Assembly (NCBI GenBank): GCA_020630875.1
Contig: JAHDIH010000002.1
Span: 495,332 to 559,331 of the forward strand
Reading direction: 5' to 3'
Length of the DNA: 64,000 nt
Source of the DNA: Deltaproteobacteria bacterium
GTDB lineage: Bacteria; Myxococcota_A; Polyangia; Haliangiales; Haliangiaceae
Part shown: piece after piece, positions 1-64,000 of the stretch
How the letters are laid out: each line of letters starts with the position of its first letter
How positions within the stretch are numbered: position 1 is the stretch's first letter
Made by a program: the position numbers and the translations under genes
The notes under the pieces: model-generated
Seen by the model: only the letters and a program-made list of their open reading frames with translations
What the model was told of the DNA's origin: nothing
The model's database searches: none

Positions 1-880
1 CCGCGCCGCCACAACATTGAGAGTCTTCTTTATTCCAAGAAAACTCTCGAACTTCTGCGTAGCGGTTTAAGACGTTTCGTGGTGCGTCGATCTCTCCTTC
101 GTAGCGCGCCAAATAACAAGGGTCGTGATAATAAACGATGTCATCGTCTTTTACTGGTTTCGTCTTTGCCTTTAGAAGCCATTCAGAAAGAGAGACGATT
201 GCGAAACTATTTTGCGGTGGATACCACTCTTTGGCTGTGTGAAGACAAGCTGAACAGTTCACAATCAGTATTTTGGTGTCTTGCAGCTCAGTGATTGCTT
301 CATTCGAATGTTTTGAAAAGTCGTTCTTATTACCGGAAGCAACAAGTGGATAACCAAGACACGTAACCTTTGCGAGTCTTACGTCTCCATAAGAGTTAAG
401 CAGCTGCATCGTTTCTGCGACTTTTTCCGGCGACTTGGACAAAGCATCGCAGCCTGGAAGAAATGCAACAGGAGACTTTTTTTCCGCCCACTTTTGCAAA
501 TCCTCTTGCACTTTTTTTAACAAGCGCTTTTGCCTTGAGCTAAACCGCTCCGGGTAATCTTGCAGTGCAGGATGGGTAACCCCGCGAGCATTAGCTTCAT
601 GTCTCGCTGCAATTAGTCGAACCCCTGGCTCGCTTTCGTGTTTGCAGTAGATGGTGCAGTGTTTGCAACCGGTGCAAGCCCACATCGTGGATGTAGTTTC
701 TTCATTCCACTCACGGTTTCCTAAAACAAGCTGGTAAAGCGCGTCCATCTTTGCGCCTGGGGTGTGAGACTCGTTTCCCGATACCTCAGCTACCGGGCAA
801 GAGTGACGGCACATTTTGGGACAATACCCGCAGTACTGGAGTTCTTGCTCTGCTGAGTCGAGTATGTTCATTTCTGCCAC
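1..880 (-). CDS. Fe-S oxidoreductase, CCG-domain type (3' end outside window)
   Basis: The protein runs off the left edge, so only its first 293 or so residues are visible. Near the N-terminus it has two ferredoxin-type cysteine clusters, CGYCPKMCRHSCP and CTGCKHCTIYCKH, which would hold two [4Fe-4S] clusters. A cysteine-rich domain follows, with PGCD, CLGYP and HDPCYLARYEG and then CCGG at the edge. This is the layout of heterodisulfide-reductase D / GlpC / LldE-like electron-transfer proteins; the electron donor and acceptor cannot be read from the sequence. I chose GTG at 880 because TATAGT lies 7 nt upstream, matching the leaderless promoter pattern in this genome. ATG at 871 and ATG at 916 are in-frame alternatives without a good ribosome-binding site. 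Confidence 0.85.
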   Translation of the reverse strand, partial: MAEMNILDSAEQELQYCGYCPKMCRHSCPVAEVSGNESHTPGAKMDALYQLVLGNREWNEETTSTMWACTGCKHCTIYCKHESEPGVRLIAARHEANARGVTHPALQDYPERFSSRQKRLLKKVQEDLQKWAEKKSPVAFLPGCDALSKSPEKVAETMQLLNSYGDVRLAKVTCLGYPLVASGNKNDFSKHSNEAITELQDTKILIVNCSACLHTAKEWYPPQNSFAIVSLSEWLLKAKTKPVKDDDIVYYHDPCYLARYEGEIDAPRNVLNRYAEVREFSWNKEDSQCCGGA

Positions 881-971
881 GGAATGGACTATAGCCACCT
901 TTGAGGCCCATAGCATCCTAAAGCAGAACATTTGATTGGCGAAGATTGAGAATTCGCACTACAATTTACAG

Positions 972-1250
972 GTGCTTACCGCTGCGATAATTGTTGGACT
1001 CCTTGGATACTACTATTTTGGGCCTAAAATTGGGGTAGCAGTAGGCGTTTCAATCTTCGGATTGAATGCGCTAGCGTTGGTCCGTCCGTCTTACGCCCTT
1101 GCGGCCTATGGATGTGCAGCAGCCATCACCTTCGGCGTAACTTACATGGGACCAAGAATGTCCGAAGGAAAACTAGACGTCTTCGCTCTAGCAAAAAAAA
1201 TGTGGAAGCAGGGTCGTAAACTCTACAAAACTTTTAAGAAAAAACGCTAG
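972..1250 (+). CDS. small two- or three-helix membrane protein
   Basis: A 92-residue protein of unknown function. Most of it is hydrophobic (about residues 1-13, 18-35 and 41-57), followed by a strongly basic tail ending KTFKKKR that should sit in the cytoplasm. The reading frame is open back to TTG at 936, but GTG at 972 has TACAAT exactly 6 nt upstream and removes a polar leader, so I prefer it. Its stop codon overlaps the stop of the convergent HMA-domain gene within a shared CTAG. I recognise no family; presence of a protein is likely from the clean topology and length. Confidence 0.6.
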   Translation: MLTAAIIVGLLGYYYFGPKIGVAVGVSIFGLNALALVRPSYALAAYGCAAAITFGVTYMGPRMSEGKLDVFALAKKMWKQGRKLYKTFKKKR

Positions 1251-1630
1251 GCGGACTCCGCACCATAGCCAAGTTTTTTTATCGCCGCTATTGCTTTGTC
1301 TTCAACCTTAGACTTTGCTTGAATCGTTACGATTCCCGTATCTGAGTTCATTTCTGCTGTGTAGACGTCTTCCAATTTTAATAGCGCTGCCTTTACTTTT
1401 TTTTCGCAGCTAGAGCAGTGCATTCCGGTTACTTTCACTTTGAAACTTACCGCATCTGCAGGAATCTTTTTGTCCGCTAGTTCTGCTGCGCCGATACCAC
1501 TACAGCAGCTACCATCTCCGCCACCTGTACAAGTCGCTTCAGAAGCTTGCTTGTGGTGAGTTTTGCTAGCATGACCTTGTTGGCATGCTGCAGAGAAGAT
1601 TATTGGTAGAGCTAAAACGATAATGCGCAT
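1247..1630 (-). CDS. HMA-domain (heavy-metal-binding) lipoprotein
   Basis: A 127-residue protein starting MRIIVLALPIIFSAAC, a lipoprotein signal with lipobox SAAC, so it should be lipid-anchored in the cell envelope. After a short His/Cys-rich linker (CTGGGDGSCCSG) comes a heavy-metal-associated domain with the metal-binding motif GMHCSSCEKK and the usual ferredoxin-like continuation ending KLGYGAES. This fold binds Cu(I), Hg or similar soft metals in copper chaperones and MerP. An extracytoplasmic lipid-anchored version suggests metal capture in the periplasm. The frame extends upstream to 1699, but that would overlap the next gene and bury the signal peptide. The extra cysteines in the linker are unusual. 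Confidence 0.8.
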   Translation of the reverse strand: MRIIVLALPIIFSAACQQGHASKTHHKQASEATCTGGGDGSCCSGIGAAELADKKIPADAVSFKVKVTGMHCSSCEKKVKAALLKLEDVYTAEMNSDTGIVTIQAKSKVEDKAIAAIKKLGYGAESA

Positions 1631-1658
1631 AGTTTTTTTTAGCGCATATTCGGATGTA

Positions 1659-2708
1659 TTACCATACAACTCGAGCGCCAAGGCTGAGCGAGGCGGCAAG
1701 GTTTTGCGTTAAGTCCGCCTGAGTGTAGATTTTGAGTTGTAGAATGTTCACTTGCGCCCCCGCAAACGCTCTGAACTTACCAACACTTGGCCCGGACTCT
1801 TCAGAGGCTGTAATATTGCCGGTTCCGAGGTTTACGGTTTGACTTGGGTCGTTGGGGTCTTCTGCTTCCAAATCACCGGTTACGTTAACGGTTAACTTAG
1901 CTTTGCCAGCTTGCAAATCTGCTCCGACGCCCCCATAGATGCTCAGAAAGTAGAGAAGTCTGGCATTGGTCGACAGCTCGATGGGAACGACAATCGCGTT
2001 TAGATCTAATTCGTAGTCGCCGGTAGCGGTAAGACTCGCCATTCGTTGCATCCCATTTTCCCCGACTGAAAACTCGTTGCGTATGGTTTCTCCTCCTGTA
2101 AACTTCAGCGTTGAAGACTGCAGGCCCGTGGTAAGATCAAGTCCACCCCATTGAAACGCGTATTTAGCTAGTCCGTTCACTTTAGGCGTGATCAATTTGA
2201 TTTGTGCGTGAATACCGAGATTAGTCGAATCAATGTTGAGGTAATCATTGAAACTCATGCTTCTCTTAAAGTAGTTGGCGTAAAGATTTACTCTGTCGAA
2301 TCCTACGACTCCAAGATTGATTCCTGCCATAATCGAAATGTTGCCGGCGAGTCCGCCAACAAGACGGCCTTCCTGCACGCCTTCGAACCCTTCGTTGCCA
2401 GCTGACGCCGCAACGTTAAGTCCTCCACCAAAACTAAAACTGGTCATATTCGAGGCGTAGTCAACTCCCAGTCCCTTGTTTGATAAGCTAGCCGCATTTG
2501 CAAAAGCACCGAGGTATTCGTCAGGATCGAACAGTCCGTAGATTTCTTGAATGTCTCTTTGAATATCGGCTTCAAGTTGATTCAGATCGTATCCCACTGC
2601 TGCAGCAAAGTCGTTTGCTTCAGGTGTTGGATCCAAGGAAATAACGACATCTGCAAAAGAAGTTGTCGCCAGTCCGAAAATAAAAGTGCTTACCAGTCCC
2701 CACCGCAT
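1659..2708 (-). CDS. outer-membrane beta-barrel protein, unknown function
   Basis: A 349-residue protein with a cleavable signal peptide (MRWGLVSTFIFGLATTSFA/DVV). The body alternates hydrophobic and polar residues in glycine-rich strands and ends in the aromatic residue Trp (SLGARVVW), typical of a membrane beta-barrel. It resembles DUF6588-like barrel proteins, but I cannot confirm that. Upstream of ATG lie both a purine-rich run (GGAAGGGGGG) and GATAAT ending 6 nt before the ATG, so either SD-led or leaderless translation is possible. It may be transcribed together with the HMA lipoprotein, which starts 28 nt after its stop. Confidence 0.7.
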   Translation of the reverse strand: MRWGLVSTFIFGLATTSFADVVISLDPTPEANDFAAAVGYDLNQLEADIQRDIQEIYGLFDPDEYLGAFANAASLSNKGLGVDYASNMTSFSFGGGLNVAASAGNEGFEGVQEGRLVGGLAGNISIMAGINLGVVGFDRVNLYANYFKRSMSFNDYLNIDSTNLGIHAQIKLITPKVNGLAKYAFQWGGLDLTTGLQSSTLKFTGGETIRNEFSVGENGMQRMASLTATGDYELDLNAIVVPIELSTNARLLYFLSIYGGVGADLQAGKAKLTVNVTGDLEAEDPNDPSQTVNLGTGNITASEESGPSVGKFRAFAGAQVNILQLKIYTQADLTQNLAASLSLGARVVW

Positions 2709-2869
2709 ACGAAAATTATCCCCCCTTCCAGTGTAGTTCCAAAAGCAACAAGAGGAGAAGAACTGTCGAATTTCTTCTTTCTAGCCCGACATGTCGTCCA
2801 GGGTAAGAATATGTTGTCATTAGCCTACAGCGTATTGGGCTGCCAAACGTATTTACGATAGTATCGGGT

Positions 2870-3454
2870 ATGCGAGTTTTAGCTGTCTCTTTATTACTAC
2901 TTTCAGTTTCGTGCAAAAAGGAAAAAATTGAACCGGCGGTACCAAGTAAAAGTTCCCCACCAGCTAGAGCAACTGCCGACGAAAAAGTAGTAGAGCAAAA
3001 AAACGCTTTGGTGTCGCAACCTCGAAAGAAAGATTGGGCCCGTTATGAAACGGACGAGTTTTCAATCGATTACCCGAAAGACATGCTCTTCAAGAACGAT
3101 GGAATGATGGGAGCTAAGTTTTTTCTTTACTTCAAAGAAGGGGACAGTGTTCGAAACAACATCAATCTAATGGTGCAACCTTTACCGGGCAAGCTATCCG
3201 CAAAACAAATGCTAATTGCCGCAGAAGCCGAAATCAAAGGTCTTGACGATGCAAAGATTCTTGAAAAAGAAATTAAAGGAGGGGTCCCATTTGTAGTCTG
3301 GGAAGGAACCATCGGGAAGCGTCTACGTTTCAAGCAGCTGTTCCAGCAGAAAAATTTAAAAAACTATGTGTTGACCTATACTGCCTTGCCTGAGAATTTT
3401 TCGAGTGACCTTGAAGACTTTGAATCTATCGCCGCTACATTTGTTGTGAAATGA
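2870..3454 (+). CDS. lipoprotein with PsbP/DUF1795-like domain
   Basis: A 194-residue lipoprotein: signal MRVLAVSLLLLSVSC with lipid-attached Cys15. A charged linker (residues 16-58) precedes a globular domain beginning YETDEFSIDYPKDM. The opening 'F.I.YP..M' strand and the end 'L..FESIAATFVV' are the pattern of the PsbP / DUF1795 fold, found in envelope proteins of unknown role. TAGTAT lies 5 nt before the ATG with no Shine-Dalgarno, so the message is probably leaderless. Its stop is 2 bp from the stop of the convergent lipoprotein gene. Confidence 0.7.
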   Translation: MRVLAVSLLLLSVSCKKEKIEPAVPSKSSPPARATADEKVVEQKNALVSQPRKKDWARYETDEFSIDYPKDMLFKNDGMMGAKFFLYFKEGDSVRNNINLMVQPLPGKLSAKQMLIAAEAEIKGLDDAKILEKEIKGGVPFVVWEGTIGKRLRFKQLFQQKNLKNYVLTYTALPENFSSDLEDFESIAATFVVK

Positions 3455-3456
3455 GG

Positions 3457-4344
3457 TTAGTCCATTGAGGACAAAATATCATTAATTGTATCAAAAGCAT
3501 CCGCAGCCGATTGAGTGCTTAGTTCAAGATTTAGGTCGACTGCATTTTCATTGGCAGAGATTGTAACTTTCTTGAGCAGGTCGAGTAGGACTTGCGGAAT
3601 GTCATTGCCAAGATTTGCGATTCCCATTTTCAATACAGTGGTAATCATAAATGCTTGGTTTTTGTCTTTCAGCACGAAGGATAGGTTGGCGAGAAGTTTC
3701 TCTTTTGTTGATGCGGAGAAGTAGAGTGCTTCTAGATCTACAGAAATTGGCAAGTCTTTGGTGACTTCGGTAGGTATTTGCGTGGTCGCAAGCCAAATGT
3801 CGCTACTGGTAGCTACTTTTGATTTTATCGAAGTGTAGTTCGTGGAAGAGCCGAATCCACCACCTTTTATCGCAGAGAGAAGGGCCGGTTTGCCCTCTGA
3901 AGCCAGTACCACGGTACGGGGGCCAACAAACGTCGCTACCGCACCATCCTTAGTGTGAATGTATTGTCCCTCGATTCTGCTATCTTCTGATTTTTTGGCG
4001 CATTCGTAGACTTTCTCCTTGGAGAAGCCTTGAATTACGGTAACGAAGGAGTCCGTACTAGTTCCTCCAACCCAAACGTTGGCAGCGTTCGTTAGCGGAT
4101 CAATGCCACACTCTGCTTTGAAGTCTTGCCAGTCTGAGCTCTCACCCAAGCCACGGACGAGTGTTGGCTCGATCTTTTTGAAAAAATCGCTGCTTCGAAA
4201 TTGGTCAAAGTTCACCCCCAGTACAAACTGAGAGTCCGCCGGGAGCATTTCAAGCGCTTGCTGTGGCGTGACAGGGCCAAAAGGCTTGGGCTTGGAACAG
4301 CCAGAACCAACAACAATCAGTAAGCTAATTAGTAAGGCGCGCAT
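3457..4344 (-). CDS. lipoprotein, third and most divergent member of a tandem paralogous trio
   Basis: A 295-residue lipoprotein starting MRALLISLLIVVGSGC (lipid-attached Cys16). It shares a block order with its two upstream neighbours: 'QALEMLPADSQFVLGVNFDQFRSSDFFKKI', 'FKAECGIDPLTNAANVWVGG', 'VIQGFSKEKVYECAKK', then a tail with 'NENAVDLNLELSTQSAADAFDTI'. The conserved Cys pair (CGIDP and YECAK) suggests a disulfide in the periplasm. The frame stays open to 4428, but only the start at 4344 exposes the signal peptide. Function unknown; it may be a recurrent envelope sensor or binding module. Confidence 0.75.
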   Translation of the reverse strand: MRALLISLLIVVGSGCSKPKPFGPVTPQQALEMLPADSQFVLGVNFDQFRSSDFFKKIEPTLVRGLGESSDWQDFKAECGIDPLTNAANVWVGGTSTDSFVTVIQGFSKEKVYECAKKSEDSRIEGQYIHTKDGAVATFVGPRTVVLASEGKPALLSAIKGGGFGSSTNYTSIKSKVATSSDIWLATTQIPTEVTKDLPISVDLEALYFSASTKEKLLANLSFVLKDKNQAFMITTVLKMGIANLGNDIPQVLLDLLKKVTISANENAVDLNLELSTQSAADAFDTINDILSSMD

Positions 4345-4535
4345 CACTGCTTTCTTACCACTAGGTTTTCTGCTTGGGTATTGTCCGGGCTCAAATTCGA
4401 CCATTGAGTCTGCTGGTGCTTGGAGCACTACGCTTGCAGGGAAAATAGGCTTCCACTGCAGTTGTCCAAGAAGATAGGCGAGTGGATTGAAAATCGTGAG
4501 GCGACCCGGTGTCGTATTGCGAATTCGTAAATCCG

Positions 4536-5438
4536 CTACATTTTTGTCAGCGTGTCGACGAGTACCTCGAACTCATCGTTGGAAAGGGCCCAGTTTGCTT
4601 TGAAAGCCGCCCCAACGTTAGAGAATTCGATCTTTCGCACCGCGTCTTGGGCAGCTGGAGGCGCCCCGGCTTGCTCGAGTTGAGCTTGCATTGCCCCAAG
4701 TCCCATCGGAACCATTTGTTTCATCATATTGGCCTCTGATTCGTCTTTTAAGTTTGCTGTTAAATCCAAGGTAACCCCTCTGGAAACATCCAAAAATAAT
4801 GCTAAAGACTGCACCGTAACGGGAAGTCCTGCGGCACCAGTTGGGATCTTTGACAGCGTCCCCCAGGCCGCTGCGCTGGTATTGGCGGTTTGATACGCTG
4901 CAGATGACGTGAACGTCCCTGTTTTTGATGTGGCTTGCGTAAGAGCTGCGACGCCGCCTCCAGTAATTATCAGTACGTTTTGTCCAAGGAATCCCAAGGT
5001 AGAACCGTCCGGTTTAGTAAACGAATCGCCGCTCTTTTGCCAACCGTCTGCGCCATCATGGCACGCAACTACTTTATCTTTCGGTATGCCCTCTACCACG
5101 GCTACCATTGACTTTTCATTGTCGGGATCTCCACCAAGCCAGATTCTAGATACGGTCTGCACGGGATCGAATCCGCACTTTTCCTTCATTTCTCGAAAGT
5201 CGGCTTCCTCGTTTAGAGACTTCTGTATCTCAGCAGAAAACTTGCTCCAAACTACGCTTCCTTTGATGGCGGTAAAGTCGACTCGCAAAACTAACGGAGA
5301 ATCACTAGGCAGCATCGCTAGAGCCTCCATATCCGTAAGAGGGCGTACCTCCTCGGCTTTTTGCGGATAATTGGCAGACTTGGATTTTCCGCAAGCCGGA
5401 CCAAAAGCAAGGAGAGAAGCTATCATCAAAAATCGCAT
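4536..5438 (-). CDS. lipoprotein, member of a tandem paralogous trio
   Basis: A 300-residue lipoprotein, signal MRFLMIASLLAFGPAC (Cys16). It is closely similar along its length to the next gene upstream: 'MLPSDSPLVLRVDFTAIKGSVVWSKFSAEIQKSLNEEADF', 'MKEKCGFDPVQTVSRIWLGGDPDNEKSMVAVVEGIPKDKVVACHDG' and 'MVPMGLGAMQAQLEQAGAPPAAQDAVRKIEFS'. The second half probably forms a repeated version of the first domain. It has its own start region after the terminator of the upstream gene, with TACTAC ending 6 nt before ATG. Function unknown; the shared Cys pair suggests a periplasmic disulfide. Confidence 0.78.
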   Translation of the reverse strand: MRFLMIASLLAFGPACGKSKSANYPQKAEEVRPLTDMEALAMLPSDSPLVLRVDFTAIKGSVVWSKFSAEIQKSLNEEADFREMKEKCGFDPVQTVSRIWLGGDPDNEKSMVAVVEGIPKDKVVACHDGADGWQKSGDSFTKPDGSTLGFLGQNVLIITGGGVAALTQATSKTGTFTSSAAYQTANTSAAAWGTLSKIPTGAAGLPVTVQSLALFLDVSRGVTLDLTANLKDESEANMMKQMVPMGLGAMQAQLEQAGAPPAAQDAVRKIEFSNVGAAFKANWALSNDEFEVLVDTLTKM

Positions 5439-5510
5439 GATATCGTAGTAGCACCTGCGACACCCCTGAGGAAACTTTGCTCGCCCTCATTCTAGTCAAA
5501 CTCCCGAAAA

Positions 5511-5537
5511 AGCAAAAAGGGCGACCGAAGTCGCCCT
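5511..5537 (-). terminator. rho-independent terminator of the first trio lipoprotein
   Basis: On the minus strand GGGCGAC-TTCG-GTCGCCC (7-bp stem, stable TTCG tetraloop, 5519-5536) is followed by TTTTTG and a second T run. It lies 20 nt after the stop codon of the gene at 5557-6519, a textbook arrangement. It separates that gene from its downstream paralogue. Confidence 0.88.
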
Positions 5538-5556
5538 CTGCAAAGCAAATTAGTTG

Positions 5557-6519
5557 CTACATCATTTTCATCATTGCATCGACAAGAGCGCCGACTTCTT
5601 TGTTAGAGAGGTTTAGCTTGGTGTTAAACGCTGGGCCTTTGCTAGAGAACTTGATTTTCTTAACCGCATCTTTAGCTTCTGCTGGTGCGCCGGCTTGTTC
5701 TAGTTGGGCTTGCATCGCGCCAAGGCCCATCGGTACCATTTGTTCCATCATTTTTGCTTCCGACTCGTCTTTGAGATTTACAGTAAGGTCAAGGTCAAAA
5801 CCTTTTGCAAGTTCTACAGAACCCATTGCAGATTTTGGTGTTACTGGGATTTGACCACCTTTAGTTGCGTCGTCAGGAATCTTAGTAACGGCGAACCAAA
5901 TGCTGGCACCGGTTTTTACGCTTGATTTCACGTTTTTGTAGTCGGCAGAGGAAGCAAGTGTTCCCTTCTTCGCAAGAGCGGTCTCTAGAGGAGATTTTCC
6001 GCCAGCAGCTACAACAATGGCATTGTCGCCAGCAAATGCAAGAGCGGTTCCATCAGGCTGAGTGAAGTAGTCACCGTCTTTTTTCCACTTGTCCGTTTTG
6101 TCACTGCAAGCGAGCATTTTGTCCTTCGGAATACCTTCTACTACAACGATCATTGATTTTTCATCTTCAACTTTTCCGCCGACCCATACTTTCGAGATGG
6201 TCTCCATTGGATCGAATCCGCAATGTTTCTTCATTTCTTGAAAATCAGCTTCTCCGTTTAACTCTTCGGTAATTTTTCCCTCGAATTTACTCCAGATGGT
6301 GCTTTTCTTAATCGCGTTGAAATTGATTCTTGCGATTACCTGCGAGTCGCTCGGAAGCATCGAAAGGATGTCGTTAGTGCTTAGGCTTCCCGGGGCTGCT
6401 ACGTCTGGTTGCTCCGTTGCACCACCACCGCTGCCACCAGCTGCTTTTTTGTCATCTTTTTTACAGCCAGCAAATGCAAGCATTGCTGTTGCGACTACCA
6501 CCAAATTCCTAAATTTCAT
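5557..6519 (-). CDS. lipoprotein, first member of a tandem paralogous trio
   Basis: A 320-residue lipoprotein, signal MKFRNLVVVATAMLAFAGC (Cys19), followed by a Lys/Gly-rich tether. The body repeats the family pattern: 'ILSMLPSDSQVIARINFNAIKKSTIWSKFEGKI', 'EADFQEMKKHCGFDPMETISKVWVGG', 'MIVVVEGIPKDKMLACSDK', 'YFTQPDGTALAFAGDNAIVVAAGG' and an alanine-rich helix 'MGLGAMQAQLEQAGAPAEAKDAVKKIKFS'. TAAAAC ends 6 nt before ATG. The strong terminator downstream indicates a monocistronic message. I do not recognise the family; three copies in a row imply recent duplication and divergence. Confidence 0.8.
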   Translation of the reverse strand: MKFRNLVVVATAMLAFAGCKKDDKKAAGGSGGGATEQPDVAAPGSLSTNDILSMLPSDSQVIARINFNAIKKSTIWSKFEGKITEELNGEADFQEMKKHCGFDPMETISKVWVGGKVEDEKSMIVVVEGIPKDKMLACSDKTDKWKKDGDYFTQPDGTALAFAGDNAIVVAAGGKSPLETALAKKGTLASSADYKNVKSSVKTGASIWFAVTKIPDDATKGGQIPVTPKSAMGSVELAKGFDLDLTVNLKDESEAKMMEQMVPMGLGAMQAQLEQAGAPAEAKDAVKKIKFSSKGPAFNTKLNLSNKEVGALVDAMMKMM

Positions 6520-6643
6520 GTTGGCGTTTTAGCACGTCACTGTGGAATGCCCAGCGGTCTAGGAGGTGAACGTATGTCAACTCGGAAAAAAGGACGACTT
6601 GTAGTCGGATTGTTACATTCAGTTTAATCCGGGGAGCGGTGAT

Positions 6644-6687
6644 CCACGTGGTGGAGAACGCTCTTTCAATCTTTCTCAATATTGAGA
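6644..6687 (+). promoter_or_regulatory. palindromes in the sdh upstream region
   Basis: The 256-bp gap before sdhC holds CCACGTGG (6644-6651) and a 14-bp perfect palindrome TCTCAATATTGAGA (6674-6687). Either could be an operator for a dimeric regulator of the respiratory operon. TAAAAT follows at about 6698 as a possible -10. No function is shown; these are simply the only symmetric sites in this gap. Confidence 0.4.
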
Positions 6688-6775
6688 GTACTTCAACGTA
6701 AAATAGAACCAAACGCAATGTTTGGGCATCTCATACATACGTGGTAAACGCCGTGCAAAAGGAGCACATCATTAA

Positions 6776-7441
6776 ATGAGCTATCTCAAATCATCAATTG
6801 GAGCAAAAACCGTGATGGCCATCACGGGCGTCATGCTTATTCTTTTCTTGGTCGGTCACCTAATCGGTAACTTGTTAATCTTTGCAGGACCTGACGTATT
6901 CAACAACTACGCTCACAACCTCAAATCGATGTGGGGTGGCAATTTCGTCTGGGTGGCACGTAGCGGACTTTTGGTTGTCACACTAGTGCACATACTTTCT
7001 GCGGTTCGGTTGGTGATGCTTAACAAGAATGCGCGACCGCAAAAGTATCAAGTATTCAAGCCAAAACGTTCACCGTTCTACGCACGTGTGATGCCGATGT
7101 CGGGACTGATTGTTCTTTCCTACATTATATTTCACCTGGCGCATTTCACCGTTGGTGCGGTCGCGGTCAAAGATTTCGATGCAAAGCGGGATGGTATGCA
7201 TAACATCTATGCAGTTGTCATCGAATCCTTTTCCCATTTCTGGGTTTCCGGAATCTACATTTTTTCAATGCTGCTACTTTGCTTTCATTTAGCCCACGGC
7301 GTAAGCAGTGCCTTTCAGTCACTCGGTCTCAACCATCCGAAGTACAACTGGCTGTTTTCTAAAGCTGGTCCGGTAACAGGAACCCTTTTCTTTGTCGGAT
7401 TCTGCAGCATTCCCGTCGCTACTTTGGCGAACATTATTTAA
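6776..7441 (+). CDS. sdhC: succinate dehydrogenase cytochrome b558 subunit
   Basis: A 221-residue integral membrane protein with five hydrophobic segments, matching the single-subunit cytochrome b558 anchor of the Bacillus/Bacteroidetes/epsilon-type succinate dehydrogenases and fumarate reductases. It has the expected histidines for two b hemes (GHLIGNL near residue 23, HILSAVRL, HLAHFTVG, HLAHGVSSAFQSLGLNHPKYN). It anchors SdhAB and passes electrons to quinone. Unlike most genes here it has a real Shine-Dalgarno (AAAAGGAG, 11 nt before ATG), so this operon has a leadered mRNA. It starts an operon with sdhA 12 nt downstream. Confidence 0.95.
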   Translation: MSYLKSSIGAKTVMAITGVMLILFLVGHLIGNLLIFAGPDVFNNYAHNLKSMWGGNFVWVARSGLLVVTLVHILSAVRLVMLNKNARPQKYQVFKPKRSPFYARVMPMSGLIVLSYIIFHLAHFTVGAVAVKDFDAKRDGMHNIYAVVIESFSHFWVSGIYIFSMLLLCFHLAHGVSSAFQSLGLNHPKYNWLFSKAGPVTGTLFFVGFCSIPVATLANII

Positions 7442-7453
7442 CGAGAGCTAACT

Positions 7454-9370
7454 ATGAAACTAGATCCAAGAGTACCTGAAGGCCCGATAGACCAAAAATG
7501 GACGAACGCAAAGTTCTCCATGAAACTGGTGAATCCGGCAAATAAACGTAAGTTCGATATCATCGTTGTTGGTTCTGGCCTTGCCGGCGGCTCCGCCGCG
7601 GCGACGCTCGCGGAGCTTGGCTACAATGTCGCTTGCTTCTGCTACCAAGACAGCCCCCGCCGCGCCCATAGCATCGCAGCGCAAGGTGGCATCAACGCCG
7701 CAAAGAACTACCAAAATGACGGAGATAGCGTCTACCGACTGTTCTACGATACGGTCAAAGGCGGTGACTTCCGTAGCCGTGAAGCCAACGTCTATCGACT
7801 GTCGCAAGTCAGCGTGGACATTATTGACCAAGCCGCGGCAATGGGAGTTCCTTTTGCTCGGGAGTATGGTGGTACGTTGACCAATCGATCGTTCGGTGGT
7901 GCGCAAGTGTCCCGTACGTTCTACGCACGTGGGCAAACAGGACAGCAGCTCCTGCTCGGGGTTTACGCCGCGTTATCTCGGCAAATCTCCGCGGGTAAAG
8001 TGAAGATGTTTACACGAACCGAAATGCTTGATTTGGTGACCGTCGATGGCAAAGCTGCTGGCATTGTGACGCGTGACATGGTCACAGGGAAAGTTGAGTC
8101 CCATGCCGCTCATGCTGTGGTACTGGCAAGTGGTGGTTACGGCAACGTATTCTACCTCTCAACTAACGCCATGGGATGCAACGTGACTGCTTCGTACCGC
8201 GCGTACAAAAAAGGCGCCGGTTTCGCCAATCCTTGCTACACGCAAATTCATCCGACTTGCATTCCCGTAAGCGGTTCCTATCAGTCGAAACTGACTTTGA
8301 TGAGTGAATCGCTAAGAAACGATGGCCGCGTATGGGTCCCCAAGAAAAAGGAAGACGTTGGTAAAGCACCAAACGACATTCCTGAGGCCGACCGGGATTA
8401 CTACTTAGAGGAAAAATACCCATCGTTTGGAAATCTTGTTCCTCGCGATGTGGCTTCACGAAACGCGAAGCTTGTATGTGATGAAGGGCGAGGCGTAGGC
8501 CCAGGCGGGCGCGGCGTGTATCTCGATTTCCGCGATGCCATCAAACGAATGGGGGAAGACCTTATTCGTGAACGCTACGGCAATCTTTTCCAAATGTACG
8601 AGAAAATTACCGATGAGAATCCGTACAAAGTGCCAATGAGAATTTATCCTGCGGTTCACTATACGATGGGTGGTCTGTGGGTCGATTACAACCTGCAGTC
8701 TTCCATTCCCGGTCTCTTTGTTCTTGGCGAAGCGAATTTCTCCGACCACGGTTCGAACCGTCTTGGTGCCAGTGCGCTAATGCAAGGTTTAGCAGATGGA
8801 TATTTTGTGATTCCGTACACACTCGGTCACTACTTGGCATCCGAACAACCGACCAAACATGAGACTTCACACAGCGAGTTTCAAAAGTCTCACAAGGAAG
8901 TGAACGACCGAGTAGAAAAACTACTGGCGATTGGCGGAGACAAAAGCGTTGACACGTACCACAGAGAGCTCGGACTCATCATGTGGGATTACTGTGGAAT
9001 GGCCCGCGAAGCGGAAGGTCTCAAGACAGCGATTAGCAAGATTCAGGAATTGCGAAAAGATTTTTGGAAAAACGTACGCGTTCTCGGCGAAAAAGACTCT
9101 TTCAATCAGTCGCTTGAGAAAGCAGGTCGGGTCGCTGACTTCCTAGAGTTTGGCGAACTTATGTGCCGAGATGCACTAGCGCGAGAAGAAAGTGCTGGCG
9201 GACATTTCAGGTTGGAGTATCAAACCCCTGAAGGCGAAGCCAAACGTGATGATGCAAACTTTGCCCATGCCGCAGTGTGGGAATACAAAGGCGATGATGT
9301 GGAGCCTGAGCTTCACAAAGAACCGATGGAGTTCGAATACGTCAAGCTAGCAACAAGGAGCTACAAGTAA
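7454..9370 (+). CDS. sdhA: succinate dehydrogenase / fumarate reductase flavoprotein subunit
   Basis: A 638-residue flavoprotein that oxidises succinate to fumarate at the membrane. The FAD-binding [17 protein letters not shown] motif is near residue 34. The covalent-FAD histidine lies in [14 protein letters not shown]. Substrate-site motifs are [38 protein letters not shown] and [41 protein letters not shown]. Length and motifs fit the long SdhA of the b558-type enzyme. The stop codon overlaps the sdhB start (TAATG), indicating translational coupling. Confidence 0.97.
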
Positions 9371-10119
9371 TGGACTTAACACTTAAAGTATGGCGACAAG
9401 GAAGTGAAAAGGCTAAAGGGTCTTTTCAAACGATCAAGGCGACAGGCATCAAACCAGAGATGTCCTTTTTGGAAATGCTTGACGTTGTAAATGAGCAACT
9501 CAATGGAAACTCGAAAGAGCCGGTGGCATTTGACAGTGATTGTCGTGAAGGAATCTGCGGCACGTGTTCCATGGTAATTAACGGTCGCCCGCATGGACCT
9601 GACGCGGGAACTACAGCGTGCCAATTGCATATGAGACGTTTCAAAGATGGTGATACCATTACCATTGAGCCGTGGCGCGCAGCCGCATTTCCTGTGCTCA
9701 AAGACTTGGTCGTCGACCGCCAAGCACTAGACGATATTATCGCTGCCGGCGGTTACATCAGCCAAAACTGCGGGTCAGCACCAGATGCCAACGCAATACC
9801 GGTGCCTAAAGAGAAAGCGGATAAAGCTTTTGAAGCAGCAACATGCATAGGATGTGGGGCTTGCGTAGCCGCCTGTCCGAATAGTGCAGCAATGCTATTT
9901 ACTGCTGCAAAGTTGACTCACTTGCATGAGCTTCCACAAGGTCAAGCAGAGAAACAAGAGCGTACGCTAAAGATGGTTGACGCTATGGATGCTGCCGGAT
10001 TTGGAAACTGCACCAACCTCTACGAGTGCGAGGCCGCCTGTCCGAAGAATATTGATCGCGAGGTTATTGCGAAGATGAATCGGGCGTACACCAAAGCCTC
10101 TCTCTTCAAACGAAAGTAA
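9370..10119 (+). CDS. sdhB: succinate dehydrogenase iron-sulfur subunit
   Basis: A 249-residue protein carrying electrons from FAD to the b hemes. The N-terminal ferredoxin domain has the [2Fe-2S] ligands in [14 protein letters not shown] and the later cysteine in [11 protein letters not shown]. The C-terminal helical domain has [15 protein letters not shown] for [4Fe-4S] and [15 protein letters not shown] for [3Fe-4S]. Its start overlaps the sdhA stop. The operon ends here; a structured repeat begins 8 nt after the stop codon and may shape the 3' end of the message. Confidence 0.97.
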
Positions 10120-10127
10120 GTAGTCTC

Positions 10128-10270
10128 GGTAGAATGTCCGGGCGCGGCGTTATGTGAGACCTCGTGACCAAGAGGTCACGTCGGTTCCTCGGATTTTCAT
10201 CCGAGCTGACAAGCCTTGCGCTCGAAGCATTCTACCTTCGCCAATGGGCTGGCTTGGATTTCATCCAAGC
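10128..10270 (+). ncRNA. structured intergenic element, copy A (candidate RNA motif)
   Basis: Four stems can be drawn. P1: GGTAGAATG (10128-10136) with CATTCTACC (10228-10236), enclosing the rest. P2: CGTGACC-AAGA-GGTCACG (10163-10180). P3: CTCGGAT-TTTC-ATCCGAG (10188-10205). P4, outside P1: GCTTGGAT-TTC-ATCCAAGC (10252-10270). Between stems lie blocks nearly identical to copy B at 25639: GGCGTTAYGYGAGACCTCG (from 10146), TCGGTT (10181) and CAAGCCTTGCG (10210). Stem bases differ from copy B but pairing is kept, which argues for a conserved structure. It may be a 3'UTR element, a small RNA or a palindromic repeat; orientation relative to sdhB is sense. Confidence 0.7.
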
Positions 10271-10322
10271 AGGGAGTAATTTTCTCGGTTGCTTCGTTCT
10301 ACTTTAATGCTAACTTTTTGTA

Positions 10323-10736
10323 GTGTCTGTAGTAACTAAGCGAGCGCTGCGGATCGGCGTAGAGTCTTTGGGGCTTTTGGCCGCACTGATTGCTTCCACT
10401 AAACTTGAGTTGGTAGGGTTGACTGCCATCTCGCTTTTGGTGACGGGTTGGTGGGTTATTATGCTAGCCAACCGACAAAATACGTGGGGACATTGCTTTG
10501 GCCAAAGAAGGTACAAGCAAATTGTGAGTGGCCCACTGGCTTTTCTTATTGTTCAAATGCTGTTCGTTATTTTTGGTCAGGGAATTGGACAGAATACTGA
10601 TGTCGCTTGCGGGATGGGAGTGCTTGCCGCGGCAGTATATGTGGGAGTGATGGTTGCCATTTCCTTGTTTGCGACTGTTTTGATTCTTGTGCGTGAGCCG
10701 GTGCAGACAACTGAGACATCCGCTCGCTTCATTTAG
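10323..10736 (+). CDS. small integral membrane protein, unknown function
   Basis: A 137-residue protein with about four hydrophobic helices (roughly residues 12-27, 30-48, 70-88 and 95-122) and a short polar tail. No family is recognised. The GTG start has TAACTT exactly 6 nt upstream and no Shine-Dalgarno, matching the leaderless pattern of this genome and supporting both the start and the reality of the gene. It stands alone between the structured element and the next gap. Confidence 0.6.
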   Translation: MSVVTKRALRIGVESLGLLAALIASTKLELVGLTAISLLVTGWWVIMLANRQNTWGHCFGQRRYKQIVSGPLAFLIVQMLFVIFGQGIGQNTDVACGMGVLAAAVYVGVMVAISLFATVLILVREPVQTTETSARFI

Positions 10737-11016
10737 GTTGAGTGAAAAAAACAAGGGGCGCTATTCGGGGCGATTTTTAGTGCACGACCATTTCTCTCTC
10801 CGAGATTCTGGGAATGCGCGCAATCCAATAAACAATATCGGTAACAATATGGGTCGTAAAATCAACCCGTCGGTGACGGTGGCGAGGAACTGGCCGAAGC
10901 GCATTGCACTTTTACATGGTTGAAGTCCTTTATTGGCCACATTTCGCCGTTGGTAGGCAAAAACGAGCCTACCAGCAACTGGTAAACTTTGTGAAAACCC
11001 CTCTATAATTCACTCG
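10737..11016 (+). other. 280-bp gap with no convincing gene
   Basis: No repeat copy or tRNA is visible. A hairpin GGTAGGC-N8-GCCTACC lies near 10952-10973. On the minus strand a 59-codon frame (GTG 10940 to stop 10761, with an ATG at 10904) encodes one hydrophobic segment, but it lacks both a Shine-Dalgarno and the leaderless hexamer, so I do not call it. At the right end TATAAT (11004-11009) is the probable -10 for the next gene. Confidence 0.5.
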
Positions 11017-13494
11017 ATGGGCGCGAATCATCGAAATGTGGTCGTTGTAGGGGGCGGGACAGAGCTTACAGACGGTTTAGCAAAGTCGCTAGGGGACGAT
11101 TATCGTGTGTTCGCCGCCGGTGACATTGGATCTCTATCGGGTCACTTAGAACACAGCTGGCAAACTATTATTTCGGCTGCCGCGATTCCTGCCTTACGTC
11201 AAAAATTGGTTGAGTTAGGTCGGCTTGGAACGCCAGTTCTTGCGATTGTCTCTGGAAGACAAGCGCAGGACGAACTCGACGAAACGATGGTCGATTGCGA
11301 TGCGGTGGTAACCGATAAAGTTTCCATTCCAGACTTAACGATTTTGTGCAAACGACTTTGCGATCGCGCCACTTTGATGGTCGGAACCAGAGCCCACAAT
11401 GACGAACTCAACAGTCAGCTTGCTTCGGCGTCCCAAAAAGAGGGGAAGATCAGTAGGAAGCTAGAACGAGTTGAAAGAGAACTTATTGCTGCGTCTCATG
11501 AGCTCGAACGACTGAATCGAGAGCTTGAGCTTATGTCCTACAAAGACTCTCTTACCGGAATGTACAATCATCGCACGTTCCAAGAACGTCTCCGTGAAGA
11601 GGTGGCTCGTGCGCAACGTCACGAGCGTAGCTTTAGTTTGCTCTATGGAGATATCGATAACTTTTCGGTCGTGAATCGTTCTATGGGGTATCAGTTCGGT
11701 GATGAAGCTTTGCGAGTCATTGCAGGAGTCATTTCATCGATGGATTCGTCAGAGAGAGTTCGCGATTCAGATGTTGCCGCAAGATATGGTGGCGAGGAGG
11801 TAATGATATTACTTCCAGAGACCGACAAGCATGGCGCAACGATAAAAGCCCAGCGATTATGCGATACGATTGCAGAGACAAACTTTCCTGGCATTGACAA
11901 AATCACAATGAGTTTCGGGGTGGTTAACTTTCCCGAAGACGGCACTGATGCGGAAACGTTACTTGACGCTGCGGATCGTGCGCTTACCTTCGCCAAAGAG
12001 CGAGGACGTAATCAAGTCAGTACGGTTTCCGCTCCGCTGACCTCCGGCGTGATTGCGCAACCTGAAAGAATTCGTTCTTCGCACGAAAGAATGGCAGAAA
12101 TCGTTGGGATTTTGCGAAAAGATCGCGCGGTCACTTGTCTCTTGGTTGATCTAAGAAGACTTAGACGGGTCGAACACGAACTTGGCGCGGCACAATACGC
12201 TCAATTATTTGATCGTGCGGGGGTCGTTTTGGATGAAATGCGCGGCAATCAACTTCGAACCAATGATGTTATTTGTCGCATTAGTAACGATGACGCGTAT
12301 CTGTGCGTTCTGTCTCCATCTCGAGACCCAGATCCGACAAGAAGCTTTGACGTAACGTTAGTCGCAGAACGGGTGCATCGCACGGTAAATGCTGCACTAG
12401 CTAGAGAAACGCGAGAGCTGATTCGCGATGATCCTCGTATTACCGTAGGACACGCTCGTGTGTTGAACAACTCTATGATTCGTCCGGAGCGTTTGATAGC
12501 AAGACTCGTCGATGAAGCGAGGAGTTCTGCCGCGCTTGCTCGGGAACGAGAGGCTCAGCATAACAAAAGTCTTCTTCAAGAGCTCATCCTAACGAACAGT
12601 CTGCGTCCGGTATATCAGCCCATCGTTGACCTGCACGAGCTGCGAATCTTCTCTTTTGAGGCCTTAACCCGCGGTCCGAAACGTAGCTCACTTGAGTCGC
12701 CTGCCGCATTGTTCTCAGTAGCAGACGAAGTGGATTTGACTTTCGAACTTGACCGGGCATGTTTCAGAGGGGCACTTCGTGGCGCGGTTGGGCTTGAGTC
12801 CCAGCACAAACTTTTCGTCAACTTGCTCCCGCTATCCTTCTATGACTCTAGTTTCATTGAACACGAAGTCCATAGACTTTTAGAAGCTGCAGACCTGCGG
12901 CCGCACAACATTGTATTTGAGATCACAGAACGGCTGGCTATTGAAAACTTCGCGTCTTTCCGTCGTGCCTTGGCGAACTATACAGAACTAGGCTTTGGCG
13001 TTGCCATTGACGATGTGGGAACGCGTCACTCTAATCTGGAAACCGTAATGGCGTTACGGCCACATTTTATCAAGGTTAGTGACGTACTTGTTCGAGGGAT
13101 CGCGGAATCTCGGGTTCGTCGAGAGATGTTGCGCTCATTGCGGCATATTGCGGATGCCATTGATGCTGTGATTGTTGCGGAGGGAATAGAGACCGAAGCC
13201 GATCTGCAGGTGTTGATGGATCTTGGTATTCGGTTTGTTCAAGGTTACTTCTTGGGAAGGCCAGGGCCTCCATTTCCAACTGTTTCTCCAAGCGTATTGT
13301 CGCTTGTGGCAGAACTGGGTAAAGAGCGTCCCTTGATTACTCCTGCTTTAGCAGGTGGATTAGAAGACAATTACGAAGAGACCGATCCTGGACTGGGAGA
13401 TGACAATAGAGGTCGGATATGGACTCCGATTTCCGTACCTAGTCCTTCTGGAGAGACAAGTTTCATGCGCGAATTGCAAATTGACAACGAATAG
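11017..13494 (+). CDS. receiver-like / GGDEF / EAL c-di-GMP signalling protein
   Basis: An 825-residue cytoplasmic protein. The N-terminus (1-115) resembles a degenerate receiver domain. A coiled coil (about 130-175) leads into a GGDEF domain with DSLTGMYNH and the active-site loop RYGGEEV near residue 258 (usual GG[D/E]EF, here Phe to Val), plus an inhibitory I-site RDSD five residues before it. A spacer region leads to a C-terminal EAL domain from about residue 525: FEALTRGP, FVNLLP, FEITER, IDDVGTRHSNL and VAEGIETEAD. The usual KID after PD is KVS (PHFIKVSD), so a metal ligand may be missing and phosphodiesterase activity is doubtful. TATAAT ends 7 nt before ATG, indicating a leaderless message. 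The next gene is a pilus-retraction-type ATPase. Confidence 0.92.
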   Translation: MGANHRNVVVVGGGTELTDGLAKSLGDDYRVFAAGDIGSLSGHLEHSWQTIISAAAIPALRQKLVELGRLGTPVLAIVSGRQAQDELDETMVDCDAVVTDKVSIPDLTILCKRLCDRATLMVGTRAHNDELNSQLASASQKEGKISRKLERVERELIAASHELERLNRELELMSYKDSLTGMYNHRTFQERLREEVARAQRHERSFSLLYGDIDNFSVVNRSMGYQFGDEALRVIAGVISSMDSSERVRDSDVAARYGGEEVMILLPETDKHGATIKAQRLCDTIAETNFPGIDKITMSFGVVNFPEDGTDAETLLDAADRALTFAKERGRNQVSTVSAPLTSGVIAQPERIRSSHERMAEIVGILRKDRAVTCLLVDLRRLRRVEHELGAAQYAQLFDRAGVVLDEMRGNQLRTNDVICRISNDDAYLCVLSPSRDPDPTRSFDVTLVAERVHRTVNAALARETRELIRDDPRITVGHARVLNNSMIRPERLIARLVDEARSSAALAREREAQHNKSLLQELILTNSLRPVYQPIVDLHELRIFSFEALTRGPKRSSLESPAALFSVADEVDLTFELDRACFRGALRGAVGLESQHKLFVNLLPLSFYDSSFIEHEVHRLLEAADLRPHNIVFEITERLAIENFASFRRALANYTELGFGVAIDDVGTRHSNLETVMALRPHFIKVSDVLVRGIAESRVRREMLRSLRHIADAIDAVIVAEGIETEADLQVLMDLGIRFVQGYFLGRPGPPFPTVSPSVLSLVAELGKERPLITPALAGGLEDNYEETDPGLGDDNRGRIWTPISVPSPSGETSFMRELQIDNE

Positions 13495-13550
13495 TAGTAC
13501 CGCAACTTGCACCGCATGCTGATCAATCTCTATAATTTCCGGGGAGGGGT

Positions 13551-14645
13551 ATGGATATAGCAAGTTTCCATAAACTCTTGTCGTTCGGAATCGACAAGGG
13601 AGCATCAGACATTCACTTTGAAGTTGGATATTCGCCGCATTACAGGGTGAATGGAGACTTACTGGGAGCAATAAAGATACCTCCGTTGGCTGTGTCCGAT
13701 ACAGAGCAAATAGCGACGTTTATTCTTGGGCACCGTGCCAAGGATGTTGATTTCACAAGATCTTTTGGTGAAATTGACGTGTCGTACTCTCTAAACACAC
13801 GGGGACGATTTAGAGCGTCTATATTTAGGCAACGAGGTGCCGTCGGTATTGTACTTCGCTCCATTCCCTTCACCGTGAAATCTGTAGACGAGCTTTATCT
13901 CCCACCAGTGCTGGATGAGATTGCGGATGCTCGTCGCGGACTTATTCTCGTCACGGGCGCTACGGGGAACGGGAAAACCACCACCATCGCGGCGTTGATT
14001 CGGCACATCAACAACGCACGACACGCTCATATCATTACAGTTGAAGATCCCATCGAGTACCTCTTCGAGCCGGGCAAATGTATGATTATCCAACGAGAAG
14101 TTGGGACCGATACTGATTCCTTTAGAGAAGCTGTAACCGCAGCGCTTCGGCAGGATCCTGACGTAATTATGGTAGGAGAGGTTCGTGACGAAGAGACCGC
14201 TGCTACTTGCCTGAAAGCCGCGGAGACAGGTCACTTGGTAATCTCAGCGATTCATACGCCGGACGCTGTAGCCACTGTGCAACGTTACATCGGACTCTTT
14301 CCTACCGCAGAACAAGATTCTGCTCGTGAGCGATTGGGGGATGCGTTGCAGGCCGTTATTTCGCTTCGGTTGCTTCCTACTGCCAATGGCAAAGGCCGAG
14401 TGCCCGCAGTAGAAATTCTAAGGGTTACCAGAACTGTACGAGAATGCATTCGTACCCCAGGAAGACTCTCCGACATTCGTGAGGTGATCAAAAAGGGGCG
14501 AGAAATCTACAGCATGCAGACTTTCGATCAACACCTCTACGAGCTTGCTAGTGCGGGGGTGATCAACAAGAAAGCCGCACTCTATACTTCTACCAATCCT
14601 GAAGAACTAGAGCGTATGTTCCAAATGGGTGGCGACGTCGTCTAG
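13551..14645 (+). CDS. PilT/PilU-type twitching-motility ATPase
   Basis: A 364-residue hexameric secretion ATPase of the pilus-retraction class. The N-terminal domain opens [20 protein letters not shown]. Walker A is [10 protein letters not shown] (residues 136-145), with the Asp box [11 protein letters not shown], Walker [17 protein letters not shown] and the His box [14 protein letters not shown]. Length is right for PilT/PilU; the short C-terminal part and 'MQTFDQHL' match PilT-family proteins generally, and I cannot choose between PilT and PilU. A strong Shine-Dalgarno (GGGGAGGGG) sits just before ATG, with TATAAT upstream of it. It converges with an MshEN protein gene. Confidence 0.9.
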
Positions 14646-14654
14646 AAAACAGCG

Positions 14655-15401
14655 TTAGCCAATCCGTTCTAGTATTTCTTCACGCGTTGCGACTCGCTTA
14701 TCAACTAGAAGTGCCAGCAGCTGCCTGACAATATCCTCTTCTTTGGCGAGTCTATCTTCCAGGGTGGTAACTCGTTTTTGCAACGTTTGCAGTTCCAACT
14801 TTGGGTCGCTCGGTAGCCGCGACACTGTTTCCAATTCAAGCTCAATAGCTGGTGGTGCAAAACGGTCGTTTTGAAGTTGTTGCATTGATGGAAGCTTCGG
14901 TGCTCCGGGGGGGCTTGTGCCCTCTTCGAACGGAATCGAACCCGGACGCATGTCTACTTCGTAGCGTCCCGTACCTCTGCCGTAATACTGAACGATTGCT
15001 TTTTCAATCATCGTTGGTCCCGTCAGATGAGGTCTGATGTTCAGTTGGGTTCGCATGCGCAGTTCGTCGATAATTCCCAGATTCAAAGGGTCGGCCATGG
15101 CGACGTCAAGAAATCTGGGTTCAACAGCAAACGGAACCAGGCTGTGTTGCGTAGCTGTATCAGCGGGAACGAGGGAGAGAGCTTCCTGGGAAGGAACAAC
15201 TTGTGAGATATCAATAGTCGGAATATTGAGCTGGCGTCCGAGGAAAGAAACTAGTGTTGCTTCGCTTATTACGCGCATGTCTACTAGTACTTTACCTAGT
15301 CTTCCGCCCCAGCGACTTTGCTCTGTCAATGCTGCCTGTAGTTGAGCGTCCGAGATGTGACCCTCGTCCAAAAGCATATCCCCTAGGCGTTTCCTACTCA
15401 T
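14655..15401 (-). CDS. MshEN (type II secretion/pilus ATPase N-terminal) domain protein
   Basis: A 248-residue protein consisting of the N-terminal domain of GspE/PilB-type ATPases without the ATPase. Residues 4-60 contain two consecutive motifs of the MshEN c-di-GMP-binding type: RLGDMLLDEGHISDAQLQAALTEQ and RLGKVLVDMRVISEATLVSFLGRQ. A second half (about 62-145) matches the T2SSE_N fold ending 'IEKAIVQYYG'. The C-terminus is a heptad-like helix (LQTLQKRVTTLEDRLAKEEDI). It probably reads c-di-GMP and may regulate pilus machinery, given the adjacent PilT-like ATPase. TATAGT ends 5 nt before ATG. Confidence 0.85.
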   Translation of the reverse strand: MSRKRLGDMLLDEGHISDAQLQAALTEQSRWGGRLGKVLVDMRVISEATLVSFLGRQLNIPTIDISQVVPSQEALSLVPADTATQHSLVPFAVEPRFLDVAMADPLNLGIIDELRMRTQLNIRPHLTGPTMIEKAIVQYYGRGTGRYEVDMRPGSIPFEEGTSPPGAPKLPSMQQLQNDRFAPPAIELELETVSRLPSDPKLELQTLQKRVTTLEDRLAKEEDIVRQLLALLVDKRVATREEILERIG

Positions 15402-15447
15402 AGGTCACTATACCAAACGCGACCAAGATTGAGTTGGCTATGGTGGC

Positions 15448-17280
15448 CTAAAACCAACCGATAATTTCCGCCGAACCAGAATTGGCTTTTGTTCCAAGGA
15501 ATCTAACGGCCCTGAACCATGCGTTGGCCACATTGAACAACACGAAGTGACCATCTCGACCAGGAAGTGGTCTGTATTGCGCTAGCCCACAGGTCGAAAA
15601 ACCTACGCAGTTATTTGCGACGGGACTAGGAGTACTAATAATTCCTTGCACGTTCAGTCCTTGCAACGGCTCAACGATAGGTTCTATGTGATCCACTCCA
15701 AAGGCAGTGGAAAGGGCTCGTGCTGTTACGTTCGGAGTATAGGTATCTCCGATGCCCTCTAAGATGAACAGATCCATAGGTCGTTCCATTGTTGAGATCT
15801 GTTTTGCAAAGACAATGGGATCAGAAGGATCGATCCAAGCCTGTAACAAAGCAAGCATTGGATGAAAGTCATCAAGGTCATCATCAAGGATATTTGACGC
15901 GATATTACTAATATCAATCGGCTGCTTTTTGTAAAGTAGCGTTAGATAGATTAGACCACCTCCTCCACTAAGTACCGAAGCTTGTACGCTCTCGGTCATT
16001 GCAAGGTAGGGGACGCCCACCAAGGCACCTTGTGAGTGCCCCATAAAGTAGATTCTATTAGGATCGAACTTTTCCGTGCCTCTGTCTGTTTGAAGCTCAA
16101 TTTCCTTAACGATTCTTTCGAGCCACAAATTGTCTGCGGCTCCTTGCAGCACGTTGTTTCTCGCTGCCTCGGGATTAGAGAAGTTGAAAAACTCTAGTTC
16201 AGGTAACGAACTAGAACTCCGAAGTCCATGAAACACTTGGTCTATTGAGATGGACGCCAGGCCTTCGGTAGCTAGCCGTCCCGCCATTTCTCCATCTACG
16301 ACACTGCGGTAATCTCCTCCCGTTCCGTGGGAGTAAATAACGACCGGCCAACCGTCAATCGGCATATCGCTGTTGGCAGGTAATGCAATACCGACTTCGC
16401 CTTGCTCGCTACCTTGCAATTCAAGATTGCCATCCTCGTCAAAAACCAATTGCCCCCCGTCTGCTGTGTTAGAAAACGGACGTTGACCAAATTGAATTAG
16501 TGGAATGTCGGTGACGCCGTGATAAAAGTTCACTTCCACGACTTCTTCATCTTTCACAATGTCTGCAAGCTCTGTGTACGGCGCGGCCATGATGGCATTT
16601 CGAATGGGGGGTGCGATTGCGGTGGGGGAGCCCGTTGTGAATACCGTCGCATGCGCAAGATTATGCGGGGTTACTTGCAAGTATTGCCTGAGAGGAGCAA
16701 AAGAATCAAAGACGTTGGTGGGAACGGTTTGTCCATCTCCAAGAATTGCTGTTAGGGTTTCTGATGGTTTCAATGCTCCCTCCGAGCCTTTAGCTGCGGT
16801 GGTAATTATTGCGGCATAGGTCGTATTTTCCTCTAGTGGAAATCCTGGGAATGGTTTCATTGCAAGAAGGTTAGCGCCAAAATATTTTCGCTCGTTTTTG
16901 TAGAGCTTGAAATGGACAGGAGTTTTTTTACCGAAGTTTTCTGAGCCCTGCGTGACATTAACTAAGAACGCAGTAGAATCTTCGCGGATCGATTCTGATG
17001 GAGTAGTCGGCAAGCTGTTCATGCCAATTCCGTGATCGAAGCGAAAGTAGACTCCGCTGTTGAGGCCAAAACCAGTATGTTGTTGCAAACCGGCGAGGTA
17101 GTCGACGACCAAATCAGTGGGGGCATGGTGTTTGGTGAGATCTAACTGTCCCGCGGTTACTCTAAAGTCCGCAGGGTAGGGAGCATCGTAGAACTCTCCC
17201 TCTAGATCGAATATTCCAGTAGTATCTTGTCCTCCGCAGGCTATCAGAGAAAGGGTGAATAGGAATGCGAAGCGAAACAC
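15448..17280 (-). CDS. alpha/beta-hydrolase lipoprotein
   Basis: A 610-residue lipoprotein, signal MFRFAFLFTLSLIAC with Cys15. The N-terminal half (20-300) is a beta-rich region typical of large deltaproteobacterial secreted esterases. The C-terminal half is an alpha/beta hydrolase: strand and oxyanion region WPVVIYSHGTGGD (about 311-323), nucleophile elbow GHSQGALVG with Ser416, and a candidate late histidine near GRDGHFVLFN. It probably hydrolyses an ester or lipid outside the inner membrane; the substrate is unknown. The start is GTG. It stands alone between convergent and same-strand neighbours. Confidence 0.8.
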   Translation of the reverse strand: MFRFAFLFTLSLIACGGQDTTGIFDLEGEFYDAPYPADFRVTAGQLDLTKHHAPTDLVVDYLAGLQQHTGFGLNSGVYFRFDHGIGMNSLPTTPSESIREDSTAFLVNVTQGSENFGKKTPVHFKLYKNERKYFGANLLAMKPFPGFPLEENTTYAAIITTAAKGSEGALKPSETLTAILGDGQTVPTNVFDSFAPLRQYLQVTPHNLAHATVFTTGSPTAIAPPIRNAIMAAPYTELADIVKDEEVVEVNFYHGVTDIPLIQFGQRPFSNTADGGQLVFDEDGNLELQGSEQGEVGIALPANSDMPIDGWPVVIYSHGTGGDYRSVVDGEMAGRLATEGLASISIDQVFHGLRSSSSLPELEFFNFSNPEAARNNVLQGAADNLWLERIVKEIELQTDRGTEKFDPNRIYFMGHSQGALVGVPYLAMTESVQASVLSGGGGLIYLTLLYKKQPIDISNIASNILDDDLDDFHPMLALLQAWIDPSDPIVFAKQISTMERPMDLFILEGIGDTYTPNVTARALSTAFGVDHIEPIVEPLQGLNVQGIISTPSPVANNCVGFSTCGLAQYRPLPGRDGHFVLFNVANAWFRAVRFLGTKANSGSAEIIGWF

Positions 17281-17360
17281 GCTAAATTAGAAGCTAATCT
17301 TCGTCGGTTGCAAAGGGGTAATCCGCACAAAGCTCGGCGATGAAAATGACTATTTCTTCT

Positions 17361-17389
17361 CAAAGGAGTGATCCCAATTCACTCCTTTG
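17361..17389. repeat. 11-bp perfect hairpin overlapping a stop codon
   Basis: CAAAGGAGTGA (17361-17371) and TCACTCCTTTG (17379-17389) are perfect inverted copies with a 7-nt loop. The right arm contains the minus-strand TGA stop of the gene ending at 17379. No T-tract follows on either strand, so it is not a canonical terminator; it may stabilise the 3' end of the message. Confidence 0.6.
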
Positions 17390-18200
17390 CGGATTTGGCC
17401 TTTCTGGCGATATCGGTGACCGTTAGAGCCAAGCCCTTTTCAGTTTTGGTGAGGGTCTCTTTTCGCGAGGCTCCGATAAACGTCACTGCAGTAATCCTAG
17501 GGTGGTAATTCTCCGCTAAGCTAAGCACAGATAGCAAAGCGGTACGTCTTTCTTCTTCAGTTCTACTGAACCAATCACTACCTATGAGTGAAGCCTCAAG
17601 TCGTTTCGCCTTTTTGTCGTATTCAAGATTTTCCAACTGATGAATTTTGCTAATTGATGCAAACTGAGATGCTTCCCCGAAGTGGGGAGGAAGCGGGGGA
17701 CTTTTTGGCAAGACAACGTAGGCGGCTACTAGAAGAGTCCCAAGAAGCGCAAGCAAGATAGCTGACGAACGAATGATTCGTTTTCGTGGGATGACAACCT
17801 TAGGTTTTTTGGGGACTTCTCGTCTGGCAGCTTGTTCGGCTTGATAGGCTTCCGGATTAAGGATGCGCATGAGCATTTCATCGTTCATCTCGCATCGATC
17901 AAGGTATCTAAACTTCTCTAGCGCTTCGATTCCTTCTGCTTCCGAAGGTACAATGCAACTGGAAAATCCTAGCTTTCCGTGAATTGCTTCTAGGCGAAGA
18001 ATGCCAGGAAGTACATCTGATTGTTCGTACGACGAAAAGAGTCGCCAAAGCGGTGTTAAATCCAGAGTCCCCTTTTGTTTGATGAGCCGTATCTCACCGT
18101 TAATTACCGATTCTAGAGTATCTCGGGCGATGTGGGTGATAAGTGGAGAACGAGCAAACACCCCAGTTACCACTTTGCCTAGATGAAAATCACTAATCAC
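17379..18200 (-). CDS. membrane protein of unknown function opening with ISDFHLG
   Basis: A 273-residue protein. It begins 'ISDFHLGKV', which resembles the first metal-binding motif of metallophosphoesterases (DxH), but the other motifs of that fold are absent. A helical region (about 15-140) and a basic stretch (PKKPKVVIPRKRIIRS) precede one transmembrane helix (AILLALLGTLLVAAYVVLP). An extracytoplasmic domain of about 85 residues follows. The frame remains open to 18371, but GTG at 18200 has TATGAT exactly 6 nt upstream and leaves a normal 70-bp divergent gap to the pilin-like gene. Function unknown; neighbours suggest a pilus or secretion context. Confidence 0.6.
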   Translation of the reverse strand: MISDFHLGKVVTGVFARSPLITHIARDTLESVINGEIRLIKQKGTLDLTPLWRLFSSYEQSDVLPGILRLEAIHGKLGFSSCIVPSEAEGIEALEKFRYLDRCEMNDEMLMRILNPEAYQAEQAARREVPKKPKVVIPRKRIIRSSAILLALLGTLLVAAYVVLPKSPPLPPHFGEASQFASISKIHQLENLEYDKKAKRLEASLIGSDWFSRTEEERRTALLSVLSLAENYHPRITAVTFIGASRKETLTKTEKGLALTVTDIARKAKSAKE

Positions 18201-18270
18201 AATAATATCATATCCGGTATTAGCGCTAATTTCGACTTTGCTTTCACTGAACCGTCGGGCAAAATGAAGT

Positions 18271-18807
18271 GTGAGGCGGCCACGCGGATTTGCATTAATA
18301 GAGCTAGTTGTAGCCATCCTTATCATTGGCGCAGTCATACTTGCGATAGCTCCGGTTTTTAGCGAGCGCAAGATGAAATCGAAACATAACGAAGCGCTGA
18401 TTTTCGGTGATGTTATTTTGGATCTTGCGGACTCCTATAGAAAGAAGTCAGGAAAATTTCCTGACACGACCCCTTGGTCTACCAAGCCCACAGAAAACCA
18501 TTCTTGCTGCCCCTCAGCCTGTCTGCCTACCGCATGGGTTGGTGGCGGAAGCTGGGATGATTTAAGATTCGAGCCTGCCAATGCGTATTTCGGAGAGTAC
18601 CGCTGGGTCAACACCACCAACAGTAAGACAATACAACGTGGATATTTGGAGATGATTTTTGATGCAGACTGCGACGGAAACGAGACGCACTACATGTACG
18701 TCATCTCCACTGGTCATGAAGGAGAGTTACTAGACTCAGGAACGGCCAAACCGACAAGCCTTCGAAAGCTGACGGTGATGTCCGACTCACAACGAGAACT
18801 TGATTGA
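18271..18807 (+). CDS. type IV pilin-like / pseudopilin protein
   Basis: A 178-residue protein with a classic prepilin leader: MRRPRG followed by FALIELVVAILIIGAVILAIAP. Cleavage after Gly6 and the Glu at +5 of the mature protein are as required for PilD-type peptidases. The globular part contains Cys pairs (SCCPSAC, DADCDG) and aromatic segments. The length fits minor pilins or type II secretion pseudopilins. Start is GTG at 18271; a stop lies immediately upstream in frame. The PilT-like ATPase and MshEN gene are 4 kb away, consistent with a shared machine but not an operon. Confidence 0.8.
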   Translation: MRRPRGFALIELVVAILIIGAVILAIAPVFSERKMKSKHNEALIFGDVILDLADSYRKKSGKFPDTTPWSTKPTENHSCCPSACLPTAWVGGGSWDDLRFEPANAYFGEYRWVNTTNSKTIQRGYLEMIFDADCDGNETHYMYVISTGHEGELLDSGTAKPTSLRKLTVMSDSQRELD

Positions 18808-18809
18808 AG

Positions 18810-19307
18810 TTATTCTTCTACGTCGCGTAAGAAACGATTAAGAAGTCCGTCAATCATTAGATTACGTTCGCTAACATCGATCTTACCGTCGCGCCAGGTA
18901 CCCTGAATTTCTTCGTAACGTTCGCTAGTCTCTGCAATTAACTTCTTGTGCACACCAACTTGTTCTACGATCTCACGTTGGTTCTTAAAGAAGTACGAAA
19001 CCATTGATGCACCCGCAGCAACCCCCAGTACCATTCCAAGCGGTCCTCCAAGTGCGTATTTCAAACCAAAACGAAGGGCCAAGACTGTGGCTGCGCCTAC
19101 CGCAACGCTTTTCGTTCCGCTTCCGTCAACGACGGAGTCTTTGGCAAGCGAAAGGCTGGTTTGCCCGGCAGCAATAATCAACGCGATAAAGTTTCCACGT
19201 CTTTTCTTCCAACCTAGGTCGTAGTAATTGCGAATCGCTAATTTGAGAAACTCATCGAAGTTGTCGTAAACGTCAACGGATGGTTGTTCATTCTCTGCTG
19301 CTCCCAT
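18810..19307 (-). CDS. membrane protein of unknown function
   Basis: A 165-residue protein. An acidic N-terminus (1-25) is followed by a mixed region and then hydrophobic glycine/alanine-rich segments (about 42-60, 68-85 and 88-108). A charged C-terminal helix (110-165) is rich in Glu/Lys. I recognise no family. TAGACT ends exactly 6 nt before ATG, supporting the start. It is divergent from the TPR-metallopeptidase gene and 2 bp from the stop of the pilin-like gene. Confidence 0.6.
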   Translation of the reverse strand: MGAAENEQPSVDVYDNFDEFLKLAIRNYYDLGWKKRRGNFIALIIAAGQTSLSLAKDSVVDGSGTKSVAVGAATVLALRFGLKYALGGPLGMVLGVAAGASMVSYFFKNQREIVEQVGVHKKLIAETSERYEEIQGTWRDGKIDVSERNLMIDGLLNRFLRDVEE

Positions 19308-19330
19308 ACGGGGAGTCTAGCACCAACTCG

Positions 19331-19359
19331 TTGACAGCGCACAAGATGACGGTCACTCT
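19331..19359 (+). promoter_or_regulatory. sigma-70-like promoter of the TPR-metallopeptidase gene
   Basis: A perfect -35 TTGACA (19331-19336), a 17-nt spacer and CACTCT (19354-19359) lie 6 nt before the ATG at 19366. This is the clearest -35 in the window and places the transcription start at or next to the start codon, i.e. a leaderless message. The weak -10 is balanced by the perfect -35. Confidence 0.65.
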
Positions 19360-19365
19360 CCTTAT

Positions 19366-22131
19366 ATGATTCGAGTATTATTGGCATTGTTGGTGCTTAC
19401 AAGCAGCGCCACAGCGGATACGGCAGCGTCGTATCTATACGCAGGAGACTATAATAACGCGGTAAAAGCTGCCGTTGCAGCCAAAGATTCCCAGTCTAAG
19501 TGGGCAGGGTTTGATGCTGCAATGCTATCCGGGCAGTTGTCGGAGGCGCAAAGGCTTGCAAAGGAGCTCTCGAAGTTTGATGCATTAGACGCAGACGTGG
19601 CTCAAGCAAGGCTAGAGTTTGCCACTGGTAAACGACAATCAGCGCTTTCTCGTTTGGGCAACTACGTGTCCGTGAAAAGAGGGCAAGTAAAAATCCAGCC
19701 GAGTGCTCGAAAGCATTATCTTTTGCAAATTTGGAAGGCCAGATTGCTTCACGATAGCGGCAGAATTGCGGACGCTGAGTCACTGTTTAAGAAGGTAATC
19801 CGCAGCGGCAAGTTAGCTTCCAAGAAATACGAAGAACACGCCTTTCTTTTGGGCACGGCATACGCATATCTAGAAGAATACGAGAGAGCTAATGCTAGAT
19901 TTAGGGACGGTAGAAGAGGGAAGCGCCATAGGGGCAACGTAGCTTGGGGAAATCTCTTTCTGAACAAATACAGTATCGGGGATGCCCAGGCGAGTTTTGA
20001 GGATGTGCTGAAATTCGCGCCGAATCACCCCCATGCGAATGTTGGAATGGCAAAAGTTGTGATTGCACAATCCTACAATCTAGATAAGGCGATGGATTAC
20101 TTACAAGTGGCGCTCAAGACCAATCCCCAAAATACCGATGCACTGGCCATGCAAGCTTCTTTGGCGATTGACCGTAACGATTGGAGTCGCGCCTACAGTT
20201 TACTTGATAAAGTGCATGCCGTTGATCCCGAGCACTTAGAAGGACACGCCTTGCGGGCGACGATTCATTGGATTCTAGATGACAATCCGGCTTACGAGAA
20301 ACGTAAAGCATTGGTGATGAAAATTAATCCAAAGTTTGCACGCTTCTTTCACATTGTTGCTCGGTCCGCACAGCGTGAGCATCGATACAAGCGGGCTGTG
20401 GACCTAGAACTAGAAGCGATTAAACTAAAGCCTGATTACTACGAAGCGATGCAGTCGGTAGGAAGTGGTTACCTTAGACTTGGAGAAGAAAAAGAAGGGA
20501 TCAAATGGCTTGAAAAAGCTTTCAAAGGCGATCCATACAACGTTCGTACCTTCAATTTGTTGAACTTATTTGATGACACAATTCCAAACGATTACGAATT
20601 TATCAAAGTCGGAGATTTGCGGTTTCGGTATCACAAAGAAGAAAAAGCCTTACTTAGGCATGTCGTAGAGCCGTTTCTCGTAGATGCCTATCAAGACATG
20701 ATAAAGCGATATAAGTTTGAACCAGCCAAACCTACGACAATAGAGTTGTTTAAAAGTCTCGAGCATTACTCTGTGAGAACCGTCGGCTTGCCCAATCTCG
20801 GAGCTCTTGGCGTGTGTTTTGGTAAAGTGGTTACTGCGCGTTCACCGTACCGAGGGGATGCGAATTGGGGAATGGTTCTTTACCATGAACTCTCGCACGT
20901 TTTTGCGGTGCAGCTTTCGAACTATCGAGTACCTCGTTGGTATACTGAGGGGCTCTCTGAGTATGAAACTCTACGCAAAGATCCTTCCTGGCGCAGGGAG
21001 AACGACGCGCAGCTCGCGGACTTGCTAAGAAGTAAACGGATTCCATCGATAGTTGATTTAAATCATATGTTTTTGAGTAGGGGGGACGTGATGAACGCTT
21101 ACTATCTTTCCGCGGTAACGATTGACTATTTGGTTGGCAACTATGGTTTTGACAAAATTGTTGATGGATTACGCATGTACGGTAAAGGGAATCAAACTGG
21201 CGCGGTAATTGGTCACATCACAGGGCTTAGCGTGGAACAATTCGACAAAAAGTTTCAGAGCTACCTTTCGAAAAGGTTAGCTCGTTACCTTCAGCAGTTT
21301 CAGTTGCCACAAAAAGGATACGACGACCCGGTGGTATGGGAGAAGAATCTCTCCGCTAAGCCCAATGACGCGCAAACCAGAGCAGGGTTGGCGCTATCTT
21401 GGTTCTATGCAGGAGATGCTGGAAAAACGATTTCTAACGCTAACAAAGCTTTGGAAATCGATAGCAAAAACGCCCTAGCTACCTATCTGTTGGCTGAAGT
21501 TTCGTACGTAAAAAAGAACTGGGAAGAGGCTAGCAAATACTTCTCGCAGATGATCGCTAATGGCCAAAGTAGTTATGAGATTCTAGGTCGACTAGCCGGT
21601 CTCGCTCAAAAAGCCGGCGACACCAAGAAGGCAATTGCTTACTGGTGCGCAGCGAAAAAGGCCCGACCAGAGTGGTCGGTTCCGTATAGTGAGTTGTATG
21701 AGTTGCACAAGAAGGAAGGGAACCTCGACAGAGCATTACTCGAGCTTCAGTCCTACGTCCGGATCGAACAAATGGCGGCCGGCCCTGCTTTCGACTTGCT
21801 TGAGCAATTAGTCGATCGTAGTCAGTGGAATGGCGTGGTGCAATTTGCGAGGCACGCGATTTTCATTGCTCCCGCAGAACCGAGACTTCACGTGATGCTC
21901 TCCAGAGCTAATAATGAGCTGGGAAATCCTAAGGAAGCATTACACTCCGCAGAGGCTGCAATGCTTCTTGCAAAAAGGAATCGGCGTCCCGGTCTTGCAC
22001 AAATAGAGCTTGCAAGGGCTTTGAATTCGCTTGGAAAAAAAGGAGAGGCTTTAGCTGCGATAAATGCTGCTTTGGCAAGTGAGCCAGGAAATCAACGGGC
22101 ACTTAAGCTCAAGCGTGAGATTCAGAAATAG
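19366..22131 (+). CDS. secreted TPR protein with gluzincin metallopeptidase domain
   Basis: A 921-residue protein with a signal peptide (MIRVLLALLVLTSSATA). Residues 20-430 are a series of TPR-like helical repeats. A peptidase_MA-like domain follows with the zinc motif HELSH at 507-511 and the third ligand Glu in WYTEGLSEYE about 24 residues later. More TPRs fill residues 680-921. It should act in the periplasm or outside the outer membrane. This architecture recurs in myxobacteria; substrates are unknown. Its 3' end overlaps the convergent PilZ-receiver gene by 23 bp. Confidence 0.85.
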   Translation: MIRVLLALLVLTSSATADTAASYLYAGDYNNAVKAAVAAKDSQSKWAGFDAAMLSGQLSEAQRLAKELSKFDALDADVAQARLEFATGKRQSALSRLGNYVSVKRGQVKIQPSARKHYLLQIWKARLLHDSGRIADAESLFKKVIRSGKLASKKYEEHAFLLGTAYAYLEEYERANARFRDGRRGKRHRGNVAWGNLFLNKYSIGDAQASFEDVLKFAPNHPHANVGMAKVVIAQSYNLDKAMDYLQVALKTNPQNTDALAMQASLAIDRNDWSRAYSLLDKVHAVDPEHLEGHALRATIHWILDDNPAYEKRKALVMKINPKFARFFHIVARSAQREHRYKRAVDLELEAIKLKPDYYEAMQSVGSGYLRLGEEKEGIKWLEKAFKGDPYNVRTFNLLNLFDDTIPNDYEFIKVGDLRFRYHKEEKALLRHVVEPFLVDAYQDMIKRYKFEPAKPTTIELFKSLEHYSVRTVGLPNLGALGVCFGKVVTARSPYRGDANWGMVLYHELSHVFAVQLSNYRVPRWYTEGLSEYETLRKDPSWRRENDAQLADLLRSKRIPSIVDLNHMFLSRGDVMNAYYLSAVTIDYLVGNYGFDKIVDGLRMYGKGNQTGAVIGHITGLSVEQFDKKFQSYLSKRLARYLQQFQLPQKGYDDPVVWEKNLSAKPNDAQTRAGLALSWFYAGDAGKTISNANKALEIDSKNALATYLLAEVSYVKKNWEEASKYFSQMIANGQSSYEILGRLAGLAQKAGDTKKAIAYWCAAKKARPEWSVPYSELYELHKKEGNLDRALLELQSYVRIEQMAAGPAFDLLEQLVDRSQWNGVVQFARHAIFIAPAEPRLHVMLSRANNELGNPKEALHSAEAAMLLAKRNRRPGLAQIELARALNSLGKKGEALAAINAALASEPGNQRALKLKREIQK

Positions 22132-22831
22132 AGAATTTCGTTTTCAAAATACCTAACAAACTTTTGAACTTGATAGGTTTTTGCAGAAGAAAATTGGCAC
22201 CCGCGGCCTTGGCTTCTTGAAGTGTTTTCTCATTTTTAGAGAGAACGACTGTGGTAGTGAGTTCGTCATTTAGATTTTCTAAGATCGAGCAAGCTCCGTT
22301 TTCCGGAATCTCTCCGTCTAAAATGACAACGTCAAATCTAGTTTCGTTCATGACCCGCAACACTTGCGAATCATTGCCAACGGTTTTTACGGAAAAGTGA
22401 ATGCTCTCCTTGAACATTTTTGGTGCGCGAGTTTGTAGGCTGTCTTCAATCATTTTACATAGATGGGGGTTATCGTCCGCTACTAGAATCGATACTTCTT
22501 TGGCAACGAGATTGGAGTCCTGCTCCTTTAATCGCCGAATAAACTCTTCAAGCTCTTGCCCTTGTACATCTTGAAACTCGATTCCCACCCCTGGATCACC
22601 GTCGGTTTTACACCACGCTACAAGTCCGCGGACTTTGAATGGATTAACCAAGCCGGGGAAGGACAGCAGAAGAGATATTGTTTCTCCTTTTTCAAAAGCA
22701 TGGTCCGTGGAAATAAAGACGCCGCCTTTGGAGAGGTTCTCGGTATAGTCGATGAGAAGGTCAGAAGCTCCTTGGTATTCAACTCGAAGTGTTGCCTGCG
22801 TTCTGTCTTCTTCCCTCCGTTCGATCCCCAC
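22109..22831 (-). CDS. PilZ-receiver protein
   Basis: A 240-residue cytoplasmic protein. Residues 3-105 form a PilZ domain with the c-di-GMP-binding RREEDR motif at the start and the later N-L-S-x-G-G signature (ENLSKGGVFIST); this looks like the TIGR02266 group known from myxobacteria. Residues 113-235 form a response-regulator receiver with acidic pocket (VADDN), phospho-acceptor Asp in VVILDGEIPE, and Lys in LLQKPIKF. GTG start with TAGAAT exactly 6 nt upstream. The sensor kinase gene lies 32 bp upstream on the same strand and may be its partner, although the receiver gene has its own promoter signature. Confidence 0.87.
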   Translation of the reverse strand: MGIERREEDRTQATLRVEYQGASDLLIDYTENLSKGGVFISTDHAFEKGETISLLLSFPGLVNPFKVRGLVAWCKTDGDPGVGIEFQDVQGQELEEFIRRLKEQDSNLVAKEVSILVADDNPHLCKMIEDSLQTRAPKMFKESIHFSVKTVGNDSQVLRVMNETRFDVVILDGEIPENGACSILENLNDELTTTVVLSKNEKTLQEAKAAGANFLLQKPIKFKSLLGILKTKFSISESHA

Positions 22832-22863
22832 TATTTCATTCTAACTTGCACTAAGCTTCAGTG

Positions 22864-24384
22864 CTAGCGGTGGAGCGGAAGATTTATTTTGAAGCTCGCA
22901 CCACGATTCGAAGTTTCCATCGATAGCTCGCCATTATGTTCGATCACCGTGTTGTTCACCAACGCAAGACCTAGGCCTGTACCGCCTTCTTTGTTCGTGA
23001 CGAAGGGATCAAAAATCGACTCTCTTAGCTCTTCTTCGATCCCCGGTCCGTTGTCGGTTATAGATACAAAAACAAATGCTCCGTGGCTTCCACAAGTCAC
23101 CTCTATTTTTCCGTTAGTCCCACCACACGCTTGGTGAGCATTTCGCAGTAGGTTTAACAATGCCTGGCGCATTTGCCCGCTGTCTAGCATGCAAGGAAGG
23201 GCCTCTGAGCTTCTCTTTAGCGTTAATGTCGTACCATCTTGGGAAATTGCGGGACCATGAAAGTCGATTACATCTGAGACAAGCGTGAACAAGTCTCCTT
23301 TGCTGAGATGGGCTTTAGGAAGTCGAGCGAATTGTAAGTAGTTTTCCGTAATCTTCGTTAACCTGTCGACCTCTCCAAGAATGGCACTGGTCATTGGCTT
23401 TGTTTCTGTATCGATTTTGTCATGAGTTGCAAGCTCTTCCTGTAAGAGATCGACATTAAGTGCAAGCGACGATAGTGGATTTCTTATCTCGTGGGTCATA
23501 GCTGCGGCCATTTTTCCAGCGGCTGCAAAACGAGACGAACGAGCAATTTCTTTCTCGCGGTCTGCCACGGCATCGCTCATCACGTTGAACTCTTTCGCTA
23601 AGCTTGCAATCTCGGTTGGTCCAACCTCATCTATCTTGTGCCCTGACTGACCTTTGGTGAGTTCTGCAACTGCCGAGCTCAATTTCTTGAGCGATCGCAG
23701 ATTGGCGATGGCCCAAAGGATTGTGAGAAGACTTACAAACACGGCGACAGCTCCGAGAGCGATAGCATAGAACCGAACTTTCTCAGCTTGGCCGTTTAGC
23801 TGCGAAGCGGTACGGGTGAGTTCATCTCGTTGGTGAGATTCAAGTAGTGAAATTTGCCTAAGGATATGTTGCTCGTTCTTCTTTAATTCTTCTAACGCGG
23901 TAGCGGAAGATCTAAATCGGTCCATATCCAACTCGCTTAGTTCGTTAAAACTAATCGGGGGAAAATCGAGCAGCTTTTTGTAGAGTCGGTCCTGTTTCGC
24001 TACCAACTGTTCAATGCGGGAAAAATGTTTGCGTCTTGAATCTAAAACCTTGTCTGCGATGGGCAGTTTTTCGAATTCCGACAACGCAAGATCTGCGGCG
24101 TTGAGTTTATTTTTACGGTTGAAACGTAGTCTCAGAATGTGGTGATTGGCGCGGCTTACCACAGTTTCATGTTCAAGCTCGTCGGCCAGAAAAGAATGCA
24201 GGGCTTCTTGACGCGATGCCAAGTCTTTGGTGGCCAGTGAAAACTCTAGGGACCCGAGCCGAATGATCTCGATGTTTTGAGTCAATACCCCCAAATTAGC
24301 CACAGTAAGACCGGACACCACACCAAAGACAACGATGATTAGCGTGAAGCCCGCAATAATCCGCGATGATAACGACTTGAAAAT
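22864..24384 (-). CDS. membrane sensor histidine kinase (HAMP-HisKA-HATPase)
   Basis: A sensor kinase. A periplasmic helical domain (coiled coil, with KKNEQHILRQISLLESHQRDEL) lies between two transmembrane helices. A HAMP linker follows, then HisKA with phospho-acceptor His in AAAMTHEIRNPLSSLALNVDLL, then HATPase_c with N box NLLRNAHQA, G1 DNGPGIEEE, F box FDPF and G2 GGTGLGLALV. The first ordinary start codon is GTG at 24321, which would cut the first transmembrane helix in half. The frame continues upstream with LFIFKSLSSRIIAGFTLIIVVFG, so translation probably begins at a non-standard codon: ATT at 24384 (GGAAG 6 nt before it), CTG at 24390 or ATT at 24360. Probable partner is the downstream receiver. 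Confidence 0.82.
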   Translation of the reverse strand: MFKSLSSRIIAGFTLIIVVFGVVSGLTVANLGVLTQNIEIIRLGSLEFSLATKDLASRQEALHSFLADELEHETVVSRANHHILRLRFNRKNKLNAADLALSEFEKLPIADKVLDSRRKHFSRIEQLVAKQDRLYKKLLDFPPISFNELSELDMDRFRSSATALEELKKNEQHILRQISLLESHQRDELTRTASQLNGQAEKVRFYAIALGAVAVFVSLLTILWAIANLRSLKKLSSAVAELTKGQSGHKIDEVGPTEIASLAKEFNVMSDAVADREKEIARSSRFAAAGKMAAAMTHEIRNPLSSLALNVDLLQEELATHDKIDTETKPMTSAILGEVDRLTKITENYLQFARLPKAHLSKGDLFTLVSDVIDFHGPAISQDGTTLTLKRSSEALPCMLDSGQMRQALLNLLRNAHQACGGTNGKIEVTCGSHGAFVFVSITDNGPGIEEELRESIFDPFVTNKEGGTGLGLALVNNTVIEHNGELSMETSNRGASFKINLPLHR

Positions 24385-24513
24385 AAACAGCTTCCGTGAA
24401 TGATGTCACAACGGTGAGAACCGTTCCAGTTCCTTGCACCATGGACAGAGTTGACTGACATTCAAGAACTGTTCGGGGTATGAAGCACTTAGGCGCTGTT
24501 GTAGGGTGGGCCC

Positions 24514-25629
24514 ATGAGAGTAGTGCTGCTGACAATATTGATGAGTTTGGCTGTTACTTCTTGGGGCGAGTCGATAGCTGTGGTGGGACTCGATCCGGAA
24601 GGTGAAAACTTGACCGACGGCGATATGAAAACAGCGAAACGACTTACGCTAAAGATGCGTGACGCCGTAAAAGAAGGAGCGGTATCAGGGGAACTTTCTG
24701 AGCGTGGCGGTCGTGACTTATTCGAGCTAAAACTTTTGTACGATTGCTCTTTTGTAGAGCCCAATTGCCTCAAGAAAGTCGGAAAGAACCTCGGAGCGGA
24801 AAAGCTGGTATACGGCACCGTAAAGATGGAAATGAGTACGGTCTTTCTGTCGCTTTTCTTGTTCGATGTGGCTGAAGGCAGGTACGTGAAGTCATTTACA
24901 GAGAGAGTTCCGCGGGCGGATCTCGACGCCAGTTATGGGAAGAAACTGATGCGAAGGCTCTTTGGAGTTCCGAATACAGGTATTGTGGAAATAGCAGTTG
25001 AAGACGTTCCCCGTGGTGCTCAAGTGTTGGTAGATGGTACGGCCGTACCGCAAGTGAGCCAAAACAGAGTGGAGTTACCCGTGGGAACCAGCATTGTGGA
25101 AATTCGTTCCAAAGACGGGCGACGGTTTCAAAAGCAAGTGGTGGTGAAAGAGGGAAGTGTCGCGATGCTTTCTGGAGAGTTTCCATCTTCCAAGAAGGCT
25201 AAGCGTGACACCAACAAAGTACTTTTTTGGACCGCCGTGGCCGCAACCGGTGCCAGTGGTATTGCAGCTACAATCTACGGGACTCGCGTACAAGGCTTCG
25301 AACGAGACAAAGAAAAGGCATTGACGTCTCTCGCCGGAGATGGAGTCTTTATCAACAACAACGACGTCTGTGCTGGAGCCAAAGGTTTGTCAGGTCGCAG
25401 CGAGTACGCTCAAATCAACACTGCGTGCAGCAAGGGACAACGTAGTGCCAAGGCGACGAACGTGCTCCTTGGTGTGACGGCCGCCACCACCGCTGCCGCC
25501 GGATACTTTTTCTACAAAGCTTACGTTGCAAAGAAAAAGGGCACTAGCGATGTGGCACCTCCTGCAGTCACTGTGGTTCCGAGTATTGGCAAAGATAGTT
25601 TGGGTGCCGGTCTTACCATCGAATTCTAG
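24514..25629 (+). CDS. periplasmic PEGA-domain protein
   Basis: A 371-residue protein with a signal peptide (MRVVLLTILMSLAVTSWG/ES). Residues 20-150 form an alpha/beta domain resembling the penicillin-binding-activator/TolB-like N-terminal fold seen in deltaproteobacterial PEGA proteins ('CSFVEPNCLKKVGKNLGAEKLVYGTV'). A PEGA-like repeat follows (about 155-225: VEIAVEDVPRGAQVLVDGTAV). Then come two hydrophobic segments around residues 240-255 and 315-330. TAGGGT ends 6 nt before ATG. A structured repeat begins 9 nt after the stop. Confidence 0.7.
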   Translation: MRVVLLTILMSLAVTSWGESIAVVGLDPEGENLTDGDMKTAKRLTLKMRDAVKEGAVSGELSERGGRDLFELKLLYDCSFVEPNCLKKVGKNLGAEKLVYGTVKMEMSTVFLSLFLFDVAEGRYVKSFTERVPRADLDASYGKKLMRRLFGVPNTGIVEIAVEDVPRGAQVLVDGTAVPQVSQNRVELPVGTSIVEIRSKDGRRFQKQVVVKEGSVAMLSGEFPSSKKAKRDTNKVLFWTAVAATGASGIAATIYGTRVQGFERDKEKALTSLAGDGVFINNNDVCAGAKGLSGRSEYAQINTACSKGQRSAKATNVLLGVTAATTAAAGYFFYKAYVAKKKGTSDVAPPAVTVVPSIGKDSLGAGLTIEF

Positions 25630-25638
25630 ATCTCGCTC

Positions 25639-25777
25639 GCTAGGATAGTTCATTCGTGGCGTTACGCGAGACCTCGTGGACATTAGTCCACGTCGGTTGA
25701 CTTGGATTTTCATCCAAGCTCGCAAGCCTTGCGACTGATTATCCTAGCTTCGCTAGGGCTTGGATTTCCATCCAAGC
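25639..25777 (+). ncRNA. structured intergenic element, copy B (candidate RNA motif)
   Basis: Same architecture as the element at 10128. P1: GCTAGGATA (25639-25647) with TATCCTAGC (25740-25748). P2: CGTGGAC-ATTA-GTCCACG (25675-25692). P3: CTTGGAT-TTTC-ATCCAAG (25701-25718). P4: GCTTGGAT-TTCC-ATCCAAGC (25758-25777). Conserved junctions start at 25658 (GGCGTTACGCGAGACCTCG), 25693 (TCGGTT) and 25723 (CAAGCCTTGCG). Relative to copy A, P1 shows three compensated pairs, P2 two and P3 one. Here a second hairpin CCTAG-CTTCG-CTAGG (25743-25757) could compete with P1. It lies between two convergent genes, sense to the PEGA gene. Confidence 0.7.
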
Positions 25778-25780
25778 TGG

Positions 25781-25848
25781 TCACTCGTGGGAGTCCAGTC
25801 GGTCGCCTTGGATTTTCACCAAAGGATTGAACATCCTAGCTTCGCGCT
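25781..25848 (+). repeat. degenerate partial repeat of the structured element
   Basis: Directly after copy B, the order ACTCGTG, TCGGT, CTTGGATTTTCA, ATCCTAGCTTCG recurs with losses. P2 and P3 are degraded and the P1 5' strand is missing, while the P1 3' strand ATCCTAGC is present again at 25833-25840. It could therefore pair with GCTAGGAT at 25639-25646 in place of the nearer partner. It looks like an eroded tandem unit. Confidence 0.5.
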
Positions 25849-25854
25849 AAAGGT

Positions 25855-26328
25855 CTACGTGCATTCAAGTCCCGGTTGTCCGGATAAAGTAAGTTTGAGC
25901 AAGTGCGTCCTTGGTGGTTCGAACTCTGGTCCACCAGGGGTTGTCATTGTAGCCCCACCTGCTACGAAATATTCAAGTACCAAAGTGATCTGTCCAGAAA
26001 GCGGAGTTATTACTGGTCTTTGTCCGTCTACCTTAGCGTTCACTGAGGTTGGTACTTTGCCAACAACTCTATTTAGCTTTAAGAATCCTGGTAAAACAGT
26101 GTACGGTGGCGCTATGTAAGCAGGCGCCGCTATTTGGCTAAGCGTTGTAGAAATATTACTCGGAGAGAAATCATTTTCGAGTGCAGCCCGCATACCATCT
26201 TTTTGCTTAAGAATTGCTGGCGCTTTGGGTGGAAGAGTTAGCGTTCCACCAGGAATTAGCGGAAATGCAACTCCGGGTGTCAGGGTTGTCAGGGTGTACG
26301 GCGCACCGTTGAGGATTAAGAGACCCAT
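25855..26328 (-). CDS. hypothetical protein, Pro/Thr-rich
   Basis: A 157-residue protein with no signal peptide or obvious membrane helix. It is rich in Pro, Thr and Leu (TLTTLTPGVAFPLIPGGTLTLPPKAP; LVLEYFVAGGATMTTPGGPEFEPP) and probably all-beta. I recognise no family; the style is reminiscent of small structural or phage-like proteins but nothing nearby supports that. TATGAT ends exactly 6 nt before ATG, which supports expression. The 3' end abuts the degenerate repeat. Confidence 0.5.
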   Translation of the reverse strand: MGLLILNGAPYTLTTLTPGVAFPLIPGGTLTLPPKAPAILKQKDGMRAALENDFSPSNISTTLSQIAAPAYIAPPYTVLPGFLKLNRVVGKVPTSVNAKVDGQRPVITPLSGQITLVLEYFVAGGATMTTPGGPEFEPPRTHLLKLTLSGQPGLECT

Positions 26329-26360
26329 AGTCGCATCATAATACGTAGAAAAGTTGTTTA

Positions 26361-26376
26361 TCCTTCCTGGGAAGGA
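26361..26376. promoter_or_regulatory. 16-bp inverted repeat in a divergent promoter gap
   Basis: TCCTTCC-TG-GGAAGGA is a perfect 7-bp inverted repeat between the divergent genes at 26328 and 26385. The right arm also provides a Shine-Dalgarno (AAGGA) 8 nt before GTG 26385, so pairing of the arms in RNA could hide the ribosome-binding site. It could equally be a DNA operator. Confidence 0.45.
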
Positions 26377-26384
26377 AAAAGCGT

Positions 26385-26795
26385 GTGGTCCTGTACAATT
26401 ACAGACAGCAGATGACTATGAATGCTCTAAACGACCATAAAAGCCCGCTATACCAGGAGGTTAGGCTCCATGCGGCCCTTCTGTTCAGACAAGGACACTC
26501 TCCAGGTAGTGTGGTTGACTACCTCATCCTACAAGAAGTTGATGAAAAAATTGCGCAGGCAATGGTGGATGACCTTTCTACAAAGCAAATTACTGGCGAG
26601 TACCACGTAAAGCAAGAAGGCCGTAGCCAATTGATGGTCGGCATTGTGATACTGCTCGCTGGACTGACCGTAGCTGGATTTTTTGCGGTGACTCGGAGTC
26701 TCACTGCGGGCGTAGTTATTGCGGTGATTTCCGTAGTAATTGCTGTCACGGCCCTGAGTCGGGCTCGCTTCCTCTTTGAAGCCGCAAGTAAATAG
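26385..26795 (+). CDS. small protein with two C-terminal membrane helices
   Basis: A 136-residue protein. Residues 1-80 are soluble and helical (YQEVRLHAALLFRQGHSPGSVVDYLILQEVDEKIAQAMVDDL), followed by two transmembrane helices (about 87-103 and 106-127). No family recognised. GTG 26385 is preferred because AAGGA lies 8 nt upstream; in-frame ATGs at 26412 and 26418 lack a site. It precedes the metallophosphoesterase gene by 25 bp on the same strand. Confidence 0.6.
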   Translation: MVLYNYRQQMTMNALNDHKSPLYQEVRLHAALLFRQGHSPGSVVDYLILQEVDEKIAQAMVDDLSTKQITGEYHVKQEGRSQLMVGIVILLAGLTVAGFFAVTRSLTAGVVIAVISVVIAVTALSRARFLFEAASK

Positions 26796-26820
26796 TCATT
26801 CTTCGTGCTAAACCTTCCCC

Positions 26821-28008
26821 GTGTGGTTTGTGTTTCTCGGGCTCGCTCTCGTTATTTTAGTGGTGGGAGGAATCTATTTCGTAAGACGCGTATGCAATAC
26901 GCTCCAGTACTTTGGGGCGCCTGAAGTTATCGTTACGTCGGTACGTTGGTCGTTGCGATGGCTGCTCTTTGCGTTTCCATTGCTGCTAATCGGTATCATC
27001 GCATTCACATTATTAACTGGTGGCAAAGACTTTGGGTTGGACAACGAATGGTTGATGTGGGGAATGGCCGTCCCCTTCTTTGTCACTCTGGTGGTGTTGC
27101 TGCAATCGCTGCCATTTTTTCTTTTAACGGATTTGGTCTCTGTTCCCCAAAAATGGAGAAAACGAGTCGATAGAGCAAGGCCTATGGTTGTCGGATTGGT
27201 AACCGCATTTTTCTTCATCTACACTCCTGCCCGAATTCTCGCTGACAAGGGGACCCTAGAAGTACGTCACTATTCTGTTGGGAAAAAAACGCAAGAACGC
27301 CCATTGAAAATTGCATTTTTGGCGGACTTACAATTGGACAACGCAGTTCCCGAGTCACGAGGAATGGAAGCCGCCCTCGCTGTTAATAAGGAAAAACCAG
27401 ACCTAGTGTTTGTGGGCGGTGATTGGGTGAACAGCGGCAGTAGGTACGTGGACGCTTCTGCTAGGGTGGCCGGCAAATTAAAGGGAGTGGAACAAACCGT
27501 ATCTGTATTTGGAGACCATGATAACTTCATCTTTTTGGATCGCGAGCGCAGTCGAAAGCTTATCTCTGAAGCTCTTGCAAAAAACAACGTTGCGATGTTG
27601 GACAATCAAGTTAGGTTTTACAAACACCAAGGAAAGTCCGTTGGAGTAGTGTTTCTTACGTACAATTACATCGAAAAAGCCACAGACGCTCAGGTGAACT
27701 CATTGGTCGAAAGTGTGATGTCAGCAGACTACAAGATTGTGGTAACTCATCAAATGAACGACTGGCTGGCCGCCAGGCTCAAGAATCGGGTTAACTTGGT
27801 ACTTTCCGCGCATACCCATGGGGGACAAGTAAACCCAGTTGTTTTCTTCAAACACTTTCAGCTCGCGCGAATAGAGACCCGCTACGTTAGTGGTGGGTAC
27901 GATCTAGGTAGTACCAAGGTCATCGTAACATCTGGTGTCGGTTTCTCGACGGCTCCATTTCGATATGCTTCACCAGCAACGGTGGAAATTGTAGATGTAA
28001 GCCTTTAA
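26821..28008 (+). CDS. membrane-anchored metallophosphoesterase (YkuE-like)
   Basis: A 395-residue protein. The N-terminal 145 residues hold about four membrane helices. The catalytic domain follows with metal motifs in order: LADLQLD (D-x-Q, where D-x-H is usual), VFVGGDWVN, VFGDHDN (usual GNHD), VVTHQ and SAHTHGGQ. These fit the YkuE/YaeI-like calcineurin phosphoesterases that act on phospholipid-type substrates at the membrane surface. The His to Gln change in the first motif is known in some subfamilies. GTG start with TAAACC 6 nt upstream. Confidence 0.85.
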   Translation: MWFVFLGLALVILVVGGIYFVRRVCNTLQYFGAPEVIVTSVRWSLRWLLFAFPLLLIGIIAFTLLTGGKDFGLDNEWLMWGMAVPFFVTLVVLLQSLPFFLLTDLVSVPQKWRKRVDRARPMVVGLVTAFFFIYTPARILADKGTLEVRHYSVGKKTQERPLKIAFLADLQLDNAVPESRGMEAALAVNKEKPDLVFVGGDWVNSGSRYVDASARVAGKLKGVEQTVSVFGDHDNFIFLDRERSRKLISEALAKNNVAMLDNQVRFYKHQGKSVGVVFLTYNYIEKATDAQVNSLVESVMSADYKIVVTHQMNDWLAARLKNRVNLVLSAHTHGGQVNPVVFFKHFQLARIETRYVSGGYDLGSTKVIVTSGVGFSTAPFRYASPATVEIVDVSL

Positions 28009-28060
28009 GAAGGCGAGTCCGCTTGGTTCTGGAAAGCGCTTGGGGCCAGAATTGAAAATC

Positions 28061-28879
28061 TCAGCGAAATAAAGAGAATGCCATCGCATTGCTCGGGGCT
28101 TTTTTTCCTGTCCAAATTTCGAATGCTAGGAGTGCCTGATGAAACAGCATCCACTTGCCATTGTTAATGGTTAGGTTGTTGCCACACTGTTCCGCGGCGC
28201 GGCACCATGCACTTTCGCGGTGGTAGATTAGTGAACCGGCAAAGCCTCCATGGGGAATACGGCAGACAATTTCTTCAAGTGCCACCGGGTAGTCATTTTC
28301 AGTCTCCGGTGATAGTCCTAGCGAGGTGCAGTCGATTACCCCAATGGACTGGGGGACTACTTTTGCGATCTCATCCCAGGAATACTGCTCTTCCGATGGA
28401 GTTCTCGAGACGAATAGAGGCGTGATCCCATGATGCGCTAATCCATTGCCTATGGCTCTCGCTGCGCCACCAGTTCCCAAAAGAATCATTTTTTGTGAGT
28501 CTGGTTCGATTGCGCCTATCTTCGTCGTTACCCCCTGCAGAGTTACTTCTTCGCGAGAGATCGTAAGCCAATAACCTTCAGCATCGGTGTTGTGCCCAAT
28601 CGCTAGTCCGTCTTTAAACTGCAAGCAATTGATTGCTCCAATAGCAGCGGCTCTTGGTGTTATTTCATCTACAAGCTCCACTAACTCTTCCTTGAGGGGC
28701 GTTGTGACGCTGGCGCCGAGAGTCCCATTTTTCTTGAACTTATCTAACACCTTGGGCAATTCTTGCTTCGTTACTTTCATCCGCTTCATGCGTGCATCTA
28801 TTTTTAGTGTACTAAATCCAGTGTTGTGCAGAAGAGGGGACATAGAATGAGCGATGGGATCGCCTATCACGTAGGCCAT
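28061..28879 (-). CDS. aroE: shikimate dehydrogenase
   Basis: A 272-residue enzyme reducing 3-dehydroshikimate to shikimate with NADPH in aromatic amino acid synthesis. Substrate motif SMSPLLHN is near residue 12, the catalytic Lys lies in ASVTTPLKEE and the Asp in GHNTDAEGYW. The nucleotide-binding loop is LLGTGGAARAIGNGL. I place the start at ATG 28879, 1 nt after the stop of xseA, giving MAYVIGDPIAHS as usual for the family. Coupling to xseA suggests an operon. Confidence 0.92.
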   Translation of the reverse strand: MAYVIGDPIAHSMSPLLHNTGFSTLKIDARMKRMKVTKQELPKVLDKFKKNGTLGASVTTPLKEELVELVDEITPRAAAIGAINCLQFKDGLAIGHNTDAEGYWLTISREEVTLQGVTTKIGAIEPDSQKMILLGTGGAARAIGNGLAHHGITPLFVSRTPSEEQYSWDEIAKVVPQSIGVIDCTSLGLSPETENDYPVALEEIVCRIPHGGFAGSLIYHRESAWCRAAEQCGNNLTINNGKWMLFHQALLAFEIWTGKKAPSNAMAFSLFR

Positions 28880-28880
28880 T

Positions 28881-30242
28881 TTAGTCAATTCGCGGCGCTA
28901 CTTTCTCAATCACAGCAGTGGCCTCGCCATCGGCGAGTGATACCTCGAGTCGATCACCTTTCTCGATTTGATCGGCGGAGGTGATCAGCTGGCTTTCTTT
29001 TCGGACGATCGCAAACCCACGTGCAAGTACACTTAGCGGACTTAAGGCTTCAAGTTTTGCTATGAGTTCTTTGTAACGGCTTGTTCCAGCGGTCACTTTT
29101 TCTGTCAGCTCTGAATCAAGTCTACTTTTCAGTTCTGCTAATTGACGTTTGCTATTGGCAATGAAAATGGAGGGGGAGTGAGTTCTGAGTCGAGACTCTA
29201 AGTCTGAAAATTTACTTTTCCATTCAGCGATTCTTCTAGCGGGATGAGCGCTAGAAAGTCGTTTTTCAAGTTTGTTCCATTGCCGAAGTCGGTTGTCCAA
29301 CTCTGTATTGATTAAACGTTGCGTGCGCTCAGAAAAGAGATCTAAGTCTTGTTTTGCTTTTCCTAACTTTGACTGAGTTTCTCTGACTATTCGGGATTGC
29401 AAATGCTTTAGTTGTTTTGTTAGTTCCGCTCGGTCAGGAACAGCTAGTTCTCCAGCCATTGTCGGTGTGGCAGCTCTAGAATCAGCGACCAAATCGCAGA
29501 GAGTCGTGTCCACCTCGTGACCTACCGCTGAAATAACTACAGCATTTGCGGCGGCGACGGCTCTTACTACGCGCTCGTCATTAAAGGCATCAAGGTCAGC
29601 ATCAGAGCCCCCACCGCGGCCGACGATAATGACTTCCACACCGTAATTGTCGAGGGCTTGAATTCCACGAACGATGGAAGCTGGCGCTTTGGCACCTTGA
29701 ACGTTGACGTCAACGCAAATCAAATGACTGGGAAATCTCATTCCTATAGTTTTAATGATATCTTGAACTGCCGCGCCCCGTGTTGCGGTGGCAATTCCTA
29801 TGGACCTAGGAAGCAACGGCAAAGGTTTCTTGTATTTCGCGTCAAAAAGACCTTCTTTATTGAGTTTGTCTTTAAGTTGTTTCAGTGCGAGAGCTTTGGC
29901 TCCCGCGCCTTTGGGTTCCGCGAACTTAGCGTACATTTGAAAGCGGCCGTCTCGTTCGTAGATACCTAAAGTGCCGCGACAAACCAAGGTCATTCCTTGT
30001 TCAACTTTGAAACCCAATCTCGTAGCATCGGTTCGCCAAATCACCACGGGAAAGCTTATTTTGTCATCTGCCAGAGAAAAGTACAGGTGGCCGCTCGCCG
30101 GGCGGCTTAAGCTCGTTATTTCGCCCTCTACCCATATGTTTCCGACTTGCTCCAACGTCCGATGAGCTCCTCTGACAACGTCCAAAACGCTGTAAGGGTT
30201 GTCTCGGCCACCTCGCTTATTATTTTGCGACGCTTGAGTCAC
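28881..30242 (-). CDS. xseA: exodeoxyribonuclease VII large subunit
   Basis: A 453-residue protein. The N-terminal OB-fold (about 15-115: VGNIWVEGEITSLSRPASGHLYFSLAD) binds single-stranded DNA. The catalytic domain has IGIATATRGAAVQDI, VEVIIVGRGGGSDADLDAFNDERVVRAVAA and VISAVGHEVDTTLCDLVADSRAATPT. A long coiled coil (about 280-395) and a beta tail end the protein, as in known XseA. It degrades single-stranded DNA with XseB; no xseB is visible next to it. GTG start with CATACT exactly 6 nt upstream. Confidence 0.95.
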   Translation of the reverse strand: MTQASQNNKRGGRDNPYSVLDVVRGAHRTLEQVGNIWVEGEITSLSRPASGHLYFSLADDKISFPVVIWRTDATRLGFKVEQGMTLVCRGTLGIYERDGRFQMYAKFAEPKGAGAKALALKQLKDKLNKEGLFDAKYKKPLPLLPRSIGIATATRGAAVQDIIKTIGMRFPSHLICVDVNVQGAKAPASIVRGIQALDNYGVEVIIVGRGGGSDADLDAFNDERVVRAVAAANAVVISAVGHEVDTTLCDLVADSRAATPTMAGELAVPDRAELTKQLKHLQSRIVRETQSKLGKAKQDLDLFSERTQRLINTELDNRLRQWNKLEKRLSSAHPARRIAEWKSKFSDLESRLRTHSPSIFIANSKRQLAELKSRLDSELTEKVTAGTSRYKELIAKLEALSPLSVLARGFAIVRKESQLITSADQIEKGDRLEVSLADGEATAVIEKVAPRID

Positions 30243-30313
30243 AGCGCGAGTATGGATCAGGAGGTCGTAAAACGCATGGTGATTCGAGCTAAACCCTGCT
30301 AAATTTTGGGTGC

Positions 30314-31348
30314 ATGACGACGGAAAAAATCGAACTGGATCAAGAAATTGACCCAGAATTGGTTAAATTAGCCAGATTTAAGCGAAGGCGAAGGCCTCTT
30401 CTCGCTTTGGCCCTACTGGTCTTTTGCGTCTTCTTGATTTTCCAACTTTGGGACGATCTTATGTACGGTTTCGCTGGCGATGAGCCCGTGGACAAAGGGT
30501 TCATCCACAACAACTACGTTTCTGTATCAAGAGACGTCGACTTTTTGGCAATGTCTCAAATTGCTTTGGAAACCTCCGAGGGGGGGCGACGGTTGCTACC
30601 TCTGACCAATAGTGGTGGAAAACAGTTCTTGTTGACGAGTATCGGAGCCTTTGATCGATTACAAGCTGCTGGACAGTCTGCAGTTGGTCGCAGTAAAAAA
30701 ATCGCAGATACACCGTTCTCCAGTTCGCTTAAGCAACTCTATCAAGGAATACGAGTTCCCAGAAAAGTTTCTGTCGCGGAGCTAAGGAAACTAGCCACTC
30801 AACAGGACATCGATACGCCTTTTGGAAAATTCCAGGCAACGCAGGTTGGGGACTATTCGATACGTTACCGCATTCCTAATCAATCTCGTCTTAATGCTCA
30901 TTTTATTGCCCCCATGGCAAATAAGCAGACTTGGGATGAAATCATTAAATTGTTGGGCTTCGAGGTGCTGAACGCGGAACCTGACACCGGGCAGGTTAGC
31001 TATCGCATTGCTGAATCTGCTGAGTCGGTAGCTGAGGCTTTGGCCAAGGCAGAACGCAAAGAAGGAGTAGTTACGACTTGGGTAGAAGCGAAACGCGGTG
31101 ATAGTAGCCAACTCAAAATTGTTGGTGGTGAGATCTCAGTAGACGGGGTCGTCGTACCATCTGCGGATATTAAGTCGGCATTTCTTTATCTGCCGGTGCC
31201 GTTTGACTCGGAAGCATTAGTCATCGTGGAAGATGAAAAACCAAGCGACTATTGGCACATCAAATTCGTAGTCGGGATGCTCGCATTCATTGTTGTCGGA
31301 CTACTTTGTTACTTGGCGTCCGTCATTTTTGCTTCTAAGACTTCCTAG
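30314..31348 (+). CDS. bitopic membrane protein of unknown function
   Basis: A 344-residue protein with one transmembrane helix near each end (about 30-47 and 315-337) and an extracytoplasmic mixed domain of about 260 residues between them. A basic patch (KRRRR) before the first helix places the N-terminus inside the cell. The middle region shows no motif I know. Its end overlaps the stop of the convergent glutaredoxin gene by 4 bp. Confidence 0.65.
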   Translation: MTTEKIELDQEIDPELVKLARFKRRRRPLLALALLVFCVFLIFQLWDDLMYGFAGDEPVDKGFIHNNYVSVSRDVDFLAMSQIALETSEGGRRLLPLTNSGGKQFLLTSIGAFDRLQAAGQSAVGRSKKIADTPFSSSLKQLYQGIRVPRKVSVAELRKLATQQDIDTPFGKFQATQVGDYSIRYRIPNQSRLNAHFIAPMANKQTWDEIIKLLGFEVLNAEPDTGQVSYRIAESAESVAEALAKAERKEGVVTTWVEAKRGDSSQLKIVGGEISVDGVVVPSADIKSAFLYLPVPFDSEALVIVEDEKPSDYWHIKFVVGMLAFIVVGLLCYLASVIFASKTS

Positions 31349-31638
31349 TCTGGAAAAGGTAAGTCTTCAGTTGCGGGAACACTGAGCATCTCATCTAGTT
31401 TTCCACTTTTGTCTAATGCTGATAGTTCAGAGAACCCACCGATGGATTTTCCATTAATGAAAATTTGCGGAACGGTGCGTTGGCCACTTTGCTGAGCGAT
31501 CCATTGCCGTAGATCTGCTCGTCCTGCAGTATCTATTTGTTCAAACTCAACATCTTTACCGCTTAAAAGTGATTCGGCCATTCTGCAATACGGGCAATGT
31601 TTCGTGCGGTACATTCGGACGTGGGCGTTACTTGTCAT
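31345..31638 (-). CDS. glutaredoxin (CPYC class)
   Basis: A 97-residue thioredoxin-fold protein with the dithiol motif CPYC (residues 16-19), the cis-Pro segment TVPQIFINGKSIGG and the usual length of GrxC-type glutaredoxins. It reduces disulfides using glutathione. Its start lies inside the end of the upstream gene (11-bp overlap), with AGAGGA just before ATG, so it is translated from an operon with that gene. Confidence 0.9.
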   Translation of the reverse strand: MTSNAHVRMYRTKHCPYCRMAESLLSGKDVEFEQIDTAGRADLRQWIAQQSGQRTVPQIFINGKSIGGFSELSALDKSGKLDEMLSVPATEDLPFPD

Positions 31639-32302
31639 TGGAGTCCTCTTTTAGGTAGGCAAGAATAACGTCATCAAGACTGTTCTCAGAAATCACTTCT
31701 TCGCCAAAAAGGCTTTCATCGGTAGGGACTCTACGTTGTCCAACTTCATTGTCAGTAGAAGTTCTGCTCGTTTTACGTGGACTTCCTACGATCACCGCCG
31801 GGCGTGACACGATTACCCCTGCGGTTTCCGCTCCGTCACGGAAAGGCGGTGGCTGACTTGTTCTTCTTGCAAATCTGCTACGTCCCTTTCCTCTGACACC
31901 CGGTGGCGTTGGGGCTGACTTCGGCGCTGGAGAGTGAACCAGTACGGGTTCCTCAGACTCCACCCGTTTGGTTGCTGATGCCTCGGGAGCTTCTAGACGT
32001 GCAAAGGCGGCTGCCACATCAGCTTCTTCAAATACAGGATCTTGAGACGGACGCAGATCCGGATGACTTCCAAGAAACTCGTCTATTACGCTATCGTAAT
32101 CTCCGGCCTTCAATTCTTTCAGTACTGACTTGTGCTGCGCTTGCATTAGCGACTTCACAATATCCGCCGGAGATTCAGAGTCGTAGTCCAATTTCTTAGA
32201 GTTCAGGATCACTCCTTTGTGAAACAAATGAGTGAACAAGTGTGGGTTATCTATCCCTGAATCTTCCGTTTGGATATGGAAGACAAGACCTCGGTGTTCC
32301 AT
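31628..32302 (-). CDS. conserved hypothetical protein with FHIQTED N-terminal domain
   Basis: A 224-residue protein. Residues 1-75 form a compact domain (MEHRGLVFHIQTEDSGIDNPHLFTHLFHKGVIL) of a type I believe recurs in deltaproteobacteria; I cannot name it. The rest is a low-complexity Pro/Ser/Arg-rich segment with a final acidic helix (SLDDVILAYLKEDS). The frame stays open to 32407, but ATG 32302 begins exactly at the conserved block and has TACAAC 6 nt upstream. It forms an operon with the glutaredoxin gene. Confidence 0.65.
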   Translation of the reverse strand: MEHRGLVFHIQTEDSGIDNPHLFTHLFHKGVILNSKKLDYDSESPADIVKSLMQAQHKSVLKELKAGDYDSVIDEFLGSHPDLRPSQDPVFEEADVAAAFARLEAPEASATKRVESEEPVLVHSPAPKSAPTPPGVRGKGRSRFARRTSQPPPFRDGAETAGVIVSRPAVIVGSPRKTSRTSTDNEVGQRRVPTDESLFGEEVISENSLDDVILAYLKEDSNDK

Positions 32303-32465
32303 ATTGTGGTTGTATCCGAGTATGGGAGACCTTTTCGCCACTACAAAATAGTAACACAATCGGACCATAACTCGCCTTATTTGCCCCAGATTTGCGTTCG
32401 CGTACATCTCCTACACTTAGCCACTACACAACTAAGGGGTTCCAGTGATACCATTATGAACTGGG

Positions 32466-33236
32466 ATGGGGCAGTCTATGAGCAAAACGGTAAATGATCC
32501 GGTTTCTACAACAAATCGGGTACTCGAAGCTATTGAAGCGAATCAATTGTATATTGCTTATCAGCCAATCATTTCACTCAAGGACTGGACGACCTTCGGG
32601 TACGAAGCATTGATGCGAAGCGAGTGCTCGTCTATGCCTTCACCGTTAGACGTTTTGCGGGTTGCTGTTGAGGAGGGATCCATTGGGGAGCTAGGTCGCG
32701 CGTTACGACAGATGGCTGTGGAGCGTTGTCCCGACAAGGCACTTTTTCTTAACGTCCATCCAGATGAGTTTGATCGCTACCAGCTTGTTCAACCTAACGA
32801 CCCATTGAATACTCATGACGGCCAAATATTTTTGGAAGTCACCGAGTCTGTTCCGCTTTCGCACTACAAGTTTTGTAACTCGGTATTGGCTGAGATTAGA
32901 GGGAAAGGCATTCATCTGGCGGTAGACGATCTGGGAGCAGGCTACTCTAACTTGCTGTACATCTCTGATCTGACCCCGGAGATCGTAAAGATTGATCGTG
33001 GATTGGTAGAGAGCATGCACAAGGACGAGCGGCGGATCACTTTAGTTCGTTCCATTGTAGACCTTTGCAATAATATGAACGCAAAAGTGGTCGCTGAAGG
33101 AATCGAGACAATCGAAGAGCTAGAAGCGGTACTCGCCACTGGCGCCCACTTTGCTCAGGGATACTTCTTTGCGAAGCCAAATGCGAACCCTCCAACTAAA
33201 AACTGGAAAAAAATCTACACAGATGCTCGCCGTTAG
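32466..33236 (+). CDS. stand-alone EAL-domain c-di-GMP phosphodiesterase
   Basis: A 256-residue protein that is essentially one EAL domain. All key motifs look intact: YEALMRS, FLNVHPDEF, LEVTES, VDDLGAGYSNL, IVKIDRGLV, VVAEGIETIEE and AQGYFFAKP. It should hydrolyse c-di-GMP to pGpG, unlike the degenerate EAL of the protein at 11017. No sensory domain is attached. ATG 32466 is used; ATG 32478 is an in-frame alternative. It overlaps the stop of the convergent CAP-domain gene by 4 bp. Confidence 0.9.
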   Translation: MGQSMSKTVNDPVSTTNRVLEAIEANQLYIAYQPIISLKDWTTFGYEALMRSECSSMPSPLDVLRVAVEEGSIGELGRALRQMAVERCPDKALFLNVHPDEFDRYQLVQPNDPLNTHDGQIFLEVTESVPLSHYKFCNSVLAEIRGKGIHLAVDDLGAGYSNLLYISDLTPEIVKIDRGLVESMHKDERRITLVRSIVDLCNNMNAKVVAEGIETIEELEAVLATGAHFAQGYFFAKPNANPPTKNWKKIYTDARR

Positions 33237-34795
33237 TTTGGCTTGCCAAGCACCCATACCACTGTAATTTCTCCGGTGCTTTGATTTTGTTCTACGGTAA
33301 GTCCAATGTCTGTTGCATCGCTGGCGGAGTCACTCCATGTCACATCAAGGAGACTCGGGCTGCCTCCGGCTTGAAGTTGGAAAATAGCACTCCCATTGTA
33401 TCCCGCATCGCGTAGTCTTTTTTTTCCGACATTAAATGCCGCCTCTGAGTCACGGGATTGTTTGTAAAATCCCATGATGGACTCGGCCGAACTCACAAGC
33501 TCGTCCGATAAAATTAGTCCAGGAAAATTTTCACTCTTTCGATGGCTATTGATTAGTGCGGTTAACGAATCAGCAATTTCTTTTTCGTCTAACTTTTCGA
33601 TGGGAGTTGCAAATACTTGGGTAACAAACCATTGGTTATTGGTTCCACGCACTGCCGAAATACCGACGTGGGTGTACTTATCAGAAAGCAGGTTTTGGCG
33701 ATGTCCAAGAGATTGATAGAGGCCATGCTGGGCTCCCCATACAGAACTGTTTCGCGCAAGATTTTCTCCAGCTGCCTCGGCCCAATAGCCTGCTTGCTCC
33801 ATTCTATCTTGTGGCAGCCCCGTAGAAGGAGACCGATGTCCCATGAAGTCGTTCTTGATCATATCTAGATTATGCTTTCGTGCTATTTTTTCTAGTTCGG
33901 GGTCGTGCTCCAAGGAATCTTTTTGGTGTTCTTCGCGAGTTTGGTCGAACAAAAATCTCGCATATTCGCTGGCTTCTTCTTCTGTTTTTGGATTGGCAAG
34001 TTCTCCCACTGCGAATGTAGCTTTTCGCGCTGCATTCACACCAATGTAGATTGGTATCTGAAAAAGCTTAACAGGTGACCCTTGGACAATATTATGGACG
34101 TCTAGCTCAAGGACACCTGGTGATGGTCCCGTAGAAAAACTAAGTTCACGTTGAGTTTTCCACTCTTTGATACTTCCGTCTGGGTAATGGACAAGAACCG
34201 AAAATCCTTCGCTTGGTCCTTGGACATCGACCGTTACATTCATTGCGGAATTTACATTGGACTGCCGTGGAGCATTAGTGATCGAGAAGTCTCTAGACAA
34301 ATGAATAACCAGCAAAAGGTATTCTCGTCCTACTTTCTTTGTGTAATAGCCAAAATAACCGTTGGGAGAAATGTCAACTTTGGAAAGGGCTTCCTTAATG
34401 TATTTTTTCGAAAATTTTTGGTTGCTAGATATTACAGAACGCGCAGCAGTGTATTGAGCGACTCCGCAAACATGCAACGCAAACGAAACAGCATCGTCCG
34501 GTAAGTTGGCAGGGTAGGCCACCAAAAGTTTTGCAGCGCAGTCGAGACGCTCGTCCCGCTTAGCGCCTCTAGGTCCTGGTCCGTAGCTGGAAGGAGTGTC
34601 GTAGCTGTTTAGTACCCCATCATAGTTGATAGTGAAAACCCCCGTCTCTTCCTCTGAGGTGAAAGACTCCGAAGAAGGTACCTGGGAGTTAGTTGATGGC
34701 TTACTTTTTTCAGTTCGCTTTTGAGACGTGGTGAGCCACAGGTATCCCGCTACCAATGCTGCGCCTGCCAGTAGGAATAAGAAAAGTGCTCGCAC
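33233..34795 (-). CDS. secreted CAP-domain (SCP/PR1-like) protein
   Basis: A 520-residue protein with an N-terminal membrane anchor or uncleaved signal (LFLFLLAGAALVAGYLWL). A region of about 260 residues of unknown fold precedes a CAP domain (about 285-405) with 'DPELEKIARKHNLDMIKNDFMGHRSP' and 'AAGENLARNSSVWGAQHGLYQSLGHRQNLLSDKYTHVGISAV', including the paired His/Glu residues of the CAP cavity. A final domain of about 110 residues follows. Function in bacteria is unknown. GTG start; TACTAT ends exactly 6 nt upstream. Confidence 0.82.
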   Translation of the reverse strand: MRALFLFLLAGAALVAGYLWLTTSQKRTEKSKPSTNSQVPSSESFTSEEETGVFTINYDGVLNSYDTPSSYGPGPRGAKRDERLDCAAKLLVAYPANLPDDAVSFALHVCGVAQYTAARSVISSNQKFSKKYIKEALSKVDISPNGYFGYYTKKVGREYLLLVIHLSRDFSITNAPRQSNVNSAMNVTVDVQGPSEGFSVLVHYPDGSIKEWKTQRELSFSTGPSPGVLELDVHNIVQGSPVKLFQIPIYIGVNAARKATFAVGELANPKTEEEASEYARFLFDQTREEHQKDSLEHDPELEKIARKHNLDMIKNDFMGHRSPSTGLPQDRMEQAGYWAEAAGENLARNSSVWGAQHGLYQSLGHRQNLLSDKYTHVGISAVRGTNNQWFVTQVFATPIEKLDEKEIADSLTALINSHRKSENFPGLILSDELVSSAESIMGFYKQSRDSEAAFNVGKKRLRDAGYNGSAIFQLQAGGSPSLLDVTWSDSASDATDIGLTVEQNQSTGEITVVWVLGKPN

Positions 34796-34841
34796 GTTTT
34801 TATAGTAGAGGGGATAAACGAATAGCGCCAGTCGCTTTTTA

Positions 34842-35837
34842 CTAAAGCAGCACGCCCGAAATCGGCTTTTGGGCTGGTGGTATGTCAGTCTCTCCTAACA
34901 TTTCTCTCAAATCTATTTCAATCGTTCTCGACAGCGCGTCCATGGGGATGTCGTTAGCCAATCCTTCAAAGGGATTCTCGCTATAATTTACAACCAATGC
35001 CCACATCGTATAAACCCACGACAAAACCATGCTAGTGGGAACTGCCAACCATATCCGCCAGGGTTCCTCGGCACTGATTAAGGACTCCACCATTCCTAAC
35101 GGTACGGCGCAGATAAACATTCTCACAAACCATACCGAAGTCGTGGCGTACTGCCTTGGAAGCGGAAAGTTTTTGATTCGCTCCGACTTTCCTTGAAGTT
35201 CAAACATTTTCTCTATGGCTTCCGCCAGCTCAATACGTTCTAGGTCACCAATTGCTTTGTTCTGGTGCAGCCGCGCCACGTGTTGAGACTGATTGAGAAG
35301 AAGTTGGGAGGCTGCATTACTTTTTGTCTTAATCGATTCGAGTTCGGCTTCATCAAGAAGGCCTTTAGCCCGCTTATGAAATCGAGCAGACGACATGTCT
35401 AAGGTTTTGTAGAAGTTTCTCAGTTTTGTATGGCGAGGTTTTTGATGTTCCCAGTTTTGCAATCGTCGGAGTTGGGTTCGCAGTGCCGCGAGCCAAGCGA
35501 TGTGACGATAAATTAGTACGCGTCTGTCGTCGTCGAAAGTATGGTCGCTATCTGTGAATCCTAGAACGTGAGTCCCCCACGTTCGGCTGATGTTGACTAT
35601 TCCTCCCCAAATTTTTCTTGCCTCCCATAGTCTTCCGTACGCTGCATTTCCTTCGAATCCCAAATAGAAGGCAACGGCCGTTCCCAGTACCGAAACGAAG
35701 AAAGTTGGGATAGAAATCCAATGCCAGCCGAGGTCGTATGTCAGTACCACTAGCGCAGAGTAGATCGCTGAGCCAATGATTACCGGGTACGTGAGCGGCA
35801 TGGTGGCCCGCCAAGAAAACGCGCGATAAGTAAACAT
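34842..35837 (-). CDS. bestrophin-like anion channel family protein
   Basis: A 331-residue membrane protein. The signature of the bestrophin/UPF0187 family is clear: GFEGNAAYGRLWEARKIWGGIVNISRTWG near residue 60. Two hydrophobic hairpins (about 17-58 and 228-277) flank a cytoplasmic helical region, and the C-terminal part has the family's final 'NPFEGLANDIPMDALSRTIEIDLREMLGE'. Prokaryotic members form pentameric ion channels. TAGAAT ends exactly 6 nt before ATG, with TTGGAA 17 nt further up. Confidence 0.88.
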   Translation of the reverse strand: MFTYRAFSWRATMPLTYPVIIGSAIYSALVVLTYDLGWHWISIPTFFVSVLGTAVAFYLGFEGNAAYGRLWEARKIWGGIVNISRTWGTHVLGFTDSDHTFDDDRRVLIYRHIAWLAALRTQLRRLQNWEHQKPRHTKLRNFYKTLDMSSARFHKRAKGLLDEAELESIKTKSNAASQLLLNQSQHVARLHQNKAIGDLERIELAEAIEKMFELQGKSERIKNFPLPRQYATTSVWFVRMFICAVPLGMVESLISAEEPWRIWLAVPTSMVLSWVYTMWALVVNYSENPFEGLANDIPMDALSRTIEIDLREMLGETDIPPAQKPISGVLL

Positions 35838-35857
35838 AGGTGCATTCTACCATCCAC

Positions 35858-35880
35858 GCTATATTCTTCCAATATATAGC
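35858..35880. promoter_or_regulatory. inverted repeat just upstream of the methyltransferase gene
   Basis: GCTATAT-N9-ATATAGC ends 1 nt before the ATG at 35882, within the 44-bp gap shared with the divergent bestrophin gene. It overlaps the expected -10 region of the methyltransferase gene. It could be an operator through which a regulator, or the methyltransferase itself, represses expression. Confidence 0.45.
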
Positions 35881-35881
35881 A

Positions 35882-37315
35882 ATGCCAGAAGTCGCTGCTG
35901 TTATAGTTACCTCGGTGGATAGTTCTTACGATACAAGAGTCGCGCCCGACGTTCGTCGAAGAATGGGGGTACACTATACTCCTCGCGATGTTGTGGAGTT
36001 TGTACTTCAGCAGGCTCTCACTGATGACTTACTGCAACTAGTTCGAGAGACAGGACAGCCGATAATCGATCCTAGTTGTGGAACTGGGGCCTTCATTGGT
36101 CCTTTGGAAGACAAGTTAAAGCGTGCCGGCGGTGCCGATGGCTTAGTTATGGGATTTGATGTCGATCCGCAAGCCATAGCCATCTTGAAAGAACAACGTC
36201 GGACATCGAACGAATTCGGCGTCCGAGACTCCCTTATCGAACAGATACCGGAATGCGCCGCGGTAATAGGTAATCCGCCTTGGGGGCAAAAGAAAAATGC
36301 CTACTCCAAAGAATATAAAGCGTTACTTCGTGAAAAGTACACGTTAGCAAAAGGCATCATCGACCCGGCAACTCTCTTTATCGAGCTAGCGTGCGACAAA
36401 CTAATTTCTGGCGGTGTGCTTGCCATGGTTCTGCCAGATACCATTCTACTAAAAAACTATCGCGGCGTTAGGACGCTACTGCTTGAAAACTTTGAGTTGC
36501 TCAGTATCACCCATGTAGGCAAGGCGTTTGCTGCAGCAAACATCGACGCAATTGTCCTTGTTGCGAAAAAGCGCAATCCTACGGATAAGCCCGTAAAGAT
36601 ATGGCATCAGCTGCCGCGCGAAAACACCCCGCCGAATGTTGTGCGTCGGCCGAGCTTCTTTGAACGTCAGCCAGAAAAACGCTTCAATATATTCGCTTCT
36701 GATGAAGGAGTGACAATATTGGAAGTATTATCAAAGAGGAAAAAACTAGGAGATGTTTTTCATATCCACGAAGGCGTCCACACTGGAAACATGAGAAAAA
36801 AACTAATCTGTGCTGACAAAGGGACAGATCGAAGAAAAATTATTATGCGTGGTAAAGAAGTTCTACCAATGGCGCTCCATTGGGCTGGGGGGTGGTTAGA
36901 TTTACAAGCGTTTAACGACAAGGAGCATGGAGACTACGCCCAAGTTACACCAGCGGATCGCGCGCAAGCGCCTAAGTTAGTAGTAAGGCGAACTTCCGAC
37001 AGATTGATATGCGCATGCGATCCCAAAGGGGAGCACTATTTCAGTAACAACATGTTTATTCTGATTCCTAAACGAGAGCACGTTTCCCTAGAGAGGTATG
37101 GGAACCTACTAAACTCTCCAATAATGACGGGAATCTATCGACTTGGAAATCCAAGGGTAGGGCGATTGTTTACAGAGATTAAGATTAATCATTTGCGAAA
37201 CCTACCTCTTCCTTCGATGCTAAAAACGCGGGAGAAACTAGGCTTTGGACTGACGAAGAAGCAAGAAGACTATCTCTGCGAACTTGCGATGGCGACTCAA
37301 CAAAGTGGTCTTTAG
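35882..37315 (+). CDS. N6-adenine DNA methyltransferase, TaqI/Eco57I-like, no nuclease domain
   Basis: A 477-residue enzyme. It opens with RRRMGVHYTPRDVVEFVL, typical of gamma-class type I/IIG methylases. The SAM-binding motif I is DPSCGTGAF (about 63-71) and the catalytic motif IV is NPPWGQ (131-136). The C-terminal 190 residues contain the 'IIMRGKEVLP', 'YFSNNMFILIP' and 'LLNSPIMTGIYR' pattern of the TaqI-like target-recognition domain. No nuclease motif and no restriction gene lie nearby, so this looks like a solitary methyltransferase. The frame extends to GTG 35840, but that would leave no promoter between divergent genes. Confidence 0.87.
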   Translation: MPEVAAVIVTSVDSSYDTRVAPDVRRRMGVHYTPRDVVEFVLQQALTDDLLQLVRETGQPIIDPSCGTGAFIGPLEDKLKRAGGADGLVMGFDVDPQAIAILKEQRRTSNEFGVRDSLIEQIPECAAVIGNPPWGQKKNAYSKEYKALLREKYTLAKGIIDPATLFIELACDKLISGGVLAMVLPDTILLKNYRGVRTLLLENFELLSITHVGKAFAAANIDAIVLVAKKRNPTDKPVKIWHQLPRENTPPNVVRRPSFFERQPEKRFNIFASDEGVTILEVLSKRKKLGDVFHIHEGVHTGNMRKKLICADKGTDRRKIIMRGKEVLPMALHWAGGWLDLQAFNDKEHGDYAQVTPADRAQAPKLVVRRTSDRLICACDPKGEHYFSNNMFILIPKREHVSLERYGNLLNSPIMTGIYRLGNPRVGRLFTEIKINHLRNLPLPSMLKTREKLGFGLTKKQEDYLCELAMATQQSGL

Positions 37316-37356
37316 TGCTAGCCGAGATTTGGCTCGTTGCGGTAACCTGATGGCGA

Positions 37357-38322
37357 ATGAGTTCTGACTTTGCCATAGAGATTCGCGATCTAAAAAAATT
37401 GTTCGTGACTCCATTTCTGAGGAAAACCATTCCAGCCGTGCAGGGGATTTCGCTTAGTGTCCGCAAAGGTGAAGTTTTCGGTTTTCTGGGACCCAATGGA
37501 GCGGGAAAAACGACTTCCATTCGAATCATGATGGGACTAATTGCTCGGACTTCTGGTTCGGTAAAGTTATTTGGCGAAGAAGTGCCAGCTAGAGCTGCTC
37601 GTCATCGGGTTGGTTTCTTACCCGAAGCGCCGTATTTTTACGATTATCTTAGCGTCTCAGAGCTGCTAGATCTCACAGGGCGCATCTTTGGAATGACCGG
37701 AGCGCAGCGGCGAAAGCGTGGCGATGAACTTATCGAACGAGTAGGGCTGACCCATGCGCGAAAGACTCCCTTAAGAAAATATTCCAAAGGAATGATGCAG
37801 CGAGCTGGGATCGCGCAGGCTCTGATGAACGACCCGGATCTCGTGGTGTGCGATGAACCGATGAGTGGGCTGGACCCTCTTGGTCGGAAACTCGTCCGAG
37901 ATATACTTTTAGATCTGAAAGACAAGGGAAAAACGGTATTCTTCTCTTCGCATATTTTATCAGATGTTGAGGCCGTCAGTGACAGAGTTGCCATTGTTGT
38001 GCAAGGTAAAGTTCACGACCTAGGGACTCCATCTGAGCTTCTTGCGGAAACTGGTGCCGGGCATAAAATTATTGTCGGAAATACTAGTGAAAGTGACGAA
38101 GAATTGTTTGGTCAATACGAAACACAAGTAACTCCTGGAAACCGACTTCGTGTGACTACCGAGCAAGACGATGACATCAAAGATGTGCTTGGGCTGGTAG
38201 AAAAGAATGGTTTGTCCGTGGTTGAAGTAACAACCAGGAGGCAGTCATTAGAAGACTTGTTCGTGGAGCGTGCAAGCGCGCATCACACCATTCACGCAGA
38301 GCTTAGAAAGTCGGGGCAATAG
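37357..38322 (+). CDS. ABC transporter ATP-binding protein (CcmA/NosF type)
   Basis: A 321-residue ATPase. Walker A is GPNGAGKTT (about 47-55), Q-loop GFLPEAPYFYDYLSV, signature KYSKGMMQRAGIAQAL, Walker B LVVCDEPMSGLDP and switch His in FFSSHILSDVE. The C-terminal extension of about 80 residues matches the ABC-2 exporter family DUF4162-like tail. It is 2 nt from the permease gene, so the two form an exporter or membrane-remodelling complex; cargo is unknown. Confidence 0.93.
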   Translation: MSSDFAIEIRDLKKLFVTPFLRKTIPAVQGISLSVRKGEVFGFLGPNGAGKTTSIRIMMGLIARTSGSVKLFGEEVPARAARHRVGFLPEAPYFYDYLSVSELLDLTGRIFGMTGAQRRKRGDELIERVGLTHARKTPLRKYSKGMMQRAGIAQALMNDPDLVVCDEPMSGLDPLGRKLVRDILLDLKDKGKTVFFSSHILSDVEAVSDRVAIVVQGKVHDLGTPSELLAETGAGHKIIVGNTSESDEELFGQYETQVTPGNRLRVTTEQDDDIKDVLGLVEKNGLSVVEVTTRRQSLEDLFVERASAHHTIHAELRKSGQ

Positions 38323-38324
38323 AA

Positions 38325-39119
38325 ATGTTAGTGAGAATCTACGCCTTGGCCTTGAACACGTTCCGCGAAGCGATACGGAATCGAATCGTTTACGCAATCG
38401 TCGCATTCGTCATCATTCTAAATTTATTCACGCTGGTATTGCAGCAGATGTCGTCACAGGAACCCGAGCGGGTGGTGAAAGATACAGGCCTTTTCGCAAT
38501 TTCGTTTTTTGGTTCGATCACTGCGATTGTTTTGGGAGTCTCTTTGCTCTACAACGAGCTCAAAAAACGCACGGTCCACACTATTTTGGCGAAGCCCATC
38601 GGTCGAGGAGAATTCGTTTTAGGAAAGTATTTGGGGATGTGCAGCACGTTGACGCTTCTAGTCCTCATTTTTACGGTTGCGTTTACTCTCGTCCTTTGGC
38701 TCTCTGGAATGTCGGTAGATGCCATTGTTGCTAAAGCTACCGTTCTTCACTTCTTAGAAATATTGGTAGTTGCAGCGATTGCCACTTTCTTCTCTTCTTT
38801 CTCCACCCCATTTCTTTCCGGCATATTTACACTAGGAGTGTGGTTTATTGGTCGTGTGACTCCGGAAATGCGACTTGCCGTAGACAGTGGCAAATTCGGA
38901 GATGCCATTGGATATACTTTGGAGACTACGATGGCTATCATGCCTGATATGTTTATGTTTTCCCCTTCCAGTCGAACCATAGAAGGGGTTCACTGGTCTA
39001 TTCACGGTCAATTCTTGGATTGGTCGTACGTCGCAATGGCAGCAGGTTACGCTGCGGCGTACATTGCGGTATGTATAGCGCTAGCCATGGTGATTTTTAC
39101 CAGACGCGATTTTACCTAG
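38325..39119 (+). CDS. ABC-2 type permease (NosY-like)
   Basis: A 264-residue membrane protein with six hydrophobic segments. 'LYNELKKRTVHTILAKPIGRGEFVLGKYLGM' after the second helix is the cytoplasmic coupling region characteristic of ABC-2 / NosY permeases. It is translated directly after its ATPase. Its 3' end overlaps the convergent PilZ gene by 4 bp. Confidence 0.9.
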   Translation: MLVRIYALALNTFREAIRNRIVYAIVAFVIILNLFTLVLQQMSSQEPERVVKDTGLFAISFFGSITAIVLGVSLLYNELKKRTVHTILAKPIGRGEFVLGKYLGMCSTLTLLVLIFTVAFTLVLWLSGMSVDAIVAKATVLHFLEILVVAAIATFFSSFSTPFLSGIFTLGVWFIGRVTPEMRLAVDSGKFGDAIGYTLETTMAIMPDMFMFSPSSRTIEGVHWSIHGQFLDWSYVAMAAGYAAAYIAVCIALAMVIFTRRDFT

Positions 39120-39466
39120 GCTTGTTCCGCCTTCGCGATCATCTTGTCTAGTTTGACTTTTTCTTCGGGTAGTATTCCGGAAATTTGAACTGCGAAACCT
39201 GTTGGGTATGATTGGGCTTCCTCACTATCTGTTGCTACAACTCTCACTACCGTCACTTCGCACTTCACAAAAACGTCGTAGTTGTACAGTTCGATCTCTA
39301 GCTTGTTTCCGATGGAGATCGGGTACACATGAGCCACTTTTGTGTATAGAAAAAAACCGCTAATGGAGATGTCTCGCGTCACGAACACATATTCTCCAGA
39401 TTCGTCTTTAAGCTTTACAAATGCTTCGATTTTGTATCTGGTGGCGGCGCGATGATCCGTTGGCAT
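39116..39466 (-). CDS. single-domain PilZ protein
   Basis: A 116-residue protein consisting of a PilZ domain: HRAATRYKIEAFVKL supplies the N-terminal Arg motif (the RxxxR c-di-GMP clamp reads RAATR), and RDISISGFFLYT supplies the D-x-S-x-x-G signature. It probably binds c-di-GMP and relays it to a partner. TATAGT ends exactly 6 nt before ATG 39466, which settles the start although the frame stays open upstream to 39541. Confidence 0.87.
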   Translation of the reverse strand: MPTDHRAATRYKIEAFVKLKDESGEYVFVTRDISISGFFLYTKVAHVYPISIGNKLEIELYNYDVFVKCEVTVVRVVATDSEEAQSYPTGFAVQISGILPEEKVKLDKMIAKAEQA

Positions 39467-39583
39467 TTCGGTACTATACGCGCCGTGATACTCTAGGCGA
39501 AAAAAATGACCGTTGGTTATATATCCATTCTTTCCACACAACGTGGCGCTTCTTCAAACTCTCTGGCATGATTGGCAAGCACT

Positions 39584-41326
39584 ATGAGACTACAATGTGG
39601 ACAATGCAGTTTTGGTTTTGAAGGGACCGAAGCTGTAATATCTCTTGGTTACTTTCATTGTCCGCAATGTGGGTTACGCCAAGCTATCGGCTCAGCGAGC
39701 CAAACCGCATCATGGTTAGTGAAACAAGAGAATGGCGAAGTTCGAAACTGCAACGAGTTGCAGACGCTGCAAACTTGGATCGTCACAGGCCAGATTGGTA
39801 AAGACGGCACAATTTCGCGGACCGGACGAAACTGGAAAAGACTTGGTGACATACCTGAACTGGACCAATTCTTTAGAATTGTAGAGAGTGAAAAGACTTT
39901 CAGCGACGGCCCTTCCGTGGGGACGTTATCTTCTGTTCCTACCAAAGAGGCGGCTTTTGTGGAGTCCGTGGTTCAACCGCTGCCTTCAGAGCCCGACACC
40001 GAAAAAGATCAGTTGCCGGTATCTCCTGATTTCCATGAAAAGATCTATCCCAACCGGGAAAAGGACGTTGCGAAATGGATCGTCGTAGCGTCTATCGCTC
40101 TGATAGCAGGTTCTCTGGCGGTGATATTCCTTTTTGTATTAAATCGGAAGCCCAAGCCATCCGTAGTGAGTAAACCGGTCGCTGCTGTCGTTGACGCAGG
40201 CGCGATGGAAGCGGATGCTGACAACTCGCATATTGCTGAGTCAGCAATTCAGGCCATTCGTCAAATGCGTGAAGATGATCTTGTTGATTTTTCAGAGCCA
40301 GCTGAAAACCCGCAACCCGAAGAATGGTGGGCGGCGGTTGAGGCGATAGCTCAGGCTCAAAACGATTATCCGACCGTGACTTCGTTATCTCGTGCCCATC
40401 GAGCTAAGTTAACGAAGTTGAAGAAGCGAATGGATGAAGACGACACCCAAAGCGCTGCGAAGAATGTTGCGCTTGCGTGGTCGTCGTTTTTGCTAGGGGA
40501 GCGAAACAAAAACGTCTCTCGCTACCTTTCTCGAATCGCCGATTCTGATCCGCTGGCGTCTGAGCGGGATTACTTGCGTTCTGTATTGATTCATCGTGGC
40601 GGGGACAAAGCTCTGGCGCTTAGAAAAACCAAAGCGTTACTCGGTTTCGCTAAAGACAATAACGACCATCGAATTCCTCTCGCTGTTGCTGTGATGGCGC
40701 TAGAAAATGGCGACATAGACTTGGCAAAACTTCACGTTACATCGGTGGCTCAAAGCGCTCCTGACATTGATTTAGTGAAGGCGCTCAGCAAGAAATTGGA
40801 GACGGCGACTGGCGTTGATCCGACCCTTCCTCTTCCTCCTGAGATTGCAGTTTCTAGTTCTTCCATCGCAGCAATTGCACCGCCTCCGGTGGTCAGTCAA
40901 TCTTCCGCGTCTAGTGTGCTGGCATCATCATCTTCTTCTTCCTCTTCGGCGTCGAAAAGTTACTCGGAGTTGGTGGCTTCAGGAAAGAAGGAAGCATCCC
41001 TTGGGAATTGCAAGAAGGCGATGACTCACTTCACCGCCGCCCTGGATATTGATGCGGCTGGGGTTGACGCATTAGTGGGGCTGGGGAGATGTCAGTTAGA
41101 TCGCGGACGAGTGAGCGACGCTGCTGCAAACTTCAGAGCCGTACGTGCGATTTCCTCTAGGAATTACGGCGCACTTGATGGACTTGCTGAGGCGTACATG
41201 GCTATGGGAAAGCGGGACCGAGCCATTGTAGTGTATCAAGAAATTGTTGATAAGTTTCCAGGAAGTCAGAGGGCTGCTCGAGCCAAAAAGGCTCTGGATG
41301 GACTTGGTGCCAGCGAAACCAATTAA
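39584..41326 (+). CDS. zinc-ribbon, membrane-anchored TPR protein
   Basis: A 580-residue protein. The N-terminus is a zinc ribbon with two CxxC pairs (LQCGQCSFGF and FHCPQCGLRQ). A GYF_2-like domain follows (residues 40-100: VRNCNELQTLQTWIVTGQIGKDGTISRTGRNWKRLGDIPEL). A transmembrane helix lies at about 168-188. The C-terminal region has helical repeats, a Ser-rich linker (about residues 426-462) and three TPRs. The architecture matches adventurous-gliding or signalling proteins in myxobacteria in general style. ATG 39584 starts at the zinc ribbon; TTG 39572 is an alternative. Confidence 0.75.
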   Translation: MRLQCGQCSFGFEGTEAVISLGYFHCPQCGLRQAIGSASQTASWLVKQENGEVRNCNELQTLQTWIVTGQIGKDGTISRTGRNWKRLGDIPELDQFFRIVESEKTFSDGPSVGTLSSVPTKEAAFVESVVQPLPSEPDTEKDQLPVSPDFHEKIYPNREKDVAKWIVVASIALIAGSLAVIFLFVLNRKPKPSVVSKPVAAVVDAGAMEADADNSHIAESAIQAIRQMREDDLVDFSEPAENPQPEEWWAAVEAIAQAQNDYPTVTSLSRAHRAKLTKLKKRMDEDDTQSAAKNVALAWSSFLLGERNKNVSRYLSRIADSDPLASERDYLRSVLIHRGGDKALALRKTKALLGFAKDNNDHRIPLAVAVMALENGDIDLAKLHVTSVAQSAPDIDLVKALSKKLETATGVDPTLPLPPEIAVSSSSIAAIAPPPVVSQSSASSVLASSSSSSSSASKSYSELVASGKKEASLGNCKKAMTHFTAALDIDAAGVDALVGLGRCQLDRGRVSDAAANFRAVRAISSRNYGALDGLAEAYMAMGKRDRAIVVYQEIVDKFPGSQRAARAKKALDGLGASETN

Positions 41327-41398
41327 ACCTTACTCAGTTTACTTACATACCCTTCATTGCACTTTGCAAGCGCCAGAGGAACAGGCTAGTTTCCGGTC

Positions 41399-43264
41399 AT
41401 GAAGCGACTTATCTACGTCCTCTTGTTTACGGTCATCGGATGCAAAGAAAAATATAAAACCGAGGGAGAGAAAAATCCTGAAGTTGCGCCATCGACAAGT
41501 GCTGCAAACAGTGGAGGAAGCGAAGCAAAACAATTTGAAGCGATTATTGGCTTGGTTAAAGCGGCGATAGATAAGCCTGGTCACTACGACCCCCGGGTTG
41601 AGTCGAAAGATTTTGATCCCAACAAGAAACATACCGGGGTTCTCTCTCTAAACGGTGTGGTAGAAGTTGAAGCGTCGGGTTGGTCGAGCTCTGGCGTACC
41701 GCTGCTTACGTTCTTCAACCGGATGGATGAGCTTGGCAGAGATGATAAAGTAGAAAGTATTTCACTAAACGTTTTGTCTGCCGCGGGTAGCTTTGCACAA
41801 TTAGAAGAGATGCACCGGTATTTGCTGGATTACCAGAAGGTCAAACCCGTACATTGTTTTACCGAACAAGCGGATACAATGACTTACTACATTCTGTCTG
41901 CTTGCAGTTCTGTAACGTTGGCGCCGTCGGGCATGCTTGTACTTTCTGGGGTGGGCGTTGATGTAATGCACTTGAAACCGCTGATGGATCGCTTTGACGT
42001 AAAAGCAGACTTTGTTAGCGTTGGGTCTTTCAAAGGTGCGGCGGAACCTCTGACTCGCCCAGAGCCTTCGCCACAGATGCGTCGAACCTACGACGACATT
42101 CTCGATCAAGCGTTTTCTTCTATCGTTTCCGCAATAACCAGCGGTAGAAAGTTAGACGAAGGTCGGGTCCGTCAGTTGATCGATAAAGCACTAATCTCAG
42201 ATAGAGAAGCAGTAAACGCCAAACTCGTGGACAAGATCGCATCCTATTCAGATTTCCTAGGAACCAAACAATGGCAAAAGTTGCAATGGACGAAAGAAAA
42301 AAAGGATGAGGACATGATGGCCATGCTAGGTCTGGGCTCTGGAGCCCCCACAAGCGAGCCGCACGTCTCCTTAGTTTACGCGGTCGGTAATATCGTGGAT
42401 GGACGAGGAAGCGGTAGTTTGGAAAGACGCAGCGAAATTGCTTCAGGAGTTTTGATACCTGCTCTGCAAGCCATTGGTCGCGATAAAGACTCCAAGGCGG
42501 TAGTGCTCCGTGTGGATTCAGGTGGTGGTAGTGCACTGGCGTCAGAACTCATGCTTCACGAAATTAGAAAGCTGACCGCCAAGAAGCCAGTGATCGTTTC
42601 TATGGGAGGAGCAGCTGCGTCCGGCGGGTACTACATCTCAGCTCCTGCTACGAAAATTTTCGCCAATAACAATACGCTAACCGGATCGATTGGGGTGGTT
42701 GGCGGAAAGCTTGCGTTTGGTGACGCTCTTCGAAAGCAAGGAGTCAATACTTTTCACTACGGACGGGGGCTTCGCTCGTCGTTATGGTCCGCAGCGAAGA
42801 GCTGGAATCAAGACGACAAGGCCGCGATTTATGACATGATGAATGAAGTCTACGAACTGTTTAAAAAGCGAGTAGGAGAATCTCGTAAGCTGTCACCGGA
42901 GCAGGTAGGCGAGGTGGCTCAAGGCAGAGTATGGACTGGGAAAGCTGCATTAAAACACAAGCTGGTGGATGAAATTGGCGGATTACGTGAAGCGATTGCA
43001 GAAGCAAAGACACTTGCGAAATTGCCCGTTGATGCTCCTGTGGCACCGTACCCGTCAGATGTAACATTGGTTGAAATCCTGCGGGCATTTAAAAATGGCG
43101 AAGTCAACGTCTCCGCTAGCCCTATGATGTCGGCGATGTTGGCTTTGCCGAAAGCGCAATCTCGAACCGCACTGTCCGTTTGGCATTACGCACGAAGCTT
43201 TACAAGTTCCCCGATTCAAACCGTTTATCTGCCTGTAGTGTTTGGTTTAGGGAGTGGCCAGTGA
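41399..43264 (+). CDS. sppA: SppA-type signal peptide peptidase, lipoprotein form
   Basis: A 621-residue protein with two tandem S49 domains, the long form of SppA. The catalytic dyad appears complete: Lys212 in VGSFKGAAEPLTR (N-terminal domain) and Ser408 in SMGGAAASGGYYIS (C-terminal domain). Unusually, the N-terminus is a lipoprotein signal (MKRLIYVLLFTVIGC, Cys15) rather than a transmembrane helix, so it should be lipid-anchored. It degrades cleaved signal peptides or other membrane-associated peptides. TAGTTT ends exactly 6 nt before ATG, with TTGCAA 17 nt further up. The next gene overlaps its stop (GTGA). Confidence 0.9.
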   Translation: MKRLIYVLLFTVIGCKEKYKTEGEKNPEVAPSTSAANSGGSEAKQFEAIIGLVKAAIDKPGHYDPRVESKDFDPNKKHTGVLSLNGVVEVEASGWSSSGVPLLTFFNRMDELGRDDKVESISLNVLSAAGSFAQLEEMHRYLLDYQKVKPVHCFTEQADTMTYYILSACSSVTLAPSGMLVLSGVGVDVMHLKPLMDRFDVKADFVSVGSFKGAAEPLTRPEPSPQMRRTYDDILDQAFSSIVSAITSGRKLDEGRVRQLIDKALISDREAVNAKLVDKIASYSDFLGTKQWQKLQWTKEKKDEDMMAMLGLGSGAPTSEPHVSLVYAVGNIVDGRGSGSLERRSEIASGVLIPALQAIGRDKDSKAVVLRVDSGGGSALASELMLHEIRKLTAKKPVIVSMGGAAASGGYYISAPATKIFANNNTLTGSIGVVGGKLAFGDALRKQGVNTFHYGRGLRSSLWSAAKSWNQDDKAAIYDMMNEVYELFKKRVGESRKLSPEQVGEVAQGRVWTGKAALKHKLVDEIGGLREAIAEAKTLAKLPVDAPVAPYPSDVTLVEILRAFKNGEVNVSASPMMSAMLALPKAQSRTALSVWHYARSFTSSPIQTVYLPVVFGLGSGQ

Positions 43265-44304
43265 CCTCAGTTCTCGTAGTTGGCATTGGCGGAATCGGTG
43301 GAAATCTTCTGGCGGGGCTTGCAACCACCGGCGTTGACGTACTCGGCCGTACCAGAAATCAAAACGTGTTGGACACCGCGAAACGCGGAGAGTTGAAATG
43401 GCTTATTGGCGGAGAGTCGATTCCATTCAAGGCCACGGTAGTCAAAGAACTGCCGCCAGATCTACAATTCGATTTCGTTTTACTTGCTACTCAACCTCCA
43501 CAGGTCGAAGCTGCCGCCGAATTTGCTAAGCCTTATCTGAAAGAAGATGGCGCCGTTGTCGTATTTCAAAACGGACTTTGCGAACAGCGCGTAGCAAAAA
43601 TTGTCGGTGAAAATCGGGTCATTGGAGGGATTGTTTCCTGGGGGGCGTCTATGAACGTTCCAGGGCACTTCGAGCGAACGGCGGACGGCTTTTTTACGCT
43701 GGGCTCCCTTGCGCCAAGAACTGACAACAAAGTAAAGCAACTAGGGCAAATGTTGGAGGCTGTTGCTCCAGTGTCCTATACCGATAATTTGACCGGGGCT
43801 CGCTGGAGTAAGCTCATCTTGAACAGTGCTATTTCTTCACTAGGAACTCTTGCAGGAGAACGTTTGGGGAAACTCATCAGGGTCCGGAGATTTCGCAGGC
43901 TGGCGCTGGAAGTTATGTCGGAGGGGGTTCGTGTGGCTCAAGCCCATGGTGAAAGCCTAGAAAAGTTATCAGGCACGGTTGATCTAGATTGGTTGGCACT
44001 TACTCCTGGGGAATCTCGTGGCCCGGTTCCAAGCCTAGCTGCTAAGCATGCACTACTTTTGGCAGTAGGTACGAGATACCGTCGTCTTAGATCTTCAATG
44101 CTCGCAGCTCTAGAAAGAGGCGATCCACCAGCGGTTGACTTTTTGAACGGTGAGATTGTTCAATATGGAAAGCAACACGGCATCGCTACCCCGATTAACG
44201 CCGAAGTAGTGTCACTAATTTGGCAAATTTCAAGAGGTGAGAAGCGAAGCAGAAAAGGCAATCTTCTCAAACTATATTTCGAATCTAAGGAACGAAGAAA
44301 ATGA
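43261..44304 (+). CDS. PanE/ApbA-like ketopantoate reductase family protein
   Basis: A 347-residue NADPH-dependent reductase. The N-terminal Rossmann motif is VVGIGGIGGNLLAGL, followed by family motifs LATQPPQ, VVFQNGLCEQRVAKIVGENRVIGGIVSWGA and the catalytic region WSKLILNSAISSLGTLAGERLG. It reduces 2-keto acids such as ketopantoate; the true substrate may differ, because the neighbours are not pantothenate genes. GTG start overlaps the sppA stop; its end overlaps the next start by ATGA. Confidence 0.87.
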   Translation: MTSVLVVGIGGIGGNLLAGLATTGVDVLGRTRNQNVLDTAKRGELKWLIGGESIPFKATVVKELPPDLQFDFVLLATQPPQVEAAAEFAKPYLKEDGAVVVFQNGLCEQRVAKIVGENRVIGGIVSWGASMNVPGHFERTADGFFTLGSLAPRTDNKVKQLGQMLEAVAPVSYTDNLTGARWSKLILNSAISSLGTLAGERLGKLIRVRRFRRLALEVMSEGVRVAQAHGESLEKLSGTVDLDWLALTPGESRGPVPSLAAKHALLLAVGTRYRRLRSSMLAALERGDPPAVDFLNGEIVQYGKQHGIATPINAEVVSLIWQISRGEKRSRKGNLLKLYFESKERRK

Positions 44305-45446
44305 CAAAATACAATTACGCGCTGCTGCCCGGTGATGGCATAGGACCTGAAGTGATGGCTCAAGCCGTCGTCGCTTTGAAGTACGTTGAGGACAATAGCT
44401 CGCTTAGCTTTTCTTTCCAGGAGATAGCTTGCGGCGGACAGTATTATCAGAGTCATGGCTCTCGAGATTGGCCCGAGGGGGCAGAGGAGCAATGCAAGAA
44501 CGCAGATGCTATTTTGCTCGCAGCGGTAGGGTGGCCGGATCCTAGCGGCAAAGGACCCATTACGATGTCGAATGGCAAGATGGCAGGGTACTCAGCTGTC
44601 ATTGGTAATCGTTTGACCTTGGATTTGTACGCCAATGTTCGTCCAGTAAAACTTCTGCCTGGAGTTAGACATCGAATTAGTGGGGTTGCTTCGCAAGTTT
44701 GGCAACCGAAGAATGTCGACATGGTGATAGTTCGTGAAAATACGGAGGACTTGTATGCCGGAATGGGAGGTACCCTGCGCGTAGGCGGAGAATCTTCTGT
44801 GGCTACAGATACCAGGATTATTACAAGGGTTGCATCGGAGCGGGTGATTCGCAAAGCATTTCAAATTGCGATGCAGCGCGACGGAGCTCCTAAGGATGGC
44901 AAAAGACGCGTCACGTGCATTGTAAAAAATAACGTGATGGAGGGGTGCCGACTTTTTGTTGAAGTTTTTCGTGAAGTTGCCAAGGAGTATCCTGGCGTCG
45001 ATACCGAGCTTTCGATCATTGATGCTTTCACGCAATGGATTATCACGCAGCCCGAGCATTACGACGTTTGCGTTACTACCAACATGTTTGGCGATATTGT
45101 GACCGACTTAGCTTCTGTGTTGCAAGGAGGCATGGGGATGGCAGTGGGGTGCAATGTCGGTGATGAACATGGAATGTTTGAACCCATTCATGGATCGGCG
45201 CCACCACTCGCTGGCAAAAACTCCGCGAATCCAATGGCAATGATTTTGGCGGTAGGTGAGTCGCTGTTGTGGCTCGGAGAAAAGCATGGTGATAGTGAAG
45301 CCAAAAAAGCCGGCAATGCGATCAATAATGCGGTTGCCATCGTTTGTGAAAAAGGACAAACGCTGCCAGCGGACTTAGTTTCTTCAGGACAAGGTGCTTC
45401 CCTTTCAGATGTAGCCTCGGCAATTGTCGCTGAAATCAAATTATAG
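44301..45446 (+). CDS. isocitrate/isopropylmalate dehydrogenase family protein
   Basis: A 381-residue decarboxylating beta-hydroxyacid dehydrogenase. It opens LLPGDGIGPEVM. The substrate region is LYANVRPVKLLPGV and IVRENTEDLYAGMGG, the metal-binding Asp region is NMFGDIVTDLASVLQGGMGMA, and EPIHGSAPPLAGKNSANPMAMILA holds the NAD-binding loop. The pattern fits the tartrate dehydrogenase / 3-isopropylmalate dehydrogenase branch; the exact substrate cannot be fixed. It overlaps the reductase gene by 4 bp. Confidence 0.88.
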   Translation: MTKYNYALLPGDGIGPEVMAQAVVALKYVEDNSSLSFSFQEIACGGQYYQSHGSRDWPEGAEEQCKNADAILLAAVGWPDPSGKGPITMSNGKMAGYSAVIGNRLTLDLYANVRPVKLLPGVRHRISGVASQVWQPKNVDMVIVRENTEDLYAGMGGTLRVGGESSVATDTRIITRVASERVIRKAFQIAMQRDGAPKDGKRRVTCIVKNNVMEGCRLFVEVFREVAKEYPGVDTELSIIDAFTQWIITQPEHYDVCVTTNMFGDIVTDLASVLQGGMGMAVGCNVGDEHGMFEPIHGSAPPLAGKNSANPMAMILAVGESLLWLGEKHGDSEAKKAGNAINNAVAIVCEKGQTLPADLVSSGQGASLSDVASAIVAEIKL

Positions 45447-45884
45447 ATGTTTCCCTACCAAAGTCTCTGGGGGGATGAGGTCGCTACCTCCACGCCTTGG
45501 AAATATAGGCTTACTGCGTATGGCACCGCTGAAAGCACGGGAGAACTCTTGGTTGCGTTTGCAAACGGAAATGTAACCAAAACAAAAGTCGATGAGCACC
45601 TTCGCACTCACGTGGTTCACCAGTATACACTTTTTCCTGTTTGCGAGCCCGTTATGCGATTTCTGTATCCACGTGGTCGAGATGCATTTCCTAATTTTTG
45701 GATGGAAGTCTTCGAAGGCTTGTCTATGGTGGACGAAGTCTCGCTCCCTAGTGATGCAAGGTTGACTCATGCCCTATCTTTTGCCCCTGATGAACTCGAA
45801 TTTGATATGGAGCCTTTTCAGACGCTCATGGCCCATACCTATCATCGTGGCCGACAAATAGAAGAAGCGTTCGGTAACCAATAG
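45447..45884 (+). CDS. hypothetical protein in a dehydrogenase operon
   Basis: A 145-residue soluble protein starting directly after the stop of the dehydrogenase gene (TAGATG). It is rich in aromatic residues (MFPYQSLWGDEVATSTPWKYRLTAY; FPNFWMEVFEGLSM) and probably compact alpha/beta. I recognise no family. The tight spacing means it is co-translated with the PanE-like and IPMDH-like enzymes and may act on the same substrate. Confidence 0.65.
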   Translation: MFPYQSLWGDEVATSTPWKYRLTAYGTAESTGELLVAFANGNVTKTKVDEHLRTHVVHQYTLFPVCEPVMRFLYPRGRDAFPNFWMEVFEGLSMVDEVSLPSDARLTHALSFAPDELEFDMEPFQTLMAHTYHRGRQIEEAFGNQ

Positions 45885-45903
45885 CCGTGTTGGAGATTTT
45901 TGG

Positions 45904-46536
45904 ATGAATGGACTCGGAGTAGCGATTGCTGCGTTGTTTGTCCCCGTACTCCTTTGGGCGGAGAAGAAAGAACGCAGGAAACTAAAGTTGTTCAGCAAAT
46001 CTTTGGCATCGCTGGGCTTCGTAGTCTTTGCTTTGGAACTCAATGCTTGGAGCACTACCTACGGCCTTTCTATCTTGACTGGGTTGGTGTTTGGATTGAT
46101 CGGCGATGTCTGCTTGGCAATTAAGGGGAAGAGCTGGTTTGTTGCCGGGTTGGTATCATTTCTATGCGGACATGCCGTCTATGCCCTGGCATTTCTTGGA
46201 CTCGGTCAGTCTACTACGATGTGGGGAACCATAGCATTGTTGTTTTGTGCAGTGCTGGTGATCTTGTTCTGGGCAAAGCCTCATGCTGGAGCCATGAGCG
46301 TGCCAATTGCTATTTACTCAGTAGTGATTGCGGCAATGATTTATACTGCTGTTAGCGCGACCTTCTCGGGAGCTACTGTCCTAGTGGCAGCTGGTGCGAT
46401 AATATTTGCTATTTCTGATCTCGCGGTACTTCGGGAACGTTTCATTCGTAAACAGTACGTCAACAAACTCGTTGGTCTTCCACTTTACTATCTAGCTCAG
46501 CTCTTAATCGCTGCCAGTCTTGCTTGGGTCGTATAA
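45904..46536 (+). CDS. YhhN/TMEM86 family membrane protein (lysoplasmalogenase-like)
   Basis: A 210-residue protein with about eight short membrane helices. The family pattern is present: FGLIGDVCLAI, FVAGLVSFLCGHAVYALAFL, and GAIIFAISDLAVLRERF with conserved Asp residues. TMEM86 proteins hydrolyse the vinyl-ether bond of lysoplasmalogens; bacterial members are presumed to do the same. GGAG lies before the ATG. It follows the operon by 19 bp. Confidence 0.85.
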   Translation: MNGLGVAIAALFVPVLLWAEKKERRKLKLFSKSLASLGFVVFALELNAWSTTYGLSILTGLVFGLIGDVCLAIKGKSWFVAGLVSFLCGHAVYALAFLGLGQSTTMWGTIALLFCAVLVILFWAKPHAGAMSVPIAIYSVVIAAMIYTAVSATFSGATVLVAAGAIIFAISDLAVLRERFIRKQYVNKLVGLPLYYLAQLLIAASLAWVV

Positions 46537-46635
46537 CAAACGCGGGATAAGGCAAGATGACAGCACTTACTCGGTGAAGACCATTAAGTCGCAAGAAGTG
46601 CTGGTAGCACCGTTCATTCGCTTGTAAAAGAACCC

Positions 46636-48315
46636 ATGGCTCAGCAATACATTTTTGTTATGAAGGAACTGCGAAAAGTAGTTCCACCAAAGAGAGTCCT
46701 TCTCGACAACATCCACCTCTCGTTTTACCCCGGCGCCAAGATCGGAGTTCTCGGTAGCAATGGTTCAGGGAAGAGTACCTTGATGAAAATTATGGCTGGA
46801 GTCGATAAAGACTTTGACGGTGAAGCGTGGGCGGCAGAGGGCACAAAAATCGGGTACCTTGCGCAAGAACCAGACCTCGACGAGACGCTCGACGTTCGGG
46901 GAAATGTCGAGCTTGCGGTAAAAGAACTCAGAGAACTGCTAAACCGCTTTGACGAACTAAATATGAAGCTCGGCGAAGAAATGTCTGATGCTGAGATGGA
47001 AAAGGTCATGGACGAACATGGCAAAGTACAAGATAAAATCGAAGCAGCCAATGCTTGGGAAATTGATCGCACCGTTGAGATCGCTATGGCAGCTTTGAGG
47101 TGTCCGCCAGCAGAAGCAAAAGTACATACCCTTTCTGGAGGAGAAAAGCGTAGAGTTGCGTTGTGCAAAGTACTGCTCTCGAAACCAGACCTACTCTTAC
47201 TCGATGAGCCAACGAACCATTTGGATGCTGAAAGTGTGGCTTGGCTTGAACACCATCTGGAATCGTTTCCAGGAACCATTGTAGCGGTTACTCACGACAG
47301 GTACTTCCTTGATAACGTAGCACAATGGATTTTGGAACTAGACCGAGGGTCCGGGCATCCTTTTGAAGGTAATTACACTTCTTGGCTAGAGCAAAAACAA
47401 AAGCGTTTGGATCAAGAAGACAAGAAACAAGACGCAAGGCAAAAACACATTGCTAAAGAACTCGAGTGGGTACGGTCTTCGCAGAAAGCGAAACAGACCA
47501 AAAGCAAAGCGCGTCTTGCAAGATACGAAGAAATGGTTGCAGAGGCGGAGAAGGCTAAGGTTGATCCGGCTGTTGATATTGTGATTCCACCGGGGCCGAG
47601 GCTCGGTGATAATGTGGTAATCGCCAAGAATATCAACAAAGGATTTGGTGATCGATTACTGATCAAAGACTTGAGTTTCAAACTTCCTCGAGGCGGGATC
47701 GTGGGAATTATTGGAGCCAACGGGGTAGGTAAATCGACGTTGTTCCGGATGATCGTTGGGACCGAGAAACCTGACTCGGGAAGTATGATTGTAGGTGACT
47801 CTGTAAAGATTGCCTACGTTGATCAATCCAGGGCTACGCTTGATCCTAAACATAATGTTTGGGAGGCGATTTCCGAGGGGATTGAAGTGTTAGACATGGG
47901 AGGACGTGACGTCAACTCGCGAGCTTACGTCTCAAGCTTTAACTTCAAGGGACAAGACCAACAAAAGAAAGTGGGAACCCTTTCAGGTGGAGAGCGTAAC
48001 CGCGTGCACCTAGCGCGAACCATCAAGACCGGTGGTAATCTGTTGCTGTTAGATGAGCCTACTAACGATCTGGATATGAAAACTCTGCAAGCGTTAGAAG
48101 CAGGCGTAGTAAACTACCCAGGATGCGCCGTGATTATCTCCCATGATCGTTGGTTTTTGGATCGCGTGGCTACCCACATCATGGCTTTCGAAGGAGACAG
48201 TCATGTGGAATGGTTTGCCGGCTCTTACAGTGACTACGAAGCGGACCGCCGACGAAGGTTCGGCGATGATGCCATGGTGCCTAAGCGAGTTAAGTATCAA
48301 ACTCTGACGCGTTAG
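46636..48315 (+). CDS. ettA: energy-dependent translational throttle protein EttA
   Basis: A 559-residue ABC-F ATPase. Two nucleotide-binding domains carry [10 protein letters not shown] and [10 protein letters not shown] (Walker A), [11 protein letters not shown] and [11 protein letters not shown] (signatures), and [16 protein letters not shown] and [16 protein letters not shown] (Walker B). The N-terminus [26 protein letters not shown] and the arm and linker lengths match EttA specifically. It binds the ribosomal E site and gates the first peptide bond according to ATP level. Its stop overlaps the convergent EEP gene by 4 bp. Confidence 0.96.
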
Positions 48316-49025
48316 AGCTTGTAAAAATCTGCGACCAACGGCAAGTGGTCTGAGGCGTTTCGCTCGTTTTTCAAATCTGGAACGTAGTGGCTGCTCGGCT
48401 TTAGGCTACCTCGAAAGAATAGCCCATCGAGTGGTCGCAATGGGGAGAACGCAGGAAAGGTCTCCGTAGGTTGTCCGCCATCGAAAAGTAAGTCACTAGA
48501 CAGAATCGTGCGAACGTTTCCCCACACATCGTTTAAGTCTCCGCCCAGAATCAAATTTTCGTCTAGGTGGAGACTTTGATGGGGGAGATTTTGCATTAAG
48601 CGATCAATTTGCATTTTTCGCTCTATACTTGCCAATCCCAAATGACAGTTTAACAGGCGTATCATTCCGAAGTCGGGTACATCGACGGTTACCTCGAGGC
48701 AGCTTCTATTTTTCTTCGGTGCGATAGTTAGGTTGATGTTCCTTGAGGATTGAATCGGAAATTTTGAAAACGTCGCGTTACCATATTCTCCACCACCCCG
48801 GACGTCTACGTTGCCATACCAGACGTGGCTCATTTTTAGAGCCTCTGCAATGAGCTCCGCTTGGTTGTCGCGGTTCGATCTTTTAGCTTGGTTGTCTACC
48901 TCTTGTAAAAAAACGAAGTCGGCGTTGAGGAGTTTGAGTACGTTGATAATCCGCTGCAGCTTGTAAGTCCGGTCTAACCCCCCGATCCCTTTATGAATGT
49001 TATACGTTAGAATCCGTAACTTCAC
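48312..49025 (-). CDS. endonuclease/exonuclease/phosphatase (EEP) family protein
   Basis: A 237-residue metal-dependent hydrolase. Motifs in order: [48 protein letters not shown] and the final [10 protein letters not shown] (catalytic His). It cleaves a phosphodiester or phosphomonoester; the substrate could be nucleic acid, phosphoinositide-like or lipid. No signal peptide. GTG 49025 has TATACT exactly 6 nt upstream and removes a poor leader (MEYTVE), so I prefer it over 49043. Confidence 0.85.
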
Positions 49026-49106
49026 TTCTACAGTATACTCCATTTAGTGATACATTTTAACGGATGGTACGTTGCGAGTCCCCTCTTCAGCGATTACCTT
49101 TCGCCA

Positions 49107-50444
49107 ATGCGATACATTATTGTACTGGGAATGGTGCTCTGCGGGTTTACAGCCGCCTCGGCGGATAAAGCACCGAACATCAAGTTTGAAAAGTATAAGC
49201 TGGATAATGGTTTAGAAGTTATCTTGCATCAGGACAAGAAGGTACCGATTGTTGCGGTAAGCGTTTGGTACCATGTCGGGTCAGGAAATGAGGTCCCAGG
49301 CAGAAGCGGATTTGCGCACCTGTTTGAGCACATGCTGTTCCAAGGATCCAAGCACGTAGGTGAAGATAAACATTTCTCTACTCTGAAAAAAATAGGCTCG
49401 AGTTATGTGAACGGTACGACCAATACAAACCGAACCAACTACTTTGAGGTAGTACCATCAAACCAACTCGAAGCAGCATTGTGGCTCGAAAGCGATCGGA
49501 TGGGGTATCTGCTTCCGGTACTAACCAACAAGAGCTTTCGCAACCAGGTTGACGTGGTACGAAATGAAAGACGTCAAAGAATCGACAATGTTCCCTACGG
49601 ACCAAGTTACTTAAAGATGTCGGAGTTGCTCTATCCTGAAAATCATCCTTACCGTTTCAGCGTCATTGGAAAGCACGAAGACCTAGAATCAGCGAAGCTT
49701 GATGACGTCGTTAATTTTTACAAGCGTTGGTACGTACCAGCTAACGCTACACTTACCATCTCAGGTGATTTTGAAACTGCTACTGCGAAGAAACTCGTAG
49801 ACAAATGGTTCGCTACCTTTCCTAAGTCAGTGAAGCCTAAAGTGGTGGCGCCGAAGATGCCGGTTATCAAATCAAAGAGCTCGGTCGTGCCTGATAAATA
49901 CGCAAAACTTACAATGATGGAATACGCCTGGCACAGCCCCGCATTCTTTCAGCCTGGCGATGCAGACTTAGACGTATTGTCTCAAGTTCTCGGTCGACAG
50001 GGAACTGGTCGCTTGTTCAAGCGATTGGTACTGAAGGAGCAATTGGCACAGCGCGTTTCTGTATCGCAACAATCCTCTCAGCATTCATCTGTGTTCAAAG
50101 TATCAGTGCAACTTAAGCCCAATGCTCGAGTTGAAAAAGTACGGAAGATCGTTGACGAAGAGATTGCCGCGGTTTTGAAAAACGGCGTTTCTACAGCGGA
50201 ATTAAACCGAGCCAAAGTATCATTAGAAAGTTCTTACATTTGGGGATTGGAAGGACTCATGGCGCGAGGTGAAACGCTGCAACGATACAATCACTACACG
50301 TCTGATCCTGGCTATATCGCTAAGGACTTAGGCCGTTACAAGGCTGTTACTAGTGACTCGATGAAGCAGATCGGGAAAAAATATTTGAGAAGTGACAGGC
50401 AAGTCACCTTAATCACCGTTCCAAAAACTGGAGAATCGAAATGA
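49107..50444 (+). CDS. M16 zinc peptidase, catalytic partner
   Basis: A 445-residue secreted peptidase with signal MRYIIVLGMVLCGFTAASA. The inverted zinc motif HLFEH (residues 71-75) and the downstream Glu in VVRNERRQRIDN identify an active M16 family domain. A second, inactive half follows, as in processing peptidases. It likely forms a heterodimer with the product of the next gene, which overlaps by ATGA. ATG 49107 is chosen for the signal peptide, and TACCTT ends exactly 6 nt before it. Confidence 0.9.
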   Translation: MRYIIVLGMVLCGFTAASADKAPNIKFEKYKLDNGLEVILHQDKKVPIVAVSVWYHVGSGNEVPGRSGFAHLFEHMLFQGSKHVGEDKHFSTLKKIGSSYVNGTTNTNRTNYFEVVPSNQLEAALWLESDRMGYLLPVLTNKSFRNQVDVVRNERRQRIDNVPYGPSYLKMSELLYPENHPYRFSVIGKHEDLESAKLDDVVNFYKRWYVPANATLTISGDFETATAKKLVDKWFATFPKSVKPKVVAPKMPVIKSKSSVVPDKYAKLTMMEYAWHSPAFFQPGDADLDVLSQVLGRQGTGRLFKRLVLKEQLAQRVSVSQQSSQHSSVFKVSVQLKPNARVEKVRKIVDEEIAAVLKNGVSTAELNRAKVSLESSYIWGLEGLMARGETLQRYNHYTSDPGYIAKDLGRYKAVTSDSMKQIGKKYLRSDRQVTLITVPKTGESK

Positions 50445-52072
50445 AATATTTAGCAATTATTACTCTAGGGATCACTGCAGCTTGTGGTGGAAAAAACAAA
50501 AAGGTGGAAGAGCCTACGCAACATCCTCCTCATAAAGGTGAAGTGAATAACGAAAAGGCAGGAGTGGAGAGCTCTGGGAAGTGGATTAACGCCACACCTC
50601 CACCAGTGCAAGAACTTACCTTTCCCCAGTCTGAGACGTTTAGGGCAAAGCAACCTGAAGGCGGAAGCCCACGAAGTTTTGGACTTCCGGGAATCAGACA
50701 AGGAAAACTAAAGAACGGCATCCAGGTCTATCTTGTCGAAGATCACTCGTTGCCAACGGTAACAGCTACGCTAGGTTTTGATGGTGGCAATCTTTCCGAC
50801 GCGAAAGGAAAAGAAGGTCAGAGCGGCGTATGTATGGATCTACTTACAGAGGGAAGTAAGACCCTAGACAAAACCAAGCTAGAAGAAGCGAAAGCAGACA
50901 TCGGCTCTGGGATTTATTCTTTCTCTGGTTCGGATGCTCATGGCCTTCAACTTCGTGCCCTCTCGAAGAACCTCAAACCAACGGTAGCTTTGGTCGGAGA
51001 TATTCTTGCAAACCCTGGTTTGCGAGAAACAGATTTCATGAGGATCAAAAACAGAGAGATTCAGTCGCTAACACAAAGCAAGTCGGACCCAAGTGCGGCG
51101 TCTTCTCGAGTAGCTAAGGTAGTGCTGCATGGTGCGAAAAGTCCACAAGGACGCCTTAAAACCGAAGCATCGCTGGGGTCACTTACGGTTGACGATTGCA
51201 AAGCTTACGTCGCAAAGAACGTGAAGCCTTCCGGTGCGAAACTTTTCATTGTTGGTGACATCACCATGGATGAAGTCAAAGCGAACTTTGGTTCCTTACA
51301 AGGTTGGAGTGGTAAAGCCCCCAGAGCCGTTCGAATCAAAAAACAAAAAGGAATGAAGGGAAGACTTTTTGTTGTAAACAAAAAGGGCGCTGCACAGTCG
51401 GCAATTCGTATCTTCCACTATGGGCCTTCTCGGAAAGCGTCTGATTATTTTGACACCTTCATCATGTCGGGAGGACTTGGTCGCGGTTTCGCAAGTCGAA
51501 TCAACATGAATCTTCGCGAAGATAAAGGGTATGCTTACGGTGCCAGAGGATCTTTCAGCTACAATAATTCCTTTGGGGTGTTCAATGCTGGTTCTTCTGT
51601 AAGGACGGACTCAACCTATCAGGCACTAAAAGAAATTTTCTATGAAATTGAAGCCTTTAAGTCACGGAAAAAACCTATGACTAGCGACGAGTTAGAGCGA
51701 GAAAAAAAGGGCGCCATTTTGGCTCTTCCCGCCAGCTTTGCTACGGCAAGGGACGCGCTGGGACAATACCAAAGTCTGGTATATTACGGTCTGCCGCTTT
51801 CCTACTACAACAGTTACGTCAACAGAATAAAGAAGGTCACACTAAAGAGTGCTCGTCGTTCCAGCCGCCATGTGAATCCTAGCATTGCTAAGGTCGTAGT
51901 GGTTGGTGATATGGAAGCACCTGTCATCCACCGTAATGACGGGAAAGATGTTCCTCTACTTGATAAAGCCGGTAAGCCGATGTCTATGCGACAAGCGTTA
52001 ACTCAGTTTGCCGCGGAGCGAAAGCTTGGTTCCATCGTAGAACTTGATGAAGACGGGAACGTTAAGAAGTAG
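50441..52072 (+). CDS. M16-family inactive partner, lipoprotein
   Basis: A 543-residue lipoprotein (MKYLAIITLGITAAC, Cys15) with two M16-like domains. Where the catalytic partner has HxxEH, this protein reads GVCMDLLTEGS, so it lacks zinc ligands. The C-terminal domain has the Arg/Tyr loop 'GRGFASRINMNLREDKGYAYGARGSF' used by non-catalytic subunits to grip peptide substrates. It probably anchors the pair to the membrane. A strong terminator follows. Confidence 0.88.
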   Translation: MKYLAIITLGITAACGGKNKKVEEPTQHPPHKGEVNNEKAGVESSGKWINATPPPVQELTFPQSETFRAKQPEGGSPRSFGLPGIRQGKLKNGIQVYLVEDHSLPTVTATLGFDGGNLSDAKGKEGQSGVCMDLLTEGSKTLDKTKLEEAKADIGSGIYSFSGSDAHGLQLRALSKNLKPTVALVGDILANPGLRETDFMRIKNREIQSLTQSKSDPSAASSRVAKVVLHGAKSPQGRLKTEASLGSLTVDDCKAYVAKNVKPSGAKLFIVGDITMDEVKANFGSLQGWSGKAPRAVRIKKQKGMKGRLFVVNKKGAAQSAIRIFHYGPSRKASDYFDTFIMSGGLGRGFASRINMNLREDKGYAYGARGSFSYNNSFGVFNAGSSVRTDSTYQALKEIFYEIEAFKSRKKPMTSDELEREKKGAILALPASFATARDALGQYQSLVYYGLPLSYYNSYVNRIKKVTLKSARRSSRHVNPSIAKVVVVGDMEAPVIHRNDGKDVPLLDKAGKPMSMRQALTQFAAERKLGSIVELDEDGNVKK

Positions 52073-52095
52073 CGATATCTTAGACTTTTCGAAAA

Positions 52096-52127
52096 GGTGG
52101 ACGTCGTTGATGGCGTCCACTTTTTTT
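52096..52127 (+). terminator. rho-independent terminator of the M16 operon
   Basis: GTGGACG (52097-52103) pairs with CGTCCAC (52114-52120) across a 10-nt loop and is followed at once by seven T residues (52121-52127). It lies 25 nt after the stop of the M16 partner gene. Confidence 0.9.
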
Positions 52128-52182
52128 GAGAAAAGGGAAAAGTGTCCTTGTTCCAAAGATGGTGGGCGGTTAAGTCACCACA

Positions 52183-52854
52183 GTGACAATACTCTACCTA
52201 TTCGATATTGATGGCACGATTCTACGCTCTGGAGGGGCAGGGAACAGAGGCCTAAATCAAGTGTTCAAGCAGAAGTTTGGAGTGAGTGACGCCATGACCG
52301 GCTACATGGCTGGCGGAAAGACAGATCCCCTAATTGTGAATGAATTAGTGCAGCGGCATTTAGATCGTGATGCTACCGCCCTGGAAATCCAGGAGGTAAT
52401 CGCGGCTTATCTACCACTTCTCAAAATAGAACTGGCTAACTCACCCGAATTCAAAATTATGGACTGGGCTATTGAATGCATCGATTGGCTAGAGAAGAGA
52501 GACGATGCGTTTCTTTGTTTGGCAACTGGAAACATGCGTCAAGCTGCAAAACATAAGTTAGACGTTATTTCACTATGGCGTAAATTTGCTGATGGCGGTT
52601 TTGCCGATGACAGTGGCGACCGTAGAGAACTGGTAAAAGCGGGAAAAGCAAGAGGCTTAGCTTTGTTTCCCGACTGTCGTCAGACCGTTATTGTGGGAGA
52701 CACGCCACGGGACATAGATGCAGCGAGAGCTGCGGATAGTCTGGTTATTGCTGTAACTACAGGCTCATTTACCAGAGACGAACTGCTCAGTGCCGATTAC
52801 GTCATCGACTCTCTTCGAGAGTTACCAGAAATTCATCGTGCTCTAGTGGGATAG
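52183..52854 (+). CDS. HAD-superfamily hydrolase (phosphoglycolate-phosphatase-like)
   Basis: A 223-residue phosphatase of HAD subfamily I. Motif I is LFDIDGTIL, motif II is ATGNM (serine/threonine position Thr), motif III is the Lys in KAGKARGLALFPDCR, and motif IV is VIVGDTPRDIDAARAAD. A helical cap (about 15-95) lies between motifs I and II. The substrate is a small phosphorylated metabolite, unknown. GTG start; TAAGTC ends 6 nt upstream. Confidence 0.88.
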   Translation: MTILYLFDIDGTILRSGGAGNRGLNQVFKQKFGVSDAMTGYMAGGKTDPLIVNELVQRHLDRDATALEIQEVIAAYLPLLKIELANSPEFKIMDWAIECIDWLEKRDDAFLCLATGNMRQAAKHKLDVISLWRKFADGGFADDSGDRRELVKAGKARGLALFPDCRQTVIVGDTPRDIDAARAADSLVIAVTTGSFTRDELLSADYVIDSLRELPEIHRALVG

Positions 52855-52886
52855 GAAATACAAAATAGATCTGCTAGCTTCGAGAA

Positions 52887-54419
52887 ATGGCGGAGCGGCT
52901 CAAAACTACGAAGGGGACCGTAAGCCGCGGAATGGCCTGGATCGGTTTGGGGGCGTCCTTCGTGGCCTTACTAGACATCCTCACATATTTTATTTTTGCT
53001 GTCGTCATTGGCTGGGAAGGTCTAGGAACCATCGTCGCCGTTGGTGCGGTTTTCCCTGCTTTAAATAAGGCCACTGAGCTTGGTTTGATCGCCGCTATTG
53101 TAAACAAAGATGATCATACTCCAGAAAAAGTAGCGACTATATTTTGGATCAACGTCATTACTTCAGTGGTTTTAGGACTCTTACTTTCTTTTGTGTTTGC
53201 ACCATTAATCGTTTCGTTTCTCAACCGCAATGGTGACTTTCAAGATCTAGAAGCGGTGCGGTGGATGATTAGCATCTACTCTCTCAAGCTAATATGGCAA
53301 AACGTTTACTACATTCCTTGGGCCTTCTTAAAACGCAAAGGGGAGTTCAAGAAAATGGCGGTCATCCGGATGCTTTCCAATCTTGCCGAAACGGGTACTA
53401 AGATCGGGCTTGTTTTCTGGGGCGCGGGGGCATGGTCGTACGTGCTTGGCCTCTTGGCTGGTTCTTTCGTCTGGGGAATCGCAACGCAATTTTTCCGCCC
53501 TTGGCTTCCCAAGTTCGTATTCAATTTTGGCGAAGCCAAAGACTGGATGATGTATGGGCTGCGCACGTCAGCCAGCCGGATTGTTTTTCATTTGTACGTA
53601 AACTTGGACAAAATATTTGTAGGCAGTGCCTTTGGAGAAGCGGCAGCCGGTGTCTATGGTTTGGCGTTTCATATTGTACTTACGCCGACAGCTTTTGTTA
53701 GTGGTGTTACGGTAGACGTTGCGTTTCCGCTCTTCAGTTCTTTGCAGAAAAATATCTCAGAGTTACGTGAAAAATTTGTGTTTTTCGTCAGGAACAATCT
53801 CATCATCGTTTTGGCTTTTTTGGCGGTAATCGTCGCAGTAAGCGAAGATGCTTTTGCGCTTACAGAGCACGGTAAACAGGGAATGTACCTGCTTCGGATT
53901 CTTGTTTGTGTTAGTGCACTAAGAGCAATGAGCTACATCATTATTCCGTTGCTCGACGGGGTAGGAAAGCCGCAATTAACGCTTCGCTATATGCTAGTTG
54001 CTGCGGCTGGAGTATGGGGGGCCTTATTGGCTTGCTCCTATTTGTTTGCTGAGTGGGGCTCTATCTCCGTTGCTGTTGGTTGGGCGCTAGGATACCCTAT
54101 CGCCTTCGCCGTACTCCTTTGGATGGGACTCCGGGAAGTGAATATGACCGCAAGAGAGTTTTGGAAACGGACTCGCAACATTTCATTTATTGCTGTAATT
54201 GCTGCGTTAGCCGGGCTTGCTTGTACCTATGGCTTAGGAGTTGCTTTACCTCATGCGCACGATGTCATTAACTCATTGCTTGGAGCGTCGCTCTACAGTC
54301 TCCCCGCAATCCGCTTGCTATTGTCTGCAATAGTCACCATCGCGATATTCTTCTATCTTCTAATGAAGGTGGAAGGCATAACACCGGTGTCCGCGCTGAA
54401 AACCCTCAAAGCGAAGTAA
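52887..54419 (+). CDS. polysaccharide/oligosaccharide flippase (Wzx/MOP superfamily)
   Basis: A 510-residue protein with 13-14 predicted membrane helices. The N-terminal 'GMAWIGLGASFVALLDILTYFIFAVVIGWEGLGTIVAVGAVFPALNKATELGLIAAIV' is characteristic of lipid-linked oligosaccharide flippases. It would move an undecaprenyl-linked sugar or capsule precursor across the inner membrane. No glycosyltransferase lies nearby, so the sugar pathway is encoded elsewhere. TAGCTT ends exactly 6 nt before ATG. Confidence 0.87.
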   Translation: MAERLKTTKGTVSRGMAWIGLGASFVALLDILTYFIFAVVIGWEGLGTIVAVGAVFPALNKATELGLIAAIVNKDDHTPEKVATIFWINVITSVVLGLLLSFVFAPLIVSFLNRNGDFQDLEAVRWMISIYSLKLIWQNVYYIPWAFLKRKGEFKKMAVIRMLSNLAETGTKIGLVFWGAGAWSYVLGLLAGSFVWGIATQFFRPWLPKFVFNFGEAKDWMMYGLRTSASRIVFHLYVNLDKIFVGSAFGEAAAGVYGLAFHIVLTPTAFVSGVTVDVAFPLFSSLQKNISELREKFVFFVRNNLIIVLAFLAVIVAVSEDAFALTEHGKQGMYLLRILVCVSALRAMSYIIIPLLDGVGKPQLTLRYMLVAAAGVWGALLACSYLFAEWGSISVAVGWALGYPIAFAVLLWMGLREVNMTAREFWKRTRNISFIAVIAALAGLACTYGLGVALPHAHDVINSLLGASLYSLPAIRLLLSAIVTIAIFFYLLMKVEGITPVSALKTLKAK

Positions 54420-54422
54420 TAT

Positions 54423-56699
54423 CTATTTCATTCTCAGGGTCTTGGCGAAACAAACGGGAATTGGTTGGCCGTTTTCTTTGTAGGGAGAGAATTTCCATCT
54501 TCTAATTCCCTTGACTAGTTCTGCTTTGATCCAAGGGGGAATACTTGTTCTGATCTGGGCTGACGAAACGTAACCGGTTTTGCTGGTGCAAATTTTTGCT
54601 GAAACCAACTTTCCTTGCATTCCATGGTTTCTAATGGTTGGAACGGTGCCGCTTATTTTCCGAACAGAAGTAGGAAGCACAATTTTTGTGGAAACGCGCT
54701 TTGGAGAGGGACTTGTCTTGGGTTTCAACTTAGTAGCACGTTCGGCAACCGGTATTGATGGTATCGACAAGTTGCTCTTTTCTTCGTAAAGTTTTGAGTC
54801 GGACAGAGAATGAGAGCGAACGACTACTTCTTCTTCGAGATGGGGAAGTTCCTCGGTAGGACTAACTTCTACTACGCCACGGTACTTTCCGTAGCGGGAC
54901 TTTCTTCTTTTTGCTTTGGCCCTAGTTTGTGTAAGCGGTACTTGGAACGAGTGGCTTTTGCCTGGAGCTGCTACGAAAGCTTCGCTCCATACGATACCTC
55001 TATTGCTGTCTTGGAGTGCCAGAACATGTTTACCTGCAGGTAGAGACAAGTGAGCGGGGGTGCGAATTCCCACTTTTTTGCCGTTTACCAGTACGTCGAA
55101 TCGAGATTCTCCCGCTTCGAGGACAACAGTACTAGTGAGTGGTGAAGATTCGTTAGACGACTTAATCGGTTGAAGAGCGACGTTTATCGATTTTGCAGTA
55201 TCGGTCACTTTGACAGACTTAGTCCATGGCGAAAATCCTTCTGCATGTATCTCGAGTGTATGTTCCCCGGGTTGCAGCTCCACTTGTGGGCTATCTTGTT
55301 TGCGGCCGTTAACTAGTATCATCGCGGAAGACGGGGAAACGTTAATTGATAATTTAGAGTACGCAGGTTGGGTAGCGTGTGATTTCTTTCCAAAAGAGTT
55401 CCACGAAAAAATCCCTGCAATGCACAACGCTGCAAAAAGAGCTGCAGCTATCGGCCATCTGCTTTTTCGTTTTTGTGGCTGCAGTTTTTCAGTGGCAGCT
55501 GGCGCAACTGCCATAGGAGGGTTGTCGGTTGCGCGAGGCCATCGACGCGGCGGGGTTTGAATCGTTTGCTGGTTCGAAAGCGAATCAAGTTGAACTTTAA
55601 GACGTTCGCTTACATCAGGAACGTCCGGAAGTATGACTGGTACGCCGTCGTTTTCTTTGAAACCGGGCGAAGTTAGATTGTGATCTTTGGGCAGTACCGG
55701 CACCCTTGATGGGATGGACGCTGACCTAGAATTAGTAGGCGTGTTTTGTCCACTGATGGGTGGGTCCTCAAAAGCAAATGCCCAACGCATCCAGTTGGCA
55801 ACCTCTGTAGTGCTAGCTGTTAATTTGTAGCGCTTGCGTAACTTTTTTAAGTCATCCAGCAGTTCAGAGGCACTTTCGTAGCGGGAACCACGCTCTTTCT
55901 CTAAGATTTTTAGAACGATGTCATCGAGTTGATGGGGAACTTTGGAGTTGATTGCAGACGGAGGCAGCACCTCGGCTCTTTGCACTCTCATTAGAGTTTC
56001 GTAGTCGTTTTTGGCTGCAAACAGCGGGGTCGCGGTAAGAAGTTCGTGGGCGATTACGCCCAGCGAGAACAAATCGGATCGGGCATCGAACACCTTTCCT
56101 TGGCAGGCTTCGGGAGCCATATAGGCGAGCTTTCCTTTGATCCGTCCCGTCGTTGTGCGAAGGGCTTCGGTCTGGGCTCTCGCGATCCCGAAGTCGATGA
56201 GTTTTACGACGCCCTCTTTGGTAACGATAAGGTTGGAAGGGGAAATGTCTCGGTGGACAATTCCCAGGGGTGTGCCGTCTTCGTCGCAGCGGGTGTGGGC
56301 GTATTCAAGCGCTTTGCAAACTTGAGTAAGAATCCCAAGGGTGACGTTAACTGGTGGTGGTCCTACGACCCGCTTAGCTTGGCGGAGAATCTTACGAACA
56401 TCTCTTCCTTCGATCAGTTCCATTGAGATGAAGTAGTTACTTTTGACTCTACCGAACTCGTGAATGGCTACAATGTTTTTGTGCTTTAACAGAGACGCAA
56501 GTTTTGCCTCTCTTGCAAATGATTTAACAAAGCTTTCATCGTCGGCGAGATGTGGGAGAAGTCGTTTGAGTGCGACTTCTCGCAGTTCTGATCCGCTTTC
56601 ACTAAATTCGGAAGCTCTGTGGACCGACGCCATTCCGCCAATACCAATCCGTTCTTTGATCTGATAGGGGCCGAATTCTATGGGAGGGGTGTACGACAT
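54423..56699 (-). CDS. Ser/Thr protein kinase with PEGA repeats and TonB-like C-terminal domain
   Basis: A 758-residue protein. The kinase domain (10-290) has GIGGMASVHRA, Lys45 in VALKRL, HRDISPSN (149-156), DFGIARA (169-175) and APEACQG. A Pro-rich linker and a transmembrane helix (AALFAALCIAGIFSW, about 418-435) follow. Outside lie one clear PEGA repeat (KLSINVSPSSAMILVNGRK) and a second similar unit (VLEAGESRFDVLVNGKKVG). The C-terminal 90 residues resemble the TonB C-terminal domain (VSSAQIRTSIPPWIKAELVKGIRRWKFSPYKENGQPIP). Kinase, PEGA and TonB-like parts in one chain is unusual. TAGTTC ends 6 nt before ATG. Confidence 0.9.
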   Translation of the reverse strand: MSYTPPIEFGPYQIKERIGIGGMASVHRASEFSESGSELREVALKRLLPHLADDESFVKSFAREAKLASLLKHKNIVAIHEFGRVKSNYFISMELIEGRDVRKILRQAKRVVGPPPVNVTLGILTQVCKALEYAHTRCDEDGTPLGIVHRDISPSNLIVTKEGVVKLIDFGIARAQTEALRTTTGRIKGKLAYMAPEACQGKVFDARSDLFSLGVIAHELLTATPLFAAKNDYETLMRVQRAEVLPPSAINSKVPHQLDDIVLKILEKERGSRYESASELLDDLKKLRKRYKLTASTTEVANWMRWAFAFEDPPISGQNTPTNSRSASIPSRVPVLPKDHNLTSPGFKENDGVPVILPDVPDVSERLKVQLDSLSNQQTIQTPPRRWPRATDNPPMAVAPAATEKLQPQKRKSRWPIAAALFAALCIAGIFSWNSFGKKSHATQPAYSKLSINVSPSSAMILVNGRKQDSPQVELQPGEHTLEIHAEGFSPWTKSVKVTDTAKSINVALQPIKSSNESSPLTSTVVLEAGESRFDVLVNGKKVGIRTPAHLSLPAGKHVLALQDSNRGIVWSEAFVAAPGKSHSFQVPLTQTRAKAKRRKSRYGKYRGVVEVSPTEELPHLEEEVVVRSHSLSDSKLYEEKSNLSIPSIPVAERATKLKPKTSPSPKRVSTKIVLPTSVRKISGTVPTIRNHGMQGKLVSAKICTSKTGYVSSAQIRTSIPPWIKAELVKGIRRWKFSPYKENGQPIPVCFAKTLRMK

Positions 56700-56753
56700 G
56701 TCGGGGAACTAAAAGCGCCTTGAAAAGGTACTACGACCTCTTGCTGGTCGCCA

Positions 56754-56794
56754 GCAAAAAAGTCATGTCGGAGATGGTGGTTTTTTATCCGACA
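56754..56794 (-). terminator. probable terminator after the BolA gene
   Basis: On the minus strand TGTCGGA and TCCGACA (56788-56794 / 56766-56772) form a 7-bp stem around a 15-nt loop, followed after 4 nt by TTTTTT. It is placed correctly for the gene ending at 56802. A second hairpin (TTGCTGG-TCG-CCAGCAA, 56741-56757) lies just beyond. Confidence 0.55.
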
Positions 56795-56801
56795 CCAAGT
56801 G

Positions 56802-57029
56802 TCATTTTATGGACGTTTTGATGCTAAGTGCGTGAATACCGGCACCAACGTGGCCTTCAAGCGCTGCGTACACCATTCTGTGTTGCTGCAAGAGTGACTT
56901 TCCAGCAAAAGAATTGGAGACCACCGTGACCTCCCAGTGATTTGCCGTACCCGTTAAGTCAACCAACGTTGCGGAACTGTTGGGAATCGCCGACTCGATC
57001 GCCGCAATAATTTCGTTTGGGCCTATCAT
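56802..57029 (-). CDS. BolA family protein
   Basis: A 75-residue protein spanning the BolA fold: 'AIESAIPNSSATLVDLTGTANHWEVTVVSNSFAGKSLLQQHRMVYAALEGHVGAGIHALSIKT'. The HRMVYAAL stretch with conserved His corresponds to the helix-turn-helix-like face that with monothiol glutaredoxins binds [2Fe-2S]. Length matches YrbA/IbaG-type members. Its ATG overlaps the stop of the P5C dehydrogenase gene by 4 bp, an unexpected operon partner. Confidence 0.88.
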   Translation of the reverse strand: MIGPNEIIAAIESAIPNSSATLVDLTGTANHWEVTVVSNSFAGKSLLQQHRMVYAALEGHVGAGIHALSIKTSIK

Positions 57030-58648
57030 CCGAGAAAAGGGTAGCTGTAATTGGTCGGTGAGACAAACGTTTCCTTAATCGTTCGCGGAGAAGCCCAGCG
57101 CATTAAATTCCCAGGCGCTCCGGCCTTGTCGTTGGTCCCTGACGCTCTAGATCCACCAAAGGGTTGCTGCCCAACCACAGCACCTGTAGGTTTATCGTTG
57201 ATGTAAAAGTTTCCAGCGGAGAATCGAAGTGCCGTCGACATTTCTTCAATTACGAGTCTGTCACGGGCAAAGATTGCTCCCGTTAATGCATAAGGAGAAG
57301 TAGCATCTACCACTTCAAGCATGTGACTCCATTCGTGGTCGGGGTAGACGTAAGTAGACAGCAATGGTCCGAAATATTCGGTTGCCATTAGTTCATCGTT
57401 GGGGTTTAGGCATTGAACAATTGTTGGCTTTACAAACCATCCCTTGGACTTGTCTACTTTTCCGCCGACCAAAATATCACGGTTGGCGCTGTCAGCTCCC
57501 AATGAAATTGCTTTTTGAAGTCGATCGGCCGATGACTCGTTGATTACCGCTCCTAAGTAATTGCTGAAGTCACCAACATCACCAATTGTCAGCGAGCTAG
57601 TGGTGTCTAAGAGTTGAGACGAAATACGTGACCAAACGGATTGAGGAATGTAGCACCTAGATGCCGCGGAACATTTTTGTCCCTGATATTCGAAAGCCCC
57701 GCGAACCAGCGCCGTCACAAGTGCTTGTTCGTTGCAGTCAGGGTGTGCGAAGACGAAGTCTTTTCCGCCGGTCTCTCCGACGATTCGCGGATAGCTGACG
57801 TAGTTGTCAATGTTGTTTCCAATCTCTTTCCAAAGACTGCGGAACACATGTGTCGAACCTGTGAAGTGTAGTCCAGCAAAGTCTCTATCGGCCAACGCCT
57901 CTTGGGCCACAAGCCTTCCGCTTCCTGGCAGAAAGTTGATGACCCCGGGTGGTAATCCTGCTTCCTCGAGAATTAGGTAGGTATAATACGCTGCTAGTGT
58001 TTGTGGTTCCGATGGTTTCCAAAGTACGGTGTTGCCCATCAAGGCGGGCGCTGCGGGAAGGTTTCCTGCAATTGCGGTAAAGTTAAACGGAGTGATTGCT
58101 AAGACAAATCCATCGAGAGGACGGAGATCTGTAGCATTCCAGGCTCCCGCAGTGCTCGCTGGTTGTTGCTTGTAGAGGTCTGCAGCAAATTTGGCATTAA
58201 AACGAAAGAAGTCGATTAACTCACAGGCGCTATCGATTTCCGCTTGGTGACAAGTTTTAGATTGTCCCGCCATGGTGGCTGCGTTTAATTTCATGCGCCA
58301 TGGGCCTGCCAGAAGCTCTGCTGCTTTGAGGAATACGCCGGCGCGAGCATCCCATGGCATCGAGCACCATTCTCGTTTAGCGGCACAAGCTGCGATGATG
58401 GCTTGTTTTACCTCCGCTTTTCCCGCCTTGTGAAACTTAGCAATTTCATGCTGATGGTCATGAGGCATTGTGACAGAGCCGATGTCATCGGTCTTAAAAC
58501 GCTGCCCACCGATGATAATCGGAATTTCAACGCATTCACTCGTAACGTCCTTGTACGCAGATTGAAGTTTTTCTCTCTCTGCACTTCCCGGTGCGTATCC
58601 AAGAATAGGTTCGTTGGAAGGTTTGTTGACTTGTTTGATTGCCGACAC
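57026..58648 (-). CDS. 1-pyrroline-5-carboxylate (glutamate semialdehyde) dehydrogenase
   Basis: A 540-residue aldehyde dehydrogenase of the single-function P5CDH type (TIGR01236-like, mitochondrial-like length). The catalytic Cys lies in FEYQGQKCSAASR and the general base Glu in RIVGETGGKDF. NAD-binding segments are AITPFNFTAIAGNLPAAPALMGNTVLWKPS and LHFTGST. It oxidises P5C to glutamate in proline breakdown. GTG 58648 is preferred because TAACGT ends 5 nt upstream and the sequence then begins near the family's VNKPSNEPILGYAPGS. No proline dehydrogenase is visible. Confidence 0.93.
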   Translation of the reverse strand: MSAIKQVNKPSNEPILGYAPGSAEREKLQSAYKDVTSECVEIPIIIGGQRFKTDDIGSVTMPHDHQHEIAKFHKAGKAEVKQAIIAACAAKREWCSMPWDARAGVFLKAAELLAGPWRMKLNAATMAGQSKTCHQAEIDSACELIDFFRFNAKFAADLYKQQPASTAGAWNATDLRPLDGFVLAITPFNFTAIAGNLPAAPALMGNTVLWKPSEPQTLAAYYTYLILEEAGLPPGVINFLPGSGRLVAQEALADRDFAGLHFTGSTHVFRSLWKEIGNNIDNYVSYPRIVGETGGKDFVFAHPDCNEQALVTALVRGAFEYQGQKCSAASRCYIPQSVWSRISSQLLDTTSSLTIGDVGDFSNYLGAVINESSADRLQKAISLGADSANRDILVGGKVDKSKGWFVKPTIVQCLNPNDELMATEYFGPLLSTYVYPDHEWSHMLEVVDATSPYALTGAIFARDRLVIEEMSTALRFSAGNFYINDKPTGAVVGQQPFGGSRASGTNDKAGAPGNLMRWASPRTIKETFVSPTNYSYPFLG

Positions 58649-58744
58649 GCGGTACGTTACCAAAAGCCAAGGTGGTTGCAATCGCACCTGTCAGACAACT
58701 TTCCAGTAAAATTGGTCGACCGACTGGTTATGGCAGAGGGCAAG

Positions 58745-61102
58745 CTAGATAAGTCCGACACGGAGAAATAGTTGCCATCCTTGATTGTCCGCAAAGTACC
58801 TAAGCAAACTGGTGTAATCGCGATACTTGGTATTGGTGAGGTTGCTTCCCGAAATGGACATAAGCAACGTTCGTTTCGACAGCTGACGGGTCGCGGAGAC
58901 TGATGAATCTAAGGTTACGTAGCCCTGTGGAGGGGGCAGCAAATCGATTTGATTGTTTGTTCTGGTTTGACTGAGTACTCCATTGATGCCGACGTTTAAA
59001 CGGAGGGTGTCGATCACGCTGTCGAAGTGGAAGGTTTTGTCAATGGTGACCCGGCCGCGGGGCGGAGGAACAAAGGGAAGGAAACCAATGGTGGAAGTCC
59101 CCCGCACCACAGAACCAGATAATGTCAGATCGAGTTGATTTGGCAGCCTCCATTGCCCGTTAAATTCTCCACCAATGAGCGTGGCGTCGGTCGATCGTGT
59201 GGCGAACCTTGGAAAGGTACCTCGGATGAGCACGTCAAAAACAGGATCTCCGTTAGGCTTGAGTACAGGGTATAGTCCGACATAGTCATCTACACGATTG
59301 GCAAACGCCGACGCTTCGAGAGTAATGTGCCGGTTTCTAAATGTAGCCCCCAACGTAAACGACGCGCTTTTTTCTGATTTTAGAAATGGCTCTCCTAAGG
59401 CGAGGACGGGAAACGAAGGGGAGGTACCATTAAGGTAGAGCTCATCAACATCTGGAGCCCTTTGGGTGTAGGCAAGGTTTCCCTTCAATGTGACGGACTC
59501 GTTCACCTGCCAGCGTCCTCCAAGGTGAGATGATAAAAGTTGGAACTTCCTGCTGCAGGTGGTTTGCTCGGCGGGAGAGCCATTTTGCATCGGTAGTGGT
59601 TTGCTGCAATCATCGGTTTCAAACTGCTCGTCGCGGACCATTCTGTCAAAATCACGGTCCTCAATCATAGCGTCACGCGAAGTGGTAGTGACCCTGACCC
59701 CGGCTTCTAGCGCACCGTGGTGACCGACCAGTCGTTCTGAGAGGTACAGTGAGGTGGAAAGTGCGTTGTAATCAGGAACTAGGGTTAAGCCGTTGTAGCG
59801 CTGCCGCTGCACCATGAAGTCGAGCCCGAAGAGCCCCGTGACATGCAGATGATTGCTGATATGAATAGGATCGTGTTGTACCTGAGTGATCCAATCGTGG
59901 GTGTCCAATTGAAAATCAAACTGCGGAATCGTAATTTTTCGTACGGTGTCGAATTCTCGCCGATGATTGAATTGAAACGCATAGATTGAACGTAGGGTTG
60001 CGGCACCCATTTTAGACTCGTATTTGGTAGATAGTTTGTCATGGGAAGCGTTTTGGTGTGGGCGTTTGATTTCAAAGGAAAGGCTCCGTCCTTGTGGGTT
60101 TGCGGGGGTGGTTTCCGCAGTAATCGGAGAGTCAAGTCGCAGGCAGTTGCACACTCCAAGTTTCGCCCGGTAGTGTGAGTAACTTAATCGTATCTCGCTC
60201 TTTTGAAATCGGTAGGCGAGTATACCTCCTACCCCTAAGTTGTTGCTTGCGGTATTGGTCAGTCGGTAATCTGGCGTATGGTTGTCGCCCAATACTCCTC
60301 CACTAGCCCAAAGTGCCCATCCTATGGGGACCTTAGACTCTCGCTTAGCAATTTGAACTGCAAGGTTGCCTCCACCGTTACTTGAAAGCGAAGAATAGAA
60401 TGCCATCTTTGTGGCGGGTTCTACTGGAATGAGCAATGAAGAAAGTGAAATGGCTCCCATAGCACCAGCGCCAAACTCGACTCCTGCGTTACTACGAACC
60501 ACAGCAATGTTATTGCTCTGAGAAGGGTCAATCTCTGGCGCATGATCAAGTCCCCAGTTTTGATTTCTATGAGGGACACCATCAACGAACATCGGAAGTC
60601 TTCGACCGTAGGCACCTCGTACCATCGGTTTGCCGAATCCCGTACCAGCGCTGAGTTTTGTTACTCCAGGAGCTGTTTCTAGGATGTCTGCTAAGGGTTT
60701 TCCGCGGTGAAGCCGAAGGGCTTCTTCGCCGAGAATAAATTCCGAGGTCATTCGTTCCGGGGTGATAGCTTCTCCGACGATTTCGAAAATATCTCCCTCA
60801 ATGTGATCGAGTTCTATCTCTAAGGTGCGAGAAAGGTTTTCCACTTTGTGATGTTGCGCTTGGTATCCATCTGCCGTGACATGAATGATGGAGTCTTCGC
60901 ATACCTGTTTTAGTAGCAAATGGCCGCTGTCGTCGGTTTCCCCAAACTCATTGTTGTTTACGACAATAAATGCTCCCGGCATTGGCTGATGAGTCATTTT
61001 ATCAACAACGTGGACATCTATTGTGATCGAACATTCCGCGTAACTTGCTCTCGCGGCAAATAGAAGAATGACCAGCAGCAGACGCACACCGCCGGGTATC
61101 AT
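58745..61102 (-). CDS. TonB-dependent outer-membrane receptor, ZnuD-like
   Basis: A 785-residue receptor with signal peptide (VRLLLVILLFAARASYA). Residues 24-95 form a carboxypeptidase-regulatory-like domain. A plug domain follows (LRLHRGKPLADILETAPGVTKLSAGTGFGKPMVRGAYGRRLPMFVDGVPHRNQNWGLDHAPEIDPS), then a 22-strand barrel. The 'YAFQFNHRREFDTVRK' segment and the Cys pair CNCLRLDS resemble zinc-uptake receptors of the ZnuD group, so zinc is the most likely cargo. No SD or leaderless hexamer is evident; TAAAAT lies 18 nt before ATG. Single gene with no adjacent TonB or ABC importer. Confidence 0.88.
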   Translation of the reverse strand: MIPGGVRLLLVILLFAARASYAECSITIDVHVVDKMTHQPMPGAFIVVNNNEFGETDDSGHLLLKQVCEDSIIHVTADGYQAQHHKVENLSRTLEIELDHIEGDIFEIVGEAITPERMTSEFILGEEALRLHRGKPLADILETAPGVTKLSAGTGFGKPMVRGAYGRRLPMFVDGVPHRNQNWGLDHAPEIDPSQSNNIAVVRSNAGVEFGAGAMGAISLSSLLIPVEPATKMAFYSSLSSNGGGNLAVQIAKRESKVPIGWALWASGGVLGDNHTPDYRLTNTASNNLGVGGILAYRFQKSEIRLSYSHYRAKLGVCNCLRLDSPITAETTPANPQGRSLSFEIKRPHQNASHDKLSTKYESKMGAATLRSIYAFQFNHRREFDTVRKITIPQFDFQLDTHDWITQVQHDPIHISNHLHVTGLFGLDFMVQRQRYNGLTLVPDYNALSTSLYLSERLVGHHGALEAGVRVTTTSRDAMIEDRDFDRMVRDEQFETDDCSKPLPMQNGSPAEQTTCSRKFQLLSSHLGGRWQVNESVTLKGNLAYTQRAPDVDELYLNGTSPSFPVLALGEPFLKSEKSASFTLGATFRNRHITLEASAFANRVDDYVGLYPVLKPNGDPVFDVLIRGTFPRFATRSTDATLIGGEFNGQWRLPNQLDLTLSGSVVRGTSTIGFLPFVPPPRGRVTIDKTFHFDSVIDTLRLNVGINGVLSQTRTNNQIDLLPPPQGYVTLDSSVSATRQLSKRTLLMSISGSNLTNTKYRDYTSLLRYFADNQGWQLFLRVGLI

Positions 61103-61183
61103 CGTTGCGGGAATTTTGCAATTTTAAACTAGCGAGGAGGGATGGCTCATCCTAACAAGCCTGGTTGTGATACCATCAGGATA

Positions 61184-61570
61184 ATGGAGCTCGCCGATAT
61201 GCTGAAAGAAGATGCGGCCTCTCTGGTACGAGTCTTTGATGTACAGTTTGAACTCGACTACTCAAGGGAGAGTCTTAGGCGACTTGAGCTTTTGGTGTTG
61301 GAAGCTAAGTACTTTGTCCCTCCGCCATTTGTGAAGAACATCATTAAGCAATGCGAAGCTTACGCGTTGATTGTAGCTAGAAAATTGCTTGGGGGGGAGT
61401 TCAAGATAACCGTTGACGTTCCTTCGTTGGTTGTCATGACCAAAGAGAACACCAAGGCCGAAACCTTGGTGATAAGAGAACGAATTAAGAATGTGTTAGC
61501 TGGAGAAAGTGAAAGCTTAGAACTCGCCGAGTGGCTTGCTCCTTTTGATTCGGTAGGTCACTTTTCGTAG
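61184..61570 (+). CDS. hypothetical cytoplasmic protein
   Basis: A 128-residue, mostly helical protein without signal or membrane segment (MELADMLKEDAASLVRVFDVQFELDYSRESLRRLELLV; LAGESESLELAEWLAPFD). No family recognised. The frame stays open to ATG 61142, which has GAGGAGG only 2 nt away; ATG 61184 has TACCAT 7 nt upstream, so I prefer it with moderate confidence. Its end overlaps the stop of the convergent OmpA gene by 13 bp. Confidence 0.55.
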   Translation: MELADMLKEDAASLVRVFDVQFELDYSRESLRRLELLVLEAKYFVPPPFVKNIIKQCEAYALIVARKLLGGEFKITVDVPSLVVMTKENTKAETLVIRERIKNVLAGESESLELAEWLAPFDSVGHFS

Positions 61571-62484
61571 CCCAATACAAAGTCGATGCGACGATTCTTC
61601 CATGCGTGAGTTGAAATCGGCATTGTACCTGCAAACGATCTAACGCTTACATATTTTTTGCTGATACCGACTTCGTCGGTGAGGTGGTAAAGCACGTTGA
61701 TTGCGCGGTGCGAAGCAAGCTCCCAGCTGCTGCCAAACTGCTCGTTAGCAACTTCTTTGGTGTCGGTGTGCCCCTCAAGTACAAGGTGTTTGACGTTCTG
61801 TTTCGACTTAGCGAACTCGCCTACTGCTTGTGCGATTTTTCCGCCAGTAGGTGTGATCTCGCCTTCTTTGTTGAATAGTGCCGCGTTATTGATGGAGACA
61901 CGAAGGTTTCCGTTATCGATAGCGATTTCCACGTGTTTCTTTGCGGCATCCTCTTTGAGGATAGCGGCGAGTTCACTACGCTGACTTTCAAGAAGTTCTT
62001 TTTGAGTAGCCAGCTTCTTAGCGTCAGTTGCAGCTGCGGCGAGCATTCTGGAACTCTCGTCTTCAAGTTTTTGTACCTTTGTAGACATTGCAAGGTTTTG
62101 ATCGTTTGCGAGAATGAGTTGCGCGCTGGTGCTTTTTAGCTTTGCATCAGTTTCAGCAACAGCAGCTTTGGAGTCTCTTAATTGCAAGTACAGGTAAGTA
62201 GATGGCCCCGCGATCACCGCGATGAGAGAGAGAACCCCGACCCTTTTCGCTAAGCGCTTAATGGCACCAGACTTAGCTGGCGCTTCTGCTCTTTGTTTTC
62301 GTTTTTGCTTTGCCTTCTTTTTTTGTTTTTTGGCTTTCACTGGGGGAACTTTAGTTCCCTCCGGCATCGCGCGTTCGCGTTGCTTTCTTTCTTGTGAGAA
62401 TGCTTTCTTGATCGGGTCTTTCGTCAAACAAGACGAGTCTAAGGTTTGCAGCATGTTGAAGACGTTTCCTGTATCGTGGCGCAT
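61558..62484 (-). CDS. OmpA/MotB-like peptidoglycan-binding membrane protein
   Basis: About 308 residues. A highly basic N-terminal segment (KAKKQKKKAKQKRKQR) lies before a transmembrane helix (VGVLSLIAVIAGPSTYLYL). A coiled coil (about 100-175) follows, then an OmpA C-terminal domain: 'VKHLVLEGHTDTKEVANEQFGSSWELASHRAINVLYHL' with the Asp/Arg pair that binds diaminopimelate, and 'NRRIDFVLGYEK' at the end. It should anchor to peptidoglycan from the inner membrane, like MotB or Pal-type stators. The start is uncertain; ATG 62484 or 62454 are likelier than TTG 62574. Confidence 0.85.
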   Translation of the reverse strand: MRHDTGNVFNMLQTLDSSCLTKDPIKKAFSQERKQRERAMPEGTKVPPVKAKKQKKKAKQKRKQRAEAPAKSGAIKRLAKRVGVLSLIAVIAGPSTYLYLQLRDSKAAVAETDAKLKSTSAQLILANDQNLAMSTKVQKLEDESSRMLAAAATDAKKLATQKELLESQRSELAAILKEDAAKKHVEIAIDNGNLRVSINNAALFNKEGEITPTGGKIAQAVGEFAKSKQNVKHLVLEGHTDTKEVANEQFGSSWELASHRAINVLYHLTDEVGISKKYVSVRSFAGTMPISTHAWKNRRIDFVLGYEK

Positions 62485-62660
62485 TGTGGTCTTATGTACT
62501 GCAAGAGCCCTGCCAACGTAAGCTATTGAAAGTACACTTACTCGTCGAAGCGCAGTGGGGACTTTTCTCTCCAATCATGGGGCCTGTTGTCTTGCTGCAT
62601 TGAGTCAACGCTGTTAATTTCGGTCGCGCGCAAATGGCGCATTTCCCAGGAGGACGAGAC

Positions 62661-64000
62661 GTGAGTAAGAAACCGATTAGAAAAGTAGCTGTGTTGGGTG
62701 CTGGAGTGATGGGGAGTGGTATTGCCGCCCATCTCACCAATGCGGGAATCCCAGTACTATTGTTAGACATTGTTCCTCCCGATTTAGATCCGAAAGAAAA
62801 GTCTAAAGCCAAAAGAGACGCGTTCGCCGCGGGCGCTTTGAAGAAACTCAAAAAAGCTAAGCCTGCCGCCTTCTTTCATAAAGGCAATGCGAGCATGATT
62901 ACCGTTGGTAACTTTGATGATGACTTAGAAAAAGTCGCAGATTGCGACTTGATTATCGAGGCCATTATTGAACGATTGGACATTAAACAATCTCTTTTTG
63001 CGAAGCTTGAAAAAATCACCGACGACAATACCATTGTTGCCTCTAACACTTCAGGGTTAAGAATTGTCGACATGCTCAGCAAAAGTGGTGCAGGATTCAA
63101 GAAACGTTTTCTGATTACTCACTTTTTCAACCCACCACGATACATGAAGCTACTGGAACTTGTAGCGGGACCTGAGACAGACAAAGGAATTCTTGACCGC
63201 ATTGCTGACTTTGGTCGCAACGTTTTAGGGAAGGGAATCGTATGGGCCAAAGACACGCCAAACTTTGTAGCCAACCGAGTGGGGGCTCACTCTATGATGA
63301 AAGTCATCCACCTTATGCTGGAAAAGGGGCTCTCGCCGGAAGACGTTGATGCTATAACAGGAACTCCCATGGGGCATCCGCGGAGTGCCACTTTCAGAAC
63401 TGGTGACATGGTGGGGCTCGATACCCTCGGTCACGTAGTGAAAAACTGCTACGAGATGCTCACTGACGATGAAGACCGTGACACCTTTAAAACTCCTGAG
63501 TTTGTCGCCACTATGATTGAGCGCAAACAGTTGGGCAATAAAACTCGAGGTGGGTTCTACAAGAAGAGCAAAAAGGGAATCGAGGTTCTCGATCCTCAAA
63601 CAGGTGAATATCGGCCTAAAGCGGGCAACCAGGATATCAAAAAGGCATGCAAGTCGATCGCAAAAGTAGAAGACCCTGCCGCAAGAATCAAAAAGCTAGT
63701 AGCAACGGACGGTCCCATTGGTGACTTTGCGTGGTTGGCACTGTCGTCCTCTATGGCCTACTCCGCCAACCGAGTAGGAGAAGTCTGCGATGATATCATT
63801 GCCATCGATGATGGCATGCGTTGGGGCTACAACTGGGAGCTTGGTCCATTCGAAACATGGGATGCGTTAGGATTCAGAGAGACCTACGAACGCATGAAAA
63901 GCGATGGCATTGCGTTGCCTGCATCGATCGTGAAAATGTACGACAGTGGAGCAACCGCCTTTTACAAGGATGGCAACTACTACGACCTACAGAAAGCAGA
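62661..64000 (+). CDS. 3-hydroxyacyl-CoA dehydrogenase (FadN-like, 3' end outside window)
   Basis: The first 446 residues of a beta-oxidation enzyme. The NAD-binding motif is VLGAGVMGSGIAAHLTNAGIPVLLLD, with IIEAIIERLDIKQSLFAKL and NTSGL following. Catalytic His and Glu lie in THFFNPPRYMKLLELV. The dehydrogenase C-terminal domain begins at FVANRVG, with a second such domain from about residue 370. The layout is that of FadN, where an enoyl-CoA hydratase domain follows; that part is beyond the edge. GTG start with a strong Shine-Dalgarno (CAGGAGGA, 6-7 nt spacing), so this gene is leadered. Confidence 0.9.
   Translation, partial: MSKKPIRKVAVLGAGVMGSGIAAHLTNAGIPVLLLDIVPPDLDPKEKSKAKRDAFAAGALKKLKKAKPAAFFHKGNASMITVGNFDDDLEKVADCDLIIEAIIERLDIKQSLFAKLEKITDDNTIVASNTSGLRIVDMLSKSGAGFKKRFLITHFFNPPRYMKLLELVAGPETDKGILDRIADFGRNVLGKGIVWAKDTPNFVANRVGAHSMMKVIHLMLEKGLSPEDVDAITGTPMGHPRSATFRTGDMVGLDTLGHVVKNCYEMLTDDEDRDTFKTPEFVATMIERKQLGNKTRGGFYKKSKKGIEVLDPQTGEYRPKAGNQDIKKACKSIAKVEDPAARIKKLVATDGPIGDFAWLALSSSMAYSANRVGEVCDDIIAIDDGMRWGYNWELGPFETWDALGFRETYERMKSDGIALPASIVKMYDSGATAFYKDGNYYDLQKA

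Follow-up and report, generated by a model that had tools for sequence, protein, structure and literature searches.

A foldback repeat abutting stop codons in a Haliangiaceae genome, probably a new MITE-type family

The sdhB gene in a 64,000-nucleotide stretch of Haliangiaceae DNA (hereafter the window) is directly followed by a copy of a dispersed foldback repeat; the repeat is probably a new family of the MITE type, with ends that restore a TAG stop codon upon insertion. The repeat family is real and, as far as the Rfam, phage, plasmid and viral collections show, undescribed. It belongs to a known kind, the bacterial MITE, with an unusually strict position at stop codons, and it is probably not a new regulatory RNA. 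An earlier note on this DNA had offered several options under the heading of a structured RNA motif; among them, a palindromic repeat family is the one that we favour. The class of structured RNA motif found no support, because five copies lie antisense to the gene that they abut, the stems show no preference for G.U pairs, and the relatives of the repeat are TA/CTAG-bounded MITEs that occur in bursts.

Fold and covariation of the repeat

The segment 10126-10275 of the window, which contains copy A, has a minimum free energy of -72.3 kcal/mol compared to -49.1 kcal/mol for shuffled sequences (z -6.0), and copy B folds in like manner (z -7.3), confirming the fold at the place where it had been proposed. 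The repeat consists of a closing stem, P1, around two hairpins, P2 and P3, which form a three-way junction with conserved unpaired segments inside. An element of four stems had been described; P1, P2 and P3 indeed make up the core, whereas P4 is a separate hairpin outside it. Likewise, a start 8 nt after the sdhB stop holds for the paired region, but the conserved 5' edge lies nearly at the stop codon itself. The covariance model match of copy A spans 10122-10244 (116 bits). The features of copies A and B are as follows:

10117..10119, + strand: stop codon TAA of sdhB, 1 nt ahead of the TAG at the 5' edge of the element
10121..10244, + strand: copy A of the repeat, with 5' edge TAGTC-TCGG, P1, P2, P3 and 3' edge CTTCGC
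10121-10123, + strand: TAG at the 5' edge of copy A, the conserved repeat edge nearly touching the sdhB stop
10128..10147, + strand: copy A, 5' arm of P1, outer and inner part, from fold and covariation
10148..10158, + strand: copy A, conserved and mostly unpaired junction, CGTTATGTGAG (family form GGCGTTAYGCGAG)
10159..10185, + strand: copy A, P2 hairpin, both-side changes in 9 of 10 pairs among copies
10188..10205, + strand: copy A, P3 hairpin, both-side changes in 6 of 6 modelled pairs among copies
10213..10237, + strand: copy A, 3' arm of P1, holding the conserved GCCTTGCG and ATTCTACC
10252..10270, + strand: copy A, P4 hairpin (GCTTGGAT TTC ATCCAAGC), outside the core
25627..25629, + strand: TAG stop of the 371-aa gene ahead of copy B
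25633..25756, + strand: copy B of the repeat, beginning 3 nt past the stop, with CTAG at its 3' edge
25758..25777, + strand: copy B, P4 hairpin, its stem sequence the same as that of its P3
25779..25847, + strand: degenerate partial second copy 3' of copy B, a tandem duplication of the 3' half, read by eye

The matched stem changes that the earlier note had seen between copies A and B are real and extend well past these two. Among 23 aligned genomic copies, 93.4% of the cells in the 34 modelled pairs are paired, and both-side changes occur in 28 of the 34 pairs (shuffles average 16). Double-change cells number 142, which none of 500 shuffles reached, compared to 37.5 in shuffles. The covariation score of 0.497 compares with 0.146 in shuffles and less than 0.09 with slid partners. 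When the partners are slid by 1-3 columns, pairing falls to ~31-36%. Single-sequence folding also pairs GCGAG with CTCGC; this pairing is lost in some copies, where GCTCG stands instead, and the stretch behaves as conserved unpaired sequence. In the consensus, the closing stem TAGAAT/ATTCTA sits 7 nt inside each edge, and the ends read TCGCTCGnTAGAAT..ATTCTAnCTTCGCT. No Rfam family matched the repeat at gathering or permissive thresholds (E up to 5), in keeping with the earlier observation that it resembled no known riboswitch or ribozyme.

A P4 hairpin stands behind 14 of 20 copies compared to 90 of 646 other genes (p 4e-8). Its stem differs by copy, being GTCGCG/CGCGAC in some and GCTTG/CAAGC in others, and in several copies it is the same or nearly the same as that of P3; where it resembles P3, P4 looks like a partial 3' duplication. 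Partial tandem duplications are also found on the 3' side of copies. A role as an intrinsic terminator only was discarded, since the repeat core has no T-run and only some of the P4 hairpins are followed by one. It should be noted that second, tandem copies lie behind the H+-pyrophosphatase gene (L049:6575-6690) and the lexA gene (L048:8754-8805), the latter running into an N run of the assembly.

Copies in the source genome and their position at gene ends

The source genome (4.07 Mb, 17 contigs, an assembly with 6.1% estimated contamination) was searched, with genes taken from simple longest-ORF calls. BLAST gave 20 matches to the repeat. A covariance model and a genome search had been proposed by the earlier note, and both were carried out: the model (R1), built from 17 copies, gave 25 matches, 22 strong and 3 weak or partial. 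One strong match is an exact duplicate within a region present on both C7 and C13, leaving 21 distinct full copies and a few degraded ones. The two regions (C7:23000-35000, L057; C13:113000-125000, L058) are in opposite orientation and share their genes, the lengths of these and an identical repeat copy, reflecting either a duplication or an assembly artefact. The copies, ~120 bp in size and non-coding, are dispersed over unrelated sites and are 75-80% identical, yet still paired.

A same-strand stop codon marks the start of the repeat in all 15 distinct copies adjoining protein genes (14 full copies and a short one behind dnaK). They begin 0-13 nt past the stop or overlap it by up to 11 nt, a placement expected for 3.5% of copies at a random intergenic position and orientation. 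The stops are TAG in 11 cases, TAA in 4 and TGA in none, compared to 284/236/203 in a sample of the genome (p=0.007 for the absence of TGA). The genes are mostly core genes, coding for SdhB, EF-Tu (tuf), DnaK, NDK, IMPDH (guaB), RelA/SpoT, LexA, ThiC, H+-pyrophosphatase, RmuC, a 4Fe-4S protein and four proteins without a Pfam match. At the 5' edge, the TA often belongs to the stop codon itself, and there is no clear target duplication; a TA past the 3' edge is found in only ~5 of 23 copies, and some copies carry GTAG at the 5' edge. For comparison, CTAG was the stop of a long ORF in only 114 of 2035 cases over 0.86 Mb of this genome.

Seven further copies lie within a 19-tRNA array on one strand of C9 (L046:8410-16386, ~304-312 kb of the contig). 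One stands directly 3' of the CCA end of tRNA-Pro, five are antisense and begin, at their 5' edge, 3-12 nt away from the 5' end of a tRNA; the last is degraded and lies apart from the tRNAs. Given these antisense copies, the fixed relation is the 5' edge abutting a gene, not a fixed sense of transcription. The array also contains an RNA-ligase-family gene (PF09414, 347 aa, L046:12659-13702), and short tandem repeats with GTCGCG..CGCGAC hairpins occur between tRNA genes, 3' of copies (L046:10085-10260 and the 11774 side).

No other dispersed non-coding family with at least 5 copies was found in the 0.86 Mb, where the remaining repeats are coding. The sole other abundant ones are repetitive stretches on C9 (~275-280 kb and ~365-372 kb) and C16 (~53-56 kb and ~101-105 kb), apparently encoding Cys-rich and Asp-rich repeat proteins.

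Distribution, ends and transposase traces among relatives

The 3' side of sdhB is free of the element in 24 of 24 family relatives having the gene; two of them, G001 and G012, have a plain terminator behind the stop. Model R1 was run on a sample of 379 genomes from the phylum, and at E<=0.001 it found matches in the source genome and G110 only. The distribution is thus patchy and bursty: most relatives have no copy, G012 has 2-3, G110 has 11, and G001 has 33 and 43 matches to two related variants, with 396 and 518 unscored first-look candidates that suggest more copies than these. A repeat pattern scan of GTDB contigs returned four hits, none fitting the covariance model, and the viral contigs, phage and plasmid collections held no match.

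The G001 elements are ~175 bp long with CTAG at both ends. In G110, the 11 alignable copies have inverted ends CAGCAACC..GGCCGCTG, many adjoined by TA, and in G012 two close copies have the form TA-GAGC..GCTC-TA. Terminal inverted repeats are clear in G001 and G110, and TA or CTAG flanks both sides in G001, G012 and part of G110. The first base after TA is G in the forms of the source genome, G001 and G012, and C in G110. Pairwise similarity of the source-genome family to the G001 and G012 elements is weak; in 91 kb of G001 loci, the best R1 matches fall mostly on the G001 elements and in register. Through this covariance model, the search supports kinship between the source-genome family and the G001 elements.

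Association with stop codons recurs in part of these relatives. At 27 of 82 termini in G001, an ORF of at least 120 codons runs into the element and ends on its terminal TAG; of the other CTAGs at the same loci, 40 of 257 serve as such a stop, either strand counted (Fisher p 8e-4). Of the two G012 copies, one starts within its gene's TAG stop codon and the other 11 nt past a stop. In G110, no such association stood out.

We found no IS630 (DDE_3) transposase in the source genome, nor any Y1_Tnp (PF01797), for which the same search was positive in 5 of 14 control genomes. G001 holds a relic of an IS630-type transposase with a MITE end joined on its 5' side (64 bp, 98%), and it is on this one relic that the IS630 link rests. 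The relic lies at L189:1271-1735 (C40); its opposite side bears a MITE-like terminus, GATCCAGACACGAG. A longer IS630-type frame in the same genome (L187) carried none of the tested MITE ends.

Origin and upkeep of the repeat

A MITE mobilised by a TA-target transposase would agree with the TA/CTAG ends, the inverted repeats and a presence that is patchy and comes in bursts. The element would be a ~120 bp non-coding foldback, made of the closing stem and two hairpins with TA/TAG-bounded ends, that was probably spread in the distant past by an IS630/Tc1-like transposase no longer found in the source genome. As the element begins with G, inserting it at the TA of either stop, TAA or TAG, would give TA+G, that is TAG, and leave the protein unchanged. 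Insertion in TA, rebuilding TAG, would account for stops that are TAG or TAA and never TGA, for the exact position and for survival at housekeeping genes; we infer this for the source-genome copies, and likewise which transposase family was involved, how the events were ordered and that pairing is kept at the DNA level. Insertions at stops and tRNA edges may have survived while others were purged. The stop position is far stricter in the source genome than in G001 and exceeds what target preference alone explains; long purging of other copies is probably part of the cause. These observations suggest that essential genes may harbour a transposon harmlessly if it inserts at the TA of their stop codon and restores TAG. 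The earlier note had also considered that the stems might all be terminal palindromes of a transposable element. This is largely the case, but the internal three-way junction and the conserved unpaired segments exceed simple terminal palindromes.

Could the repeat instead be a cis-acting 3'UTR RNA, or the source of a 3'UTR-derived small RNA, whose fold would act behind highly expressed genes by stabilising the mRNA end, influencing termination or binding a protein? The sense orientation of every protein-gene copy directly past its stop, the mostly core hosts, the frequent P4 hairpin and strong covariation together with conserved unpaired junctions would all suit such a role. We nevertheless consider it unlikely, as the stop-regenerating ends account for the position, the element is missing at sdhB of all relatives and, in the tRNA array, five copies lie antisense to the adjoining tRNA. 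Moreover, an RNA fold is expected to tolerate G.U far above A.C. In the repeat stems, G.U and A.C cells stand at 18:14, and at 11:11 in the gene copies alone (a small sample), P3 being excluded for its uncertain alignment; in tRNA stems of the same genome, with the register picked to maximise Watson-Crick pairs, the count is 30:4 (Fisher p=0.004). Since the alignment was fitted by a G.U-accepting model, the absence of a G.U excess is conservative, and pairing therefore seems to be kept at the DNA level; the covariation looks like the maintenance of DNA hairpins. Although compensatory change as strong as that in the 23 copies usually counts as proof of RNA function, it is seen here in a dispersed mobile-type repeat. 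This calls for caution in RNA discovery, and the G.U:A.C ratio helps to separate RNA function from a DNA repeat.

What keeps the pairing at the DNA level may be selection for hairpins while copies transpose, or else repair of the palindromes through template switching, which is known to create and restore stems (PMC8794818). That the compensatory changes are mutational, with replication template switching rewriting one arm from the other, is a plausible though tentative explanation; it is compatible with MITE identity and competes only with the reading of covariation as selection. The equal G.U and A.C counts, the 3'-side tandem duplications and the swapping of whole stems between copies, as for the two P4 forms, speak for it, but the unpaired junction segments are conserved too, and arm repair leaves these unexplained. 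Old divergence with pairing retained could also mean selection in place, which counts against the MITE-type reading. In this lineage, a mobile folded repeat may have become a domesticated gene-end module at core, probably highly expressed genes and the tRNA array. Its conserved three-way-junction core would then act as a DNA site or in transcript ends, and the stop-regenerating ends would have been its route there; we hold this to be improbable. If true, a repeat would have turned into a gene-end part.

Among known systems, REP/BIME elements are single short hairpins tied to Y1 transposases. The repeat resembles them in being palindromic and extragenic and in adjoining stop codons, and the GTAG at some 5' edges also recalls them. 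An element of this type moved by a Y1 (RAYT/IS200-type) transposase is nonetheless very unlikely: Y1_Tnp was absent from the source genome, the repeat is larger and contains a three-way junction, and TA/CTAG borders the terminal inverted repeats of its relatives on either side. In Escherichia coli, some REP/BIME copies lie at most 15 nt from a stop codon and can affect translation (PMC12306157). Integron attC sites were rejected, as RYYYAAC/GTTRRRY core boxes are absent from the consensus ends and the hosts are core genes (sdhB, tuf), not cassette-type ones.

A review of bacterial MITEs covers those that end in 5'-TA-3' and have folded transcripts, and ties RUP to IS630-Spn1 (PMC2229807); RUP is linked to the IS630 transposase (PMC2229807, PMC3049150). 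In its features, the repeat is like RUP, Correia/NEMIS and ERIC in being under 200 bp, non-coding, dispersed and foldback, and probably in its TA ends. It differs from them by being GC-rich rather than AT-rich, by its three-way-junction body, by its near-exclusive stop position and by a host genome in which no transposase was found. BOX of Streptococcus pneumoniae, also dispersed, likewise supplies gene stop codons, giving the stop at the 3' end in 36 of 58 overlapping CDSs (PMC3049150); it is, however, built of modular boxA, boxB and boxC, and only part of its copies lie at stops, compared to all the protein-gene copies here.

Follow-up and report, generated by a model that had tools for sequence, protein, structure and literature searches.

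Two competing folds in one copy of a dispersed palindromic repeat: a probable by-product of tandem duplication

Does a short intergenic sequence that can fold in two mutually exclusive ways act as an RNA switch, or is its second fold left over from the decay of a repeat? The question is raised by copy B of a structured motif, lying around positions 25,639 to 25,848 of the window analysed here, a stretch of 64,000 nucleotides from a Haliangiaceae genome. A preliminary description of this locus had offered both readings. The sequences on which it relied are where it had placed them: the 5' strand of the outermost stem, P1 (GCTAGGAT), begins at 25639, nine nucleotides after the TAG at 25627-25629; the 3' strand ATCCTAGC occurs twice, at 25741-25748 and 25833-25840; and the string CCTAG-CTTCG-CTAGG is found at 25743-25757. 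The degraded extra unit reported downstream is also real, since a local alignment of 25784-25845 to 25673-25753 scores 33, whereas the best of 2000 shuffles reached 19.5. The features of copy B and its neighbours are as follows.

24514..25629, + strand: upstream ORF of 371 aa without a Pfam match, the stop codon adjoining the repeat
25627-25629: stop codon TAG, 9 nt before the P1 5' strand
25629..25754, + strand: copy B core with conserved flanks TCGCTCG ... CTTCGCT; covariance-model match of 122.9 bits, E 6.5e-32, copy B being one of the 10 sequences used in building the model
25639..25647, + strand: P1 5' strand GCTAGGATA, perfect complement of 25740-25748
25650..25657, + strand: P2 5' strand, pairing with about 25731-25738 across a conserved TT bulge at 25729-25730 (fold and covariation)
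25658..25664, + strand: GGC stem, pairing with GCC at 25726-25728, and conserved GTTA internal loop
25666..25670, + strand: P3 5' strand GCGAG, partner CTCGC at 25719-25723; 80% of cells paired
25671..25697, + strand: P4 arm ACC-TC-GTGGAC-ATTA-GTCCAC-GTC-GGT; 97-98% of cells paired, 8 of 9 pairs changing on both sides
25701..25718, + strand: P5 hairpin CTTGGAT-TTTC-ATCCAAG; 96% of cells paired, all 5 modelled pairs covarying
25740..25748, + strand: P1 3' strand, the local partner (complementarity, covariation and fold)
25743..25757, + strand: competing hairpin CCTAG-CTTCG-CTAGG (6 bp with the C-G of the loop included); copy B only
25758..25777, + strand: SL2 hairpin (GCTTGGAT-TTCC-ATCCAAGC), 3' of copy B
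25784..25845, + strand: decayed partial tandem duplication of 25673-25753, with P4, P5 and the P1 3' strand present and CTCGCAAGCCTTGC missing
25833..25840, + strand: second P1 3' strand ATCCTAGC; in the long fold its distal pairing reaches 0.97-1.0
25855..26328, - strand: convergent ORF of 157 aa without a Pfam match; it ends just beyond the decayed unit

Taken as a whole, the fold comprises a long imperfect stem (P1/P2) followed by a three-way junction with two hairpin arms. The stretch 25630-25855 folds at -94.9 kcal/mol (z = -5.8 relative to shuffles), and its opposite strand reaches z = -7.9, as expected because the sequence is a palindrome. The host genome (G000, 4.07 Mb) was searched at the DNA level for diverged copies, ten of which were aligned, tested for covariation and built into a covariance model. 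With this model 21 full-length copies of about 125 bp each were found dispersed between genes, a count that leaves out a match at C7:29048, which scores the same as the copy on C13 and looks like an assembly duplicate. The flanks of C13:118905 and C7:29048 are near-identical as well, and integrase matches on contigs C6 and C9 coincide; together the two pairs suggest duplicated sequence in this assembly, for which contamination is listed as 6.1%. The motif had first been described as occurring in two copies. Both are real, but they belong to a dispersed family with more than two members. The features of copy A are these.

9370..10119, + strand: sdhB-like gene for an iron-sulphur subunit (Fer2_3/Fer4), immediately upstream of copy A
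10118..10242, + strand: copy A core, 121.7 bits, E 1.4e-31, its sequence also being among those that built the covariance model
10252..10270, + strand: SL2 hairpin of copy A

Copy A begins about 9 nt past the sdhB-like stop, and downstream of it, at 11017-13494 of the window, lies a gene for a GGDEF-EAL protein. When the 21 copies are aligned to the covariance model's own structure, standard pairs occupy 89.9% of pair cells (shuffle mean 72.9%; 31-38% with one strand slid), both sides have changed in 124 pair cells compared with 33 in shuffles, and 29 of the 39 pairs contain such changes. An independent MAFFT alignment of ten copies agrees (91.0% standard, 17 pairs with both-side changes). Because pairing and both-side changes exceed those of shuffles, and are lost on sliding a strand, the structure of copy B is not a product of chance; with pairing kept in about 90% of cells across the family, it is the genuine structured element that it had been taken for. 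Across copies, each of the four outer P1 pairs has changed on both sides, and no position of the GTTA loop is conserved in fewer than 19 of 21 copies; the TT bulge, GTC and the flanking CGCTCG and CTTCGCT are among the other unpaired letters that change slowly. Of the helices P3 is the least certain, as several copies read GCTCG and others GCGAG. The sequence 3' of the core is modular. Tandem units there vary in kind from copy to copy, with SL2 or partial tandem units in copy B, L066, L070, L061, L063 and the copies of a tRNA array described below, and a hairpin 3' of the core is frequent among other copies too.

The alternative pairings in copy B depend on how much of this 3' sequence is included. 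When 25630-25760 is folded, local P1 forms with a probability of about 1 and the competing hairpin with one of 0. In the fold of 25630-25855 the distal P1 and the competing hairpin each reach 0.97-1.0 and local P1 falls to 0, the combination of distal P1 with the CCTAG-CTTCG-CTAGG hairpin being better than local P1 by 4.7 kcal/mol. The mutually exclusive pairings proposed for this copy are thus thermodynamically real in silico. As an RNA switch, copy B would let the P1 5' strand pair with either its local or its distal 3' partner, the distal choice freeing the CCTAG/CTAGG hairpin and so controlling transcription or stability; its two states exclude one another, lie 4-5 kcal/mol apart at most, and exchange as the favoured state once 25761-25855 is added. 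Like riboswitch-like RNAs, the element has a branched conserved fold, along with the exclusive pairings of copy B; unlike them, it follows stop codons, and its alternative pairing is not conserved. The tight 6-bp hairpin is present in one of 21 copies, copy B itself, the runner-up being a single copy with a 5-bp stem and a 13-nt loop. Two of 21 copies, B and L063, have a further P1 3' strand shortly downstream, and that of L063 comes with its own tandem units. Mutually exclusive pairings conserved across the 21 copies, as expected of a riboswitch or other RNA switch, were therefore not found. Because the other copies lack the competing hairpin and, L063 excepted, the second P1 strand, the switch-like arrangement is accidental by the refuting condition that the preliminary description had itself set. 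Copy B also sits between two convergent gene ends and not in a leader, and within the window Rfam gave no match at gathering score; a relaxed search (E up to 10) returned nothing relevant, the only convincing match being a tRNA near one copy. Copy B is probably not an RNA switch, and switching of the kind just outlined is highly improbable. Of the two original readings it is repeat decay that the comparison supports.

Placement of the copies raises a further possibility: they may be 3' elements that were domesticated as bidirectional terminators or mRNA stabilisers and kept for the work they do at gene ends when in sense. Each of the 14 copies that lie outside the tRNA array has the sense orientation and is flush to a stop codon, with a 5' end between 15 nt inside and 9 nt past the end of a same-strand ORF. 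In two copies at L059 the stop TAG lies inside P1, one of these belonging to a full-length ndk (nucleoside diphosphate kinase) gene. The fold is highly stable, and the genes upstream are often housekeeping genes (sdhB-like, ndk, relA/spoT; in a related genome, G012, rpsI-like and pilT-like). Against such a role, most copies carry no U-tract after the hairpin on the element's own strand, six array copies are antisense to tRNAs, and there are only 21 copies in 4 Mb. Nor do the helices show a clear RNA-strand bias when G-U cells are counted against A-C cells (18 vs 25, or 18 vs 13 without one constant mismatch), though this is a weak test with a tRNA control too small for comparison. Retention for a function at gene ends is unlikely.

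The remaining seven of the 21 copies are found within an array of 19 tRNAs, most of them flush with tRNA ends: one lies after tRNA-Pro, five adjoin the 5' ends of tRNAs on the other strand, and next to the seventh no tRNA was detected. The array (L058:8410-16386, contig C9) holds, besides its tRNA genes and repeat copies, several short hairpin tandem repeats GTCGCG-CGCGAC, and near 10087-10165 an unlisted tRNA-like stretch. The clustered copies and the string 'GCGTTA' had prompted consideration of integron attC sites; the cluster is a tRNA array, not a set of gene cassettes, and the conserved outer AAC/GTT boxes of attC were not seen on inspection. Six tyrosine recombinases are encoded in this genome, and the one that was read looks XerC/D-like.

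Judged by GC skew, the G-rich strand, which is probably the leading strand, carries 20 of the 21 copies. The array copies form two local clades and so are not independent; the independent evidence is that of the 14 copies outside the array, all on the G-rich strand (p ~3e-4, given that 56% of genes lie there). Fixed sense and G-rich-strand orientation in G000 are unexplained by simple parasitic insertion, and they are absent in the sister genus, G001. They would follow if a single-strand DNA element, resembling IS200/IS605 or REP elements in function, inserted in concert with the replication fork, an idea that covers the antisense array copies as well as the 14 others. The dependence among array copies weakens it, as does the mixed orientation of the G001 copies, which carry classical inverted repeats. 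Moreover, no Y1 transposase (PF01797) was found in G000, G001, G009 or G012, where positive controls matched. REP/BIME sequences mobilised with RAYT (Y1) resemble the present family as intergenic palindromes at gene ends; the family here is longer and branched, and a REP/RAYT system was rejected with no IS200/REP Y1 transposase in the genomes tested. Insertion tied to the fork in this way is quite unlikely. A retroelement or retron RNA was also set aside, as reverse transcriptase (PF00078) is absent from G000.

Relatives of the family occur beyond the host genome. In G012, which belongs to another genus of the same family, the covariance model gives a match at E 3.4e-5, plus two weaker ones. 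Two G012 copies end in TAGAGC...GCTCTA and follow ORFs read as pilT-like and rpsI-like; five tandem TAG triplets lie between the pilT-like stop and the element (L051, about 1622-1640). From G012 a DNA search leads to homologous sequence in G001 (E ~1e-16), in which the terminal sequence CTAGTGCGYGATYCA has 386 matches compared with six for a reversed control pattern. The G001 element, which is very abundant, mostly measures 182-183 bp end to end; it has inverted repeats, each end bears CTAG, and some neighbours have a single CTAG in common. Either end of it may meet a gene, and its orientation to local skew is mixed. At least two subfamilies with CTAG-TGCGYGATYCA inverted repeats are seen (e.g., C176:9640-9964 and C181:9147-9427). 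Terminal inverted repeats are clear in G001 (CTAGTGCGYGATYCA at both ends) and short in G012 (TAGAGC/GCTCTA), and by reading they are present in G174, from another family of the class; none are evident beyond P1 in the G000 copies. G174 has two copies in which a GCGGCGTT...GCCTTGCG core lies inside different inverted repeats (AGAGCCGATCTCAATACC around the core at L211:1501-1607 and L209:25-131), a likeness that, among 290 genomes searched, is suggestive of kinship with the G000 family. A pattern scan of named genomes gave two matches, which the covariance model did not confirm, and one of viral contigs gave none.

These observations point to an origin as a mobile repeat. Copy B is most probably a diverged member of a family of short, palindromic, non-coding interspersed repeats of MITE/BOX-like character, which most resembles a non-autonomous mobile element, and its alternative fold a by-product of tandem duplication. 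This reading is favoured because 21 copies with strong covariation occur in 4.07 Mb, because of their position at gene ends and the relatives in G012 and G001, and because of the parallel with BOX. As in MITEs, a short non-coding element is present in many dispersed copies (21 in G000 and, in G001, 386 end-sequence matches). RUP and other MITEs linked to IS630/Tc1-mariner, which insert at TA, share with the 183-bp G001 element its inverted repeats and TA-centred CTAG ends, whereas the G000 copies lack clear inverted repeats. The nearest described kind, likened to the G000 family by architecture and not by sequence, are the BOX elements of pneumococcus, which are modular, folded and interspersed, carry tandem boxB units, often supply the stop codon at a gene's extreme 3' end, and are thought to be MITE-like (PMC3049150). 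Short non-coding repeats with tandem internal modules, a stable hairpin fold and a place at gene 3' ends or stop codons are common to both. The fold here differs in its three-way junction with conserved loops, and in its 20 of 21 copies on the G-rich strand, compared with about 61% of BOX elements on the leading strand (PMC3049150).

The element would have spread by insertion of DNA beside gene ends, presumably by transposition, with repeated tandem duplication on its 3' side thereafter. In copy B one partial duplication would have left the second P1 3' strand, and the competing hairpin would have arisen from chance sequence after CTTCGC. Transcribed with the upstream gene, the element may form at most an ordinary stable 3'-UTR hairpin. 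Insertion may have been catalysed in trans at the TA within CTAG/TAG by an IS630/Tc1-type transposase, the candidate mobiliser being an IS630/Tc1 or IS5-type DDE enzyme acting on ends like GTGCGYGATYCA. The title of Tenzen and Ohtsubo (1991), as cited in PMC2170065, refers to a CTAG preference of IS630. Adjoining stops are TAG in 10 of 14 cases by hand count, versus 41% in a genome sample; this enrichment is modest, which counts against the mobile-repeat explanation, and CTAG targeting was not retained as a full account of the stop-codon position in G000. No empty insertion site was seen, and end-to-end spacings in the G001 stretches examined, mainly units of 179-183 bp, revealed no clear autonomous element; both points, like the lack of clear inverted repeats in the G000 copies and their one-sided orientation, also weigh against that explanation. 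So does the shortness of intergenic gaps in this genome (median 7 nt between convergent genes and 32.5 nt between genes in the same direction), which makes the flush position at gene ends partly to be expected. A three-way-junction DNA element with the core GCGGCGTT ... GCCTTGCG common to families of the class, differing outer inverted repeats and one orientation of insertion relative to replication might instead reflect an undescribed structure-specific route of mobilisation, which is a rather improbable proposal.

For copy B the outcome is a plain one: it stems from a repeat family that shows local tandem decay. More broadly, a convincing alternative RNA fold, here with z near -6 and bistability in silico, can come from duplication within a palindromic repeat. 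Should sister species show the strand orientation seen in this genome, the family would make it simple to test whether small structured elements insert in step with replication.
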